Positions 1-64,000 of a stretch of 64,000 nucleotides of DNA are shown here, piece by piece. This stretch comes from Aquipseudomonas alcaligenes NBRC 14159 (GTDB lineage Bacteria; Pseudomonadota; Gammaproteobacteria; Pseudomonadales; Pseudomonadaceae). The stretch is from contig NZ_BATI01000012.1 in the NCBI RefSeq assembly GCF_000467105.1, positions 62,001-126,000 on the forward strand, written 5' to 3'. The notes beneath the pieces were generated by a model. The model had not been told where the DNA came from. It saw only the letters and a list, made by a program, of their open reading frames with translations, and made no database searches. The stretch's first letter is position 1, and each line of letters begins with the position of its first letter. Position numbers and translations under genes: made by a program.

Positions 1-619
1 AGCCGATGCGGTTCTGCAGCGGAATGCGCTGGCGCTCGCCACCCTCGCGGATGCGCTCGACCACCAGTTCCTCGCTCACCGCGCCGGCCAGTTCGGCACC
101 GTGGTCGCGGGCCAGTACGGCGAGCAGCAGGTCGAGCACGGCCAGGCCGCCGCAGGCGCTGAGGCGATCGCGATCCCAGTCGAACAGATGGCTGGTGGCG
201 ATGACCTTGGGGAAGCGCTCGGTGAAGTCGTCCTGCCAGCGCCAGTGCACGGCGGCGCGATAGCCGTCGAGCAGGCCGAGCTGGGCCAGCGGGTAGACGC
301 CGGCGGACAGGCCGCCGATGGGGATACCGCCGCGCGCCAGCTGCTTAAGCGCCTGGGCCAGCGCCGGAGCGACCTGCGCCGGCGGCTCGTCGGCCAGCAC
401 GAACAGCTTGTGGCAGCCCTCCAGGCGCCCGGCCCAGGGCTCGCCCGGCAACTGCCAGGCGCCAGCCGCCGGCGCTTCGGCCTGGAGGAAGCGCAGTTCG
501 TAGGACACTTCCGGGTGAACGCGCTGCGCCACGCGCAGGGCCTCCTCGGCCAGGGCCAGGGTCATGGGCCTGGTTTCTGGCCAGATCAGGAAGGCAATGC
601 AGTGGGCAGTCGAAGTCAT
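1..619 (-). CDS. argR: ArgR, AraC-family arginine regulator (3' part beyond window edge)
   Basis: The reading frame starts at the ATG at 619 and stays open to base 1, so about 206 N-terminal residues are visible and the C-terminal AraC helix-turn-helix domain lies outside. The visible part is the GlxA/DJ-1-like ligand domain; the segment GGLSAGVYPLAQ is typical of this family's nucleophile-elbow region. It begins 16 bp after the aotP stop, the last place in the aotJQMOP-argR order known from P. aeruginosa, where ArgR activates arginine uptake and catabolism and represses biosynthesis. The identity rests on fold plus operon position; the DNA-binding domain cannot be checked here. Confidence 0.85.
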   Translation of the reverse strand, partial: MTSTAHCIAFLIWPETRPMTLALAEEALRVAQRVHPEVSYELRFLQAEAPAAGAWQLPGEPWAGRLEGCHKLFVLADEPPAQVAPALAQALKQLARGGIPIGGLSAGVYPLAQLGLLDGYRAAVHWRWQDDFTERFPKVIATSHLFDWDRDRLSACGGLAVLDLLLAVLARDHGAELAGAVSEELVVERIREGGERQRIPLQNRIG

Positions 620-635
620 GAGGGCAGTCTAGTGC

Positions 636-1400
636 TTACTTCAGGCTGCCGGAAAGGAACTGTTTCAGGCGATCGGACTGCGGGTTGGCCAGCACCTCTT
701 TCGGGCAGCCGGTTTCTTCCACCAGGCCCTTGTGCAGGAAGATCAGCTGGTTGGACACCTCGCGGGCGAAGCCCATCTCGTGGGTCACCACCACCATGGT
801 GCGGCCTTCCTGGGCCAGGTCCTGCATCACCTTGAGCACTTCGCCGACCAGTTCGGGGTCGAGCGCCGAGGTCGGCTCGTCGAACAGCATGACTTCCGGC
901 TCCATGGCCAGGGCACGGGCGATGGCCACGCGCTGCTGCTCACCACCGGACATATGGGCCGGATAGGCGTCCTTGCGGTGCGCCACCCCCACCTTGGCCA
1001 GGTAGTGCTCGGCCTTCTCGATGGCTTCCTTCTTCGGCACGCCGAGCACATGCACCGGCGCTTCGATCACGTTTTCCAGGGCGCTCATGTGCGACCACAG
1101 GTTGAAGTGCTGGAACACCATGGACAGGCGCGAGCGCATGCGCTGCAGCTGCTTGGCATCGACGGCCTTGAGCGCACCGTCCTTGTTGGCCACCAGCTTG
1201 AGTTCTTCGCCATTGAGCAGGATCTTGCCGCCATGCGGCTGCTCCAGCATGTTGATGCAGCGCAGGAAGGTGCTTTTGCCCGAGCCGCTGGAGCCGATGA
1301 TGCTGATCACGTCGCCAGCCTTGGCCGCCAGCGACACGCCCTTCAACACTTCGTGGCTTCCGTAGCGTTTGTGCAGATCCTGAACTTCGAGTTTGTACAT
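636..1400 (-). CDS. aotP: Arginine/ornithine ABC transporter ATP-binding protein AotP
   Basis: 254 residues, the usual size for an amino-acid (HisP/GlnQ-type) ABC ATPase. Walker [10 protein letters not shown] is at residues 36-44, the signature MSGGEQQR at 150-157 and Walker B VMLFDE at 170-175, followed by the D-loop SALD. It should energise the AotQ/AotM membrane pair on the cytoplasmic face. It lies 19 bp downstream of aotO and 16 bp upstream of argR, consistent with one transcript. All motifs are intact. Assignment to arginine/ornithine rather than another basic amino acid rests on the conserved gene order ending in argR. Confidence 0.92.
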
Positions 1401-1419
1401 GGTTGGGCTCTCGTATGGC

Positions 1420-2532
1420 TCAGTCGCTCAGCAGGCGACCCTGGCGAATGGGTTGCTGACCGGCCACCTTGGCCAGCCAGAGTCCGGGTTGGGCGAAGCG
1501 CAGGCGCTCGCGCACATAGAGCACCCCGGCGGTCGAGGCACGCACGATGCTGTGGCGGTCCTCCAGCGGATCTATGACTTCGAACAGCGGGTCACCCACC
1601 TCGACACGGGCGCCGACCGGCTGCAGGAAGCTGACCACACCGGCATGCGGTGGGTAGGCGTATTCGGCGCCGGCAAACGGCGTGGGTGCGCAGGTCGGCG
1701 CCGGCGCGGCGGGCCAGGCACCGTCGATCAGCCCCTGCTCGGCGAGGAAGGCGAGAATGCTTTCGGCGCTGGCCTGGGCACGCTCGCGCTCGGTATCCAG
1801 CATGCCACCCAGCTCCACCGTGCTGGCCTGGCAGGCCAGCGGCACGGCAGCCTGCGGGAAGCGTCGCGCCAGGCGCAGCCAGGCCATCGAACAGGCCTCG
1901 TCGAAGGAACTGCCGCCGGTGTCCTCGGACACCAGCACGGCGCCAGCGCTCAGCCGCGCGCCCAGCGCGGCGAAGGTCTCGGCCTGCTGCGGAATCATGT
2001 ACAGGTGCACCACGGCGTCGAAGTCACAGTGCAGGTCGAGCACCAGGTCGGCATCGCAGGCATGGCGCAGCAGCAGGCGCTGCAGGCCCTGCAGCTCGGA
2101 ACCGGCTGGCGGCAGGGCATCCAGACCGGCACGCATGGCCTGGCGAATCAGCTCGACGTTGGCCTGGCTATCCGCCCCCAGGCGCCCTTCCAGCGTGGGC
2201 GCGATCAGCTCGGCGAGATCGACGAAGTCACGATTGAAATTCTTGCCGCTACCCAGCTCGAAACGCCCCTGGCTGGTGGCCTGGAGCATCTGACCGAGAC
2301 CGATGGGGTTGGCCACCGGCACCAGCTCGACCACGCCCGTAAGGCGCCCCTGCCCTTCCAGCTCGGCGAGGCGACGCTTGAGCTCGACGGCCACGCGCAT
2401 GCCCGGCAGCTCGTCGGCGTGCAGGCTGGCCTGGATATAGGCCTTGCGCGTACCGGCGCCGAAACGGAACACGCTCAGGGTGCGTTCGGTGCCGGGACAA
2501 CCCCAGGGCAGACGGTGATCGATGCGCTGCAT
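1420..2532 (-). CDS. aotO: AotO, succinylglutamate desuccinylase/aspartoacylase-family protein
   Basis: 370 residues of the zinc-carboxypeptidase-like AstE/ASPA family. Metal-ligand candidates are HADE (His38, Glu41) and His168 in DLHCD, and the substrate-arginine segment NFNRDF is near residue 98. The C-terminal part (about 290-370) looks like the lipoyl/biotinyl-like beta domain of this group ([13 protein letters not shown]). The gene sits between the permease gene aotM and the ATPase gene aotP, its position in P. aeruginosa, where it is reported to be dispensable for transport. The substrate is unknown; the context suggests an N-acylated or amidated arginine-related compound, which is inference. 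Confidence 0.85.
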
Positions 2533-2542
2533 GATCTCGACC

Positions 2543-3241
2543 TCAGTGCTTGCGCGGGGCCAGGTAGGCCAGGTAGCGGCGCTCGGCCAGCTTGAACAGG
2601 CGCACCAGGATCAGCGTCAGCAGCAGATAGAACACACCGGCGGTGATGTAGGCCTCGAACGACAGGTAGTACTGCGAGTTCACGGTCTTGGCCGCGCCGG
2701 TGATGTCGATCAGGGTCACCACCGATGCCAGGCTGGTGGTGTGCAGCATCATGATCACCTCGTTGCTGTACTGCGGCAGCGCACGGCGCAGCGCGGACGG
2801 CAGGAGGATGCGGCGATACAGCTTGGCGCGCGACATGCCCATGGCCTTGGCCGCCTCGATCTCGCCATAAGGCGTGGCCTTGAGGCTACCGGCGAGGATC
2901 TCGGCGCTGTAGGCGCTGGTGTTGATGGCGAACGCCAGGCAGGCACAGAAGGTGGCATTGGACAGGTAGGGCCACAGGGCGCTTTCGCGCACCACCTCGA
3001 ACTGAGCCATGCCGTAGTAAAGCAGGTACAGCTGCACCAGCATCGGCGTGCCACGGATCACGTAGGTATACAGCCAGGCCGGGAAGTTGATCGCCGGCTG
3101 CTTGGAAACCCGCATCAGCGCCAGCGGCACCGCCGCGAGCAGTCCCAGGGCCAGGGAGATGACCAGCAGCTTGAGGGTGACCAGCACACCGCCGAAGTAC
3201 AGCGGCAGGCTTTCCCACACCACGTTGTAGTCGAAAAGCAT
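2543..3241 (-). CDS. aotM: Arginine/ornithine ABC transporter permease AotM
   Basis: 232 residues, a HisM-type inner-membrane permease with about five hydrophobic segments and the EAA-loop consensus EIEAAKAMGMSRAKLYRRI facing the ATPase. The segment IRGTPMLVQLYLLYYG is characteristic of polar amino-acid permeases. It follows aotQ after 10 bp and precedes aotO by 10 bp. It would form the heterodimeric channel with AotQ. Confidence 0.93.
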   Translation of the reverse strand: MLFDYNVVWESLPLYFGGVLVTLKLLVISLALGLLAAVPLALMRVSKQPAINFPAWLYTYVIRGTPMLVQLYLLYYGMAQFEVVRESALWPYLSNATFCACLAFAINTSAYSAEILAGSLKATPYGEIEAAKAMGMSRAKLYRRILLPSALRRALPQYSNEVIMMLHTTSLASVVTLIDITGAAKTVNSQYYLSFEAYITAGVFYLLLTLILVRLFKLAERRYLAYLAPRKH

Positions 3242-3251
3242 GGTAAATCCC

Positions 3252-3941
3252 TCAGATCTCGGCCGTTTTCACGCCGACCGAATAGCGGCGTTCGAGGTAA
3301 CGCAGCACCAGCAGCGATACGCTGGTGATCGCCAGGTAGATGCCTGCGGCCAGCAGGATGTAGGTGAAGGGCTCGCGGGTCGCGTCACCGGCGCTCTTGG
3401 CGCGGGCCATCATGTCCTGCAGGCCGACCAGGGAAATCAAGGCGGTGGCCTTGATCAGCACCAGCCAGTTGTTGGTGAAGCCGGGAATGGCCAGACGGAT
3501 CATCTGCGGCACCAGGATGCGGAAGAACACCCGCAGCGGGCTCATGCCGTAGGCCAGACCGGCCTCGCCCTGACCCTTGGGGATGGCCATGAAGGCGCCG
3601 CGGAAGGTCTCGGACAGGTAGGCGCCATAGATGAAGCCCAGGGTACCGACACCGGCCACGAACGGATTGATGTCGACATAGCCCTCGTAGCCGGACAGCT
3701 CGAGGACGCGATTGAGCATTTCCTGGCCGCCGTAGAAGATCAGCAGGATCAGCACCAGATCGGGGATGCCGCGAATCACCGCAGCATAGGTTTCGCCCAG
3801 CAGGGCCAGCCACTTGACCGGCGACAGGCGGAAGGCCGCGCCGAGCAGACCGAGCGCGATGGCCACCGCCATCGACAGCAGAGCCAGCTGCACGGTGAGC
3901 CAGGTACCGTCGAGAATGGTCGAGCCGTAGCCGTTGAACAT
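3252..3941 (-). CDS. aotQ: Arginine/ornithine ABC transporter permease AotQ
   Basis: 229 residues, a HisQ-type permease. It has the N-terminal segment typical of the family, an IRGIPDLVLILLIFYGGQ stretch, and the EAA loop GEAGLAYGMSPLRVFFRI. It is the partner of AotM, which starts 10 bp downstream. It is separated from aotJ by 133 bp that contain a strong hairpin, which may set a lower expression level for the membrane components than for the binding protein. Confidence 0.93.
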   Translation of the reverse strand: MFNGYGSTILDGTWLTVQLALLSMAVAIALGLLGAAFRLSPVKWLALLGETYAAVIRGIPDLVLILLIFYGGQEMLNRVLELSGYEGYVDINPFVAGVGTLGFIYGAYLSETFRGAFMAIPKGQGEAGLAYGMSPLRVFFRILVPQMIRLAIPGFTNNWLVLIKATALISLVGLQDMMARAKSAGDATREPFTYILLAAGIYLAITSVSLLVLRYLERRYSVGVKTAEI

Positions 3942-4036
3942 GGAATCTATCCTCTGCAGACAGGAGGAGCGCTCTTGCTCAGAGCGAGGGGCGGAGGTGA
4001 GCCCGGCAGAGCGCTGCGCTCACCCGGCCCGACGTA

Positions 4037-4063
4037 CCACCCTCCCCGCTCCGGGGAGGGTGG
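4037..4063. repeat. Perfect 11-bp-stem hairpin between aotJ and aotQ
   Basis: Left arm CCACCCTCCCC (4037-4047), five-base loop, right arm GGGGAGGGTGG (4053-4063). There is no T-run on either side, so this is not a classical terminator. It resembles the CCCTCTCCC/GGGAGAGGG palindromes elsewhere in the window. Placed after the binding-protein gene in a transport operon, such hairpins often stabilise the upstream mRNA; that role is inferred. Confidence 0.7.
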
Positions 4064-4074
4064 CCGCAGCGGCG

Positions 4075-4851
4075 TTATTCGCCGTAGACGTTGAACTGGA
4101 AGTACTTGTCCTGCACTTCCTTGTACTTGCCGTTGGCGCGGATCGCCAGGATGGCGGCGCTGATCTTGTCGGCCAGGGCCTTGTCGCCCTTGCGCACGGC
4201 GATGCCGGCACCGTTACCGAAGTACTTCTCGTCGGTGTAGTCCGGGCCCACCAGGGCGAAGCCCTTGCCAGCGTCGGTTTTGAGGAAGCCGTCGTCGATG
4301 TTGACCACGTCGGCCAGGGTGGCATCCAGGCGGCCGGCGGTGAGGTCGAGGAAGATCTCGTTCTGCGAGCTGTAACGCACCACTTCCACGCCTGCCGGAG
4401 CAAACATTTCGGTGGCATAGCGGTCGTAGATGGAGGCACGCTGTACGCCGACCTTCTTGCCTTTCAGGTCAACCAGCGGGTCCTTGATCTCGGTACCGGC
4501 CTTCATCGCCAGTTTGGCGGGGGTGTGGTAGTACTTGCCGGTGAAGTCCACCGACTTCTTGCGCTCGTCGGTGATCGACAGCGACGACAGCACGGCGTCG
4601 AACTTGCGCACCTTGAGGGCCGGGATCAGGCCGTCGAACTCCTGCTCGATCCACTGGCACTTGACCTTCATCTCCTCGCACAGGGCGTTGCCGATGTCGT
4701 AGTCGAAGCCGGTGATGTTGCCTTCCGGAGTCTTGTAGGCGAACGGCGGGTAGGCCGCTTCGATACCGATACGCAGAGGTTTTTCTTCTGCCTGAACCAG
4801 CGCACTGAAAGCGGAAAGCGCCAGGGCGCCGAGAAGTACGATCTTCTTCAT
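4075..4851 (-). CDS. aotJ: Arginine/ornithine-binding periplasmic protein AotJ
   Basis: 258 residues from the ATG at 4851, which has a clear AAGGAG Shine-Dalgarno seven bases upstream; a longer in-frame opening upstream has no such site. The signal peptide is residues 1-22, with cleavage expected after VQA. The mature protein is an SBP family 3 (LAO/HisJ-type) solute-binding protein: RIGIEAAYPPFAYKT at the start, GFDYDIGNALCEEM, and the LSSLSITDERKK hinge segment. First gene of the aotJQMOP-argR operon, delivering arginine/ornithine to AotQMP. Confidence 0.93.
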   Translation of the reverse strand: MKKIVLLGALALSAFSALVQAEEKPLRIGIEAAYPPFAYKTPEGNITGFDYDIGNALCEEMKVKCQWIEQEFDGLIPALKVRKFDAVLSSLSITDERKKSVDFTGKYYHTPAKLAMKAGTEIKDPLVDLKGKKVGVQRASIYDRYATEMFAPAGVEVVRYSSQNEIFLDLTAGRLDATLADVVNIDDGFLKTDAGKGFALVGPDYTDEKYFGNGAGIAVRKGDKALADKISAAILAIRANGKYKEVQDKYFQFNVYGE

Positions 4852-4987
4852 CTTGTGCTCCTTCGAATGGGGTACAGCGATTGGCAGAATGAGGTTCGCC
4901 ATGGCCATGGGTGAATTGTAGAAAGTGTCACCGTCTTTGCCGCCACCGGGGGCGCCACAAGAGGGTTGGCCAAGTGGGCGGCATTCT

Positions 4988-5008
4988 ATCGACCAGGGGT
5001 GGGTCGAT
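4988..5008. promoter_or_regulatory. 21-bp palindrome ATCGACC-N7-GGTCGAT upstream of aotJ
   Basis: Perfect seven-base inverted repeat with a seven-base spacer, lying between the ArgR-like site and the putative -10 of aotJ. The symmetry suggests an operator for a dimeric regulator; the regulator is unknown. Confidence 0.45.
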
Positions 5009-5009
5009 A

Positions 5010-5025
5010 TTTCTTCAAAGCGACA
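5010..5025 (-). promoter_or_regulatory. Candidate ArgR binding half-site upstream of aotJ
   Basis: On the minus strand the sequence is TGTCGC, eight bases, then AA. This matches the TGTCGC-N8-AA half-site described for Pseudomonas ArgR. It lies about 170 bp before the aotJ start and about 20 bp before a TAGAAT -10-like element, a placement that fits activation. A second half-site is degenerate (TGTGCT at 5043-5038). Confidence 0.55.
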
Positions 5026-5259
5026 ACAAATTACAGAAGCACAGGGCGAGCGCGGAGCGCGTATTGACAGGCCAGCCAAAAGATGACCAAGGGGACACAA
5101 ACCAAACCTTTAGACACAGCAATAAGCAGGCCATAAAACACAAACACCCTATTCCACAGGGCCTGCAGCCCCGCACCCGCATCCAATCATGCACGCATGC
5201 GGGGCATGACGTTCCCCGCCCACCCCAAAAGTGGGCGAGGTGTTACTCGACGCTGTTAC

Positions 5260-6624
5260 TCACAGCTCGAATTCCTGCCCCTGCAGCGGCACGCACACCG
5301 ACCAGCCAAGCTCGCGCTGGATGCGCTCGCGCAGCGCCTCGGAGGCATCCGCCTCGCCGTGCACCACGAAAACCCGCCGCGGCGCGCGCTGGAAGCCGGA
5401 CAGCCAGCGCATCAGCTCGTCGCTGTCGGCATGCGCCGACAGCATCGGCAGCTCGGCGATCTCCGCGTTGATCGGCAGCCACTGGCCATAGATCTTGGTC
5501 TCCCGCGCCCCTTCCAGCAGCTTGCGCCCGCGCGTGCCGGCGGCCTGGTAGCCGGAGAACAGCAAGGTGTTGCGGTGATCCGGACCGAACGCAGCGATGT
5601 GGTGCAGCACGCGCCCCCCGGTGGCCATGCCGCTGGCCGAGATGATCACCTTCGGGTAGCGGTTGGCCGACAACGCCTTGGACTCCTCGACATCGCGCAC
5701 ATAGGTGACCGAGTCGCAGGCCGCCTCGCAGTCCTGCCGGCCCAGACGGTGCTCCTTGGGGTAGCGCTGCAACAGTTCGCTGGCACTGGTGGCCATGGGG
5801 CTGTCGAGATAGACCGGCAGGTTGTGCAGCCGACCACTGCGGCGCAGCTGCCAGAGACTGTGAATCAGCGATTGCGCACGGCCCACGGCGAAGGCCGGGA
5901 TCACCACCGTACCGCCGCGCTGCACGGTGCGCTTGATCACCTCTTCGAGCGCATCCAGCGGATCGGTGGTGTCGTGATGACGGTTGCCGTAGGTCGACTC
6001 GATCACCACGTAGTCCGCCTCCGGCACACTCTCGGGATCGTGCATGACCGGATCGTCATAACGCCCCAGGTCGCCGGAGAACAGGATGCGCCGACCACCG
6101 ATGTCGATCTGCGCGGTGGACGCGCCGAGAATATGCCCGGCGCGGCGCAGCAGCAGGCGGCCATCCCCCGGCAGCGCCACTTCCTCATGCAGCGCCGCCG
6201 GTTTGAACAGCGCCATGGTCCGGTCGATATCGGCGACGCGATAGAGCGGCAGGGCCGGCGAGTGCTTGGAGAAGCCCTTGCGGTTGGCCAGCTCGGCGTC
6301 CTTCTCCTGCAGGAAGGCGCTGTCACGCAGAATCAGCTCAGCCACGTCGCGGGTCGCACTGCTGCAGTGGATGCGCCCGGAAAAGCCATCCAGCACCAGC
6401 CGCGGCAGGTAGCCGCAATGGTCCAGGTGAGCATGGGTCAGCACCACCGCATCGATGTCGCCGGGACTGATCGGCAAGCGCTGCCAGTTCAACTCGCGCA
6501 GGTTCTTCAGCCCCTGGAACAGCCCGCAGTCGATCAGCAGGCGGGTATCGCCACAGGTCAGCAGGTGTTTGGAGCCGGTTACGGTACCGGCACCACCCAG
6601 GCTGGTCAGAGAAAGCTTGGCCAT
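5260..6624 (-). CDS. MBL-fold RNA-processing exonuclease (beta-CASP / RNA-specificity family)
   Basis: 454 residues from the ATG at 6624, whose A overlaps the TGA of the upstream phosphoketolase-family gene, suggesting translational coupling. The metallo-beta-lactamase core has HAHLDH at 64-69 and a downstream SGDLGRYDDPV motif. The middle is a beta-CASP region (VVIPAFAVGRAQ), and the C-terminal RNA-specificity domain (SAHADSDEL, FVVHGE) matches the YSH1/CPSF73-like bacterial family. Predicted cytoplasmic zinc ribonuclease or exonuclease. Its coupling to a phosphoketolase-like gene suggests a link between RNA turnover and ribose-phosphate catabolism; that link is inference. Confidence 0.85.
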   Translation of the reverse strand: MAKLSLTSLGGAGTVTGSKHLLTCGDTRLLIDCGLFQGLKNLRELNWQRLPISPGDIDAVVLTHAHLDHCGYLPRLVLDGFSGRIHCSSATRDVAELILRDSAFLQEKDAELANRKGFSKHSPALPLYRVADIDRTMALFKPAALHEEVALPGDGRLLLRRAGHILGASTAQIDIGGRRILFSGDLGRYDDPVMHDPESVPEADYVVIESTYGNRHHDTTDPLDALEEVIKRTVQRGGTVVIPAFAVGRAQSLIHSLWQLRRSGRLHNLPVYLDSPMATSASELLQRYPKEHRLGRQDCEAACDSVTYVRDVEESKALSANRYPKVIISASGMATGGRVLHHIAAFGPDHRNTLLFSGYQAAGTRGRKLLEGARETKIYGQWLPINAEIAELPMLSAHADSDELMRWLSGFQRAPRRVFVVHGEADASEALRERIQRELGWSVCVPLQGQEFEL

Positions 6625-9011
6625 CAGATTTTCCTTTCGAGATTGGCAATATGCAGATCGGCGGCCCGCCCCTGGCCCTGGATGGCCAAGCGCTGGGGCT
6701 CGTCGAGCAGACTGGACAGCGGGCGACCACTGAGCGCGGCCACGGCCTCGACCACGTGGGCCCAGGTGCAGCGGTTGGCGAACAGCATGCCGTCGACGTC
6801 CAGCGTACCGCCACGGTTGATGTAGCCCAGGGCACGCGTGCGTTCGACGCCACCATCGAGGCGGCGCAACACCCCCAGCATCGGCTCGGGACGAGTGTGA
6901 CACAGCAGCACGCGCGGCAGGTGGCGCGGGAACAGCGCCTGCAGGCGGGCGTCATCCAGCACGAAGGCAGCCTCCAGCTCATCGCGCGGGCTGCGCAGGC
7001 GCCCCGGTTCGATGATCAGAGTGACGCAGCTGCGGCAGCCGCGCGCGGCCAGTTCGGCGTGGGCCAGCAGCGCCTGTTCCAGTTGATAGGCGCCGATGGC
7101 CACCAGTTGCACCTCGGCGTCGGCAGGGTCGCCGCGCAGGTGCAACGCGCCCTGCTGCAGCAGCTGGCGACAGGCCTCGGCATCCAGCTGACCGGCCACC
7201 TCGCGTTTCGACACCACCAGGCAGCCGAGCTGGCCTCGCTCGCCATAGAGCGCCTGCAGGGCGGCCTGGGCGCTATTGGCGTCGACCGGGAACAGCACCC
7301 GCGTGGTGTCGGCCATTTCGCCGAGCAGCGCTTCGCCGATGGTCGGGTCCTGGTGCGATTGCTCGTTCTTGGCGTTCTCCCAGGTGTGCGACGTCACGAT
7401 CAGGGGCACGGCAAGCCAGCCCGGCGCCTGGCCGAGCAGTTTCTGGTGGCGGGCAAAGATCGCCTCCTGGCGCAGCAGGCCGAGCATCTTCACGGCGAAC
7501 GCCTCGTAGCTGACGATCAGGTTCAGCCCGCCCTTGTTGCCCAGTGCCGCCGCCGCGACGGCCTCTTCGTTGAGCGCGGTGATCACCGCGCCGTGCAGGT
7601 CCTCAGCCACGCCAGGCTCCGGCGCGTTGACCCGGTGACGCAGCAGCGCCAGGGTCTCGCCCATCTTGTTGCTGGCCAGCTCGTCGGGGTTGCCGACCCG
7701 CACGCGCAACTGCGGGTTGGCCCGTACCAGCTCGACGAACCAGCGATCCAGCGCGCTCATCGCGCTGCCGTGCGTGCCAGGCGCCTGCCAGTGCGGCGGC
7801 GGCAACTGCGCCGGCACCGGGTGGCGGTGCGCCATCGGGTGCTGGCTTTCGCGCGCCCGCGCCACGCGCTCATGGTTGTTGAGGCAGGCGACGGCGGCCT
7901 CCAGCTCGGCCGGCGGCACATGCAACGCCCGCGCTGCCGTATTGAACAGCTGGCGAGCCCGCACATCGCTGTGCGGGTTGCCCGCCAGCGGCAGGTTGTG
8001 CGCCGCATTGCTGCCGGCTCCGGGAAAACCGAAGCCCTTCTCGGTAACGGCAATCACGTAGGGCAGCGGTGCCGGGTAGCGGCGCTGCGCGTCGGCGGCG
8101 AAGGCCTGCAGGCGCGCCTCGGCTTCGAGGATGGCCCAGGCGATCGCCGCCGGATCGCGGCCGTCGATGATCAGCGGATCGAAACCATTGAGGCGCAGGT
8201 CCTCGGCCATCCAGGCCGCACCGCCCTGCTGCACGATCTGCGTGCGCTGCTCGATGCGCCGACCATTGAGAATCATCACCGGCACCGCCAGCCCGCAATC
8301 CTCGGCCCGCCACCAGCGTGGCGCCCAATCCGAACCGCGCTGCTCCTCGAAGGCGCCATCACTGAGAAAGGCCACCAGGCGCTCGCCCGGCAACGGCATG
8401 TGCACGTACTGCAGGCCAGCGAAGCCGAGGTAGCCACCCTCGCACACCGCACCGGCCGTGTGCGGCCCGGCATGACTGCCGAGCGGCACGGCCGGCATGC
8501 CCTGGGCATCGATGGCGTAGGAGTAGAAATCGCCGATCAGCCTGGCCAGCCCGGCCGTACTGCGGTCATAGCGGCCCTGCTGGGTCGGCGACAGGTCGCC
8601 GGTCAGGGTGTTGATCGCCTCGATGGCTGCCACGCAGTGGCCCTGCCCCATCAGCCAGCCACGGGTGGTCGCACTTAGGGCATTGGCCAGGAGGTAGCCG
8701 ACGAAGGCCGGCACCATGTTCAGCGAACCGCCGGTGTGCCCTTCGGGAACGACCTTGAAGTCCTCGGCAGCCAGTTCCCTGCCGTCGAGGTCGATGCGCC
8801 GCGCATAGGTCATGTGCGCCACCAGGCTCAGGGCCATGCTGGTCAGCCGGTCGGCACTGCGCAGCAGCTCCAGCCCCTGCGCCTGGTCGGCCAGGCGGCC
8901 GGCGGCGACCAGTCGCGCAATCAGGTCGCGCACGCGCTCGATGGTTTGCGGCTGACGGCACAGCGGCCCCCATCCGGAGCACCAGTCACCCCACATCTCG
9001 GTATCGTTCAT
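6624..9011 (-). CDS. Phosphoketolase-family ThDP enzyme (XFP-like)
   Basis: 795 residues, the normal phosphoketolase length. Family blocks are recognisable: GHTGGS at 92-96 and GQGH at 122-125, a ThDP site with SDG at 217-219 and ILNGRR at 247-252, then VSYEAF, TSHTWENAKNEQSHQDP and RVLFPVDANS in the C-terminal half. Compared with typical XFP, GDG is SDG and the usual RQDHNG after TSHTW is ENAKNE, so this is a divergent subgroup. It may cleave xylulose-5-P to acetyl-P plus glyceraldehyde-3-P; some databases label such paralogues xylulose-5-phosphate 3-epimerase. GGAGG lies before the ATG. It sits 145 bp beyond acsA. Confidence 0.75.
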   Translation of the reverse strand: MNDTEMWGDWCSGWGPLCRQPQTIERVRDLIARLVAAGRLADQAQGLELLRSADRLTSMALSLVAHMTYARRIDLDGRELAAEDFKVVPEGHTGGSLNMVPAFVGYLLANALSATTRGWLMGQGHCVAAIEAINTLTGDLSPTQQGRYDRSTAGLARLIGDFYSYAIDAQGMPAVPLGSHAGPHTAGAVCEGGYLGFAGLQYVHMPLPGERLVAFLSDGAFEEQRGSDWAPRWWRAEDCGLAVPVMILNGRRIEQRTQIVQQGGAAWMAEDLRLNGFDPLIIDGRDPAAIAWAILEAEARLQAFAADAQRRYPAPLPYVIAVTEKGFGFPGAGSNAAHNLPLAGNPHSDVRARQLFNTAARALHVPPAELEAAVACLNNHERVARARESQHPMAHRHPVPAQLPPPHWQAPGTHGSAMSALDRWFVELVRANPQLRVRVGNPDELASNKMGETLALLRHRVNAPEPGVAEDLHGAVITALNEEAVAAAALGNKGGLNLIVSYEAFAVKMLGLLRQEAIFARHQKLLGQAPGWLAVPLIVTSHTWENAKNEQSHQDPTIGEALLGEMADTTRVLFPVDANSAQAALQALYGERGQLGCLVVSKREVAGQLDAEACRQLLQQGALHLRGDPADAEVQLVAIGAYQLEQALLAHAELAARGCRSCVTLIIEPGRLRSPRDELEAAFVLDDARLQALFPRHLPRVLLCHTRPEPMLGVLRRLDGGVERTRALGYINRGGTLDVDGMLFANRCTWAHVVEAVAALSGRPLSSLLDEPQRLAIQGQGRAADLHIANLERKI

Positions 9012-9103
9012 CTGACCTCCTCATCCGTGCTTGCCTGCATTGTCGGCGCTAGACGCCGGCAATGCACTGCCTCGTGTCAATGAACCCTTCCACCGCCTCC
9101 CAG

Positions 9104-9132
9104 AAACGACAAACCCCGGCTTGTGGCCGGGG
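9104..9132 (-). terminator. Rho-independent terminator of acsA
   Basis: Stem CCCCGGC (9114-9120) / GCCGGGG (9126-9132) with a five-base loop. Read on the minus strand it is followed by TTTGTCGTTT and lies 24 bp past the acsA stop. It separates acsA from the phosphoketolase-like gene. Confidence 0.8.
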
Positions 9133-9155
9133 TCGTGCGCCTTGCGGGGCTGCCG

Positions 9156-11111
<1,956 letters not shown>

Positions 11112-11182
11112 GGCGGATACCTCAAAGGGCGGTTGTTTTTGTATGGTTCCTTTTGTATCCCCCGACACCCTGTGGGGCCATT

Positions 11183-11215
11183 CGACCATGGTCTTACCGC
11201 TCTACGACCATGGTC
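11183..11215. promoter_or_regulatory. Tandem GACCATGGTC palindromes upstream of acsA
   Basis: The 11-mer CGACCATGGTC occurs at 11183-11193 and again at 11205-11215, two helical turns apart and about 70-105 bp before the acsA start. Each copy contains the perfect 10-bp palindrome GACCATGGTC. The arrangement is typical of a pair of regulator dimers binding the same DNA face. Confidence 0.6.
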
Positions 11216-11245
11216 TCAAAGCCGCTGCCCGGTCAAATGGCGGGC

Positions 11246-11273
11246 AAAAAAAGGGGCGACCCTAGGGCCGCCC
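11246..11273 (-). terminator. Rho-independent terminator of phhR
   Basis: A 20-base near-perfect palindrome (11254-11273, with one G-T pair in the transcript) is followed on the minus strand by seven Ts (11252-11246). It lies about 110 bp past the phhR stop and ahead of acsA. Confidence 0.85.
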
Positions 11274-11385
11274 GCCAAGTCATTCCGGGGAGGAATGTCA
11301 GAAACGCATCCGGATATCGCAGGAGCCGGATGGCTACTTTTTACGCCCTCACCCGCCCCGCAACCATTGCACCAAGGTCGTAGCC

Positions 11386-12939
11386 CTAGTCCTTGCCCAC
11401 CCCGTGCTGGCGCAGCTTGTTGGCGATGGTGGTGTGCGACACGCCCAGGCGCTTGCCCAGCTGGCGACTGCTCGGATGCTCGGCGTACAGGTGCTCCAGT
11501 ACCGCCTTCTCGAAGCGGCCGAGGATCGCATCGAGGTCGCCGTCGATGGAGAAATCGCCCAGCGGCTGCGGCGCACCGTAGTCCGGCAGACGGATATGCT
11601 CGGCCTTCACCGTGCCGCCGTCGCACAGCGACACGGCCTGGAACAGCACGTTCTCCAGCTGGCGCACGTTGCCCGGCCAGTGATAGTGGGCCAGGCGCTC
11701 GAAGGCCTGCGGCGCCAGCTTGGGTAGCGGGCAGCCGATCTGCCGGCTGGCCGAATCGAGGAAGTGCTCGACCAGCGGCGCCAGGCCGTCCAGGCACTCG
11801 CGCAGCGGCGGGATATGCAGGCTGAGCACATTGAGGCGGTGATACAGGTCCTGGCGGAATTCGCCCTTGGCGCACAGCTCGGACAGGTCGACCTGGGTGG
11901 CGCAGATCACCCGCACATCCAGGTACACCTCCTCGTCGCTGCCCACGCGGCGGAAGCAGCCATCCTGCAGGAAGCGCAACAGCTTGGCCTGCAGGCGCGG
12001 GCTCATCTCGCCGACGCCATCGAGGAACAGCGTGCCGCCGGCCGTCAGCTCCAGCAGGCCGAGCTTGCCCTCCGGGCGCGCGCCCTCGAAGGCGCCGGGG
12101 CCGTAGCCGAACAGCTCGGTCTCGGCCATGGATTCCGGCAGCCCCGCGCAATTCAGCGCCATGAACGGCGACTGGCCGCGCGGGCTGGCCAGGTGGCAAG
12201 CGCGCGCCAGCAGTTCCTTGCCAGTGCCGGTCTCGCCCTCGATCAGCAGCGGTGCATCCAGCGGCGCCATGCGCCGCGCTTCGCGCACCACCGCGGCCAT
12301 CACCCTGGAGCTCTGGAAGATCGAATCGAAGCCGCGCAGCTCGTGTTTGCGCACGTTATAGATACGCTCGCCGACGCGGTCGGCGCGGTGCAGGGTCAGC
12401 ACGGCGCCGGCCAGGGCCTCGCTTTCGTCATGCTCGGACTGCAGCGGCGCGATGTCGGCGAGGAACACATCGCCCTTGACCCGCACCCGCAGGCCATTGA
12501 CCCGCGACTTGTTGGCACGCACCAGCTCGGGCAGGTCGAAGTCCTCGATATAGCGCGACAGCGCCATGCCCGGCACCTCGTCGACGCGCACGCCGAGCAG
12601 CTGCGCGGCGCTGCGGTTGGCGGCGACGATGGAGCCGCCCATGTCGATGGAGAGCACCGGGAAATCCAGCGCGCCGAGCAGCGCGTTGAGCTCCAGGTGA
12701 CGGCGCTCGCTGGGCATCAGGCCGACACGCTTGACGCCGAACACGCCGGGAATGGCCTCGAACTTCGGCCGCAGCGACTGGAACTGCAGGTTGATCAGGT
12801 TCGGGCAGTGCAGGTAGATGGCGTTGCCCTGCTCGCCGCCGACTTCGCCACGGGCGACGTTGATGCCGTAGTCGACCAGCAGGTTGAGAATGTCGCGCAG
12901 GATGCCGACGCGGTTCTGGCAGTGGACTTTGATGCGCAC
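11386..12939 (-). CDS. phhR: PhhR, TyrR-type regulator of aromatic amino-acid catabolism
   Basis: 517 residues with TyrR architecture: ACT domain (about 1-75), PAS domain (80-190), AAA+ domain (205-430) with Walker A GETGTGKE at 235-242 and Walker B GGTLFLDGVGE at 301-311, and a C-terminal HTH (SSRQLGKRLGVSHTTIANKL). The loop that is GAFTGA in sigma-54 activators reads GPGAFEGA, consistent with the TyrR class that does not require sigma-54 contact. PhhR activates phhABC and related genes in response to phenylalanine or tyrosine. It is divergent from phhA, with a TyrR-like box between them. Confidence 0.95.
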   Translation of the reverse strand: MRIKVHCQNRVGILRDILNLLVDYGINVARGEVGGEQGNAIYLHCPNLINLQFQSLRPKFEAIPGVFGVKRVGLMPSERRHLELNALLGALDFPVLSIDMGGSIVAANRSAAQLLGVRVDEVPGMALSRYIEDFDLPELVRANKSRVNGLRVRVKGDVFLADIAPLQSEHDESEALAGAVLTLHRADRVGERIYNVRKHELRGFDSIFQSSRVMAAVVREARRMAPLDAPLLIEGETGTGKELLARACHLASPRGQSPFMALNCAGLPESMAETELFGYGPGAFEGARPEGKLGLLELTAGGTLFLDGVGEMSPRLQAKLLRFLQDGCFRRVGSDEEVYLDVRVICATQVDLSELCAKGEFRQDLYHRLNVLSLHIPPLRECLDGLAPLVEHFLDSASRQIGCPLPKLAPQAFERLAHYHWPGNVRQLENVLFQAVSLCDGGTVKAEHIRLPDYGAPQPLGDFSIDGDLDAILGRFEKAVLEHLYAEHPSSRQLGKRLGVSHTTIANKLRQHGVGKD

Positions 12940-13069
12940 GCTGAGCCCCTTGAATTGTGATTGTCGGGCGGGAGCGGCCGATTTTTCGCAAGGCGGCCGT
13001 CATTTTCCGTCAAGAATATGTGACAGCCAGGACAGACAACAAGGTCGCCATCTGTCATTCCCACACAGT

Positions 13070-13087
13070 CGTAATCAATTCTTTACG
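13070..13087. promoter_or_regulatory. PhhR/TyrR box in the phhR-phhA intergenic region
   Basis: The 18-mer CGTAATCAATTCTTTACG has the form of the PhhR/TyrR box TGTAAA-N6-TTTACA, with mismatches at the two outer bases and one inner base. It is centred about 120 bp before phhA and 140 bp before phhR. Confidence 0.65.
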
Positions 13088-13196
13088 AAAAAGCCCGCTC
13101 CTTCTGGCTCGACGAGGTTGCCAGCCCCTCCTCAGGTTGCGCCATCGGCGTTATCCCTTGTCCCAGACAAGAACAACAGCCCAGCGGGAGACCTGC

Positions 13197-13982
13197 ATGA
13201 AAGGCACGCAGTACGTGGCTCGGCAACCGGACGAGAGCGGCTTCATCCACTACTCGGACAGCGAGCACCAGGTGTGGAACACCCTGATCACCCGGCAGAT
13301 GAAGGTGCTGGAAGGCCGCGCCTGCCAGGAGTACTTCGACGGCATCGAACAGCTGCGCCTACCGCATGAGCGCATCCCCCAGCTCGGCGAGATCAACCAG
13401 GTGCTCGGCGCCAGCACCGGCTGGAGCGTGGCCCAGGTGCCGGCGCTGATTCCCTTCCAAACCTTCTTCGAGCTGCTGGCCAGCAAGCGCTTCCCGGTCG
13501 CCACCTTTATCCGCACCCCGGAAGAGCTGGACTACCTGCAGGAGCCGGACATCTTCCACGAGATCTTCGGCCACTGCCCGCTGCTGACCAATCCCTGGTT
13601 TGCCGAATTCACCCACACCTACGGCAAGCTCGGCCTGGCCGCGAGCAAGGAGCAGCGCGTGTACCTGGCGCGGCTGTACTGGATGACCATCGAGTTCGGC
13701 CTGGTCGATACCCCGGCCGGCCGGCGCATCTACGGCGGCGGCATCCTCTCCTCGCCCAAGGAGACGGTCTACAGCCTCTCCGGCGCACCCGAGCATCAGA
13801 CCTTCGACCCGCTGGAGGCCATGCGCACGCCGTATCGCATCGACATCCTGCAGCCACTGTATTTCGTCCTGCCGGATCTCAAGCGCCTGTTCCAGCTGGC
13901 CCAGGAGGACATCATGGGCCTGGTGCAGCAGGCCATGACGCTCGGCCTGCACGCGCCGAAGTTCCCGCCCAAGGCGGCGTGA
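13197..13982 (+). CDS. phhA: Phenylalanine-4-hydroxylase
   Basis: 261 residues from the ATG at 13197, preceded by GGGAG; a longer upstream frame lacks a ribosome site. It is the single-domain prokaryotic iron, tetrahydropterin-dependent hydroxylase. The metal triad is His121 and His126 in HEIFGH and Glu166 in YWMTIEFG. It converts phenylalanine, O2 and tetrahydropterin to tyrosine in the cytoplasm. First gene of phhABC; PhhB regenerates the pterin and PhhC transaminates the tyrosine. A block of palindromic repeats separates it from phhB. Confidence 0.97.
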   Translation: MKGTQYVARQPDESGFIHYSDSEHQVWNTLITRQMKVLEGRACQEYFDGIEQLRLPHERIPQLGEINQVLGASTGWSVAQVPALIPFQTFFELLASKRFPVATFIRTPEELDYLQEPDIFHEIFGHCPLLTNPWFAEFTHTYGKLGLAASKEQRVYLARLYWMTIEFGLVDTPAGRRIYGGGILSSPKETVYSLSGAPEHQTFDPLEAMRTPYRIDILQPLYFVLPDLKRLFQLAQEDIMGLVQQAMTLGLHAPKFPPKAA

Positions 13983-13991
13983 GCTTTAACT

Positions 13992-14091
13992 CCCCTCGCC
14001 CATTCATGGGAGAGGGGCTGGGGGAGAGGGTCGAACCTGACAGCACCTTCTCCCTACGCGGGCCGCCCCCTCTCCCGCCAGCGGGAGAGGG
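13992..14091. repeat. Two palindromic repeat units between phhA and phhB
   Basis: Unit 1 (13992-14017): CCCCTCGCCCAT / ATGGGAGAGGGG with a two-base centre and one mismatch, followed by a GGGGGAGAGGG tail. Unit 2 (14068-14091): CCCTCTCCCGC / GCGGGAGAGGG, perfect. These belong to the same dispersed family as the units at 15.8, 22.0, 24.7, 33.1, 39.4 and 41.1 kb. Confidence 0.8.
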
Positions 14092-14151
14092 AACTGATCG
14101 ACAACCCCCTCACCTTCTATGCTCTGACCTCGACTATCCAAGGAGCCCGAA

Positions 14152-14508
14152 ATGACCAGCCTTGCCCAAGCCCAATGCGAAGCCTGCCGCGCCGACGCGC
14201 CCCATGTCAGCGAAGAAGAGCTGGCCACGCTGATCCGCGAGATCCCCGACTGGAACATCGAAGTACGCGACGGCCACATGGAGCTGGAGCGCGTCTACCT
14301 GTTCAAGAACTTCCGCCATGCCCTGGCCTTCACCAACGCGGTCGGCGCCATCGCCGAGGAAGTCGGCCACCACCCGGCCCTGCTCACCGAGTGGGGCAAG
14401 GTCACCGTAACTTGGTGGAGCCACGAGATGAAAGGTCTGCACCGCAACGACTTCATCATGGCCGCGCGCACCGATGTGCTGGCCAACGCGGCCGAGGGGC
14501 GCAAGTGA
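14152..14508 (+). CDS. phhB: 4a-hydroxytetrahydrobiopterin dehydratase
   Basis: 118 residues, the normal size for pterin-4a-carbinolamine dehydratase. The active-site motif HHP is at 73-75, with the later conserved [10 protein letters not shown] (histidine at 91). It dehydrates the 4a-hydroxypterin released by PhhA so the cofactor can be recycled. Its TGA lies within the GTG start of phhC (gTGa), so the two are translationally coupled. Confidence 0.95.
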
Positions 14509-15704
14509 AACACTTCGCCACCATCGCCCGGGTGCCGGGCGACCCCATTCTCGGCCTGCTCGACGCCTATCGCGCCGATGGCAACCCGGCCAAGCTCGAC
14601 CTCGGCGTCGGCGTATACAAGGACGCCTCCGGTCTGACGCCCATCCCGCGCGCGGTGAAGCTGGCCGAGCAACGCCTGATCGATGGCGAAACCAGCAAGA
14701 CCTACATCGGTGGCCACGGCGCACCGGAGTTCGGCGAACGCCTGTTGGAGCTGTGCTTCGGCAACGGTAACGCGCTGCTCGCCGATGGCCTGCTCGGCGC
14801 CACCCAGACGCCCGGCGGCACCGGCGCCCTGCGCCTGGCCGGCGAATTTATCGCCAGGAATCTTCCGGGTAGAGGCATCTGGCTCAGCGACCCAACCTGG
14901 CCGATCCACGAGACGCTGTTCGCCGCCTGCGGACTCAAGGTCGGCCACTACGCCTATGTCGGCGCGGACAACCGCCTCAATGTCGAGGCCATGCTCGCCG
15001 CCCTCGCCCACCTGCCCAAGGGTGATGTGGTGCTGCTGCACGCCTGCTGCCACAACCCCACCGGCTTCGACCTCGCCCCGCGCGACTGGAAGCGCGTGCT
15101 GGAGGTGGTCAAGGCGCGCGAGCTGCTGCCACTGATCGACTTCGCCTACCAGGGCTTCGGCGACGGCATCGACGAGGACGCCTGGGCCGTGCGCCTGTTC
15201 GCCGCCGAACTGCCGGAACTGCTGGTCACCAGCTCCTGCTCGAAGAACTTCGGTCTCTATCGCGAACGCACCGGCGCGCTGATCGTGAGGGCGGATAACG
15301 TCGAGAAGCTGCTCGATATTCGCAGCCAGCTGGCCTTTTTGGCGCGCAACCTGTGGTCCACCCCGCCATCCCACGGCGCGGCAGTGGTGGCCGAGATACT
15401 CGGCGATGCCGAGCTGAAGGCCCTGTGGGCAGCGGAAGTCGATGCCATGCGCCGACGCGTAGCCGACCTGCGCACGGGCCTGGTCGAGGCCCTGCGTCCG
15501 CATGGCCTGGCCGAGCGCTTTGCGCATATCGCCGAGCAGCGCGGCATGTTCTCCTACACCGGCTTGACGCCAGCCCAGGTGCAACGCCTGCGCGACGAGT
15601 TAAGCGTGTACCTGGTGAGCAGCGGCCGCGCCAGCGTGGCGGGGATGAGCGAAGCGCGCCTGGACTACCTGGCCGGAGCCATCGCCCGTGTCTGCCAGGC
15701 CTGA
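14505..15704 (+). CDS. phhC: Aromatic amino-acid aminotransferase PhhC
   Basis: 399 residues from a GTG at 14505 that overlaps the phhB stop by four bases. This length equals that recalled for P. aeruginosa PhhC. Class I fold-type aminotransferase: DLGVGVYKD near residue 32, Asp212 and Tyr215 in DFAYQGFG, and the pyridoxal-phosphate lysine Lys247 in SSCSKNFG. It converts tyrosine (and phenylalanine or aspartate) to the 2-oxo acid, here 4-hydroxyphenylpyruvate feeding Hpd. A strong terminator follows the stop. Confidence 0.95.
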
Positions 15705-15710
15705 ACGAAA

Positions 15711-15736
15711 ACGCCGCCCGAGGGCGGCGTTTTTTC
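15711..15736 (+). terminator. Rho-independent terminator of phhABC
   Basis: Stem ACGCCGCCC (15711-15719) / GGGCGGCGT (15722-15730) with a two-base centre, followed by TTTTTT. It starts six bases after the phhC stop. Confidence 0.92.
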
Positions 15737-16103
15737 TGGGAGATCACGGTCGTCACCGGCCAGACCTGCGGACTGGGCGAAGCGCAATGCCGGAGTAACT
15801 CACCCCGGCCCTCTCCCGAGGGGAGAGGGAGACAAGCCAAGCGAGCCTCAGCCGGACCAGGCTCGTCGGCATCGCCGGCATCGCCGACTTCGCTGGCAGA
15901 ACCGCCTGGAACTGAAGGCCACACGGACATTCCCCTCTCCCGCCGGGAGAGGGGCTAGGGGTGAGGGAATGTGACGAGGCACAGGGCTAGCCAGCCCCCC
16001 CCTCACGACCCGTTGCAGCCCCAGCTAGATCCGCATACGGCTCCGTGCAGGACACCCCCACGCCCATTCACGGGAGCAGGACCAGGAGAGATGAAATCCC
16101 CCG
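15737..16103. other. Gene-free stretch with palindromic repeats
   Basis: About 370 bp without a credible gene. It contains two units of the CCCTCTCCC palindrome family: 15809-15829 (centre GAG) and 15932-15954 (CCCCTCTCCC / GGGAGAGGGG). The second is followed by a GGGGTGAGGG tail like that of the other units. The remainder shows no other signal. Confidence 0.7.
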
Positions 16104-16460
16104 TCAGTCCAGCTGATCGTCGCGGATCAGCACATAGCTCGCATCGGCGCGGTCGTAGACGTAGTACATCTCCACCTGCATGCCGCGCATCACAGCCAGG
16201 TAGTCACCGGGCTCGGCAACGAAGAAGTCGTTGCTGTCGGCCTTGGCCGGGCTCTCGATGCGGGCGGTGACGAACAGCGCAGGATCGCTGCCGTCGAAGT
16301 AGTCCTCGCGCTCGTCGGCATCCCACTCGGCCGGCGCCGTGAAAGGCCCCTCGAACAGCACGTGGCCGTCGCCCAGCTCCAGTTCCTCGGCGTCCGGGTC
16401 GTTCTCGTCCGGGCGGTACAGGGTGCAGTCCAGGGCGTCCGGGTGGTCTTTCAGTTTCAT
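16104..16460 (-). CDS. Conserved small acidic protein in the selenium operon, function unknown
   Basis: 118 residues, strongly acidic (many Asp/Glu, for example [14 protein letters not shown]), with no signal peptide, membrane segment or cysteine-rich site. I do not recognise a named domain. Its ATG overlaps the stop of the tRNA 2-selenouridine synthase gene by four bases (ATGA), so it is very probably co-translated in the selD-selU transcript. A partner or accessory role in selenium handling is possible by context only. Confidence 0.7.
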
Positions 16461-17563
16461 GCCTTGCTCCGTGATGCGCGGTCGCGCAGATAGGCCAGCA
16501 CGGCATCGTGCTCGCCGGCGAATTCGATGCGCGCAGCCTTGCTCTCGCGCTGGTAGACATACATCGGGTCGTAGTACTCGTTCAGCAGCGCCTCGATCCA
16601 GGCCCGGTGCAGGTCCACCGCGCCGCTGCGCGCCTGCTCGTCCAGCGCCTGCGCCAGGATGGCGCGCAGGCGCGCATGGCGCTCGCCGCCCAGGCGTTTC
16701 TGGATATTGTCCATGCTCTGCAGCAGGCGCGCGGCGAACAGGGCAAAACCCTGCTCCTCGCCATGCACGGCGAGGAATTCGGCGGCCAGGTCGATCACGT
16801 AGTCACGCAGGATGCGCTCGACGCGATCGGCGACGCTATCTTCCAGCCACACCAGCGGGTAGTCCTGCATGCCCTGGTGCAGCGATAGTGGCAGCGAGCA
16901 GGTGCCGATCAGGCGACTCTCGTCTTCCAGCACGAACTGCTGCTGGCCGCGCGCGCGGCGTTTGAGCAGGTCGATGGCCAGGCGGTTCTCGAAGTCGATC
17001 TGCGCCGGCTGGCCGGTGGCGCGCTTGCCGAAGCTGGAGCCACGGTGATTGGCGTGGCCTTCAAGGTCGATGCTGTTGTCGAGGGCGGCGATCACCTCAG
17101 TCTTGCCGGTGCCGGTCATGCCGCCGACGATGACGAAATCGCACTCGGCCACGGCGCTGTCGAGGGTCTCGATCAGGAAAGTACGCATGGCCTTGTAGCC
17201 ACCGATCACCCGCGGGTAGTCGATGCCGGCGTCCGCAAGCCACTGCTGGACGATCTGCGAGCGCAGGCCGCCACGGAAGCAGTACAGGTAGCCGTTTGGG
17301 TTGGCCCTGGCGAAGGCCGCCCAGGCCTCGACCCGCTCGGCCTTGACCTTACCGGAGACCAACTGGTGGCCCAGTTCGATGGCCGCCTGCTGGCCCTTCT
17401 GCTTGTAGCAGGTACCGACCTTCTGTCGCTCGATGTCGGTCATCAGCGGCAGGCTGATGGCGTTGGGGAAGGCGCCCTTGGTGAATTCCACCGGGGCGCG
17501 CATGTCCATCATCGGCAGGTCGTTGAGGAAGATGTCGCGGTAGTCGGCCGTGTTGTCGCGCAT
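16457..17563 (-). CDS. selU: tRNA 2-selenouridine synthase
   Basis: 368 residues from the ATG at 17563; an adjacent in-frame GTG at 17566 is the alternative. The N-terminal rhodanese domain has its active cysteine at Cys95 in [12 protein letters not shown]. The C-terminal P-loop domain has GGMTGTGKT at 147-155. It replaces sulfur in 2-thiouridine at tRNA position 34 using selenophosphate from SelD, through a geranylated intermediate. The ATG overlaps the selD TGA by one base, so translation is coupled. Also called mnmH or ybbB. Confidence 0.95.
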
Positions 17564-18597
17564 CACAGCACCTCTACCGCGTAACGCTGTCGCTCGACCA
17601 GCTGGCCGATGGGCGCCAGGCTCAGGCCCAGCTCGGCGGCCACGGCGAGGAACTCGGCCTCGCCCTCAGGGCTGACGGCGATCAGCAGGCCGCCACTGGT
17701 CTGCGGGTCGCACAGCAGGTTGCGCTGCTGCTCGGAAATCGGCGCGATCTTCTCGCCGTAGCTGTCGAAGTTGCGCAGGGTGCCACCGGGTACGCAGCCC
17801 TCGGCCAGGTAGTAATCGACGCCCGGCAGGCGCGGCACGGCGGCGTAGTCCAGCTGGGCGGTGAGATCCGCGCCATCGGCCATCTCCACCAGATGACCGA
17901 GCAGACCGAAGCCGGTGACGTCGGTCATCGCCTGCACGCCAGCCAGCTTGCCGAAGCGGCTGCCGGGTTTGTTCAGGGTACACATCCAGTCACGCGCCAG
18001 ACCGACGTCCTGCTCGCGCAGCTTGGCCTTCTTCTCGGCGGTGGTAAGGATGCCGATACCCAGCGGTTTGGAGAGATACAGCTTGCAGCCAGCCGTGGCG
18101 GTGTCGTTGCGTTTCATGTGTTTCTTGTCGACCACACCGGTCACCGCCAGGCCGAAGATCGGCTCCGGCGCATCGATCGAGTGGCCGCCGGCCAGCGGGA
18201 TGCCAGCGGCGTCGCACACGGCGCGGCCGCCACGGATCACTTCGCGCGCCACTTCCGGCGCCAGCAGATTGACCGGCCAGCCGAGGATGGCGATGGCCAT
18301 CAGCGGATCGCCGCCCATGGCGTAGATGTCGCTGATGGCGTTGGTGGCGGCGATGCGGCCAAAGTCATAGGGGTCATCGACGATCGGCATGAAGAAGTCG
18401 GTGGTGGAGACCACCCCGCGCTCCTCGTCCAGGGCATAGACCGCCGCGTCGTCGCGCGAGGCGTTGCCGACCCACAACTTGGGGTCGAGGTTCTGCGCGC
18501 CGCTGCCGGCGAGGATCACCTCCAGCACCTTGGGGGAAATCTTGCAGCCACAACCGGCACCGTGGCTGTACTGGGTCAGGCGGATCGGCTCGCTCAT
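17563..18597 (-). CDS. selD: Selenide, water dikinase (selenophosphate synthetase)
   Basis: 344 residues, full length. The catalytic N-terminus GAGCGCK carries Cys16, Cys18 and Lys19 (equivalent to E. coli Cys17/Lys20); this is a cysteine, not selenocysteine, form. Glycine-rich AIRS-type domains follow ([20 protein letters not shown]). It makes selenophosphate from selenide and ATP. First gene of the selD-selU-unknown unit and divergent from a putative selenate ABC transporter, whose start lies about 160 bp away. Confidence 0.96.
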
Positions 18598-18668
18598 CGC
18601 AACGCTCTCGGCAAATCGGATAACAGGCGGCGGATTCTAGCAAAGCTGTTCTTTGTGCCGGTCACTCA

Positions 18669-18674
18669 TATAAT
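18669..18674 (+). promoter_or_regulatory. Candidate -10 element for the selenate-type transporter operon
   Basis: A perfect TATAAT lies 85 bp before the ATG of the binding-protein gene, in the 160-bp gap shared with selD. No good -35 hexamer is visible at 16-18 bp, so the promoter may be activator-dependent. On the other strand TAGAAT (18639-18634) could serve selD. Confidence 0.4.
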
Positions 18675-18758
18675 CGCCGCCGTTCTACTAACCTGACGGA
18701 GCCCGCCCGAGTGGCCGGCCCCTTCGAACCTTTTCCGCCATTGAACCGGAGAATCTTC

Positions 18759-19610
18759 ATGCTCAAGCCCGTTCTGGCCCTGGCTGCTGGCCTGGCCCTG
18801 TCCTTTACCGCCCTGGCTGCCCAGGCCGCCGACGTCCTCAAAGTCAGCGCCATCCCCGACGAGGCCCCTACCGAGCTGCTGCGCAAGTTCAAGCCGCTGG
18901 GCGCCTACCTGGAAAAAGAGCTGGGCATGAAGGTCGAGTTCGTCCCGGTCGCCGACTACCCGGCCGTGGTCGAGGCCCTGGCTACCGACCGCCTGGACCT
19001 GGCCTGGCTGGGCGGCTTCACCTTCGTTCAGGTACGCCTGAAGACCGGCAACGCCATCCCGCTGGTGCAGCGCGAGCAGGACGCCCAGTTCACCAGCAAG
19101 TTCATCAGCGCCAACCCGGACGTGAAATCGCTGGCCGACCTCAAGGGCAAGAGCTTCGCCTTCGGCTCGGTGTCCTCCACCTCAGGCAGCCTGATGCCGC
19201 GCTACTTCATGCTGCAGGACGGCATCAAGCCGGAAACCTTCTTCAGCCGCGTCGGCTACTCCGGTGCGCATGACGCCACCGCCGCCTGGGTCCAGGCCGG
19301 CAAGGTCGACGGTGGCGTGCTCAACGCCAGCGTATGGGACAAGCTGGTCGCCGCCGGCAAGGTCGACACCAATAAGGTGAAAGTCTTCGCCACCACCCCG
19401 GCCTACTACGACTACAACTGGACCGTGCGCGGCACCCTCGACCCGGCCCTGACCGCGAAGATCAAGCAGGCTTTCCTCGCCCTCGACCCGGCCAACCCGG
19501 AGCACAAGGCGATCCTCGACCTGCAGGCCGCCTCGCGCTTCATCGACACCAAGCCCGAGAACTACAAGGGCATCGAAGACGCCGCTCGCGCCGCCGATCT
19601 GCTGAAATGA
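18759..19610 (+). CDS. Putative selenate ABC transporter, periplasmic binding protein (PhnD-like)
   Basis: 283 residues from the ATG at 18759, with GGAG nine bases upstream; an upstream GTG would place 16 residues before the signal peptide. The signal peptide is residues 1-23 (cleavage after AQA). The mature part is a PhnD/PtxB-type oxyanion-binding fold: [22 protein letters not shown], then the [14 protein letters not shown] loop. A subfamily of such proteins next to selD/selU is annotated as putative selenate-binding, and the neighbourhood here matches. Phosphonate or phosphite is the alternative substrate, but no C-P lyase or phosphite genes are nearby. Confidence 0.8.
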
Positions 19611-20404
19611 GCCTGCGCCTGACCGGCGCGCACCTGCAGCACGGTAATGGCGTCCACGCCCTGCGCGGCGTGGACCTGAACATTGCCAGCGGTGAGCGGG
19701 TGGCCATCATCGGCCCATCCGGCGCCGGCAAGTCCAGCCTGCTGGGCCTGCTGGCCAGCGCGCTGCCGCCCAGTAGCGGCAGCGTCGAGCTGCTGGGCGC
19801 CGATCCCTGGCGCCTGCCGGCCAGCGCCCGCCAGCGCCTGCGCACGCGCATCGGCCTGATCCACCAGGCGCCACCGCTGCCGCCCCGGCAGCGGGTGGTG
19901 ACCGCGGTGCTGGCCGGCAAGCTTGGCCAGTGGGGGCTGGGCAAGAGCCTGCTTAACCTGCTGCATCCCGTCGATATTCCCGGTGTCAGGGAGGTGCTCG
20001 CCCGCCTGGACCTGGCCGATAAGCTGTTCGCCCAGTGCCAGCAGCTCTCCGGTGGCCAGCTGCAGCGCGTCGGCATCGCCCGCGCGCTGTACCAGGACCC
20101 CGAGCTGCTGCTGGCCGACGAGCCGGTGTCGGCGATGGACCCGGTGCTGGCCGACCACACCCTCTCCGTGCTGTGCCGGCATGCCGAGGCGCGCGGTGTG
20201 ACCCTGGTCGCCAGCCTGCACGCGGTGGACCTGGCGCTGGCGCACTTTCCGCGCATCGTCGGGGTGCGCGAGGGGCAGATCGTCTTCGATCGCCCGGCCA
20301 GCGAAGTCAGCCCGGAACTGCTCGATGCTCTCTACGCCAACGAGCAGCTGGTGTCGCCGCAGGCACCGGCGGTGACCCTGACCCTGCAGATCCCGCGATG
20401 CTGA
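19607..20404 (+). CDS. Putative selenate ABC transporter ATPase (PhnC-like)
   Basis: 265 residues. Walker [10 protein letters not shown] is near residue 38, the signature LSGGQLQR near 147 and Walker B LLLADEP near 167. It resembles PhnC-type oxyanion importers. The ATG overlaps the binding-protein stop by four bases, and its own stop lies seven bases inside the next gene, so the four transport genes form one coupled operon. Confidence 0.85.
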
Positions 20405-21225
20405 GAAGCGACAGCCGCGACCCCGCCGCCCTACCCCGTCTGCTGCTGACGGTGCTGGCCGTGGTATTGCTATGGCCGGGTATCCAGCTCGCCGAGCTGA
20501 ATCCGGGCGTGCTGCTGGCCGCCGACAGCCAGAGCGAGATGGGCCGCTTCGTCGCCGCCTTCTGGCCTCCGGCGCACACGCCCGACTTCCTCCAGCTGCT
20601 GCTCGACGCCACCCTGCAGACCCTGGCCATTGCCACCGCCGGCATGGCCCTGGCACTGCTGGTGGCGATTCCCGCCGGCCTGGCCGCCAGTCGTGCGCTG
20701 TCGCTGTCGGCGGCCTCGCGCGGCGGCCGCCCGAGTGCGCTGGGCCAGGCACTGCGCTGGCCGGTGCGCGGCCTGCTGATCTTCCTGCGCAGCGTGCCGG
20801 AAATCGTCTGGGCCCTGCTGTTCGTCCGCGCCGTCGGCCTTGGCCCGACCGCCGGGGTGCTGGCCATCGCCATCACCTACGCCGGCATGCTCGGCAAGGT
20901 CTATGCGGAAATCCTCGAATCGGTCGACCAGCGCCCCATGCATGCCCTGCTGCAGGGCGGCAGCGGCCGTCTCAGCGCCTTCGTCTACGGCCTGCTGCCG
21001 AATGCCGCCGCCGAGCTGACCTCCTACACCGTGTACCGCTGGGAATGCGCGATCCGCGCCTCGGTGGTGATGGGCTTCGTCGGCGCTGGCGGCCTGGGCC
21101 AGCAGATCGACCTGTCGCTGCGCATGTTCGCCGGCGGCGAGGTGGCCAGCATGCTGCTGACCTTCCTCCTCCTGGTGCTGCTGGCCGACGCGTTGAGTCG
21201 CGTGCTGCGCGGGAGGCTGGCATGA
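20398..21225 (+). CDS. Putative selenate ABC transporter permease 1 (PhnE-like)
   Basis: 275 residues, about six hydrophobic segments. It carries the PhnE-type signature [26 protein letters not shown] in pieces and the EAA-type loop [20 protein letters not shown]. The ATG at 20398 overlaps the ATPase gene stop. It should pair with the second permease encoded immediately downstream. Confidence 0.83.
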
Positions 21226-21989
21226 ATCGGCTGACCAACCTCGCCCTGCTGCTGGCGATTGTCGCCGCCGTAGTCGCGTCCTTCAGCTACCTGGGCCTGG
21301 ACCTGGCCGCACTGGGCCAGGCGGACAACCTGGGGCACATGGCCGACTACGCCGCGCGCTTCCTGCAACCGGACCTGAGCGGCGGCCATCTGCTGGCCAT
21401 CGGCCGTGGCGCGCTGGAAACCCTGGCCATGTCGGCCCTCGGCACCCTGCTCGCCGCCCTGCTCGGCCTGTTTCTGGCGCTGCCGGCGGCCGGTCGCTTC
21501 GGCGTGCTGGCACAGAGCGTCACGCGCCTGCTGCTCAACGGCCTGCGGGCGATTCCGGAACTGGTGTGGGCGGCGCTGATGGTGCTGGCCGCCGGACTCG
21601 GCCCGAATGCCGGCACCCTGGCGCTGGCCCTGCACACGGCGGGCGTGCTGGGCCGGCTGTTCGCCGAAGCGCTGGAGAACACGCCCACAGCGCCGGCCGA
21701 GGCGATCCGCCTGCAGGGCGGCAGCCAGATCAGTGCCTTCTGCTACGGCACCCTGCCCAACCTGTGGCCGCAACTGCTGGCCTACTCGCTGTACCGCTGG
21801 GAGAACAATATCCGCATGGCCAGCGTGCTCGGCTTCGTCGGTGCCGGCGGCCTGGGGCAGATGCTCTATGTCAGCCTTAGCCTGTTCCAGGAAGCTCAGG
21901 CCAGCACGGTGATCCTGGCCATGCTGGTGCTGGTGTTCGCGGTGGATGCCCTGAGTGGCTGGACGCGGCAGCGCTGGGTACGTGCCTAA
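21222..21989 (+). CDS. Putative selenate ABC transporter permease 2 (PhnE-like)
   Basis: 255 residues, homologous in layout to permease 1: RAIPELVWAALMVLAAGLGPNAG, then the loop TAPAEAIRLQGGSQISAF and FVGAGGLGQ near the end. The start ATG overlaps the preceding stop by four bases. Two separate PhnE-like permeases imply a heterodimer. Palindromic repeats follow the stop. Confidence 0.83.
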   Translation: MNRLTNLALLLAIVAAVVASFSYLGLDLAALGQADNLGHMADYAARFLQPDLSGGHLLAIGRGALETLAMSALGTLLAALLGLFLALPAAGRFGVLAQSVTRLLLNGLRAIPELVWAALMVLAAGLGPNAGTLALALHTAGVLGRLFAEALENTPTAPAEAIRLQGGSQISAFCYGTLPNLWPQLLAYSLYRWENNIRMASVLGFVGAGGLGQMLYVSLSLFQEAQASTVILAMLVLVFAVDALSGWTRQRWVRA

Positions 21990-21992
21990 ACT

Positions 21993-22117
21993 CCCCTCTC
22001 CCACTTGTGGGGGAGGGCTCGCACTTTTCCCTCTCCCTAGCCCTTTCCCGTAAACGGGAGAGGGGACAGAAGCCACGTGGCTCACTCGGCTCGGCCCCGG
22101 ATTGCATCCGGGCTACG
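21993..22117. repeat. Palindromic repeats of two families downstream of the transporter operon
   Basis: Two units of the CCCTCTCCC/GGGAGAGGG family (21993-22017 and 22041-22064, one mismatch each) are followed by one copy of a second repeat, CCCGGATTGCATCCGGGCTACG (22096-22117). The second repeat recurs near 24.6-24.8 kb. Confidence 0.75.
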
Positions 22118-22160
22118 ACCAACGCCGCTCCCCCGCGCAGAACCCCGTGGCTAACTCGTC

Positions 22161-23135
22161 CTAGGCCTGGCAGGCATCCGCTTCGCCGCCCCCGCAGTTG
22201 CCTTGCAGCAGGCGGTCGCGGCCCTGCTGCTTGGCTTGGTAGAGCAGTCGGTCGACCGCCTCGATGAAGGCCAGCGGCGTATCGCCAGCCTCGGGAATGA
22301 TGGTGCCGACGCCCAGGCTGACCGTCACCAACTGCGCCACGTTGGACTGCTCGTGGGCGATCTGCTCCTTGCGCACCAGCTTGCGGCAGCGCTCGGCGAT
22401 CTTCTTCGCCGACTCGGCGTCGGTCTCCGGCAGTACCAGCACGAACTCCTCACCACCGAAGCGCGCCACGCAGTCGCGCGGGCGCGCCGCCGCTCCCTCC
22501 AGGGCCCGGCCGATGCGCTTGAGGCAGTCGTCGCCGCGGATATGCCCGTAGTGGTCGTTGAACTGCTTGAAGAAGTCGATATCCAGCAGGATCAGCGACA
22601 GCGGGCGGCGTGTGCGCTGGGCGTTGCACCATTCGATCTCGAGGATCGAGTCGAACATGCGCCGGTTGCTGATACCGGTCAGGCCGTCCTTGTAGGAGTA
22701 CTCCTCCAGCTGGCGCTGCAGCGCCAGCAGCTGTTCCTCGGTCTTCTTGCGTTCGCTGATGTCGAACATGAAGCCGATCAGCGCCTCGGTCTCGCCGGCG
22801 GCGTTGCGTTGCACATGCACCACGTCGCGAATCCACACGTAGCGGCCGTCGGCGGTCAGCGCCCGGTAGTCGGCCTCGTGGTCGATGCCGTTCTGCGACT
22901 GGGCGATGCAGAAATTCACCACGCGCTCGCGGTCTTCCTCATGGATGCGCTCGGCCCAGTCGTTGGCGCTAATCCAGCTCTGCTGCGTCCAGCCCAGCAG
23001 CGGCGCGATCTGCGGGCCGATGTAGGCGAAGGTCATGGTCTTCCAGTCGATCTTCCAGGGAATGGCCTTGGTCGATTCGAGCAGGGTCTTGTACACGGCG
23101 CTGTCGGCCGTGTCGGGCACTATGGGGTCGAGCAT
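22161..23135 (-). CDS. PAS-GGDEF diguanylate cyclase
   Basis: 324 residues: PAS domain with PAC motif (about 15-135, GRYVWIRDVVHVQ), a short coiled linker, then a GGDEF domain (150-310). The active-site loop is GGEEF at 227-231. The product-inhibition I-site RPRD is at 218-221, exactly five residues upstream, so an active feedback-regulated c-di-GMP synthase is expected. No transmembrane segment is visible, suggesting a cytosolic sensor. Monocistronic by context. Confidence 0.92.
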   Translation of the reverse strand: MLDPIVPDTADSAVYKTLLESTKAIPWKIDWKTMTFAYIGPQIAPLLGWTQQSWISANDWAERIHEEDRERVVNFCIAQSQNGIDHEADYRALTADGRYVWIRDVVHVQRNAAGETEALIGFMFDISERKKTEEQLLALQRQLEEYSYKDGLTGISNRRMFDSILEIEWCNAQRTRRPLSLILLDIDFFKQFNDHYGHIRGDDCLKRIGRALEGAAARPRDCVARFGGEEFVLVLPETDAESAKKIAERCRKLVRKEQIAHEQSNVAQLVTVSLGVGTIIPEAGDTPLAFIEAVDRLLYQAKQQGRDRLLQGNCGGGEADACQA

Positions 23136-23181
23136 GCTGATGAATCCGCGACGATGTACTCAGAAACTATGCCGGATCGCC

Positions 23182-23595
23182 TCAGTAGTCCACCTTTCTA
23201 CGCCCGGCCTTGACGGTCGCCCGTCGGCTTTTGCCGTCCAGGCGGCGTTTCTTCGAACCCAGGGTCGGCTTGGTCGGGCGCCGCGCCTTCTCGGTCTTGC
23301 CGGCGCTGCGGATCAGTTCGGCCAGGCGCTCCAGCGCATCGGCGCGATTCTGCTCCTGGGTGCGGTACTGCTGGGCCTTGATGATGACCACGCCACCCTC
23401 GGTGATGCGGCTGTCGCGCAACTCCAGCAAGCGCTCCTTGTAGAACGGCGGCAGCGACGAGGCCTGGCTGTCGAAGCGCAGGTGCACGGCACTGGAGACC
23501 TTGTTGACGTTCTGCCCACCCGCCCCCTGGGCACGGATGGCCGTCAACTCGACCTCATCATCGGGCAGATGGACGCTATTGGAGATCACCAGCAT
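23182..23595 (-). CDS. arfB: Alternative ribosome-rescue factor ArfB (YaeJ)
   Basis: 137 residues. The release-factor domain contains GGQ at 26-28 within RAQGAGGQNVNKV. A basic C-terminal tail (KKRRLDGKSRRATVKAGRRK) would insert into the empty mRNA channel. It hydrolyses peptidyl-tRNA on stalled ribosomes. Length and both functional elements are typical. Confidence 0.95.
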   Translation of the reverse strand: MLVISNSVHLPDDEVELTAIRAQGAGGQNVNKVSSAVHLRFDSQASSLPPFYKERLLELRDSRITEGGVVIIKAQQYRTQEQNRADALERLAELIRSAGKTEKARRPTKPTLGSKKRRLDGKSRRATVKAGRRKVDY

Positions 23596-23651
23596 GGGAA
23601 ACGGGCGCCACGGAAGAACGGGCGCCCAGCATACCCCAGGTCGGCATCGGT

Positions 23652-24071
23652 TCAGGCGGCCTGGCTATCTCCGTCGAAGTTGATCATCCAGGGCACGCCG
23701 AAGCGGTCGGTGAGCATGGCGAAACGCTCGGCCCAGAAGGTGGCCTGCAGCGCCATCTGCACCGAGCCGCCGACGCTCAGCGTCTGGAACAGGCGCTCGG
23801 CATGGGTCACGTCCTCGGCCTGGATCGAGATATGGCAGCCCTTGATGCCGTCATAAGGCTCACCCGGCATGGTGTCCGAGCCCATCAGCAGCTGGCCACC
23901 GACACTCAGGCCGGCATGCATGGTGCGATCGCGATGCTCCGCCGGCACCTCGTCGCGCACCGGGCTTTCGCCGAAGGGCATTACCACCAGCTCGCCACCG
24001 AACACCTGATGGTAGAAGCGAAAGGCCGCGGCGCAGTGGCCGTCGAAGATCAGGTAGGCATGGATATTCAT
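23652..24071 (-). CDS. VOC-superfamily protein (PhnB/YjdN-like)
   Basis: 139 residues with the PhnB-type glyoxalase/bleomycin-resistance fold: NIHAYLIFDGHCAAAFRFY at the start, FGESP, then DRFGVPWMINF at the end. Often a demethylubiquinone-9 3-methyltransferase-like domain by name, but no activity is established. Starts 11 bp after the YciI-like gene, so the two are probably co-transcribed. Confidence 0.85.
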   Translation of the reverse strand: MNIHAYLIFDGHCAAAFRFYHQVFGGELVVMPFGESPVRDEVPAEHRDRTMHAGLSVGGQLLMGSDTMPGEPYDGIKGCHISIQAEDVTHAERLFQTLSVGGSVQMALQATFWAERFAMLTDRFGVPWMINFDGDSQAA

Positions 24072-24082
24072 TTCTGCGCTCC

Positions 24083-24505
24083 TTATTCGGCGGCCATGCG
24101 GGCCCGCAGGCGTTCTTCCTGCTCGCGCAGCTCAGGGGTGAATTCGGCGCCGAAGTCCTCGGCCTCGAACACCTGGCGGATCTCGATCTCCGAGTCGCCG
24201 GGCATGGGGTTGGGGCAACGTTTGACCCACTCGACGCACTCGGCCAGGGACGCCACCTCCCACAGCCAGAAACCGGCGATCAGTTCCTTGGTCTCGGCGA
24301 AGGGGCCGTCGATGACGCTGCGGTCGGCGCCGGAAAAGCGCACCCGCACGCCACGGCTGCTCGGGTGCAGGCCCTCGCCGGCCTGCATGATGCCGGCCGC
24401 GACCAGCTCCTCGTTGTACCGGCCCATGGCCGCCAGCAGCTCCTCGCTGGGCATCACGCCGTTTTCGGAATCCTCGGTGGCCTTGACTATCACCATGAAA
24501 CGCAT
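24083..24505 (-). CDS. YciI-like (DGPF domain) protein
   Basis: 140 residues with the family motif DGPFAETKE at 66-74 and the N-terminal MRFMVIVKATEDSE. This ferredoxin-like fold family often sits beside VOC proteins or ECF sigma factors; here the VOC gene follows, but no sigma factor is present. Function unknown. Confidence 0.87.
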   Translation of the reverse strand: MRFMVIVKATEDSENGVMPSEELLAAMGRYNEELVAAGIMQAGEGLHPSSRGVRVRFSGADRSVIDGPFAETKELIAGFWLWEVASLAECVEWVKRCPNPMPGDSEIEIRQVFEAEDFGAEFTPELREQEERLRARMAAE

Positions 24506-24785
24506 CGTCTTTCTCCCTGATTGGCGCCCGCCAGAGTGGCGGGTCTGTCCATTGGTCGAACGACAGTCAAGCAGATCGACAGGGGGACGAAAAAAATTTC
24601 AACCGAATGGTCAACCCATCGCAGATTGCATCCGGGCCACTGGCTCCCCTCTCCCAGCCGGGGGAGAGGGTGATCGCTGACACAGAGCCCCTCTCCCGTA
24701 AACGGGAGAGGGGATACCCGGCGAACCCTGTAGCCCGGATGCAATCCGGGGGCGGAGTCGCCTGCTTACCCGGATTGCATTCGGG
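24506..24785. repeat. Intergenic block of palindromic repeats before pgl
   Basis: Contains a degenerate GATTGCATCCGGGC copy (about 24623-24637), two CCCTCTCCC-family units (about 24645-24670 and 24688-24712), and an inverted pair of the CCCGGATTGCAATCC-type repeat (about 24731-24790). The last copy runs into the 3' end of pgl. Confidence 0.7.
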
Positions 24786-25495
24786 CTACGGGCACCAGTG
24801 GATCTGCAACGGCGGGCGCAGCAGTGCGCGGATCGGCAGCGCCTCGGCCGGCCCCGGTTGCAGGGCGCGGGCCAGCGTCGCCAGCTTGGGCTGGCCCTGG
24901 ATGGCCAGCAGCGCCAGGCGCGCGGCGCGCAGGGGGGGCAAGGTCAAGCTCAGGCGCTCGACCGGCGCACTCGGCGCGCGCAGCGGCAGCAGCCGGCGCG
25001 GGCAGTCCTCGCGCAGGGCCTCGGCAAGGTTGGGGCTGCCAGGAAACAGCGAGGCGCTATGCCCGTCGTCGCCCATGCCCAGCAGCAGCACGTCGGCCGG
25101 CGGCAGCCCGGCCAGACGGGCCTCGGCCAGGTCGGCGGCCTGCGAGTGACTGGCCGCCGGCTGGTACAGACTGACGAAACAGGCCTCGGCCGCCGCCCCC
25201 TGCAGCAGGTGACGGCGTACCAGGGCCTCATTGCTGTCGGGATGTGACGGAGCCACCCAGCGTTCATCGACCAGGCTCACCAGCACCTGCTTCCAGGACA
25301 GCGGCTCGCGTGCCAGGCGTTCGAACAGGGCGACGGGGCTGCGCCCACCCGAGACCAGCAACAACGCCCGCCCCCGCTCGCCCAGCGCCTGGCGCAGGGC
25401 ATCGGCGACGCGCTGCGCCAGGGCCTCGGCCATCTGCGCGGCGGTCTCGTACTGGTAGCCCGGCACGCCGAGTGGCATCTGCAGCGATGCCAGGC

Positions 25496-25499
<4 letters not shown>
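24786..25499 (-). CDS. pgl: 6-phosphogluconolactonase
   Basis: 237 residues, typical for the bacterial Pgl (DevB-type) family. SGGRSP is at 50-55, LVDERWV follows, and [14 protein letters not shown] is in the middle. It hydrolyses 6-phosphogluconolactone to 6-phosphogluconate, the substrate of Edd. Its ATG overlaps the edd stop by four bases. The stop codon TAG lies within a copy of the CCGGATTGCAT..GGCTACG repeat, so the extreme C-terminus was shaped by repeat sequence. Confidence 0.94.
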
Positions 25500-27319
<1,820 letters not shown>

Positions 27320-27451
27320 CGCAAGGCTCCTCTGTTCATGCGCACACTTTACCCCCGCAGGCGCCTGAAATCTTTGGTCGGAATTTAGCGGCTGCCGAGG
27401 CCGGTGCCCGGCGCTAAGTTAGCCGCCTGGTTTTTTCTTACGAGAAGACAC

Positions 27452-28495
27452 ATGGACTCGATCACCCAGGCGGTACTCGGCGCCAGCATCCAGGGCGCCC
27501 TGCTCGGCCGCTGGCAAGGCCGCCGCGCCCTGCTCTACGGTGCCATGCTCGGCACCCTGCCCGACCTCGATGTGATCATCGACTACGGCGACGCCGTGGC
27601 CGACATGACCTACCACCGCGGCTTCAGCCACTCGCTGTTCGTGCTCAGCGCCCTGGCCCTGGCCCTGACCCTGCTGATCCGCAAGCTGCGCCCCGACCCC
27701 GGCTACTCGGCGCGACGATTGTTCCTGACCCTGTGGCTGGTGCTGATCACCCACCCCCTGCTGGACGCCTTCACCAGCTACGGCACCCAGCTGCTGTGGC
27801 CGCTGCAGACGCCGCCGGTGGCCTGGTCTTCAGTGTTCATCATCGACCCGCTTTACACCCTGCCGCTGCTGGTGGCGGTCATCGTGGGCCTGGTCCGGGG
27901 CCTGCGCGACCGCCCGCAGTGGCTGGCCATCTCGGCGCTATGCCTGTCCACCGTCTATCTGGCCAGCACCCTGGGCGGCAAGTGGATGGCCGAACAGCGG
28001 GTGCAAAGCGTGCTGGCGCAGCGCGGCATCCAGGCCGACATGCTGTTCAGCACGCCCACACCGTTCAACAGCCTGCTCTGGCGGGTCATCGTGATCGAGG
28101 GCGAGGACTACCACGAGGCGCTGGTCGGCTGGCTGGACGATGCGCCACCGCGCCTGGAGCGCATTCCCCGCGGCAGCGAGCTGGCCAGGGTGTTGCGCCA
28201 CTCGCCGCAGCACCAGCGGCTGGGCTGGTTCACCCAGGGCGTGCTGCGCTACGACCGCATCGGCAACGAACTGATCGTCACCGACCTGCGCCTGGGCATG
28301 ACCGGTTTCCATCCGTTCCGTTTCGTCTTCGCCGAACACCTCGACGGCCGCTGGCAACCACTCGCCCAGGTCGAACGCCTGCCCTTCAGCCGTGGCCAGC
28401 CCGAGCACCTGCTGACGCTGTGGCAGCGCATCTGGGACGAGCGCGAGCCGCTGCAGCTGGTGAGCTGGGCCAAGGCGCTGCAGGAGAAGCCCTGA
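27452..28495 (+). CDS. YdjM/YbcI-family membrane-bound metal-dependent hydrolase
   Basis: 347 residues from the ATG at 27452. The N-terminal half is the PF04307-type membrane domain with a metal-binding pattern of Asp38/Asp40 (LPDLD), His55 and His60 (YHRGFSHS) and a later HPLLDAFTSYG. Several transmembrane helices run to about residue 175; the C-terminal part is soluble. Enzymes of this type are thought to act on lipid or membrane phosphoesters, but the substrate is unknown. Confidence 0.85.
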   Translation: MDSITQAVLGASIQGALLGRWQGRRALLYGAMLGTLPDLDVIIDYGDAVADMTYHRGFSHSLFVLSALALALTLLIRKLRPDPGYSARRLFLTLWLVLITHPLLDAFTSYGTQLLWPLQTPPVAWSSVFIIDPLYTLPLLVAVIVGLVRGLRDRPQWLAISALCLSTVYLASTLGGKWMAEQRVQSVLAQRGIQADMLFSTPTPFNSLLWRVIVIEGEDYHEALVGWLDDAPPRLERIPRGSELARVLRHSPQHQRLGWFTQGVLRYDRIGNELIVTDLRLGMTGFHPFRFVFAEHLDGRWQPLAQVERLPFSRGQPEHLLTLWQRIWDEREPLQLVSWAKALQEKP

Positions 28496-28556
28496 ACTCG
28501 CCGCCGGCATCTCTGGACTAGGCTTGACGTAAAGCCGACACCACGGAGACAGCGGC

Positions 28557-30164
28557 ATGAACATCCGCCAGAAAATGATCGCCTGCGGCGCCATCAGCGT
28601 GCTCGCCGCCACCCTGCTCGGCGGGCTCGGCTTCTGGGGGCAGATGCGCCTGGCCGCGGCCCTGGCCGAGAACGAACTCAGCGTCAGCGCCCTGCGCAAT
28701 CACCTGGAAGGCGACATGATGCACGACGCCCTGCGTGCTGACGTGCTGGCCGCCTTCTACATCGAGCCCGGCGACAGCAACGCGGTCAGCCAGGTGCGCA
28801 CCGACCTCGACGATCACAGCCAGTGGTTCCAGCGCACGCTGCAGGACAATGCCGCCCTGCCACTGAGCGCCGACATCAAGCAGGCGATCGCCCAGTCGCA
28901 GCCGGCACTGACGGACTACATCGCCCAGGCCAAGCGCATCGTCGAACTGGCGCTGGCCGACCCGGCGTCCGCGCGGGCGCAGATGCCGGCCTTCGACCAG
29001 GCCTTCGAGGAACTGGAAGAGAAGAACGAGGCCCTCAGCGGGCTGATCGAGCAACATGCGGCCAAGACCCGCAGCGACAGCGAAGCGGCGGTGGAACAGG
29101 CCGCCTGGCTGCTGGTCGGCGGCATGGTCCTGGTCTGCCTGCTGCTCTGCCTGCTCACCACCCACCTGATGAAGGCCGTGCTGCGCCCGCTGAGCAAGAC
29201 CATCGCCGTGGCCCGCGCCATCGCCCAGGGCAACCTGCGCAGCGCCATCGACGTGGAGAGTGACGATGAAGCCGGCCAGCTGCAGCGGGCCCTGGCCGAC
29301 ATGCAAAGCTACCTGCGACAGATGATCGAGACCATCCGCCGCGAAAGCGAGCAGCTGCAGAACACCGCCCAGCACCTGAATGGCGCCTCGCAGCACATCG
29401 TGCACAGCTCACGCGAGGAGTCGGACAACGCCGCCAGCATGGCCGCCGCCATGGAGCAGATGATCCACAACATCGCGCAGATCGCCGACCATGCACGCAA
29501 CGCCCAGGCCATCTCCTCGCACTCCGAGCAGCTGGCCAGCGACGGCGGCCAGGTAATACTCGGCGTGGTCGACGGCATGAGCCGCATCGCCGAGGCGGTC
29601 AACGAGTCATCAGAGACCATCACCGCGCTGGGTCAGTCGTCCGAGGAAATCTATTCGATCATCCAGGTGATCAACAGCATCGCCGAGCAGACCAACCTGC
29701 TCGCCCTCAATGCCGCCATCGAGGCGGCACGGGCCGGCGAGGCCGGACGCGGCTTCGCCGTGGTCGCCGACGAGGTGCGCAACCTGGCCTCGCGTACGGC
29801 GCAATCAACCCAGGAAATCGGCGCGATGATCGAGCGCATCCGCAACAGCACGACGCAGGCGGTCAGCAGCATGCAGGCCGGCGTGACGCGGGTGAGCGAC
29901 GGGGTCAACCTGGCACGCCAGGCCGGCGAGTCGATTGGCGAGATCCGCGGCGGCGCCCAGCGTGCCGCCGAGGTGGTGGAAGAGATTTCCCACACCATCG
30001 GCGAACAGAGCCGGGCCTCCGGCGAGGTGGCCGAGCGCGTCGAGCAGATCGCACGGATGTCGCAGCAGAACAGCCAGACGGTCAACGAGCTGGCCACCGC
30101 TGCCCAGCGCTTGGACAGCGTCGCGCGCAGCATGCAGGCGCAGGTGCTGCAGTTCCAGACCTAG
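28557..30164 (+). CDS. Methyl-accepting chemotaxis protein
   Basis: 535 residues. TM1 is about 7-29, the periplasmic sensor about 30-180, TM2 about 181-204 and HAMP about 205-258. The signalling domain has the hairpin tip near 376-410 ([30 protein letters not shown]). The sensor is all-helical, perhaps of the four-helix-bundle class; the ligand is unknown. There is no C-terminal CheR/CheB-tethering pentapeptide. A bidirectional terminator follows. Confidence 0.94.
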
Positions 30165-30177
30165 AGTATGCGAGCAG

Positions 30178-30206
30178 AAAAAAGCCCGGCCTGAGCCGGG
30201 CTTTTT
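30178..30206. terminator. Bidirectional rho-independent terminator
   Basis: Stem GCCCGGC (30184-30190) / GCCGGGC (30195-30201) with loop CTGA, flanked by six As on the left and five Ts on the right. It can end both the chemoreceptor transcript (+) and the convergent permease transcript (-). Confidence 0.92.
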
Positions 30207-30220
30207 GCAGAACGCCGCGA

Positions 30221-31624
30221 TCAGCCGTGACTGCCGGCCAGCCGCGCGCCGGCCGCCAGCTTGAAGCGGTAGCAGCCCCAGAGGAACAGCAGCCAGACCG
30301 GAATCGCGTACACCGACACCTGGATGCCCGGGATGAACAGCATCACGCCGAGGATGAACAGCACGAAGGCCAGGCAGATGTAGTTGCTCAGCGGGAACCA
30401 GAAGGCCTTGAAGCTGGGCTCCACGCCCTTGGCGACCATGGCCTTGCGGAACTTCAGGTGCGCCAGGCTGATCATCGCCCAGTTGATCACCAGCGAGGCC
30501 ACCACCAGCGACATCAGCAGCTCCAGCGCGCTCTTCGGCGCCAGGTAGTTGACCACCACGCAGAGCAGGGTCACCGCCGCCGACAGGGCAATGGCCAGCA
30601 CCGGCACGCCGCGGGCGTTGACCTTCATCAGCGCCTTGGGCGCATCACCCTGCTCGGCCAGGCCGTAGAGCATGCGGCTGTTGCAGTACACGCCGCTGTT
30701 GTAGACCGACAGCGCGGCAGTGAGCACCACGAAGTTGAGCACATGGGCGGCGGTGTCCTCGCCGATCAGCGAGAAGATCTGCACGAAGGGGCTGCTGGCA
30801 TAGGCGTCGCCGCCCGAGGTCAGGGTCTTCACCAGATCGTCCCAGGGGTGCAGCGAGAGCAGGATGGTCAGCGCACCGATGTAGAAGATCAGGATGCGCC
30901 AGACCACCTGGTTGATCGCCTTGGGAATCACCGTCTTCGGCTGGTCGGCCTCGGCGGCGGTGATGCCCACCAGCTCCAGGCCGCCGAAGCTGAACATGAT
31001 GATGGCCATCATCATCACCAGGCCGGACACGCCGTTGGGGAAGAAGCCGCCATGGCTCCACAGGTTACTGATGCTGGCCTGCTCGCCACCGGCGCCGCTG
31101 AACAGCAGGTAGCCGCCGAGCAGGATCATGCCGACGATGGCCACCACCTTGATGATGGCGAACCAGAACTCGGTCTCGCCGAAAGCCTTCACGTTGACCA
31201 GGTTGATCAGGTTGATCAGCACGAAGAAGACCAGCGCGGTCACCCAGGTGGGGATCTCCGGCCACCAGTACTGCACGTACTTGCCCACGGCCGTGAGCTC
31301 GGCCATGCCCACCAGCACATAGAGCACCCAGTAGTTCCAGCCGGACAGGAAGCCGGCGAACGGGCCCCAGTAGCTATGGGCGAAGTGGCTGAAGGAGCCG
31401 GCCACCGGCTCCTCGACGATCATCTCGCCGAGCTGGCGCATGATCAGGAAGGCAATGAAGCCGCCGATCGCATAACCCAGGATCATCGACGGCCCGGCGC
31501 TCTGCATCACCCCGGCGGAGCCGAGGAACAGGCCGGTGCCGATGGCGCCGCCGAGGGCGATCAGCTGGATATGGCGATTTTTCAGACCGCGCTTGAGCGG
31601 GCCGGTGTGCAGATGTTCGGACAT
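30221..31624 (-). CDS. aroP2: Aromatic amino-acid permease (AroP family)
   Basis: 467 residues from the ATG at 31624, with GGAG about ten bases upstream; an in-frame TTG at 31660 is less likely. APC-superfamily amino-acid transporter with about 12 transmembrane helices. The N-terminal IQLIALGGAIGTGLFLGS is diagnostic, and FSFGGLELVGITAAEA follows. The paralogue aroP2 lies near the phh genes in P. aeruginosa, which supports an aromatic substrate. Exact specificity is inferred. Confidence 0.8.
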   Translation of the reverse strand: MSEHLHTGPLKRGLKNRHIQLIALGGAIGTGLFLGSAGVMQSAGPSMILGYAIGGFIAFLIMRQLGEMIVEEPVAGSFSHFAHSYWGPFAGFLSGWNYWVLYVLVGMAELTAVGKYVQYWWPEIPTWVTALVFFVLINLINLVNVKAFGETEFWFAIIKVVAIVGMILLGGYLLFSGAGGEQASISNLWSHGGFFPNGVSGLVMMMAIIMFSFGGLELVGITAAEADQPKTVIPKAINQVVWRILIFYIGALTILLSLHPWDDLVKTLTSGGDAYASSPFVQIFSLIGEDTAAHVLNFVVLTAALSVYNSGVYCNSRMLYGLAEQGDAPKALMKVNARGVPVLAIALSAAVTLLCVVVNYLAPKSALELLMSLVVASLVINWAMISLAHLKFRKAMVAKGVEPSFKAFWFPLSNYICLAFVLFILGVMLFIPGIQVSVYAIPVWLLFLWGCYRFKLAAGARLAGSHG

Positions 31625-31737
31625 CAGCGGGCGCTCCGGGTCGGACGACGGGAAAGGCAAGTGCGAGGCATGGGTTCACCTGTCTGGGAAATGTGCCGGC
31701 GGACTCGTGATCCGCCAGTCGGGGCCCGCCGGCCGTG

Positions 31738-31768
31738 GCCTCGGGCGCGGCGAGTATACACCCGAGGC
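31738..31768. promoter_or_regulatory. Inverted repeat upstream of the AroP-type permease gene
   Basis: Perfect eight-base arms GCCTCGGG (31738-31745) and CCCGAGGC (31761-31768) around a 15-base spacer that contains GTATAC. It lies 114-144 bp before the permease ATG; candidate operator or 5'-UTR hairpin. Confidence 0.4.
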
Positions 31769-31813
31769 CTATAGACTATGGCCTGTTCACGCTTCGGGGG
31801 CGGGTAGTTCTTT

Positions 31814-31880
31814 GTGGGAGCGGCCTTGGCCGCGAAGCTCTTATACCGCCTGCCGCTATCGCGGCCAAGGCCGCTCCCAC
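31814..31880. repeat. Perfect 22-bp inverted repeat (REP doublet / BIME)
   Basis: Arms at 31814-31835 and 31859-31880 are exact reverse complements (beginning GTGGGAGCGGCCTTGGCCGC), separated by 23 bp. The sequence is of the GTGGGAGCGGCCTTGGCCGCGA type common as an intergenic REP in pseudomonads. It lies in the roughly 300-bp gap between aroP2 and ldh. Confidence 0.9.
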
Positions 31881-31928
31881 GCTACGCGTGATGCTAACTG
31901 GGTGAAGTAAAGCAAGCGTCGACAGCCC

Positions 31929-32981
<1,053 letters not shown>

Positions 32982-33030
32982 GGGAATTCTCTGTTCTTGT
33001 TGGATATGAAATGTTGAGTGGGCACGAACA

Positions 33031-33146
33031 CCCTTCTCCCCCTGGGAGAAGGTGGCCGTATGAGAGGCAGCCCCCTCTCCCCAGCCCTCTCCCGCAAGCG
33101 GGAGAGGGAGTACCGATTCCCCTCTCCCATTCATGGGAGAGGGGCT
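33031..33146. repeat. Three palindromic repeat units between the IOR-type gene and ldh
   Basis: CCTTCTCCC/GGGAGAAGG (about 33031-33052), CCCTCTCCCGC/GCGGGAGAGGG (about 33085-33108) and CCCCTCTCCCAT/ATGGGAGAGGGG (about 33119-33144), the last followed by the usual GGGGAGAGGG tail. Same family as elsewhere. Confidence 0.8.
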
Positions 33147-33164
33147 AGGGGAGAGGGTGCTTTT

Positions 33165-36100
33165 CTAGGCAGCCGGCTCGAACAGCTGCACCGCGGCGAT
33201 CTCGCTGACCAGCAACCGCGCCTTGAGCTGCTCGGCCTGCTCGCGGGCCTTGGCCAGGGCCTGTTCCTTGACGTGGCCATAGCCGCGGATCTGCTCCGGC
33301 AGCTCGGCCAGGGCCACGGCGGTGCGGTAGTTGTCCGGGCGCTGCTCCCTGAGCAGCAGCTCGACCAGCTCCTCATACTCGCCGATCAGCTCGCGTTCGA
33401 CCTTGCGTTCGGCGCTGTGGCCGAAGGGGTCGAACACACTGCCGCGGAGAAACTTGAAGCGCGCCAGCACGCCGAACACCTTGAGCATCCACGGGCCGAA
33501 CTCGCGCTTGACCGGCGCGCCGGTGCGCGGGTCGGGCTTGGCCAGCCAGCTCGGCGCCAGGTGGAAGTGCAGGCGATAGTCGCCCGCGAACTGCGCCTCC
33601 AGCGCCTGGCGGAAGGCCGGTTCGCTGTACAGCCGCGCCACTTCGTACTCGTCCTTGTAGGCCAGCAGCTTGAAGTAGTAGCGCGCCACCGCACGGCTCA
33701 AGGCCTGGTCGGCGCCGCTGTCGGCCTGGCGCACGCGGGTCACCAGTTCCAGGTAGCGCTGCGCGTAGGCGGCGTCCTGGTAGGCAGTGAGGCGCGCCAT
33801 GCGGTCGGCGACTATCTCGTCGAAGGTTTCGCAACGCGGCGCATCGGGCGTCTTCGGCTTGGCCAGCTGCTCCACCGCGGCCAGGTCATGGGCGGCACGA
33901 CGGCCCCAGAGGAAGGCCTGCTGGTTGAGCGGGATGGACACGCCGTTGAGCTCGATGGCCTTGTTGATGGCCTCGGCCGACACCGGCACCAGGCCCTTCT
34001 GATACGCATAGCCGAGCATGAACAGGTTGCTGGCGATGGTGTCGCCGAGCAGCGCGGTGGCCAGGCGGGTGGCGTCGACGAAGTGGGTCTTGCCCTCGCC
34101 CACCGCCTCCAGCAGCGCCTCGCGCATGGCCGCGCCGGGCACCTGGGCGTCCGGGTTGCGGGTGAACTCGGCGGTGGCCGCCTCGTGGCTGTTGACCACG
34201 GCGTGGGCGATCTTGTCGTTGAGCTTGGCCAGCGATTCCTCGCCGGCTGCCACCACCAGGTCGCAGGCCAGCAGCAGGTCGGTCTCGCCGGCGGCGATGC
34301 GCACGGCGTAGATATCGTCCTGCTTGGCGGCGATGCGGATGTGGCTGATCACCGGGCCGAACTTCTGCGCCAGGCCAGCCTGGTCGAGCACGGTGCAGCC
34401 CTTGCCTTCCAGGTGCGCGGCCATGCCCAGCAGCGCGCCGACGGTGGTCACGCCGCTGCCGCCAACACCCGGCAGGAGGATGTTCCAGGGCCGGTCGAGC
34501 TGCGGCTGGCGCGGCTCCGGCAGGGCCACGAACAGCGCCTTGGCGCCCAGCGCCTCGGGCTTGCGCAGGCCGCCGCCGTGCACGGTGACGAAGCTCGGGC
34601 AGAAGCCCTCGACGCAGGAGAAGTCCTTGTTGCAGGCGTTCTGGTCGATCTCGCGCTTGCGCCCCAGCTCGGTCTCCAGCGGCAGCACGGAGAGGCAGTT
34701 GGACTTCACGCTGCAGTCGCCGCAACCCTCGCACACCGCCGGGTTGATAAAGGCGCGTTTCTGCGGATCAGCCAGCTTGCCGCGCTTGCGGCGGCGGCGC
34801 TTCTCGGTGGCGCAGGTCTGGTCGTACAGGATCACCGTGGTGCCCTTGATCTCGCGCAGCTCGCGCTGCACGGCGTCCAGCTCGCGGCGATGGTGGAAGG
34901 TGACGATGGGCGCGAAGGTGGCGCGGGTCGGGTACTTGTCCGGCTCGTCGCTGACCAGGGCGATGCGCTTCACGCCCTCGGCGTGGACCTGCTGGCTGAG
35001 CTGGTCGATGCGCAGTTCACCGTCGATCGGCTGGCCGCCGGTCATGGCCACCGCGTCGTTGTAGAGGATCTTGTAGGTGATGTTCACCCCGGAGGCCACG
35101 GCCGCGCGCAGGGCCAACTGGCCGGAGTGGAAGTAGGTGCCATCGCCGAGGTTCTGGAACACGTGCTTGGTCTCGGTGAACGGCGCCTGGCCGATCCAGG
35201 TGGCGCCCTCGCCGCCCATCTGGGTGAAGGTGTCGGTACGGCGGTCCATCCACTGGGTCATGTAGTGGCAGCCGATGCCACCGAGAGCACGGCTGCCTTC
35301 CGGCAGCTGGGTGGAACTGTTGTGCGGGCAGCCGGAGCAGAAGTGCGGGGTACGCTTGGTGTCGTGCTTGGGCGCGGCCAGCGCGGCTTCCTTGGCGGCG
35401 AGGAAGGCCAGGCGCTCCTCGATCTGCGGGCTGGTGTAGATCGGCGCCAGGCGCTTGGCGATCACCCGGGCGATCATCGCCGGGGTCAGCTCGGCCAGGT
35501 TGGGCAGCAGCGAGTTGCCCTCCTCGTCGAACTCGCCGACCACCCGCGGGCGCTTGCCGACCGGCCAGTTGTACAGCTGGCCGGTGAGCTGGTCCTCGAT
35601 GATGCTGCGCTTCTCCTCGACCACCAGGATTTCGTCCAGGCCTTCGGCGAACTGGTGCACCGATACCGGCTCCAGCGGCCAGCTCATGCCGATCTTCAGC
35701 ACACGCAGACCGACCTTGGCGCACAGTTCCTCGTCCAGTCCCAGGTCATCGAGGGCCTGGCGCACGTCCAGGTAGGACTTGCCGGTGGTGATGATGCCGA
35801 GGCGCGGGTTGGGCGAGTCGAGCTTGATCTGGTCCAGGTTGTTGGCCAGGGCGAAGGCCCGCGCGGCGTAGATCTTGTACATGTTCAGGCGCTTTTCCTG
35901 CGCCAGGGGCGGGTCCGGCCAGCGGATGTGCACGCCGTCTTCCGGCAGCTGGAAGTCGGTCGGCAGGCTGATCTTTACGCGCAGCGGGTCAACGTCCACC
36001 ACGGCCGAGGAATCGACGTTCTCGGCGATGGTCTTCAGCGCCACCCAGCAGCCGCTGTAGCGCGACAGCTCCCAGCCGATGATGCCGTAGTCGAGCATCT

Positions 36101-36632
36101 CCTGGACGTTGGCCGGGTTCAGCACCGGAATCGACGCGGCGATAAAGGCATGCTCGCTCTGGTGGGCGATGGTCGAGGACTTGCAGCCGTGGTCATCGCC
36201 GGCCAGCAGCAGCACACCGCCATACGGGGACACGCCAGCCGAGTTGCCGTGCTTGAACACATCGCCACAGCGGTCCACACCCGGGCCCTTGCCGTACCAC
36301 ATGGCGAACACGCCGTCGTAGCGCGCGCCAGGGAACAGGTTGGCCTGCTGGCTGCCCCATACGGCGGTGGCGCCCAGCTCCTCGTTGACGCCGGGCTGGA
36401 AGTGGATGTGGTTTTCCTGGAGGAACTGCTTGGCGTCCCACAGGCTCTTGTCCAGGTTGCCCAGGGGCGAGCCCCGGTAGCCGGAGATAAAGCAGGCGGT
36501 ATTCAGGCCAAAGGCGGCATCACGCTGTTTCTGCAGCATGGGCAGGCGGGTCAGGGCCTGGGTACCGGTGAGGTACAGCTGGCCCGTGGCTACACGGTAC
36601 TTGTCGTCCAGGCGGATTTCGGCCAGAGACAT
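33165..36632 (-). CDS. Fused indolepyruvate ferredoxin oxidoreductase-family protein
   Basis: 1155 residues: fused alpha-type ThDP part and gamma-type part. N-terminal pyruvate-ferredoxin-type domain (SGYRGSPLGNLD); ThDP-binding region GDGTYFHSG with YNDAVAMTGGQ in the middle; cysteine cluster CEGCGDC around residue 632; gamma-type domain GVGGSGVTTVG with a C-terminal extension. It should convert aryl- or branched 2-oxo acids to acyl-CoA. Divergent from an Lrp-family regulator gene (about 200 bp gap) and upstream of ldh. The physiological 2-oxo acid is not determinable here. Confidence 0.9.
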   Translation of the reverse strand: MSLAEIRLDDKYRVATGQLYLTGTQALTRLPMLQKQRDAAFGLNTACFISGYRGSPLGNLDKSLWDAKQFLQENHIHFQPGVNEELGATAVWGSQQANLFPGARYDGVFAMWYGKGPGVDRCGDVFKHGNSAGVSPYGGVLLLAGDDHGCKSSTIAHQSEHAFIAASIPVLNPANVQEMLDYGIIGWELSRYSGCWVALKTIAENVDSSAVVDVDPLRVKISLPTDFQLPEDGVHIRWPDPPLAQEKRLNMYKIYAARAFALANNLDQIKLDSPNPRLGIITTGKSYLDVRQALDDLGLDEELCAKVGLRVLKIGMSWPLEPVSVHQFAEGLDEILVVEEKRSIIEDQLTGQLYNWPVGKRPRVVGEFDEEGNSLLPNLAELTPAMIARVIAKRLAPIYTSPQIEERLAFLAAKEAALAAPKHDTKRTPHFCSGCPHNSSTQLPEGSRALGGIGCHYMTQWMDRRTDTFTQMGGEGATWIGQAPFTETKHVFQNLGDGTYFHSGQLALRAAVASGVNITYKILYNDAVAMTGGQPIDGELRIDQLSQQVHAEGVKRIALVSDEPDKYPTRATFAPIVTFHHRRELDAVQRELREIKGTTVILYDQTCATEKRRRRKRGKLADPQKRAFINPAVCEGCGDCSVKSNCLSVLPLETELGRKREIDQNACNKDFSCVEGFCPSFVTVHGGGLRKPEALGAKALFVALPEPRQPQLDRPWNILLPGVGGSGVTTVGALLGMAAHLEGKGCTVLDQAGLAQKFGPVISHIRIAAKQDDIYAVRIAAGETDLLLACDLVVAAGEESLAKLNDKIAHAVVNSHEAATAEFTRNPDAQVPGAAMREALLEAVGEGKTHFVDATRLATALLGDTIASNLFMLGYAYQKGLVPVSAEAINKAIELNGVSIPLNQQAFLWGRRAAHDLAAVEQLAKPKTPDAPRCETFDEIVADRMARLTAYQDAAYAQRYLELVTRVRQADSGADQALSRAVARYYFKLLAYKDEYEVARLYSEPAFRQALEAQFAGDYRLHFHLAPSWLAKPDPRTGAPVKREFGPWMLKVFGVLARFKFLRGSVFDPFGHSAERKVERELIGEYEELVELLLREQRPDNYRTAVALAELPEQIRGYGHVKEQALAKAREQAEQLKARLLVSEIAAVQLFEPAA

Positions 36633-36830
36633 GGTGCGCTCCTTTTATTCTTGTGTGAGCGACGCGGCCCTTCTTGGAGGCCGCCGTTTGACCCAGGCGC
36701 GGGATCGCCGCGCCGAGTCGCATGGTCAAAACTATGACCGAGCAGTTCTGGATTTTTCTTTCTTTTTTCAGGCCTGCAGCGAGATACTGCGCATGACTTA
36801 TCCCTTCATGACCAATAAAGAGAACAATTC

Positions 36831-37298
36831 ATGCAGGAATCATTAAGCCCTATCGACCGCCGCATCCTCCGCCTGCTGCAGCACAATGCCGACCTCTCCG
36901 CCGCCGAGATCGCCGAGAAGGTGGAGCTGTCGCAATCACCCTGCTGGCGCCGCATCCACCGCATGCAGGAGGAAGGGCTGATCGAGCGCAAGGTCGCCCT
37001 GCTCAACCCGAAGAAGCTCGGCCTGGGCATCACGGTGTTCGTCGATATCAAGCTCTCGGCGCACGGGCGCAGCAACCTGGAGGAGTTCGAGCAGGCGGTG
37101 GTCGGCTACCCGCAGGTGCTGGAGTGCCACACCATGGCCGGTGGCTCGGATTACCTGCTCAAGGTGGTGGCCAAGGACATTGCCGACTACGAGCGTTTCC
37201 TGCGCGACCATCTGCTGCAGCGGCCGCATGTGCACGAGGCGCACTCGCATATTGCGATGAGTGAGGTGAAGAGGACTACGGAGTTGCCGTTGGATTGA
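36831..37298 (+). CDS. Lrp/AsnC-family regulator
   Basis: 155 residues. N-terminal winged HTH (DRRILRLLQHNADLSAAEIA, then SQSPCWRRI) and a C-terminal RAM/ACT ligand domain (VLECHTMAGGSDYLLKVVA). Divergent from the IOR-type gene, so it probably senses an amino acid and controls that gene and ldh, as BkdR does for branched-chain oxo-acid dehydrogenase. Preceded by AATAAAGAGAACAATTC with a weak ribosome site. Confidence 0.9.
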   Translation: MQESLSPIDRRILRLLQHNADLSAAEIAEKVELSQSPCWRRIHRMQEEGLIERKVALLNPKKLGLGITVFVDIKLSAHGRSNLEEFEQAVVGYPQVLECHTMAGGSDYLLKVVAKDIADYERFLRDHLLQRPHVHEAHSHIAMSEVKRTTELPLD

Positions 37299-37672
37299 GA
37301 TCGCCCGGCTGAGCTGGGAGCTTACAGCCCTCTGGTATCTGCAATCGGCCGATTCTGTTGAAAAACGCCCTTGGCGATTTTCTTCACCGAAAATGCATGG
37401 CTAACGTTGAAATCTGACTCGCGTCAGTGACCTGACTGCTCTGCATTTCACGTAGCAGCGCTTAATTTGGACTTTTTTCAGACTACGAACAAGCAGCTCT
37501 GCCGCACACCGAGTTTTTCAACAGAATTGGCCAACAACGGACTGATCAAACCTTGCTTGAGCCTACCTCCTTTTGACGATTCAAGATCTCTAGGACAGCC
37601 GCGGCGATTCAGTGACCGTCAGCTTGGGGTATAATGGAAATATCTCAACAAAAATTCAGATAAGTAGACGTT
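37299..37672. other. Lower-GC intergenic stretch around the MITE-like element
   Basis: About 370 bp without a gene between the Lrp regulator and the lipoprotein gene. Besides the element at 37347-37532 it contains TATAAT at 37630-37635, 38 bp before the lipoprotein ATG, as a candidate -10; only a weak -35 (TTCAGT, 37608-37613) is visible. Confidence 0.5.
37347..37532. mobile_element. MITE-like element or IS remnant, 186 bp with 20-bp terminal inverted repeats
   Basis: Left end (37347-37366) GGCCGATTCTGTTGAAAAAC and right end (37513-37532), its reverse complement with one mismatch. The TTTTTCAACAGAAT terminus is common in insertion sequences of pseudomonads. The 146-bp interior is lower in GC, has no coding capacity and shows no transposase remnant. 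No convincing target-site duplication was found. Confidence 0.65.
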
Positions 37673-38605
37673 ATGCACAACAAGATTGTAGCTGTGGCCT
37701 TCCTTCTTGCTTCTCTAATGGGCTGCGCATCACGAGGAAGTGTTCCTGCAAGCGACCCTCGTTACCCAAAAATGACAGAGTGTGGCGCTGACTTAGTGGT
37801 GTTTATTGCCTCTGACACCGTGCTGACACAGCGCGTAGAGCGTGACCTTCGCACTGGTCCGCTGCCGGCTCCGATGCAATTGGCCCTTGAAGACCGCATG
37901 AAAAGCCATCCCTCTGCAGGGTATGTAGAAGTGGTTTTCAGTGATGTGGGTTCGGCGGCCCTGAATAGAAATCTAAATAGCGTTGTTAAGCCGAAAGCGG
38001 CCGACATGATGGCAAATTCCGAACTTAAGTTCGCGAATGACAAGATTAAGGCTTTGCAGGAAATCGTTCCTCAACTTGCAGAATCCGCGCAGTCATCCTG
38101 CAAGCAAGCTGGCTATTCATTCACGGCCATCAAGCCGCTTTCAGTTATCCTGGTCACTGAGGAGCCAAAGGTGGCAAGTGCCACGCCAAGCACTCCCCAG
38201 CAGGTCTCGAAGCATCTAAGCGCTGAGCCTGAGCCCCACAAGTCCAGCCCTGCCATAAAACGAAGTGCTGAGTTGCCAGCAGCCAGCAAAGCAGAACCAA
38301 AGCCCGTAAAAGCTCAACCCTCTATTCGCGTGCGAAAAGCAAGTCAGAGCGAGCGGGTCCAGTTGGCAAAATCTGTCGGTAGCGCCCTTAAAGATGCGGA
38401 TTCTGCAAAGTACGCAGAGATGGATGTCATACCCAAGAAATTCGCATGCGTTAGCGTCAATGCTAAGAATTCATTTGGCGGATATACGGGCTTCAAATCT
38501 GTGCTGGTGGCCTACATAGATATAGATTGGTTTTATCTCCAGGAGGTTGGAAGTCACTCTCTTTGCCATACAGTCATGACCAAGATGGCGAGGAATAACT
38601 CGTAA
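37673..38605 (+). CDS. Putative lipoprotein of foreign composition, function unknown
   Basis: 310 residues with a lipoprotein signal peptide: hydrophobic stretch AVAFLLASL followed by lipobox LMGC (Cys18). There is a low-complexity Pro/Lys/Ser linker at about 165-220. The C-terminal domain (about 228-305) contains LKDADSAKY, an internal Cys and NAKNSFGGYTGF, a pattern I recognise from many uncharacterised secreted proteins of proteobacteria. Codon use is much richer in A/T than its neighbours, suggesting transfer. Membrane-anchored, probably periplasmic; no function can be assigned. Confidence 0.75.
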   Translation: MHNKIVAVAFLLASLMGCASRGSVPASDPRYPKMTECGADLVVFIASDTVLTQRVERDLRTGPLPAPMQLALEDRMKSHPSAGYVEVVFSDVGSAALNRNLNSVVKPKAADMMANSELKFANDKIKALQEIVPQLAESAQSSCKQAGYSFTAIKPLSVILVTEEPKVASATPSTPQQVSKHLSAEPEPHKSSPAIKRSAELPAASKAEPKPVKAQPSIRVRKASQSERVQLAKSVGSALKDADSAKYAEMDVIPKKFACVSVNAKNSFGGYTGFKSVLVAYIDIDWFYLQEVGSHSLCHTVMTKMARNNS

Positions 38606-39423
38606 CTACCGATTCGACTAAAGAGCAGGAAGCATGAGCACTTCAACCCAATCACTGATTGCGCTTACACATTCGGAAAAGGGGACAGATTTATTTTCCA
38701 AGCTCCTTCGCTGAGCGGAACCTCCCATTTCGCCCTTACGGCGAGTTATTTTCTCTTGCCTGGCCAAGAGAAAATAACCAAAGAGAAGGCCACCCCGACA
38801 TCCGGGTCTGGCCTGCGGCCAGACTTCCCTCCCTCCGGTGCCGCTCCGGGGGCCGGCTTACAAGGGCCATCCCTGGCCCTTTAAGCCTCTCGCCGCATCC
38901 ATGCGGCTCGTCCCCCTGCGCAACACCTCTACTCGGCCTCCTGACGGGGACTCGGGCTCCGAGGTGCCTGGTGGTTTTTCTTGGCGCTGCGCGCATTGAT
39001 CGCCGCCACTCTTCGCGTGCCAATTCGTCGAACTGTCAGGCAGCACCAAACGCCCCTTCAGGAGGGTGAGCGGAATCGTCGTGGAAGGGGTTGAGCGGCA
39101 TGGATGCCGCGAGAGACGCGATGGGCCAGGGATGGCCCTTCGCGGCGCGCCCCTGGAACGGCGATGGAGCGAACGAACCCGGAGCGAAGCGCAGGGCCGG
39201 ATGGCGGGGCAAGCGCTTTTGGTTACTTTTGTCGCGACTGACAAAAGTGACCCGCCCAGCAGGGCGGAACCACTGCCGAAACCAACCCGAAAACCAGCAG
39301 CGGCAAGAACCTCTAACGACACCAGCTGCAACGGGCAGACGCGGGAGCGTCAGGAGCGGCACGAAAGCGCGCAAGAGCAGAAGCGCCCTCTCCCTAACCC
39401 TCTCCCGTAAACGGGAGAGGAAA
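38606..39423. repeat. Gene-free 820 bp with two inverted copies of a roughly 210-230-bp repeat
   Basis: The left arm (about 38731-38960) and right arm (about 39060-39269) are diverged reverse complements of each other. Both contain a short AT-rich hairpin (TATTTTCTCTT..AAGAGAAAATA and GTTACTTTTGTC..GACAAAAGTGAC), then ACCAAA, then a block with CCATCCCTGGCCC and a GCGGCATCCATGCCGC-like element. Open frames here are by-products of this repeat. The stretch ends with a CCCTCTCCC-family unit (about 39399-39420) that abuts the maiA stop. Confidence 0.7.
38677..38698. other. AAAAGGGGACAGATTTATTTTC motif
   Basis: This short sequence resembles the GGGGACAGATTTATTTT stretches found at the ends of REP-associated or IS200-like transposon remnants. 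No transposase is present, so it is at most a scar. Confidence 0.35.
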
Positions 39424-40086
39424 CTAGAGCACCGCGTCGGGCTGCGCCTCGGGTGCAGCGGCCTTGAAGGCATCGAGGGCCAGGCATCTGCCCTCCATCT
39501 CCAACAGGCGCGGAAAAGCCTCCAGAGAACAGGAGAAGCGCCGTGCGTTGTACAGCTGCGGGATCACGCAGGCTTCCAGATAGCCCGGTCGGTTGCCCAG
39601 TGACAGGCCGTCGTCGAGCACCGCCAGCCCCTGCTCCACCGCCGCCAGCCCCTTTTCCACCCAGTGCCGGTACCAGGCGTTCTTCGCCTCGTCCGAGGCA
39701 CCCAGTTCGGCGCTGAGGTATTGCAGCACACGCAGGTTGTTCAACGGATGGATGTCGCAGGCGATATGCAGGGCCAGGGCGCGCACCTGGGCACGCTGCG
39801 CCGGGTCGGCCGGCAGCAGCGCCGGCACCGGGAAGACTTCGTCGAGGTATTCGAGGATGGCCAGCGACTGGGCAATGCGCACCCCGCCATTGCCCTCGTC
39901 CACCAGCAGCGGCACCAGGCCCTGCGGATTCAGCGCCTGGTACTCGGCCGCGTGCTGCTGGCCGCCGTCCCTGACCAGGTGCACCGGCACCTGGCGATAG
40001 GCCTGGCCCTTGAGATTGAGGGCGATGCGCACCCGGTAGGCGGCGCTGGAGCGCCAGTAGCCGTAGAGCGTCAGCTCAGTGCTCAT
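39424..40086 (-). CDS. maiA: Maleylacetoacetate isomerase
   Basis: 220 residues, zeta-class glutathione-S-transferase. The N-terminal active-site motif SSAAYRVRIALNLKG is at about 13-27, then NPQGLVPLL and QSLAILEYL. It isomerises maleylacetoacetate to fumarylacetoacetate with glutathione. Its ATG lies 11 bp inside the 3' end of the fumarylacetoacetase gene. Last gene of hpd-hmgA-fahA-maiA. Confidence 0.95.
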   Translation of the reverse strand: MSTELTLYGYWRSSAAYRVRIALNLKGQAYRQVPVHLVRDGGQQHAAEYQALNPQGLVPLLVDEGNGGVRIAQSLAILEYLDEVFPVPALLPADPAQRAQVRALALHIACDIHPLNNLRVLQYLSAELGASDEAKNAWYRHWVEKGLAAVEQGLAVLDDGLSLGNRPGYLEACVIPQLYNARRFSCSLEAFPRLLEMEGRCLALDAFKAAAPEAQPDAVL

Positions 40087-41059
40087 AACGCTCCACCGCC
40101 TGGTCGATGGCGCCGAAGATGCTCTGGCCGCTCGCGTCGAACATCTCGATGCGCACCCGGTCGCCGAACTTGAGGAACGGCGTCTTCGCTTCGCCTTGCT
40201 CGACGATTTCCAGCATGCGCTTCTCGGCCAGGCAGCTGGAGCCGGCGCTGCGGTCGTAGTTCGACACGGTCCCGGAGCCGATGATGGTACCGGCGCCCAG
40301 CGGGCGGGTCTTGGCGGCGTGGGCCACCAGGGTCGGGAAGTTGAAGGTCATGTCCACGCCGGCGTTGGGCTGGCCGAACAGGGCGCCGTTGATGTGCGAC
40401 ACCAGCGGGCGGTGCACCTTGCCGTCCTTCCAGGCCTCGCCCAGCTCGTCCGGGGTCACGGCCACCGGCGAGAAGCTGGATGAGGGCTTGCTCTGGTAGA
40501 AGCCGAAGCCCTTGGCCAGCTCGCCGGGAATCAGGTTGCGCAGCGACACGTCGTTGACCAGCAGCAGCAGGCGGATATGTTCGCCCGCCTCGGCCGCCGT
40601 GGCGCCCATCGGCACGTCGTCGGTGATCACCGCCAGCTCGGCTTCCAGGTCGATACCCCAGGCCTCGTCGGCCAGGCGGATCGGGCTGTGCGGCGGGATA
40701 AAGCTGTCCGCCCCTCCCTGGTACATCAGCGGGTCGTGCCAGAAGGATTCGGGCATCTCCGCGCCACGCGCCTTGCGCACCAGTTCGACATGGTTGACGT
40801 AGGCGCTGCCGTCGGCCCAGTGGAAGGCGCGCGGCAAGGGGCTGTGGCAGGCGGCCTGATCGAAGGCGAAGGCGCCCTGCTCTAGGCCGTCGTTGAGGCG
40901 CTGGTAGACCGCTTCCAGTTGCGGGCGCTTGGTCGCCCAGTCGTCCAGCGCGGTCTGCAGGGTGGCGGCGATCTGCGGCACCTTGACAGCGCGGGAGAGG
41001 TCGCGGGAGACGACGATCAGCACGCCGTCGCGGCCTTGGTTGAGTGATGCGAGTTTCAT
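40076..41059 (-). CDS. fahA: Fumarylacetoacetate hydrolase (short form)
   Basis: 327 residues, a FAH-fold hydrolase. Metal-binding acidic segment DLEAELAVITDDVP, then NDVSLRNLIPGELAKGFG and GSGTVSN. It is about 100 residues shorter than the roughly 430-residue FahA I associate with P. aeruginosa and P. putida, so it belongs to a different FAH subgroup, like that in Shewanella and Vibrio. It should cleave fumarylacetoacetate to fumarate and acetoacetate. Repeat hairpins (41100-41185) separate it from hmgA, though both are on one strand. Confidence 0.9.
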   Translation of the reverse strand: MKLASLNQGRDGVLIVVSRDLSRAVKVPQIAATLQTALDDWATKRPQLEAVYQRLNDGLEQGAFAFDQAACHSPLPRAFHWADGSAYVNHVELVRKARGAEMPESFWHDPLMYQGGADSFIPPHSPIRLADEAWGIDLEAELAVITDDVPMGATAAEAGEHIRLLLLVNDVSLRNLIPGELAKGFGFYQSKPSSSFSPVAVTPDELGEAWKDGKVHRPLVSHINGALFGQPNAGVDMTFNFPTLVAHAAKTRPLGAGTIIGSGTVSNYDRSAGSSCLAEKRMLEIVEQGEAKTPFLKFGDRVRIEMFDASGQSIFGAIDQAVERYEH

Positions 41060-41099
41060 GTTTCCTACCTATTCGTCTGTTCGCACGCGGGCCTTTACT

Positions 41100-41185
41100 C
41101 CCCTCTCCCATTCATGGGAGAGGGGACGGGGGAGAGGGTTAGCTGTCTGCCCCCTCTCCCTGGCCCTCTCCCCGAGGGGAGAGGG
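41100..41185. repeat. Two palindromic repeat units inside the homogentisate operon
   Basis: CCCCTCTCCCAT/ATGGGAGAGGGG (41100-41125), followed by a GGGGGAGAGGG tail, and CCCTCTCCCC/GGGGAGAGGG (41164-41185). Both lie between hmgA and fahA, so they would be transcribed as hairpins in an operon mRNA. Confidence 0.8.
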
Positions 41186-41202
41186 AATGGTCCGTGCAGT
41201 TC

Positions 41203-42342
41203 TCAGCCTGGCTTCCCCGGCGCACGCCAGGAGTTCACGTATTCCGGCACGTCCACCGCGGCGGCGGCCTCGGCCACTTCCAGCGCGCGGCGGGTGTCGA
41301 TCATCACCGCCACTTCCTCGGCGAAGGTGGCCGGGTCTTCCTGGGCCTTCTTCAGCGCCTTGGGATGCGGGCCGTGGGGGAAGCCGCAGGGGTGCAGCGT
41401 CACCATCCCAGCCTCGATGTTGTCGCGGCTGAAGAAGTTGCCACGGTGGTAGAACAGCACCTCGTCGTAGTCGTCGTTGTTGTGGAAGAACGGCACCTTG
41501 AGCGCGCCGGGGTCGCTCTCGACCGGGCGCGGGGTGAAGGTGCAGACCACGAAGCCGTTGGCGACGAAGGTGGTGTGCGCCGAAGGCGGCAGGTGGTAGC
41601 GGTGGCTCATCAGCGGGCGGATGTCGCGCCAGTTCAGGCGCACCACCGTGTTGTCGCCATGCCAGCCCACTGCATCCAGCGGGTTGAACGGATAGGTGAC
41701 GGTGCTGATCTGGTTGCGCCGCTTGATCCTGATCTGCCAGGTGCGCTCGTCCTGCTGGGCCTTGAAGGCGGCGTCGATGCGCGGGTGGTCGAGCACCGCC
41801 GGGTCGAAGATCGCCTGTGGGCCGAGCAGGCCCTTGTCCGGCAGCTGGTAGGCGCCGTCGGTGTTCTCGATCAGCAGGAAATGGCTGGGCGCCGTTGGCT
41901 CGATGCGCCAGGCGGTGCCGCGTGGGATCACCAGATAGTCGCCGTCGCGGTACTCCAGGTGGCCGAAATCGCAGTAGAAATGCCCAGCGCCGTCATGCAC
42001 GAACAGCAGCTCGTCGCCATCGGCGTTGCGCACCAGATGCTGCATGGCGCCAACGGTCTTCCACACGCGCAGCTTCACATCGGCGTTATGCAGGGTCAGC
42101 GGCGCCTGCAGCGGGCAGTCGCGCTCGCTGGCGATCCGGTTGAAGTTGAAGGCGTGCGGGCGCAGCGGCCCTTCCCAGTCGACCCAGCCGGTGGGCGGGT
42201 GCTTGTGGTGCAGCTGGGTCACAGGGCCGAAGAAGCCTTCGCGGCCCATCTCCCGCTCGTAGGTGCCCTCGGGGAAATCGCAGTGCGCCTGGCGCGAGTG
42301 CTCGCCCTCGCGCAGGGGGAAGCTGATCCATTGGCGGCTCAT
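41203..42342 (-). CDS. hmgA: Homogentisate 1,2-dioxygenase (short form)
   Basis: 379 residues. Cupin-type homogentisate dioxygenase: the C-terminal iron region contains VLFYHRGNFFSRDNIEAGMVTLHP and HGPHP, as in the family. It is shorter than the roughly 430-residue HmgA of P. aeruginosa and matches the Shewanella/Vibrio subgroup. It opens the ring of homogentisate to maleylacetoacetate. Starts four bases after the hpd stop, so it is co-translated with hpd. Confidence 0.92.
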   Translation of the reverse strand: MSRQWISFPLREGEHSRQAHCDFPEGTYEREMGREGFFGPVTQLHHKHPPTGWVDWEGPLRPHAFNFNRIASERDCPLQAPLTLHNADVKLRVWKTVGAMQHLVRNADGDELLFVHDGAGHFYCDFGHLEYRDGDYLVIPRGTAWRIEPTAPSHFLLIENTDGAYQLPDKGLLGPQAIFDPAVLDHPRIDAAFKAQQDERTWQIRIKRRNQISTVTYPFNPLDAVGWHGDNTVVRLNWRDIRPLMSHRYHLPPSAHTTFVANGFVVCTFTPRPVESDPGALKVPFFHNNDDYDEVLFYHRGNFFSRDNIEAGMVTLHPCGFPHGPHPKALKKAQEDPATFAEEVAVMIDTRRALEVAEAAAAVDVPEYVNSWRAPGKPG

Positions 42343-42346
42343 CGCA

Positions 42347-43429
42347 TCACTCCTGAGTGATCACACCACGGCGCAGCTGGTCTTCCTCGATGGATTCGAA
42401 CAGCGCCTTGAAGTTGCCCTCGCCGAAGCCCTGGTTGCCCTTGCGCTGGATGATCTCGAAGAAGATCGGGCCGATCACCGTGTTGGTGAAAATCTGCAGC
42501 AGGATGCCGTCATCGCCCGGCGCGCCATCGATCAGGATGTTCAACTCGCGCAGCTGGTCGAGCGGCTCGCCGTGGCCGGCCACGCGGCTGTCGACCTTTG
42601 CATAATAGGTGTCCGGAGTGGTCATGAAGTCCACGCCGTTGGCACGCAGCTGGCGCACGGTGGCGTAGATGTCGTCGGTGCTCATGGCGATATGCTGGAT
42701 GCCCTCGCCGTGGTACTCGCGGATGAATTCCTCGATCTGCGACTTGTCGTCGGCCGACTCGTTGATCGGGATGCGGATCTTGCCGCAGGGCGCGGTCATG
42801 GCGCGGGAGAACAGGCCGGTGAGCTTGCCCTCGATGTCGAAGTAGCGAATCTCGCGGAAGTTGGCGATGCGCTCGTAGAAGCCGGACCAGACGTCCATCT
42901 GCCCGCGCTTGACGTTGTGGGTCAGGTGGTCGATCTGCTGCAGGCCGACGGCGTTGTCGCCCGGCTTGCGGCCCTCGATGTATTCGAAGTCGACGTCGTA
43001 GATGGTCTTGTCACCGTAGCGATCGACCAGATACAGCAGCGAGCCGCCGATGCCTTCGACGCAGGGAATGTTCAGCTCGCCGAAGTTGGCGTGGCTGCCG
43101 ACCAGGGTGGCGCCCTGCTGCTCGACATAGGCGGCTGCCTGGGCCGCGTTCTTCACTCGGAAGGCCATGGCGCAGGCGCTCGGCCCGTGCTTCTCGCCGA
43201 AGGCGCGGACATGGCCGGTGGGACTGCCGTTGAGGACGAAATTGATGTCGTTCTGCTGGAACAGCCAGACCTGCTTGGAGCGGTGCTTGGCCGTTTCGGT
43301 AAAGCCCATGGCCGTGAACAGCTGGCGCAGCTGCTCGATGCCTTCCGGCGTCGGCGCGGTGAATTCGACGAACTCGAAACCGTCGGTTCCGATGGGGTTG
43401 TGCTGATCGATCTTGGCCACGGCGTTCAT
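42347..43429 (-). CDS. hpd: 4-hydroxyphenylpyruvate dioxygenase
   Basis: 360 residues from the ATG at 43429, with GGGAGG upstream. Two VOC domains; the iron ligands are His168 (QIDHLTHNV), His246 (GIQHIAMSTDD) and Glu325 (FFEIIQRKG). It converts 4-hydroxyphenylpyruvate to homogentisate. First gene of hpd-hmgA-fahA-maiA, so it receives the product of PhhC made about 28 kb away. In P. aeruginosa hpd lies apart from hmgA-fahA-maiA; here they are one operon. Confidence 0.96.
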   Translation of the reverse strand: MNAVAKIDQHNPIGTDGFEFVEFTAPTPEGIEQLRQLFTAMGFTETAKHRSKQVWLFQQNDINFVLNGSPTGHVRAFGEKHGPSACAMAFRVKNAAQAAAYVEQQGATLVGSHANFGELNIPCVEGIGGSLLYLVDRYGDKTIYDVDFEYIEGRKPGDNAVGLQQIDHLTHNVKRGQMDVWSGFYERIANFREIRYFDIEGKLTGLFSRAMTAPCGKIRIPINESADDKSQIEEFIREYHGEGIQHIAMSTDDIYATVRQLRANGVDFMTTPDTYYAKVDSRVAGHGEPLDQLRELNILIDGAPGDDGILLQIFTNTVIGPIFFEIIQRKGNQGFGEGNFKALFESIEEDQLRRGVITQE

Positions 43430-43791
43430 CCGGCCTCCCTGAATTGTTGTTGTGGGGCAGTCGTCCGCCTGTTGGCGGCGCGTTTGGACTGCTGTCATCA
43501 CAACCCCTGGCCGGCACGCGAACAAGCCGAGGCGGAGGCCGCCGCCGCCACGCATCCCTGGCCTTACGGCAAGTTTTCCTTACAGCGCCAGGCACCCTCC
43601 CCCAACCCCGGCATTCGCGTAACGATTTCTTGCCAAAGTGGTTCAGGCAGCTGCCAGTGGGCTGCGACCCGGCGCCGCAGTGCACCTGCTTGCCATCTGA
43701 TACGGTTTTTCACGGGCAAGCTGAGTCTGTTACGCACGCCGCCCGACCGGCAGAGTGCGCGCAGCCTGATTAGCAGCCCGAGAGGCCCACC
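43430..43791. promoter_or_regulatory. Divergent control region of hpd and ccoG
   Basis: About 360 bp without a gene. It holds an inverted repeat at 43457-43492 (GCAGTC ... GACTGC, with inner CCGCC/GGCGG) next to hpd. Near ccoG is a GCTTGCC-N19-GGCAAGC inverted pair (about 43689-43721). No convincing TyrR/PhhR box and no perfect FNR/ANR site (TTGAT-N4-ATCAA) was found. Confidence 0.4.
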
Positions 43792-45207
43792 ATGAGCGAG
43801 CGCATACCGGCGCAGATCATCGACACCATCGACCCGCGCCAGCCGGTCCGCCTGACCCCGGCGCAGGCCGGCGGCCCGATCCACACCCGCAGCTTCAGCG
43901 GCCTGTACCGCAACCTGCGCCTGTATGGCGCGGGGCTGCTGATGCTGATCTTCTTCGGCACCGCCTGGCTGGACTGGGACGGTCGCCAGGCAGTGCTGTG
44001 GAACCTGGCCGAGCACCGCTACTACATCTTCGGCGCCACCTTCTGGCCGCAGGACTTCATCCTGCTCTCGGCGTTGCTGATCATCTGCGCCTTCGGCCTG
44101 TTCACCATCACCGTGTTCGCCGGCCGCGTCTGGTGCGGCTACAGCTGTCCGCAGAGCGTGTGGACCTGGCTGTTCATGTGGCTGGAAAAGCTCACCGAAG
44201 GCGAGCGCCACCAGCGCATCAAGCTCGACGCCGCGCCCTGGGGCCCGGCCAAGCTGCTGCGCCGCAGTGCCAAGCACCTGCTGTGGCTGGCGCTGAGCCT
44301 GCTCACGGCGCTGACCTTCGTCGGCTACTTCACGCCGATCCGCCCGCTGGCGCTGGAGCTGTTCACCTGGCAGCTCGACGGCGCCACGCTGTTCTGGGTG
44401 CTGTTCTTCACCAGCGCCACCTACCTCAACGCCGGCTGGCTGCGCGAGAAGGTCTGCGTGTACATGTGCCCCTACGCGCGCTTCCAGGGGGTGATGTTCG
44501 ACAAGGACACCCTGCTGGTTGCCTATGACGCCGCCCGCGGCGAGAAACGAGGCCCGCGCAGGAAGGACGCCGACCACAAGGCCGAAGGCCTCGGTGACTG
44601 CATCGACTGCACCATGTGCGTGCAGGTCTGCCCCACCGGCATCGACATCCGCGACGGCCTGCAGGTCGAATGCATCGGCTGCGCCGCCTGCATCGACGCC
44701 TGCGACAGCATCATGGACAAGCTGGGCTATGCCCGCGGCCTGATCCGCTATGGCTCCGAGCATGAGATGCAGGGCGGCCGCCGCCACCTGCTGCGGCCGC
44801 GCCTGCTGGGTTACGCGGCGGCCCTGCTGCTGATGATTGGCGCCTTCGCCTGGGCCCTGCAGGCGCGCTCGCTGGTGTCGCTGGACGTGGCCAAGGACCG
44901 CGGCATGTTCCGCGAGAACGCCGCCGGGCAGATCGAGAACGTCTACCGCCTCAAGCTGATCAACAAGACCCAGCAGCCGCAGCGTTACCACCTGGGCCTG
45001 GTGGCCGGCCAGCCGTTCCGCCTGAACGGGCCGAGCGACCTCAGCCTGGCCGCCGGCGAAATCCTCGAGGTGCCGGTCAGCGTGGTGCTGGAGCGCGAGC
45101 CGCTGGGCCGCAGCCCGGCGCCGGTGTCCTTCGAGGTGGTCAACCTGCGCGACGGCAGCGAACGCGTGGAGGCTGGCAGCACCTTTATCGCCCCCAGTGG
45201 GCGCTGA
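43792..45207 (+). CDS. ccoG: CcoG-type copper reductase / cytochrome oxidase accessory protein
   Basis: 471 residues. N-terminal transmembrane helices, cysteine pairs CGYSCPQ and CVYMCPYARFQ, then a polyferredoxin segment CIDCTMCVQVCP and CIGCAACIDACD, a further helix near 340-360 and a C-terminal periplasmic beta domain. CcoG/RdxA proteins reduce copper for assembly of cbb3 oxidase. No ccoNOPQ or ccoI genes are in the window, so this is probably a second, orphan copy. Its stop overlaps a possible start of the next gene. Confidence 0.9.
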   Translation: MSERIPAQIIDTIDPRQPVRLTPAQAGGPIHTRSFSGLYRNLRLYGAGLLMLIFFGTAWLDWDGRQAVLWNLAEHRYYIFGATFWPQDFILLSALLIICAFGLFTITVFAGRVWCGYSCPQSVWTWLFMWLEKLTEGERHQRIKLDAAPWGPAKLLRRSAKHLLWLALSLLTALTFVGYFTPIRPLALELFTWQLDGATLFWVLFFTSATYLNAGWLREKVCVYMCPYARFQGVMFDKDTLLVAYDAARGEKRGPRRKDADHKAEGLGDCIDCTMCVQVCPTGIDIRDGLQVECIGCAACIDACDSIMDKLGYARGLIRYGSEHEMQGGRRHLLRPRLLGYAAALLLMIGAFAWALQARSLVSLDVAKDRGMFRENAAGQIENVYRLKLINKTQQPQRYHLGLVAGQPFRLNGPSDLSLAAGEILEVPVSVVLEREPLGRSPAPVSFEVVNLRDGSERVEAGSTFIAPSGR

Positions 45208-45233
45208 TGGCCGGCCAGCCACCCCTGCCCTTA

Positions 45234-45260
45234 GACTGTGGCCCGGAATGGACCGCAGTC
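45234..45260. promoter_or_regulatory. Inverted repeat just before the MocR-type regulator start
   Basis: GACTGTG (45234-45240) and CGCAGTC (45254-45260), one mismatch, 13-base spacer, immediately before the ATG at 45270. A plausible autoregulatory operator. Confidence 0.35.
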
Positions 45261-45269
45261 AGGGGCGAG

Positions 45270-46679
45270 ATGAAACGCTACGAACAGTTGGCCGAACAGA
45301 TCGCCGAGCTGATCCGCAGCGGCGTGCTCGCCCCCGGCGAGCGCGTGCCCTCGGTGCGCCAGGCGCGGCGCAGCTACGGCGTCAGCCCCTCGACCATCTT
45401 CCAGGCCTACTACCTGCTGGAAGATCGCGGCCTGATCCAGGCCCGCGCGCGCTCCGGCTACTTCGTTCGCGAACTGGCGCGCCAGCCGCTGGCCGAGCCC
45501 GGCAGCAGCGCACCGACCGCCACCAGCACCGAGGTGGACGTCAGCGAGCTGGTGTTCTCCGTGCTCGGCTCGCTCAAGGACCCGGCCACCGTGCCTTTCG
45601 GCTCGGCCTTCCCCAGCCCCGAGCTGTTCCCCCTGCCGCGCCTGGCGCGCTCGATGGCCCACGCCCTGCGCGACATGCCCGGCCATGCGGTGATCGCCGA
45701 CATGACCGCCGGCAATCCCGACCTGCGCCGGCAGATCGGCCTGCGCTACCGGGTTGCCGGCGTAAGCCTGGCGCTGGAAGAGCTGGTGATCACCAACGGC
45801 GCCATGGAGGCGCTCAACCTGTGCCTGCAGACGGTGACCCAGCCAGGCGACCTGGTGGCCATCGAGTCGCCGGCCTTCTACGCCACCCTGCAAGTACTCG
45901 AGCGGCTCAAGCTCAAGGCGGTGGAGATCCCCGTACACCCGCGCGAAGGCATCGACCTCGGCGTGCTCGCCGAGCGCCTGGCCAACCTGCCGATCAAGGC
46001 CTGCTGGTTCATGAGCAGCCTGCAGAACCCCATGGGCGCCACGCTCGGCGAGGCACAGAAGGCCGAGCTGTACGCCCTGCTCAAGCGCCACCAGGTGCCG
46101 CTGATCGAGGACGACGTGTACGCCGAGCTGCACTACGGCGCCCAGCCGCCGCGGCCGCTGAAGAGCTTCGACGACGCCGGCCTGGTGATGCACTGCGGCT
46201 CCTTCTCCAAGAGCCTGGCGCCGGGCTACCGGGTCGGCTGGGTAGCCGGCGGGCGCTATGCCGAGCAGATCGCCCGGCTCAAGCTGATGACCACCATCTC
46301 GCCCTCGGTGCCGGCCCAGGCGGCCATCGCCGACTACCTGCAGCACGGCGGCTACGACCGCCACCTGCGCAAGCTGCGCATTGCCCTGGAGACCCAGCAG
46401 GCGGCCATGCTCGCCTCCGCGGCGCGGCATTTCCCGGCCGAGACGCGAGTCAGTCGCCCGGCCGGCGGCTACTTCCTGTGGTTCGAATTCCCCGAGCGGG
46501 TCGACTCGCTGCAGCTGTTCCAGCTCGCCCTGGCCCAGGGCATCAGCCTGGCGCCGGGGCCGATCTTCTCCGCCACCCGCGGCTTCCGCCATTGCGCGCG
46601 GCTCAACCACGGCCACCCCTGGGATGCACAGAGCGAACAGGCGATGGCGGCGCTCGGGCGCATCCTCGCCACGCTCTAG
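45270..46679 (+). CDS. MocR-type regulator (GntR HTH plus aminotransferase-like domain)
   Basis: 469 residues from the ATG at 45270, which has AGGGG upstream and gives the usual MKRYEQLAEQIAELI start. An in-frame ATG at 45207 that overlaps the ccoG stop is the alternative. Winged GntR HTH (1-70, VPSVRQARRSYGVSPSTIFQAYYLLEDRG in pieces), then a fold-type I PLP domain with the lysine in SFSKSLAPG. PLP-dependent transcription factor; effector and target unknown, perhaps a neighbouring gene. Confidence 0.88.
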   Translation: MKRYEQLAEQIAELIRSGVLAPGERVPSVRQARRSYGVSPSTIFQAYYLLEDRGLIQARARSGYFVRELARQPLAEPGSSAPTATSTEVDVSELVFSVLGSLKDPATVPFGSAFPSPELFPLPRLARSMAHALRDMPGHAVIADMTAGNPDLRRQIGLRYRVAGVSLALEELVITNGAMEALNLCLQTVTQPGDLVAIESPAFYATLQVLERLKLKAVEIPVHPREGIDLGVLAERLANLPIKACWFMSSLQNPMGATLGEAQKAELYALLKRHQVPLIEDDVYAELHYGAQPPRPLKSFDDAGLVMHCGSFSKSLAPGYRVGWVAGGRYAEQIARLKLMTTISPSVPAQAAIADYLQHGGYDRHLRKLRIALETQQAAMLASAARHFPAETRVSRPAGGYFLWFEFPERVDSLQLFQLALAQGISLAPGPIFSATRGFRHCARLNHGHPWDAQSEQAMAALGRILATL

Positions 46680-46755
46680 ACGCTATGCTGCGGCTAGGCA
46701 GTGCCGCGAGCATGGGCGACACTGACGCAGAGCCTCTACCACAAGGACCGGCAGC

Positions 46756-47376
46756 ATGAGTGACGACAATGCCCCTGGCAGCGAACCCCAGGACGATGGC
46801 GAGCAGGGCCTGATGCAGCTGGGCAAGGCCGGCAAGGTCAACCGCCTGCTGCTCTTCGGCCTGGCCGGCATGCTGCTGCTCAACCTGATCGCCTGGGTAC
46901 TGGTCTTCGTCCTCGGCGGCTCCTCCGAGCCGGACGAGGAAGCCCTGGCGGCCCTGGCCAGTAAGGCCAGTGTCGATGCGCTGCAGAAAGAGGTCGCCGC
47001 CCTGCAGTTGCAGATCGCGCCGCTGCAACAGCAGATCAAGGACCAGCAGCGGCTCATCGGCATGCTCTCGCAGCAGCCCCAGAAACCGGCCCAGCAGCCG
47101 GCCGCCGAAGGCGCTGGCGACGGTACGGCAATGGCCGAACTGCAGGAGCGCAACAAGGAGAACGTGCGCATGCTGGCCCTGACCCTGATCGGCCAGGAGC
47201 GCAACTACCAGCAGAGCCTCGAGGCGCTGAAGGCCGGCATGCGCGAACTGGCCGGCATGACGGCCGGCTCGCGCAGCTGGCTGGAGTTCTACGAGGACTC
47301 GCTGGCCAAGCCGATGGCCGACAGCCAGGCGCGGGTCAAGGCGCTGGAGAAGTGGTCGGCGCAGCAGAGCCAGTGA
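46756..47376 (+). CDS. Membrane-anchored coiled-coil protein, function unknown
   Basis: 206 residues. Acidic N-terminus, one transmembrane helix at about 30-53 (LLLFGLAGMLLLNLIAWVLV), then a heptad-rich region (about 65-105) and a Pro/Gln/Ala linker. The second helical half (about 125-200) includes SRSWLEFYEDSLAKPM. Probably inner-membrane with a periplasmic coiled coil. I recognise no family function; the layout recalls cell-division or secretion scaffolds but without specific support. Confidence 0.75.
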   Translation: MSDDNAPGSEPQDDGEQGLMQLGKAGKVNRLLLFGLAGMLLLNLIAWVLVFVLGGSSEPDEEALAALASKASVDALQKEVAALQLQIAPLQQQIKDQQRLIGMLSQQPQKPAQQPAAEGAGDGTAMAELQERNKENVRMLALTLIGQERNYQQSLEALKAGMRELAGMTAGSRSWLEFYEDSLAKPMADSQARVKALEKWSAQQSQ

Positions 47377-47378
47377 CG

Positions 47379-47400
47379 CCGGCCGCCCCGGGGCGGCCGG
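47379..47400. terminator. Perfect 22-bp GC palindrome between convergent genes
   Basis: CCGGCCGCCCC followed directly by its reverse complement GGGGCGGCCGG. It starts three bases after one stop codon and ends 14 bases before the stop of the convergent ABC gene. No T-run, so it may act as a bidirectional transcript-end hairpin or a rho-dependent stop. Confidence 0.5.
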
Positions 47401-47413
47401 TCAGCGCCCCCAG

Positions 47414-49192
47414 CTAGTGCTGCAGGTGCCCGTAGAGCTTGGCGTACAGCCCGCCCTCGGCGATCAGTTGCTGGTGATCACCATCCTCGGCGATGCTGCC
47501 GCCGTCGAACACCAGCACGCGGTCGGCCTGCTTCACCGCCGACAGGCGATGGGCCACGATCAGCGTGGTACGACCGCTGAGAAAGCGCCCGAGCGCCTCG
47601 TGCAGGGCATACTCGGTGGCGGCATCCAGAGCCGAGGTGGCTTCGTCGAGAATCACCACCTTGGGCTCGGCCAGCACCGTGCGGGCGATGGCCAGGCGCT
47701 GGCGCTGGCCACCGGACAGACGCACGCCGGAACGCCCGACCACGCTGTCCAGGCCGTCCGGCAAGGCGCGGATGGTGGCGGACAGCTGGGCGATCTCCAG
47801 TGCCTGCCAGCAGGCTTCGTCGCTGCGCTCACGGCCCATGCACAGGTTGGCGCGCACCGTGTCGTTGAACAGCGCCGGGTGCTGCAGCACCACCGCCACA
47901 TGCTCGCGCACCCGCTCCAGGCCGATTTCCTCCAGGCTCGCCCCGCCGAAGCGGATGGTCCCGGCCTGGGCCGTGTAAAGGCCCAGCAGCAGCTGCACCA
48001 GGGTGCTCTTGCCGCCGCCACTGGCGCCGACCAGGGCGACCTTTTCGCCGGGCGCGATGGACAGGTCGAGGTCGTGCAGCACCGGCTCGTCGCGGTAGGC
48101 GAAGCGCAACCCGCGCACCTCGATACCGACGGTATCGCGGCCCTTGAACGGGTCGCTGCGGCCTTCGTGCTGCGGCTCGTCGGCACGCGCCAGCAGCTCG
48201 TTGATCCGCGCCAGCGCGCCACCGGCGGCGTAGTAGGCGTACTGCACGCCGAGCAGTTGCTCGACCGGGCCGATCATGTACCAGAGGTAGCTGAACACGG
48301 CGAGCATCTGGCCGATCGACAGGTCGGAGAACAGCACAGTGAGCATGGCCGCGGCGCGGAAGATGTCGATGCCGAACTGGAACAGCAGGCCGCTGGTGCG
48401 CCCCGCCGCGTCGCTCTTCCACTGCGAGGCCACCGCGTAGTCGCGTACTTCCTTCGCTCTGAGGCCGAGGCGGCCGAGGAAGTAGCCCTGACGGTTGCCG
48501 GCGCGCACCTCCTGGATCGCTTCCAGGGTCTCGGTCAGCGCCTGGGTGAAGCGCGAGGTGCTGTCGTTCTCCAGCTTCTTCAGGTGCTTGACCTGCTTGC
48601 CCAGCTGCACCGTGGCAAAGATCACCAGCGGGTTGAACAGCAGGATCAGCAGCGCCAGCTGCCAGTGCATCCAGATCAGCACGGCGGCGGTGCCGGTCAG
48701 GGTCAGCAGGGCCACCAGCACCTTGCTCAGGGTCTCGCCGATGAACTTGTCGAGGGTGTCCAGATCGGTGACTAGGTGGGCGCTGACGGTGCCGCCACCG
48801 AGGTTCTCGTACTCGCTCAGGGCGATGCGCTTGAGCCGCTCGATCAGGCGCACGCGCAGGCGATAGATGACGTCCTTGGACAGGCGGGCGAACAGGCGCG
48901 CCTGCAGCACGTTGCTGACCAGCGCGCCGAGACGCAGCGCCAGGGTCAGCACCAGCATCAGGCCGATGTAGCCGGCCGCACTCTGCCAGTCGGCGGGCAG
49001 GAAACGGTCCATCACCCGCAGCGCCGCATCGCCCTGCTTGAGCAATACCTCGTCCACCAGCAGCGGCAGCAACAGCGGAATCGGCACACTGCACAGGGTG
49101 GCGAGCACGGCGATCAGGTTGGCCAGGATCAGGCCCTTGCGATGGCGCAGTGCCAGGCGGCGGATTTCCGCCCAGGTCAACCGATCAGGCAT
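47414..49192 (-). CDS. ABC exporter, fused permease-ATPase
   Basis: 592 residues, a half-transporter. Six-helix ABC_membrane domain (about 15-310), then the ATPase with Walker A GASGGGKST, signature LSGGQRQR and Walker B VVILDEATSALD. It resembles MsbA/MdlB-like multidrug or lipid exporters and should act as a homodimer. Its start overlaps the stop of the DsbA-like gene by eight bases. Substrate unknown. Confidence 0.92.
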   Translation of the reverse strand: MPDRLTWAEIRRLALRHRKGLILANLIAVLATLCSVPIPLLLPLLVDEVLLKQGDAALRVMDRFLPADWQSAAGYIGLMLVLTLALRLGALVSNVLQARLFARLSKDVIYRLRVRLIERLKRIALSEYENLGGGTVSAHLVTDLDTLDKFIGETLSKVLVALLTLTGTAAVLIWMHWQLALLILLFNPLVIFATVQLGKQVKHLKKLENDSTSRFTQALTETLEAIQEVRAGNRQGYFLGRLGLRAKEVRDYAVASQWKSDAAGRTSGLLFQFGIDIFRAAAMLTVLFSDLSIGQMLAVFSYLWYMIGPVEQLLGVQYAYYAAGGALARINELLARADEPQHEGRSDPFKGRDTVGIEVRGLRFAYRDEPVLHDLDLSIAPGEKVALVGASGGGKSTLVQLLLGLYTAQAGTIRFGGASLEEIGLERVREHVAVVLQHPALFNDTVRANLCMGRERSDEACWQALEIAQLSATIRALPDGLDSVVGRSGVRLSGGQRQRLAIARTVLAEPKVVILDEATSALDAATEYALHEALGRFLSGRTTLIVAHRLSAVKQADRVLVFDGGSIAEDGDHQQLIAEGGLYAKLYGHLQH

Positions 49193-49820
49193 GCGCGGCC
49201 TGCTCCAGCCAGCGGCCGAGCAGCGGCGCCAGCGTCTGCAGCGGCTGGTAGCCGTTGGTCAGCAGGGCCAGCTGGCCGCGGCGCTCGGCCAGCAGGGTGG
49301 GGAAACCGGCGATGCCGAGGTCCTGCACCCAGTTGAAATCGACCTCGGTGGCGGCCTGCATGGCCTGGCTGTCGAAGGCGGCGACGAACTCGATACGCGG
49401 AATGCCGGCACGCTCGGCCAGCTCCACCAGCACCTTGGCGTGGGTCACGTCGCGGCCCTCGGTGTAGAAGGCCTGCTGGATCAGCTGCAGCAGGGGCCAG
49501 ACGCTCTGCTCGTCCAGCTGGCGCGCCGTGACCAGCGCCCGGCATGCCGGCTCGGTGTCATAGACGAAGCCTTCCGGCAGGGCGTCCTGGAAGTTGAACA
49601 GCTGGCCGGTGCTGGCGTTGACCGCCTGCCAGTGCGAGAGGATGCGCACCCGCACCGATGGCTCCATGGCCGCACGCTCGCGGCGCAGGCCACCGACCAC
49701 CAGCTGCAGCGGCACGCCGGCGGCAGCTGCCTGCTCGGCCAGGGCCTGCACCACCGGGGCAAAGCCCCAGCACCAGGAACACATGGGGTCCATCACGTAG
49801 AGCAGGCGGTCTGGGCGCAA
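49185..49820 (-). CDS. DsbA-family (FrnE-like) thioredoxin-fold protein
   Basis: 211 residues if started at the TTG at 49820, which has GAGGAG seven bases upstream. The only in-frame upstream extension would run through a repeat element, and the next ATG (residue 10) has no ribosome site. The active motif is CSWC (Cys14, Cys17) in MDPMCSWCWGFAP, followed by a helical insertion and the cis-proline segment GIAGFPTLL. No signal peptide, so a cytoplasmic disulfide oxidoreductase or isomerase is likely. Overlaps the exporter gene downstream. Confidence 0.85.
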   Translation of the reverse strand: MRPDRLLYVMDPMCSWCWGFAPVVQALAEQAAAAGVPLQLVVGGLRRERAAMEPSVRVRILSHWQAVNASTGQLFNFQDALPEGFVYDTEPACRALVTARQLDEQSVWPLLQLIQQAFYTEGRDVTHAKVLVELAERAGIPRIEFVAAFDSQAMQAATEVDFNWVQDLGIAGFPTLLAERRGQLALLTNGYQPLQTLAPLLGRWLEQAAHA

Positions 49821-49840
49821 GCTGGGCTCCTCGAAATTCC

Positions 49841-49918
49841 GTAGGGTGGATAACGGCGCAGCCTTATCCACCGGGGTGACGGCTGGTGGAAAAGACCTGC
49901 GGTCGTTTTCCACCCTAC
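49841..49918. repeat. REP doublet with 15-bp inverted ends
   Basis: Ends GTAGGGTGGATAACG and CGTTTTCCACCCTAC are inverted with one mismatch. Each half forms its own hairpin (GTGGATAA..TTATCCAC and GTGGAAAA..TTTTCCAC). It fills the gap between trhO and the DsbA-like gene, four bases after the trhO stop. GTAGGGTGGATAA-type repeats are common in pseudomonads. Confidence 0.85.
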
Positions 49919-49921
49919 TCC

Positions 49922-50860
49922 TCATTGCTCCTGCAGGGCCTTGTAATTGAAGCCGATGGGGTGCGGCAGGTTGCGCTGCTGGGCGATCTCGATCTGCTTC
50001 TGCCGCTCGCGGGCGGCCTGGCGGGTCTTCTCCGGCAGCGAGTCCCAGCAATGCGGGCAGCTGATGCCTGGCGAGTAGTGCGCGCTCTGCCGATCCTCGG
50101 CGGAGATCGGGTTGCGGCAGGCGTGGCACTGGTCGTAGTCGCCCTCGCTGAGATCGTGGCGCACGGTCACGCGGTTGTCGAAGACGAAGCAGTCGCCCTG
50201 CCACTTGCTTTCATCCTGCGGCACCTCTTCCAGGTACTTGAGGATGCCGCCCTTGAGGTGGAAGACCTCCTCGAAGCCCTCGCCGAGCATGTAGCTGGAG
50301 GCCTTTTCGCAACGGATGCCGCCGGTGCAGAACATGGCGACCTTCTTGTGCCTGGCCGGGTCGTAATGGGCCTTGATGTACTCGGGGAACTCGCGGAACG
50401 ACTTGGTCTTGGGATCGACGGCGCCCTCGAAGGTGCCGATGGCCACTTCGTAGTCGTTGCGGGTGTCGATCAGCAGCACCTCGGGGTCGGCGATCAGGGC
50501 GTTCCAGTCCTTGGGCTCGACGTACGTGCCGACGCGCTGGTTGGGGTCCACGCCCGGCACGCCGAGGGTGACGATTTCCTTCTTCAGCTTGACCTTGGTG
50601 CGGTAGAAGGGCTGCTCGTCACAGTAGGACTCCTTGTGGTCGACATCGGCCAGGCGCGCGTCGCGCTTGAGCCAGGCCAGCAGGCCGTCGATGCCCTCGC
50701 GCGTGGCGGAAACGGTGCCGTTGATGCCTTCCTCGGCGAGCAGCAGGGTGCCCTTCACGCCGCATTCGAGCATGGTGTTGAGCAGGGGCTCGCGCAGCGC
50801 TTCGTAATCCGGCAGGGACACGAACTTGTACAGCGCCGCGACAACAATCTTCGCAGTCAT
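49922..50860 (-). CDS. trhO: tRNA uridine(34) hydroxylase (rhodanese-related)
   Basis: 312 residues from the ATG at 50860 with GGAG upstream. N-terminal acylphosphatase-like UPF0176 domain (1-95), rhodanese domain with Cys178 in [10 protein letters not shown], and a C-terminal cysteine pair set (CHAC, CPHC) that may bind zinc. TrhO/YceA hydroxylates uridine 34 of some tRNAs to ho5U using oxygen. Length and motifs are typical. Confidence 0.94.
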
Positions 50861-50907
50861 GCAATCTTCTCCAGTGGTCACCCTCGCAAAGGGCGGACCG
50901 GGGTTCC

Positions 50908-50935
50908 AAATGAAAGCGCCGGCTTGAGCCGGCGC
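50908..50935 (-). terminator. Rho-independent terminator of the bolA-type gene
   Basis: Stem GCGCCGGC (50916-50923) / GCCGGCGC (50928-50935), loop TTGA, followed on the minus strand by TTTCATTT. It lies 50 bp past the BolA-family gene stop and upstream of trhO. Confidence 0.8.
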
Positions 50936-50984
50936 GGGGTGCGATTCTAACGCAGCGGCGCGGCCTGGGGCACGCGCTGCGGGA

Positions 50985-51290
50985 TTAGTGGTCGTGCTTG
51001 CTGCCACCACGGCAGGTTGGCGAATCCGGTGCGGCGCCCTGCGCGGCCCACTCCTCGGGGGTATAGGTGTGCAGCGCCAGGGCATGGAACTGCTGCATCA
51101 GCTCGCCCAGGGTGGCGTAGACCTTCTGGTGGCGCTTGACCGCATTCAGGCCGGCAAAGGCCGGGCTGACGATCACCGCCTTGTAGTGGGTTTCCTGGCC
51201 ACGGCTGTGCATGTGGCTCTCGTCCTGCACATCGAGGTGCTCGCTGTGCAGCGGCTGCAGGGCGGCGATGATCTGGTCGCGCATGCTCAT
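50985..51290 (-). CDS. BolA-family protein
   Basis: 101 residues. Class II KH-like BolA fold with [24 protein letters not shown] in pieces and a conserved histidine in RHQ; the C-terminus is histidine-rich (SKHDH). BolA proteins partner monothiol glutaredoxins in iron-sulfur trafficking and affect morphology and stress. It starts 13 bp after the DUF2059 gene, so the two may be co-transcribed. Confidence 0.9.
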
Positions 51291-51303
51291 GTCCGGTTCC
51301 TCG

Positions 51304-51801
51304 TTACGGCTTGGCGGGTTTCAGTTCGCTGGTCATCGCCCCCAGCAGGCGGTCGACTTCCGGCACCGCCTGCTGCAGACGGGCCTGGGTCAGCTGGGCG
51401 GAGTGCGCCATCAGCTGCGGCATCTGCTCCAGCACCTTGCGCCCGACCGGGGTCTGGTAGAAGGCCAGCAGTTCCTTGAGTTCGGCTTCGCTGAAGGCAT
51501 CGGTGTACAGCGCCACCAGCGCCTCATCCAGTTTGCCCTCGCCCACCACCTTGTCCAGCGCGGTATCGGCCTGGGCCTGGTAGCGCTCCAGCACGGCCTT
51601 CTGCGCCTCGCTGCCACCGGCCTGGGCGAAGCGCTGGGCGAACATCTGGCGCACCTGCATGTAGGCCGGCACCGCCAGCTTGTCGACGCGGGTCAGCTCG
51701 ACGAAGCGCTTGGCCTCGGCAACGTGGCTGGCGGACGCGGCCAGCAGCGGCCCGCTGGCAAACAGCAGCAGGAAGGAAAAAACGGCGCGCAGGCGGGTCA
51801 T
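51304..51801 (-). CDS. Secreted DUF2059-domain protein
   Basis: 165 residues from the ATG at 51801, with AGG about nine bases upstream; an ATG at 51810 has its site too close. Signal peptide of about 21 residues (MTRLRAVFSFLLLF...AASA). The C-terminal half is a DUF2059 helical domain (EAELKELLAFYQTPVGRKVLEQMP). Periplasmic, function unknown. Confidence 0.87.
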   Translation of the reverse strand: MTRLRAVFSFLLLFASGPLLAASASHVAEAKRFVELTRVDKLAVPAYMQVRQMFAQRFAQAGGSEAQKAVLERYQAQADTALDKVVGEGKLDEALVALYTDAFSEAELKELLAFYQTPVGRKVLEQMPQLMAHSAQLTQARLQQAVPEVDRLLGAMTSELKPAKP

Positions 51802-51978
51802 GGAGTGCATCCTCGGGTAAAACGCGGGGCGCCATTCTGCGCGCAGCGCCTCCATGGCTCAAGCGCGGCGCACGGTGCAAAAGGCCAGCACTTGCCCCGG
51901 CGACCCAGTAATGGGCATGATTGTCATTCCCTGGCGGCTGGCCCATAAATCGCATAACAGAGCCTGCCCCACACATGG

Positions 51979-52998
51979 ATGTGTCTGATGAACAGCTTCA
52001 CCAACCCGCTCGCCCAGCACGCACAGCCCCTGTGCGACGCCCATGGCCGCCTTGAGCCGAATGCCATCGGCTGGTCCAGTCGCCCGCAGGTGAACTGCGC
52101 CATGCCGCGCAACCTGGGCCGGCGCAAGCGCTGGAACCACTGGTGCATCACCACGCCGGACTGGATGCTGGCCCTGACCTTCGCCGACCTCGACTACCTG
52201 GGCTACGGCGCGGCCTACTTCCTCGACCTGCGCAGCGGCAAATCCGCCTCGCGTACCCAGCTGCGCCCGTTCGGCCAAGGCTGCGACCTGCCGGACACGC
52301 CGCTGCAAAGCCATGCCTTCCGCCACAGCCGCCTGCAGCTGCGTGCCGATGACCGTGGCAGCACCATCCGCCTCACCGCCATGGCACCGGACATCGGCGG
52401 CCAGCCGCTGCAAGTGGCACTGGATATCCAGCGCCCGGCGCACCTGGAATCGGTCAACCTGATCTGCCCCATGGGCCGCCGCACCTTCCACGCCACCAGC
52501 CGCCAGCTCGGCCTGCCGGTGACCGGCAACCTGCAACTGGGTGGCCGACAGTACCTGTGCACGCCGGGGCAGAGCTTCGCCTCGCTGGACTTCGCCCGCG
52601 GCGTCTGGCCGCTGAAAAGCCACTGGACCCGCGCCGCCTTCGCCGCCCCTGGCGGTATCGCCGGCAACTTCGGCACCGGCTGGTGCGACTACAGCGGGCT
52701 GTCGGAAAACGCCCTGTGGTTCGGTGGCGAACTGCTGCATCTGGAGGAGCGGGTCGAGATCGAGCGCCCGCCCAGCGGCCCGCTGGAACCCTGGAACCTC
52801 TACAGCGCCAGCGGCCAGGTCGAACTGCGCTTCACCCCGCGCCAGCAGCACCAGGCCTGCCCGCGCCTGGGACCGCTGTATGCCGATACCCGCCAGTGGT
52901 TCGGCTGCTTCGACGGCGTGCTGCGCGGCCCGCAGGGCGAGAAGGTGCCGGTCAGCAGCGCCTACGGCTGGGTCGGGGCAACCCACGCGCGCTGGTAA
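51979..52998 (+). CDS. DUF2804-family protein
   Basis: 339 residues (or 336 from the ATG at 51988). Recognisable DUF2804 blocks: [23 protein letters not shown] in pieces, [14 protein letters not shown] and [21 protein letters not shown]. No signal peptide. The family is thought to be a lipocalin-like beta fold of unknown function, often near lipid or stress genes. Monocistronic by context, about 80 bp before fumC. Confidence 0.85.
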
Positions 52999-53078
52999 TC
53001 GCTGCCATAGAAAAGCTGTGGAACCGCGGCGATGCACGGCGGCCTAAACTGCCGACCAGTGAACAGGAGAGCCGCCCC

Positions 53079-54461
<1,383 letters not shown>

Positions 54462-54465
54462 CAAC

Positions 54466-55075
<610 letters not shown>

Positions 55076-55086
<11 letters not shown>

Positions 55087-56041
55087 GCAGCGCCAGGCGG
55101 GCACGGCGCGCGCGCCAGCCGGCGAGCAGCGAGGGGCCCAGCGCGGTCAGCGCCGAGCCCAGCACCACCAGCAGGGCACCGGTGTAGCCGAGCAGGTTGA
55201 TCTGCTCCGGCTGCACATGGTCCGGCCACCAGACGGCGGCCAGGGCCACGGCGACGAAGGTCACCAGCGGCGTGACCGACAGGGTCGCGCTGACCCGCGA
55301 AGCCTCCCAGTGCGCCAGCGCCTCGGCGAAGGCGCCGTAGGCCACCAGCGTATTCAGGCAGCAGGCCAGCAGCAGCCAGCACTGCAGTGTGCTGAGCTGC
55401 AGTACCTGCAGCGGATGGGCCCAGGGCGTGAGCAGCAAGGCGCAGGCCAGGTAGATCACCATCATGATCTGCGGCGAACTCCACTGGGTCAGCAGCTGCT
55501 TCTGCGCCAGGCCATAGAACACCCAGAGGAAAGCCGCCAGCAATATCACCAGCACCCCGGTGGTGTAGGCGGTCAGCGAGGTCAGCAGTTCTGCCAGGCG
55601 CTGGTTGAAGAACAGCCCAAAACCGAGCAGCAGGATGGCCATGCCGATGCCCTGACCAAGGCTGAAGGACTCGCGGAACACCAACAGGCTGGCCACCAGG
55701 AATAGGATCGGCGCCATCTGGATGACCAGCTGGGTGGTGCCGGGGCTGAGCATGTTGAGGCCGATCAGGTACAGCACGTAGTTACTGGTCAGGCCGAGGA
55801 TGGCCAGCACCAGCAGACCCTGGCCACGCCGCCCGAGCGGGGCGAAACGCGGCAGACGGCGGTTGGCCGACAGCCAGATCAGCAGCAGCACGCCGGACAC
55901 CAGCAGGCGGTACCAGGTGACGGTGACCGGGTCCATCACCTGCAGCACTTCCTTGAGCTTGATCGGCAGGATGCCCCAGAGCACCGCGGTGGTGAGGGCG
56001 AGCAGCAGGCCGAAAAGCCAGCGGCCGGAGGAAACGTGCAT
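55076..56041 (-). CDS. EamA/DMT-superfamily transporter (RarD-like)
   Basis: 321 residues with about ten transmembrane helices in two EamA repeats (TAVLWGILPIKLKEVLQ near the start, second repeat from about 170). Drug/metabolite exporter superfamily; possibly amino acid or metabolite efflux. Monocistronic and convergent with the flavodoxin-fold gene. Confidence 0.88.
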
Positions 56042-56248
56042 GACAGCCTCGACGGCGAAAAAGCGGAACGACCGAGGATTGTAGGCCGCGCCCGCTTGCC
56101 CCGACAGCCACAGCTGACCACGCAGACAGGAACAAACTGTGCCGCCCGTGCGAGATGACTAAAAAATGACCACTTGTCGCGCCAAATCACTCAACAGGAG
56201 CCGGGCACTAGACTGAAAACAGTGCACCCTGTTGCAGGAGGCTTAGCC

Positions 56249-56458
56249 ATGTTCGGTCAACGCAATATCGACCCCACCCCCGGCACCCACTACCGCAGCG
56301 AGCGAGTTAGTGCGGTCAACGGCCAGTATTTCTTCGCCACCCGCGAAGGCACCCTGGAAGGCCCGTTCTTCACCCGCGTCGATGCCGAACGGGAGATCGC
56401 CTTCTATATCCGCCGCATGCAGCAGGCCAACGACATCATCGAAAGCCGCGCCTTCTAA
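56249..56458 (+). CDS. Small conserved protein (DUF6316-like)
   Basis: 69 residues from the ATG at 56249, with a strong AGGAGG nine bases upstream; the longer frame would need a TTG. Contains YRSERVSAVNGQYFFATREGTLEGPF in pieces and a C-terminal helix. It resembles small Pseudomonas proteins with a VNGQWYFATREG core. Function unknown. Its stop abuts the convergent pap stop. Confidence 0.8.
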   Translation: MFGQRNIDPTPGTHYRSERVSAVNGQYFFATREGTLEGPFFTRVDAEREIAFYIRRMQQANDIIESRAF

Positions 56459-57946
56459 TCAGTCGCTGGCAAAGGCCTTTTCCAGGGCATCGTTGATGGT
56501 GCGCAGCACCTTGACCCGGGCAAAGCGCTTGTCGTTGGCCTCCACCAGGGTCCATGGCGCGATCGAGGTACTGGTGCGGTCGACCATGTCGCCTACGGCG
56601 TCACAATAGGCGTCCCACTTGTCACGATTGCGCCAGTCTTCCTCGGTTATCTTGAAGCGCTTGAAGGCGATCTGCTCGCGCTCCTTGAAACGCTTGAACT
56701 GCTCATCCTGGTCGATGGCCAGCCAGAACTTCACCAGCACCACGCCGGCATTGCTCAGCTGCTCCTCGAAGTCGTTGATTTCGCCATAGACACGCAGCCA
56801 GTCGCTGGGCTGGCAGAAGCCCTCCACCCGCTCCACCAGCACCCGGCCGTACCAGGAACGGTCGAACACGGTGAACTTGCCGCGTGCCGGAATATGCCGC
56901 CAGAAGCGCCACAGGTAGGGCTGCGCGCGCTCCTCCTCGGTGGGCGCGGCAATCGGCACGATGCGGTACTGGCGCGGGTCCAGCGCCGCCGCCACACGGC
57001 GGATGGCACCGCCCTTGCCGGCCGCGTCATTGCCCTCGAACACCGCCACCAGGGCATGTCGGCGCATGCGCTTGTCGCGCATCAGCATGGCCAGGCGCGC
57101 CTGCTCAACCGCCAGCATGTCCTTGTAGGCGTCCTTGTCCAGGCTCTGGGTCAGGTCCAGGCTGTCGAGCAGGATGCGGTTGTCCAGGCTGGCCACCATC
57201 GGCGCCACGTGGGGCTGCGCGGCCGGCCGGCTCTTGGCCTTGAGTGCCGCCTGCAGGCCGTCGAGGAGAATGCGCCCCACCGTCAGGCTGCGGTAGCACT
57301 CGTCACTGCCCTCGACCACGTACCAGGGGGCGAAATCGCGGCTGCTGCGGCGCAACACACGCTCACCATGGCGGACGAACTTGTCGTAGGTCTTCGACTG
57401 CTGCCAGTCCAGCGGGCTGAGCCGCCAGGCGCGCTGCGGGTCATCCTGCAGCTCCTTGAGACGCGTCTTCATCTGCTTCTTGGACAGGTGGAACCAGAAC
57501 TTGAAGATCAGCGCCCCCTCGTCGCACAGCATCTGCTCCAGCGCCAGGGCACCATCGATGGCCTGGTCCAGCACGGCATCCTTGAAATGGCCATGGATGC
57601 GGCCCTGGATCATCTGGCTGTACCAGTTGCCGAAGAAGATACCGATACGGCCCTTGGGCGGGAGTTGCCGCCAGAAACGCCAGGCCGGAGGCCGCGCCAG
57701 CTCCTCGTCGGTCTGCACGTCGAAGGTGCTGACCTGGATCAGGCGCGGGTCCATCCATTCGTTGAGCAGCTTGACCGTCTCGCCCTTGCCGGCGCCTTCC
57801 ACGCCGTTGATCAGGATGATCACCGGGAAGCGTCCCTGTTGCTGCAGCTCGAACTGCGCTTCCAGCAAGGCCTCGCGCAGGGCGGGCAACTCTTTATCGT
57901 ATGCGGCCTGATCGATCTTGCGGCCCAGCTCGGCGGACTCAAACAT
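56459..57946 (-). CDS. pap: Polyphosphate:AMP phosphotransferase (two-domain PPK2)
   Basis: 495 residues with two fused PPK2 domains. Walker A motifs are GVEGAGKGE at 48-56 and GNDAAGKGG at about 304-312, the second followed by DRSWYGR. Two-domain PPK2 class II enzymes use polyphosphate to turn AMP into ADP. The N-terminal domain keeps a P-loop but is more divergent. Together with asnB at the window end the order recalls the P. aeruginosa PA3455-PA3459 region. Monocistronic. Confidence 0.92.
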   Translation of the reverse strand: MFESAELGRKIDQAAYDKELPALREALLEAQFELQQQGRFPVIILINGVEGAGKGETVKLLNEWMDPRLIQVSTFDVQTDEELARPPAWRFWRQLPPKGRIGIFFGNWYSQMIQGRIHGHFKDAVLDQAIDGALALEQMLCDEGALIFKFWFHLSKKQMKTRLKELQDDPQRAWRLSPLDWQQSKTYDKFVRHGERVLRRSSRDFAPWYVVEGSDECYRSLTVGRILLDGLQAALKAKSRPAAQPHVAPMVASLDNRILLDSLDLTQSLDKDAYKDMLAVEQARLAMLMRDKRMRRHALVAVFEGNDAAGKGGAIRRVAAALDPRQYRIVPIAAPTEEERAQPYLWRFWRHIPARGKFTVFDRSWYGRVLVERVEGFCQPSDWLRVYGEINDFEEQLSNAGVVLVKFWLAIDQDEQFKRFKEREQIAFKRFKITEEDWRNRDKWDAYCDAVGDMVDRTSTSIAPWTLVEANDKRFARVKVLRTINDALEKAFASD

Positions 57947-58041
57947 AGAGGTCTCCCTGTCTCGATTCGCTCAGCCTAGCGGATTCGCCGTGCCTTGGCG
58001 CAAGTGGCTACAATGCCGCACCTCGTTTCCCGGGTGCATCG

Positions 58042-59994
58042 ATGTCCGACCTTCCCCACGCCCAGCTCGACTGGAACGACCAGGGCCAGCCACTCTCCCG
58101 CCAGTTCGGCGACGTCTACTTCTCCCGCGACGACGGCCTGGGCGAAACGCGCCATGTATTTCTCGCCGGCAACGACCTGCCGGCACGCTTCGCCGCCCTG
58201 CCCGCAGACGCCCGCCTGGTGATCGGCGAAACCGGCTTCGGCACCGGGCTGAACTTTCTCTGCGCCTGGCAACTGTTCGACCAGCTGGCCCCGGCGGATG
58301 CCTGCCTGCATTTCGTCAGCGTGGAGAAGTACCCGCTCACCGCAGCCGACCTGCAGCGTGCCCTGGCCCTGTGGCCGGAGCTGGCGCCCTGGTCCGGGCA
58401 GCTGCTGGAGCAGTACCGGGCCATCCATCCCGGCTTCCAGCGCCTGGTGCTGGATGGCGGTCGGGTCGTCCTCACCCTGCTGATCGGCGATGCGCTGCAG
58501 ATGCTGCCGCAGCTGGACGCGCGCATCGACGTCTGGTTCCTCGACGGTTTCGCCCCGGACAAGAATCCGCAGATGTGGACCCCGCCGCTGTTCCAGGAGC
58601 TGGCGCGGCTGTCTGCCCCGGGCGCCAGCCTGGCCACCTTCACCAGCAAGGGCACGGTACGCCGCGACCTGATCGAGGCCGGCTTCGCGATGCGCCGCGC
58701 GCCCGGCTACGGCAAGAAGTGGGAAATCCTCTGCGGGCGTTTCGAGGGCCATGCGCCAGCGGCGGAAAAGCCCTGGCATGCCCGTCCGCCCAGGCCGGAC
58801 GCGCGCGCAGCACTGGTCATCGGCGCCGGCCTGGCCGGTTGCGCCACGGCCGCCAGCCTGGCTGCGCGCGGCTGGCAGGTGACCCTGCTGGAGCGCCACG
58901 AAGCAGTGGCCCAGGAAGCCTCGGGCAACCCCCAGGGCGTGCTCTACCTCAAGCTGTCCGCCCATGGCACCGCGCTGTCGCAACTGGTGCTGGCCGGCTT
59001 CGGCCACACCCGCCGCCAGCTCCAGCACCTGCAGCAGGGCCACGACTGGGATGCCTGCGGCGTCCTGCAGCTGGCGTTCGATGCACCGGAGGCCGGGCGC
59101 CAGGCCAAGCTGGCCGAGGCCTTCCCGGCGGACCTGCTGCACAGCCTGACGCGCGAGCAGGCCGAGGCCCGCGCGGGCGTCGCGCTGCCGGCCGGCGGCC
59201 TGTTCTATCCCGACGCCGGCTGGGTGCATCCGCCGGCGCTGTGCCGCCAGCTCGCCAGCCACCCGCGCATTCGCCTGCTGACACACAGCGAGGCGCTGGA
59301 GCTGCGGCGGGTCGATGGCCGCTGGCAGGCGCTGGACGGCGAGCGTCTGCTGGCCGAGGCCCCCGTGGCGATCCTGGCCGGCGCCGCCGAGGTGCGCCGC
59401 TTCGCCGCCGAGCTGCCGCTCAAGCGCATCCGCGGGCAGATCAGCCGCCTGCCGCAGACCACCCGCAGTGCCGAGCTGGCCTGTGTGGTCTGCGCCGAAG
59501 GTTATGTGGCGCCGCCGCGCGGCGGCGAGCACACCCTGGGCGCCAGCTTCGACTTCCACAGCCAGGACTGCGCACCGACCGCCGCCGAGCATGCCGGCAA
59601 CATCGAACTGCTGCGGGAGATATCCGCGGACCTGGCCGAGCGCCTGGACACCGACCGGCTCGATCCGGCGCAGCTCGAAGGCCGCGCCGCCTTCCGCTGC
59701 ACCAGCCCCGACTACCTGCCGATCGTCGGCCCACTGGCCGACCCGGCGGCCTTCGCCGAGACCTACGCGGTGCTCGGCAAGGATGCCCGCCAGGTGCCGG
59801 ACAGCCCCTGCCCCTGGCGCGACGGCCTGTACGTCAACAGCGGCCACGGCTCGCGCGGGCTGATCACTGCGCCGCTGTGCGGCGAGCTGCTGGCCGCCTG
59901 GCTGAACGACGAACCGCTGCCGCTGCCGCGCGCGGTGGCCGAGGCCTGCCACCCCAACCGCTTCCTGCTGCGCAAGCTGATCCGCGGCCAATGA
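58042..59994 (+). CDS. mnmC: Bifunctional tRNA mnm5s2U biosynthesis enzyme MnmC
   Basis: 650 residues. N-terminal SAM methyltransferase MnmD (1-235) with ETGFGTGLNF at about 63-72 and DVWFLDGFAPDKNP. C-terminal FAD-dependent oxidoreductase MnmC1 (about 255-645) with GAGLAG at 261-266 and GHGSRGL near the end. It removes the carboxymethyl group and methylates to give mnm5(s2)U34 in tRNA. Same wobble position as the selenation enzyme at 16-17 kb. Confidence 0.96.
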   Translation: MSDLPHAQLDWNDQGQPLSRQFGDVYFSRDDGLGETRHVFLAGNDLPARFAALPADARLVIGETGFGTGLNFLCAWQLFDQLAPADACLHFVSVEKYPLTAADLQRALALWPELAPWSGQLLEQYRAIHPGFQRLVLDGGRVVLTLLIGDALQMLPQLDARIDVWFLDGFAPDKNPQMWTPPLFQELARLSAPGASLATFTSKGTVRRDLIEAGFAMRRAPGYGKKWEILCGRFEGHAPAAEKPWHARPPRPDARAALVIGAGLAGCATAASLAARGWQVTLLERHEAVAQEASGNPQGVLYLKLSAHGTALSQLVLAGFGHTRRQLQHLQQGHDWDACGVLQLAFDAPEAGRQAKLAEAFPADLLHSLTREQAEARAGVALPAGGLFYPDAGWVHPPALCRQLASHPRIRLLTHSEALELRRVDGRWQALDGERLLAEAPVAILAGAAEVRRFAAELPLKRIRGQISRLPQTTRSAELACVVCAEGYVAPPRGGEHTLGASFDFHSQDCAPTAAEHAGNIELLREISADLAERLDTDRLDPAQLEGRAAFRCTSPDYLPIVGPLADPAAFAETYAVLGKDARQVPDSPCPWRDGLYVNSGHGSRGLITAPLCGELLAAWLNDEPLPLPRAVAEACHPNRFLLRKLIRGQ

Positions 59995-60043
59995 CCGCAG
60001 GCTGACGCGACGAGCGACAGTTGCCTTTTCTGCCACCCAACAT

Positions 60044-60074
60044 ATACTCCCCCCTGTATCTAGATAGGGAGTAT
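60044..60074. promoter_or_regulatory. CsoR-type operator cluster before the c-haem protein gene
   Basis: ATACTCCCCCCTGTAT (60044-60059) has the ATAC-C-rich-GTAT form of CsoR-family operators. Eight bases on, GGGAGTAT (60067-60074) is a perfect inverse of the first ATACTCCC. The right edge includes the first possible ATG (60073) of the downstream gene. Confidence 0.65.
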
Positions 60075-60078
60075 GCCG

Positions 60079-60624
60079 ATGCGCCTGTTCACCACACTGC
60101 TCTGCTGTGCCCCGCTGCTCGCCCAGGCCGCCGACCTGGCACAGCTGCGCGGCGAGGCCGAAGCCCTGATCCCGCCGTTCCAGCAACAGCTGCTGACCAG
60201 CGTGCAGACCGCGGTCGCCACAGGCGGCCCGGCACAGGCCGTCGAAGCCTGCCGCCAACTGGCCCCCGGCATCGCCCAGCAGCACAGCGTCGCCCCTTGG
60301 AAAGTCGGGCGCACCGCCCTGCGCCTGCGTAACCCGGACAACCGTCCGGATGCCTGGGAACAAGCCGTACTGGAAGATTTCCAGCGCCGCAGCCAGGCCG
60401 GCGAGGCCGTCGCCAGCCTGAACCGTGCCGAAGTGGTGGACGGCGAATTCCGCTACATGCGCGCCATCGCCACCGGCGAGCCCTGCCTGGCCTGCCACGG
60501 CAGCGCGATCAAACCCGAGCTGGTACAGCTGCTCGACCGCCACTACCCGCAGGATCAGGCCCGCGGCTTCGCCGCCGGCGAACTGCGCGGCGCCTTCACC
60601 CTGCGCCGCCCCCTGGAGCTCTGA
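60079..60624 (+). CDS. Periplasmic c-type haem DUF3365 (Tll0287-like) protein
   Basis: 181 residues from the ATG at 60079 (GGGAG seven bases upstream); the ATG at 60073 lies inside the operator and too near the ribosome site. Signal peptide about 1-18. A single haem-attachment motif CLACH is at 136-140, inside an RYMRAIATGEPCLACHG block typical of DUF3365. Predicted periplasmic redox or sensor haem protein. First gene of the sulfide operon, two bases before the CsoR-type gene (ATG at 60626). Whether it accepts electrons from sulfide oxidation or senses is unknown. Confidence 0.85.
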   Translation: MRLFTTLLCCAPLLAQAADLAQLRGEAEALIPPFQQQLLTSVQTAVATGGPAQAVEACRQLAPGIAQQHSVAPWKVGRTALRLRNPDNRPDAWEQAVLEDFQRRSQAGEAVASLNRAEVVDGEFRYMRAIATGEPCLACHGSAIKPELVQLLDRHYPQDQARGFAAGELRGAFTLRRPLEL

Positions 60625-60625
60625 G

Positions 60626-60892
60626 ATGACCACCCCCAACACCCAGCAACAGGACGCCATGCTCAAACGCCTGGCCCGCGTCGAGGGCCAGATCCGCGGC
60701 ATCCAGGCCATGATCCGCCGCGGCGAGGAATGCGAGGCCATCGCCCAGCAGTTTGCCGCCGCGCGCAAGGCGCTGGACAAGGCCTACCAGGAGATGCTCG
60801 CGTGCCTGCTCGAGGAAACCGTGCTCGACCCCGCGCGCGACGACGCCGAGACCCTGGCCCGCGTGCGCGCCATCTTCACCAAATACACCTGA
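60626..60892 (+). CDS. CsoR/FrmR-family repressor with atypical cysteine pair
   Basis: 88 residues, all-helical DUF156 fold: RVEGQIRGIQAMI in helix 1-2. Cysteines are Cys36 (EECEAI) and Cys60 (MLACLLEE). By alignment with CsoR, Cys36 is conserved, the metal-ligand His61 is Leu61 and the second ligand Cys65 is Thr65; the second Cys of persulfide-sensing CstR (the Cys65 position) is also absent. Copper or nickel binding is therefore unlikely, and a thiol-based (persulfide) sensor is the better guess from the operon. Operators lie before the first and third genes. Confidence 0.85.
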   Translation: MTTPNTQQQDAMLKRLARVEGQIRGIQAMIRRGEECEAIAQQFAAARKALDKAYQEMLACLLEETVLDPARDDAETLARVRAIFTKYT

Positions 60893-60897
60893 ACCAC

Positions 60898-60914
60898 ATA
60901 CCCCCAGGGAGTAC
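60898..60914. promoter_or_regulatory. Second CsoR-type operator, before the rhodanese gene
   Basis: ATACCCCCAGGGAGTAC, a TACCCC-N3-GGAGTA palindrome with one mismatch, starts six bases after the repressor stop. It covers the GGGAG Shine-Dalgarno of the rhodanese gene, so binding would block both a local promoter and the ribosome site. Confidence 0.65.
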
Positions 60915-60920
60915 CCTGCA

Positions 60921-61463
60921 ATGACCGACACCATCTGCCTGATCGATGCCCCGCGCTTCGCCAGCGCGCGCCAGCAGGGACATGTGCGCTTCCTCATCGA
61001 CGTACGCAGCCCGGCGGAATTCCGCGCCCAGCACGTGGCCGGCGCGCGCAACGTGCCACTCGACCAGCTCAATCCGGCCGCCCTGGTGCAGCAGCTGCGC
61101 CAGGAAGGCCTGCAGCGCGGCGACGAGCTCTACCTGCTGTGCCAAAGCGGCCAGCGCGCGCGCCGCGCCGCCGACCAGTTGCAGCAATTGCTACCCGGCG
61201 TGCAGGTGATCGACGGCGGCACCCAGGCCTGCGTGGCCTGCGGCCTGCCCACCGAAGAGGCCCCCAGCGGCGTGATCAGCATTCAGCGCCAGGTGCAGAT
61301 CAGCGCCGGCAGCCTGGTGCTGCTGGGTGTCGCACTCGGCACCTGGGTGCATCCGGGCTGGTATGGCCTGGCCGCCTTCGTCGGCGCCGGCCTGACGCTC
61401 GCCGGCCTCAGCAACACCTGCGCCATGGCCCTGCTGCTCGCCCGTATGCCCTGGAACCGCTGA
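60921..61463 (+). CDS. Membrane-anchored rhodanese (rhodanese-DUF2892 fusion)
   Basis: 180 residues from the ATG at 60921. Rhodanese domain 1-112 with active Cys74 in LLCQSGQRAR and an extra CVAC (Cys104, Cys107). DUF2892 two-helix membrane domain 119-178 (SIQRQVQISAGSL, FVGAGLTLAGLSNTCAMA), as in E. coli YgaP. Thiosulfate or persulfide sulfurtransferase at the inner membrane. Its stop overlaps the permease ATG by one base. Confidence 0.92.
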   Translation: MTDTICLIDAPRFASARQQGHVRFLIDVRSPAEFRAQHVAGARNVPLDQLNPAALVQQLRQEGLQRGDELYLLCQSGQRARRAADQLQQLLPGVQVIDGGTQACVACGLPTEEAPSGVISIQRQVQISAGSLVLLGVALGTWVHPGWYGLAAFVGAGLTLAGLSNTCAMALLLARMPWNR

Positions 61464-62218
61464 TGGAGATATTGCTGCTGGAGGCCCTGGGCATCGGTGC
61501 CGTGCTCGGCCTGCTGCTCGGCCTCACCGGTGCCGGCGGCTCGCTGGTGGCCCTGCCCCTGCTGCTCAGCCTGCACCTGCCGCTGCGCGATGCGATCGGC
61601 GTCAGCCTCGGTGCCGTGGCCATCACCGCCCTGATCGGCGCCGTGCCGCGCGCCCGCCAGGGCCTGGTGGCCTGGCGCCCGGTGCTGCTGCTGGCCATCG
61701 CCGGCCTGCCCGGCAACGTCGCCGGGCAGTGGCTGGGCCGGCAGATTCCCGAGGCGGTGCTGATCCTCGGCTTCTGCGCCCTGGTGCTGTGGACGGCCTG
61801 GCGCATGTGGCGCAGTTCGAACCTGCCGCGTGAGGGCAGCGGTCCACTGCGCAGCGCCCCGCTGGTTGCCATCGGCCTGGGTGTCGGCCTGTTCTCCGGG
61901 CTGATGGGCGTCGGCGGCGGCTTCCTGGTGGTGCCGGCGCTGCTGGCCTTCACCCCGCTGAGCATGCTGGCCGCCACCGCCACTTCGATGGCGGTGATCG
62001 CCCTGGTCTCCGGCGGTGGCTTCCTGTTCTACCTCAGCGGCGCGCAGCCCTCGCTGCCGCTGCTGGCCGGCCTGGCCCTGGGCGGCGCGGCCGGCGTGCT
62101 CGGCGGCAACGCCCTGGCCCAGCGCCTGGGCGGGCGCACGCTGCAGCGCCTGTTCGCCCTGATGCTGGTGGCGGTCAGCCTGTCGCTGGCCGCACAGAAA
62201 CTCCTCGGAGGACACTGA
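61463..62218 (+). CDS. TauE/SafE-family permease
   Basis: 251 residues with about eight transmembrane helices in two repeats, each with the family's GLTGAGGSLVALPLLL / GLMGVGGGFLVVPALL signature. TauE/SafE proteins move sulfur oxyanions or organosulfur compounds; in sulfide operons of the bigR type they are thought to export sulfite. Coupled to the rhodanese gene upstream; two bases before the dioxygenase gene. Confidence 0.92.
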   Translation: MEILLLEALGIGAVLGLLLGLTGAGGSLVALPLLLSLHLPLRDAIGVSLGAVAITALIGAVPRARQGLVAWRPVLLLAIAGLPGNVAGQWLGRQIPEAVLILGFCALVLWTAWRMWRSSNLPREGSGPLRSAPLVAIGLGVGLFSGLMGVGGGFLVVPALLAFTPLSMLAATATSMAVIALVSGGGFLFYLSGAQPSLPLLAGLALGGAAGVLGGNALAQRLGGRTLQRLFALMLVAVSLSLAAQKLLGGH

Positions 62219-62220
62219 TC

Positions 62221-62913
62221 ATGCTGTTTCGCCAACTCTTCGACAGCGAAAGCTCGACCTACAGCTACCTGCTGGCCGATGCCGGCCAGGCGGTGCTGAT
62301 CGACCCGGTGAAGAACAAGCTGGATGACTACCTGCGCCTGCTGCGCGAACTGGACCTGCAGCTGGTGCTGGCGCTCGACACCCACACCCATGCCGACCAC
62401 ATCACCGCCCTCGGTGAGCTGCGCACGGCCACCGGCTGCCGCAGCGGCTTCGGCCAGCAGAGCGGCAGCGCCTGCGCCAGCTTCACCTTCGCCGACGGCC
62501 AGCGCCTGGCCTTCGGCGGGCGCGAGCTGGTCGCCTGGCACACCCCGGGGCATACCGACGACTCCTACTGCTTCCTGCTGCCGGCCAGCGCCGGCGAGCC
62601 GGGCAAGGTCTTCACTGGCGATACCCTGCTGATCCGCGGCAGCGGCCGTACCGACTTCCAGAACGGCGACGCCCGCGCGCAGTGGGTCAGCCTGCAGCGC
62701 CTGCTGGCCCTGCCCGGTGACACCGAGGTGTGGCCCGGCCACGACTACCGCGGCTGGACCCGCTCCAGCATCGCCGAGGAAGCCGCGCACAACCCGCGCC
62801 TGCAGGTGGCCGATGGCGCGGCCTATGCGCAGCTGATGGCCAACCTCAAGCTGCCCAACCCCAAGCTGATGGACGTGGCCGTGCCGGCCAACCGCGCCTG
62901 CGGCCAAGGCTAG
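62221..62913 (+). CDS. Persulfide dioxygenase (ETHE1/Blh-type MBL protein)
   Basis: 230 residues. Metallo-beta-lactamase fold with mononuclear-iron ligands of the ETHE1 group: His55, His57, Asp59, His60 in THTHADH, His111 in HTPGHT, Asp134 in FTGDTLL and His174 in WPGHDY. It oxidises glutathione persulfide to sulfite. Last gene of the sulfide operon, after the rhodanese that can deliver persulfide and the permease that can export sulfite. Confidence 0.92.
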   Translation: MLFRQLFDSESSTYSYLLADAGQAVLIDPVKNKLDDYLRLLRELDLQLVLALDTHTHADHITALGELRTATGCRSGFGQQSGSACASFTFADGQRLAFGGRELVAWHTPGHTDDSYCFLLPASAGEPGKVFTGDTLLIRGSGRTDFQNGDARAQWVSLQRLLALPGDTEVWPGHDYRGWTRSSIAEEAAHNPRLQVADGAAYAQLMANLKLPNPKLMDVAVPANRACGQG

Positions 62914-62916
62914 TCG

Positions 62917-63381
62917 CTAGTCGACTTCGCCACACAGCTCCGCCACCCGCAGCAGGGCGGCGGTCAGGCTGTGCTTTTCCCACTCCGGCAGCGCCGCCAA
63001 GGCGCTGCGCAGGGCCGGCGGCAGCAGCGGCGGCGCCGCCACCAACAGCGCACGCCCCGCTTCGCTGACGCTCAGCCACTGCCGCCGGCGATCCTCCTCA
63101 TCGCGCTGGCGCAGCAGCAGGCCACGTTCCTCCAGGCGCTCCAGCATGCCCGACAGGGTCGCTGCGCTGAGGCTCACGCGGCGACTCAGACCGCTGGCCG
63201 TCATACGCCCCTCGCCCTCCATCACGCGCAGGATCATCAGCTGCATCGGGGTCAGCCCGCCGAAGCGTGCCAGGCGTTTGGCATGCACCTCCCCGGCCTG
63301 CTGCAGGCGCCGCATGGCGGCGAACAGGGCGGGCTCGAAGGGCGACAAATCAATTTCAGTAGGAAGTAATTTTTCTGACAT
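62917..63381 (-). CDS. MarR-family regulator
   Basis: 154 residues from the ATG at 63381 (an ATG at 63423 is the alternative; neither has a strong ribosome site). Winged HTH: LTPMQLMILRVMEGEGRMTAS, LSRRVSLSAATLSGMLERLEERGL in pieces, and wing RQRDEEDRRRQWLS. Divergent from asnB with a 113-bp gap, as next to the NAGGN osmoprotectant genes in P. aeruginosa, so it may regulate them. Convergent with the persulfide dioxygenase gene. Confidence 0.9.
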   Translation of the reverse strand: MSEKLLPTEIDLSPFEPALFAAMRRLQQAGEVHAKRLARFGGLTPMQLMILRVMEGEGRMTASGLSRRVSLSAATLSGMLERLEERGLLLRQRDEEDRRRQWLSVSEAGRALLVAAPPLLPPALRSALAALPEWEKHSLTAALLRVAELCGEVD

Positions 63382-63494
63382 ATACCGCGCTTTATCGGAA
63401 ATAAAACTTTGACATGAAAGCATTATTTTGTTTGGGTGTAAAAAGGTTCGTGACCGCGCGAACCCCTCCCCAACGGCAACACCGGTAAGGACTT

Positions 63495-64000
63495 ATGTGC
63501 GGAATCGCTGGAGAACTACGCTTCGACCAACAGCCGGCCGACCTGGCCGCCCTCGAGAAAATCACCCACCACCTGGCCCCGCGCGGCCCTGACGCCTGTG
63601 GCTTCCACAGCAGCGGACCACTGGCCTTCGGCCACCGCCGCCTGAAGATCATGGACCTGGCGCCAGCCTCCGGCCAGCCGATGATCGATCACCAGCTGGG
63701 CCTGAGTCTGGTGTTCAACGGCGCCATCTACAACTACCCGGAACTGCGCACGGAACTGCAGGCGCTGGGCTACCAGTTCCACTCCGACGGCGACACCGAG
63801 GTGCTGCTCAAGGGCTACCACGCCTGGGGCGAGCAGCTGCTGCCCAAGCTCAACGGCATGTTCGCCTTCGCCATCTGGGAGCGTGACCGCGAGCGCCTGT
63901 TCCTGGCCCGCGACCGCCTCGGCATCAAGCCGCTGTACCTGACCCAGGACGGCGCGCGCCTTCGCTTCGCCTCGACCCTGCCAGCCCTGCTGCAGGGCGG
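63495..64000 (+). CDS. asnB: Asparagine synthase-family amidotransferase (5' part only; window ends inside the gene)
   Basis: Open from the ATG at 63495 (AAGGA upstream) to the window end, 168 residues seen of an expected roughly 590. N-terminal Ntn glutaminase domain with nucleophile Cys2 (MCGIAG), RGPDACG, FGHRRLKIMD, FNGAIYNYPELR and DGDTEVLLKGY. Synteny with the MarR gene and pap suggests the N-acetylglutaminylglutamine amidotransferase of NAGGN osmoprotectant synthesis rather than true asparagine synthesis; the synthetase domain needed to test this is outside. Confidence 0.88.
   Translation, partial: MCGIAGELRFDQQPADLAALEKITHHLAPRGPDACGFHSSGPLAFGHRRLKIMDLAPASGQPMIDHQLGLSLVFNGAIYNYPELRTELQALGYQFHSDGDTEVLLKGYHAWGEQLLPKLNGMFAFAIWERDRERLFLARDRLGIKPLYLTQDGARLRFASTLPALLQG

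Follow-up and report, generated by a model that had tools for sequence, protein, structure and literature searches.

A five-gene operon with a CsoR-family repressor

Five genes lie in a row on the forward strand of the window, the 64,000-nucleotide stretch of the Aquipseudomonas alcaligenes NBRC 14159 genome analysed here (Table 1). They encode a c-haem protein (HEM), a CsoR-family repressor (REP), a rhodanese (RHO), a permease (TAU) and a putative persulfide dioxygenase (PDO), in the order and at the place proposed in an earlier note on this DNA. The part of the rhodanese gene that had been called DUF2892 is a YgaP-like transmembrane domain. PDO pairs its Pfam domain with a motif of the HxHxDH form and reaches no NCBIfam cut-off. 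The genes had been described as nearly all coupled, which is true of the other gene pairs but not of REP and rhodanese, where a 28-bp gap holds an operator-like site. A search of the 122 contigs of the host genome (G000) gave no DUF156 protein other than REP and no Tll0287-like one other than HEM.

Table 1. Features of the HEM-to-PDO locus (positions in the window)
Feature	Position	Strand	Details
Sigma-70-like promoter of the HEM-REP operon	60021-60048	+	-35 TTGCCT, 16 nt, -10 TATACT
Operator-like inverted repeat ATACTCCC ... GGGAGTAT	60044-60051 / 60067-60074		8-nt arms, 15 nt apart
HEM (c-haem protein)	60073-60624	+	Pfam Tll0287-like/DUF3365, E 7e-22; CLACH motif; stand-alone
REP (CsoR-family, DUF156 repressor)	60626-60892	+	Pfam Trns_repr_metal, E 9.7e-21
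Internal operator-like palindrome ATACCCCCAGGGAGTAC between REP and rhodanese	60898-60914		Exact pattern match
RHO (rhodanese domain + YgaP-like transmembrane domain)	60921-61463	+	Pfam
TAU (TauE/SafE permease, putative sulfite exporter)	61463-62218	+	Pfam
PDO (ETHE1-type putative persulfide dioxygenase, metallo-beta-lactamase fold)	62221-62913	+	Pfam Lactamase_B; THTHADH motif

The predicted promoter is the only promoter-like site in 59900-61000, where shuffled sequence averages 0.1. Its -10 box (60043-60048) is overlapped by the inverted repeat upstream of HEM, the left part of which reads ATACTCCCCCCTGTAT. Position 60044, formerly taken as the start of the operon, is the edge of this repeat and no gene begins there. 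A weak terminator-like site also precedes the operon (60007-60024; 0.4 expected). Two other readings of the locus were not adopted: a MarR gene (62917-63423) as the true regulator, still conceivable but with no match there in genome-wide operator scans and no promoter-like site, and REP as a plasmid module, with no plasmid relatives at E 1e-5.

A displaced cysteine pair

REP belongs to DUF156 (PF02583, CsoR/RcnR superfamily) by its profile match, three-helix fold and cysteine at the start of helix alpha2. The monomer model (pLDDT 89) has helices at residues 4-32, 36-66 and 73-87, and DUF156 proteins make up the whole of its top 20 in the PDB (InrS/CstR/FrmR/CsoR; E 1.4e-3 and worse), with CstR structures among the closest folds. 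REP contains only two cysteines, Cys36 and Cys60, 24 residues apart, and aligns with His61-type DUF156 proteins without an indel between them. The positions of CsoR His61 and Cys65 are occupied by Leu61 and Thr65, so that the Cu(I)-sensing Cys36-His61-Cys65 site of CsoR is missing. Neither is there a His at the 60/61 position, as in FrmR and RcnR, and the second residue is Thr. REP thus shares the DUF156 fold and the cysteine at position X with CsoR, InrS, RcnR and FrmR, but lacks their His61 and Cys/His65 ligands and the Pro2 of FrmR (PMC5016687). The CstR-type pair, at the CsoR 36/65 positions, is 29 residues apart and also differs. Because of this spacing, Cys60 of the Staphylococcus aureus CstR pair (Cys31/Cys60) corresponds to REP residue 65, and the shared number 60 is coincidental; the Streptococcus pneumoniae CstR cysteine likewise aligns at residue 65. 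The cysteine layout that the earlier note singled out as unlike both CsoR and CstR is real, and it is conserved.

A single scan of public genomes, from which 80 loci were retained without regard to the cysteine trait, gave 67 that encode Cys36 and Cys60 without Cys65. Residue 65 is never Cys in these 67 proteins, and His61 occurs in one only (L110). Cys60 is also conserved among close homologues, the pair, again without Cys65, being kept by alignment in 19 of the 20 best REP matches (E < 1e-15). A further set of 13 strong matches has Cys60 in 10 by eye, the exceptions being L194, L196 and L197. Relatives with Cys36 and no Cys60 are L038, L151, L158, L196 and L197. Judged from these sequences, the C36/C60 layout recurs across many proteobacteria, often beside putative persulfide-destroying genes. 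In the parts of the literature searched, we found no description of the pair.

Sulfur genes and operator sites

Genes for PDO, rhodanese, TauE or BLH lie within 1.5 kb of 10 of 20 C60 loci, versus none of 30 His61 paralogue loci. In the second set, 30 of the 67 C60 loci have sulfur genes within this distance and 37 have none. The commonest downstream families are rhodanese, Lactamase_B and TauE (among the 25 listed of 45 families).

The internal palindrome is the sole exact match to ATACYCCN{2,3}GGRGTA in the 4.8-Mb genome. Since the reversed control equally gives one match, a single match proves nothing alone; its conserved place does count. The exact 17-mer lies in the same REP-rhodanese gap in the host and in G118, G054, G148 and G093, with no others in 13 genomes. 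With one mismatch, the 17-bp form is no commoner than the control, and only the five exact 17-mers are therefore used.

The 16-bp form, ATACYCC-NN-GGRGTAT with at most one mismatch, gives 25 sites against one reversed-control site in 13 REP-bearing Pseudomonas genomes. Eighteen precede PDO (6), HEM (5), REP (4) or rhodanese (3) genes; three precede cytochrome bd subunit I, and the others a DsrE-like gene, a 1-Cys peroxiredoxin, a haem peroxidase (KatG-like by eye) and one unclear gene. Several of the 25 may be due to chance, as 13 of 75 Pseudomonas genomes without a REP match give 10 sites versus 11 controls. The host has no such 16-bp site genome-wide, its internal site being of the 17-bp form, and its upstream inverted repeat does not match the 16-bp pattern at one mismatch. 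ATAC-type sites directly before HEM are found in G082, G054, G069 and G014 as well. In G069, where the REP operon lacks RHO, TAU and PDO, five sites lie on other contigs, two upstream of PDO genes and three upstream of rhodanese genes, and a further site precedes cytochrome bd. Just before REP, the site profile scores higher than 99% of random windows in 28 of the 67 C60 loci. The preceding 250 bp hold no strong operator in the other 39, which is partly explained by loci that begin with HEM.

These data bear on whether REP is a metal sensor, with Cu(I) or another soft metal bound at a two-thiolate Cys36-Cys60' site. Its DUF156 ancestry would suit this, and a pair of cysteines is in principle able to coordinate Cu(I). 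The scanned loci also include four upstream genes with matches to RND permeases (ACR_tran) and, downstream, one with a match to an E1-E2 ATPase. Against these stand the residue-65 ligand, absent from all 67 C60 proteins, the near-total absence of His61, the sulfur families that are commonest downstream, and operators placed mostly before sulfur genes, HEM or REP. We regard metal sensing as very improbable.

The closest precedent is ScCsoR (SCO0620) of Streptomyces coelicolor, a proven sulfane-sulfur sensor whose ATACC-N6-GGTAT binding sites lie upstream of csoR, pdo and rhodanese genes; polysulfide releases it from the DNA, with Cys37 and Cys66 both needed (PMC7533328). REP resembles ScCsoR in its association with PDO, rhodanese and a sulfite transporter, its 16-bp palindrome form, its two cysteines and its probable autoregulation, but the ScCsoR cysteines are 29 rather than 24 residues apart (PMC7533328). 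In sequence terms, REP combines an ATACC-N6-GGTAT-type operator with rhodanese, PDO and TauE targets, as CstR-type persulfide sensors do. S. aureus CstR is itself a persulfide-responsive DUF156 repressor (PMC9774590), as we propose for REP, and genes for rhodaneses and sulfite exporters are frequently under the control of CstR homologues as repressors (PMC10318464). TTHA1953 of Thermus thermophilus is a further CsoR-family protein with two cysteines, which represses sulfur oxidation and binds DNA more weakly in its disulfide-linked form; it differs from REP in its Cys39/Cys68 spacing of 29, in an operator of TAC/GTA repeats with no G/C run, and in controlling distant sox genes (PMC10318464).

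The c-haem neighbour

HEM has a hydrophobic N-terminus (by eye), Cys60 and a C138-x-x-C141-H142 motif; Cys60 and CxxCH are invariant in all 11 aligned sequences. With CxxCH in a Tll0287-like domain and an upstream Cys, it is a member of sCache_heme (DUF3365), and its real structural relative is Tll0287 (5b82, E 1.8e-9). Many TAL-effector chains were rejected as relatives, being composition matches with no stretch that passes alone. In its CxxCH, invariant upstream Cys and occurrence in Pseudomonas, HEM is like the stand-alone sCache_heme (DUF3365/Tll0287) proteins (PMC12889525). Its Cys60 may be the axial Cys, by analogy rather than by alignment with the P. putida C59 protein. None of the terms CsoR, repressor, operon, persulfide and sulfide occurs in the main text of PMC12889525.

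The haem link drawn in the earlier note finds partial support: HEM is a true neighbour of REP, though no obligate one. HEM directly precedes REP in 7 of the 13 REP-bearing Pseudomonas genomes, and it stays beside REP where the window-type rhodanese, TauE and PDO are absent or replaced (L065, L066, L068, L070, L071). Among 42 upstream genes scanned, 10 are Tll0287-like, namely the ten known Pseudomonadales HEMs of that set, and none was found beside REP outside Pseudomonadales. Co-occurrence of C36/C60 with DUF3365 is seen in part of Pseudomonas and, among the upstream genes scanned, only within Pseudomonadales.

HEM and the wider targets also raise the question of whether REP answers to another effector, such as cyanide, NO, HOCl or peroxide, with the sulfur genes forming part of a general thiol and respiratory stress response. 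Operators before cytochrome bd subunit I (three sites), the 1-Cys peroxiredoxin and the haem peroxidase would fit, as would the NO-binding members of the HEM family (PMC12889525). However, NO binding is weak in the stand-alone protein of P. putida (PMC12889525), and, HEM and REP aside, operators most often precede PDO and rhodanese genes. In favour of such an effector, the CstR-like TTHA1953 did respond in vitro to H2O2 and Cu(II) and not to NaHS (PMC10318464). On balance, we consider another effector unlikely.

Discussion

The earlier assignment of REP to a sulfide/persulfide operon stands, by gene neighbours, operator positions and the ScCsoR-type operator form. Given these neighbours, the operator sites, and the operator form and targets shared with ScCsoR, persulfide is the most likely effector, and in all probability REP is a thiol-based, persulfide-responsive repressor of sulfane-sulfur (persulfide/polysulfide) detoxification. 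As far as sequence can tell, the circuit is most likely of a known kind with a new cysteine spacing.

Cysteine conservation, operator positions and the gene set can be read directly from the DNA; from these we infer a DNA-binding REP tetramer with persulfide as effector and a part for Cys60. We propose a model where reduced REP tetramers would occupy ATAC(C/T)CC-N2-3-GG(A/G)GTAT-type palindromes at two sites, one over the HEM-REP promoter and one before rhodanese-TauE-PDO. When low-molecular-weight persulfides rise, Cys36, the family-wide residue at the start of alpha2, would be persulfidated. Cys60, near the other alpha2 end of another subunit, may then join in through a polysulfide bridge, through its own persulfidation or by stabilising Cys36-SSH, and REP would leave the DNA. 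We infer the enzyme functions, and the place and role of HEM, as follows. Rhodanese, PDO and TauE would between them transfer sulfane sulfur, oxidise it and expel the resulting sulfite from the cell. Operators that precede other PDOs, rhodaneses, a DsrE-like gene and cytochrome bd genes in relatives may link the response to sulfide-resistant respiration. HEM would be a c-haem protein of the periplasm that shares this regulation in some Pseudomonas and probably serves in redox reactions or in handling sulfur. No c-haem gene or cytochrome bd is described for the ScCsoR circuit in the account consulted (PMC7533328), unlike the REP regulon.

How Cys60 would contribute depends on geometry. Helix alpha2 is predicted to run unbroken from 36 to 66, which places Cys36 and Cys60 about 36 A apart along the helix and excludes a bond inside one subunit. 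Around the helix, Cys60 and residue 61 face directions about 100 degrees apart. In a crude model of two ideal helices, a toy rather than a structure, the median Cb36-Cb60' distance is 10 A, versus about 6 A, a value imposed on the model, for residues 61' and 65'. A shorter cross-subunit disulfide, as the earlier note had envisaged, finds no support in this model, where residue 65' lies closer to Cys36 than Cys60' does, and an easy C36-C60' bond is not supported by such rough geometry. Cys60 could then be structural, with sensing by Cys36 alone as Cys36-SSH, and persulfidation of ScCsoR was found on Cys37 only (PMC7533328). Yet ScCsoR release still needs the second cysteine (PMC7533328), and within the REP branch the conservation of Cys60 nearly matches that of Cys36. 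A purely structural Cys60 seems to us a minority possibility, though one to be taken seriously; a part for both cysteines in the response remains our working model.

It is tempting to speculate, somewhat short of an even chance, that C36/C60 repressors form a separate, widespread gamma- and betaproteobacterial class of reactive-sulfur sensors. Their dithiol geometry would be unlike the 36-65' site of CsoR and CstR; once a helix has rotated, for instance, a long polysulfide bridge might form, or else Cys60 might meet Cys60'. The repressors would also tie sulfide detoxification to a switch of terminal oxidase and, in Pseudomonas, to a c-haem protein of the periplasm, one that signals or processes sulfur species on the far side of the inner membrane.

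The proteobacterial reactive-sulfur sensors named in the literature consulted are SqrR/BigR (ArsR family), FisR, OxyR and MarR-type proteins. A CsoR-family class that conserves a displaced cysteine would be one more common solution to reactive-sulfur sensing, and would allow nature's own variation to show how far the CsoR scaffold tolerates a shift of its dithiol site and yet switches. The operator could define a sulfide regulon, perhaps with cytochrome bd included. Through its pairing with REP, HEM, an orphan c-haem protein, gives the stand-alone group of DUF3365 proteins a firm genomic setting in Pseudomonas.

Results

The repressor REP, a CsoR-family (DUF156) protein, contains two cysteines. 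An alignment with DUF156 proteins of the His61 type, taken from the homologue searches, places Cys36 at the family cysteine position and Cys60 one residue ahead of the His61 position, with Leu and Thr at 61 and 65, which bears out the layout described in the earlier note. Cys60 is also conserved among close homologues, as 19 of the 20 best matches (E < 1e-15) in sets of 149 and 369 genomes carry the C36/C60 layout, the exception being L038. These 19 and a weaker match with the same layout, L035, form alignment A1, which seeded a scan of one genome per species across 84,980 species. Among the best 80 of at least 556 relatives, 67 carry C36 and C60 but lack Cys65. The remaining 13 are four Chloroflexi His61 proteins (L136, L141, L145, L148), five with the CstR-like C36/C65 pair (L152, L153, L155, L156, L159), one with cysteines at 36, 60 and 65 (L154) and three with neither pair (L151, L157, L158). 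Of 398 genomes sampled from the phylum, 13 gave strong matches (at least 89 bits; the next had 64), and Cys60 was seen by eye in 10, the window's genome among them. Judged by sequence, the C36/C60 layout is that of a class and no single oddity.

A tree was made for 120 DUF156 proteins (88 columns, with columns 60, 61 and 65 removed). The C60 label requires three changes on it, versus 33.8 when labels are shuffled. At least two of these changes are forced by well-supported branches, and a single origin of C60 is therefore not established; with 88 columns, many forks lack resolution. L154, from Chloroflexus islandicus, is a possible intermediate of both layouts and sits on a long branch. L110 (Cys36, Cys60, His61, Glu65) is the sole His61 bearer among the 67, with TauE- and PDO-like genes nearby on the opposite strand. 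L151, L157, L158, L196 and L197 are relatives of the class without Cys60 and have a short insert ahead of the Cys36 region.

Genes of the REP operon (region 60044-62913), the adjoining MarR-type gene, and cytochrome bd genes with an upstream operator-like site
Feature	Location	Strand	Assignment
HEM, c-haem protein (DUF3365)	60073-60624	+	Pfam Tll0287-like
REP, repressor	60626-60892	+	Pfam Trns_repr_metal
RHO, rhodanese	60921-61463	+	Pfam Rhodanese + YgaP-like TM
TAU, putative permease	61463-62218	+	Pfam TauE
PDO, putative ETHE1-type persulfide dioxygenase	62221-62913	+	Pfam Lactamase_B
MarR-type gene	62917-63423	-	next after PDO, convergent with operon
Cytochrome bd subunit I	L184:779-2176		Pfam
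Cytochrome bd subunit I	L183:609-2171		Pfam
Cytochrome bd subunit I	L179:16619-18016		Pfam

The operon had been called nearly all coupled, which holds for HEM/REP (one base apart), RHO/TAU (overlapping) and TAU/PDO (2 bases apart), but not for REP/RHO, where 28 bases intervene and enclose a palindrome. A single promoter-like site is predicted within 59900-61000, its -10 box (60043-60048) within or at the edge of an inverted repeat (60044-60074). The MarR-family gene also lies between the REP operon and asnB in L060 and L065, and is retained in L065 despite loss of the sulfur genes; MarR proteins can reportedly sense sulfane sulfur.

The first searches gave 59 loci (20 C60, 30 His61, 1 other, and 8 unlabelled that were left out). 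By tblastn (E 1e-5), 10/20 C60 loci have a PDO-, rhodanese-, TauE- or BLH-like gene within 1.5 kb, versus 0/30 His61 loci (Fisher p 1.8e-5, relatedness ignored), 17 of the 30 His61 loci coming from the window's own genus, with many near-copies. In the second set, the best 80 of at least 556, which shares some genomes with the first, the counts are 30/67 for C60, 2/5 for CstR-like, 0/4 for His61, 0/3 for others and 0/1 for C60+C65. With crude gene calling, Pfam on 55 of 78 downstream same-strand genes gave Rhodanese 12, Lactamase_B 10 and TauE 5, and on 42 of 78 upstream genes Tll0287-like 10, YgaP-like TM 6 and RND permeases 4.

Among 149 genomes of the genus, a C60 REP is present in 13 (E below 1e-33) and a Tll0287-like domain in 15; five of the 15 (G059, G068, G093, G121, G123) were left out for longer frames or a differing profile match. 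The stand-alone HEM type occurs in 7/13 REP genomes versus 3/136 others (Fisher p 6.6e-7, relatedness ignored), directly ahead of REP in all seven holding both. Among the 67 C60 loci of the second set (best 80 of at least 556), HEM lies within 1.5 kb of REP in 10, all titled Pseudomonas or 'Pseudomonadales'. The proposed haem link thus finds partial support: HEM is a genuine associate of REP, but a lineage-bound one. G093 lacks HEM ahead of REP and has, about 12 kb from REP, a Tll0287-like domain of another kind within a long open frame (G093:C33:196240-196731).

Ligation of c-haem by Cys and His is a recurring feature, seen in SoxA and TsdA. HEM Cys60 and the CxxCH motif are invariant in 11/11 aligned proteins. 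A 2026 preprint describes stand-alone sCache_heme (DUF3365) members as c-haem proteins with predicted Cys/His ligation, reports weak NO binding for the one from P. putida, and argues for redox roles of the group; its main text has no mention of CsoR, repressor, operon or sulfide (PMC12889525).

ATACYCCN{2,3}GGRGTA matches the window's genome once (60898-60913), and G148, G118, G093, G054 and G042 at the REP operon only. It occurs at four places in G069, away from the REP operon, and is absent from G082 by whole-genome scan; the reversed control has one match in eight genomes, in the window's genome. When one mismatch is allowed, ATACYCCNNGGRGTAT occurs at 25 places in the 13 REP genomes, none in the window's genome or G133, versus 1 for its reversed control, palindromic to the same degree. 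In 13 genomes, taken from the 75 of the genus that gave no REP match, there are 10 places versus 11 for the control, so background may reach about one per genome.

The next gene start at the 25 sites, from a few to about 255 bases away (about 90-255 for cytochrome bd), belongs to PDO (6), HEM (5), REP (4), rhodanese (3), cytochrome bd subunit I (3), and one each of DsrE-like (Pfam E 7e-4, below the family cut-off), 1-Cys peroxiredoxin, haem peroxidase and unassigned. Five of six PDO and two of three rhodanese genes were scanned with Pfam; the G064 PDO was assigned by its tblastn similarity to the PDO of the window, the first G069:C5 rhodanese by likeness to the scanned L182 protein, and the G093 REP from its coordinates. 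It is this positioning that argues most for reading the sites as candidate operators. In G069 the REP operon consists of HEM and REP alone; on other contigs, five sites lie ahead of PDO or rhodanese genes and a further one ahead of cytochrome bd. The same genome has a PDO-BLH operon with an operator-like site, and a gene near it that looks ArsR-type by eye, L178:5249-5572 (-), may indicate two kinds of sulfur regulators sharing targets.

A profile was built from 18 different site sequences, without those of five sites (three at cytochrome bd genes, one at the haem peroxidase gene, one unassigned). Its threshold, a 99th percentile, came from 11,909 random 260-bp windows. The profile exceeds this directly ahead of the repressor in 28/67 C60 loci, at least one of which (L081) belongs to a genome that supplied a training site, and in CstR-like 4/5, His61 0/4, other 1/3 and C60+C65 0/1. 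The operator of ScCsoR, the Streptomyces coelicolor sulfane-sulfur sensor, is given as ATACC-N6-GGTAT (PMC7533328). L152, L153, L155 and L156 (C36/C65, Gly61, actinobacterial MAGs) have exact or near ATACCCCCAGGGGTAT sites upstream and are apparently ScCsoR-like.

Discussion

A shorter cross-subunit bridge had been proposed from the Cys36/Cys60 spacing. In the structure model (window REP with 47 relatives picked as C60; pLDDT 89), helix alpha2 spans 36-66, placing the two cysteines about 36 A apart in one chain (24 x 1.5 A), so a bond could form only between chains. A toy model with two ideal helices in antiparallel arrangement, constrained to place 61' and 65' at 4.5-7 A from residue 36, gives a Cb36-Cb60' distance of 6.3-12.2 A (median 10.3). 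The shorter sequence spacing therefore does not imply a shorter bridge. Reported products are di-, tri- and tetrasulfides for CstR, the Staphylococcus aureus persulfide sensor (PMC9774590), and Cys37-SSH only for ScCsoR, which still needs Cys66 (PMC7533328). REP may use either polysulfide bridging as in CstR or Cys-SSH as in ScCsoR.

REP resembles CstR and ScCsoR in its predicted targets and operator but fails the cysteine-spacing feature that identifies them, and therefore is not filed as CstR. Sites upstream of cytochrome bd subunit I genes in three Pseudomonas genomes suggest that sulfide-resistant respiration may be part of the regulon. As far as sequence and gene context can tell, REP is a new variant among CsoR-family reactive-sulfur repressors, for which we infer both the effector and the role of Cys60.
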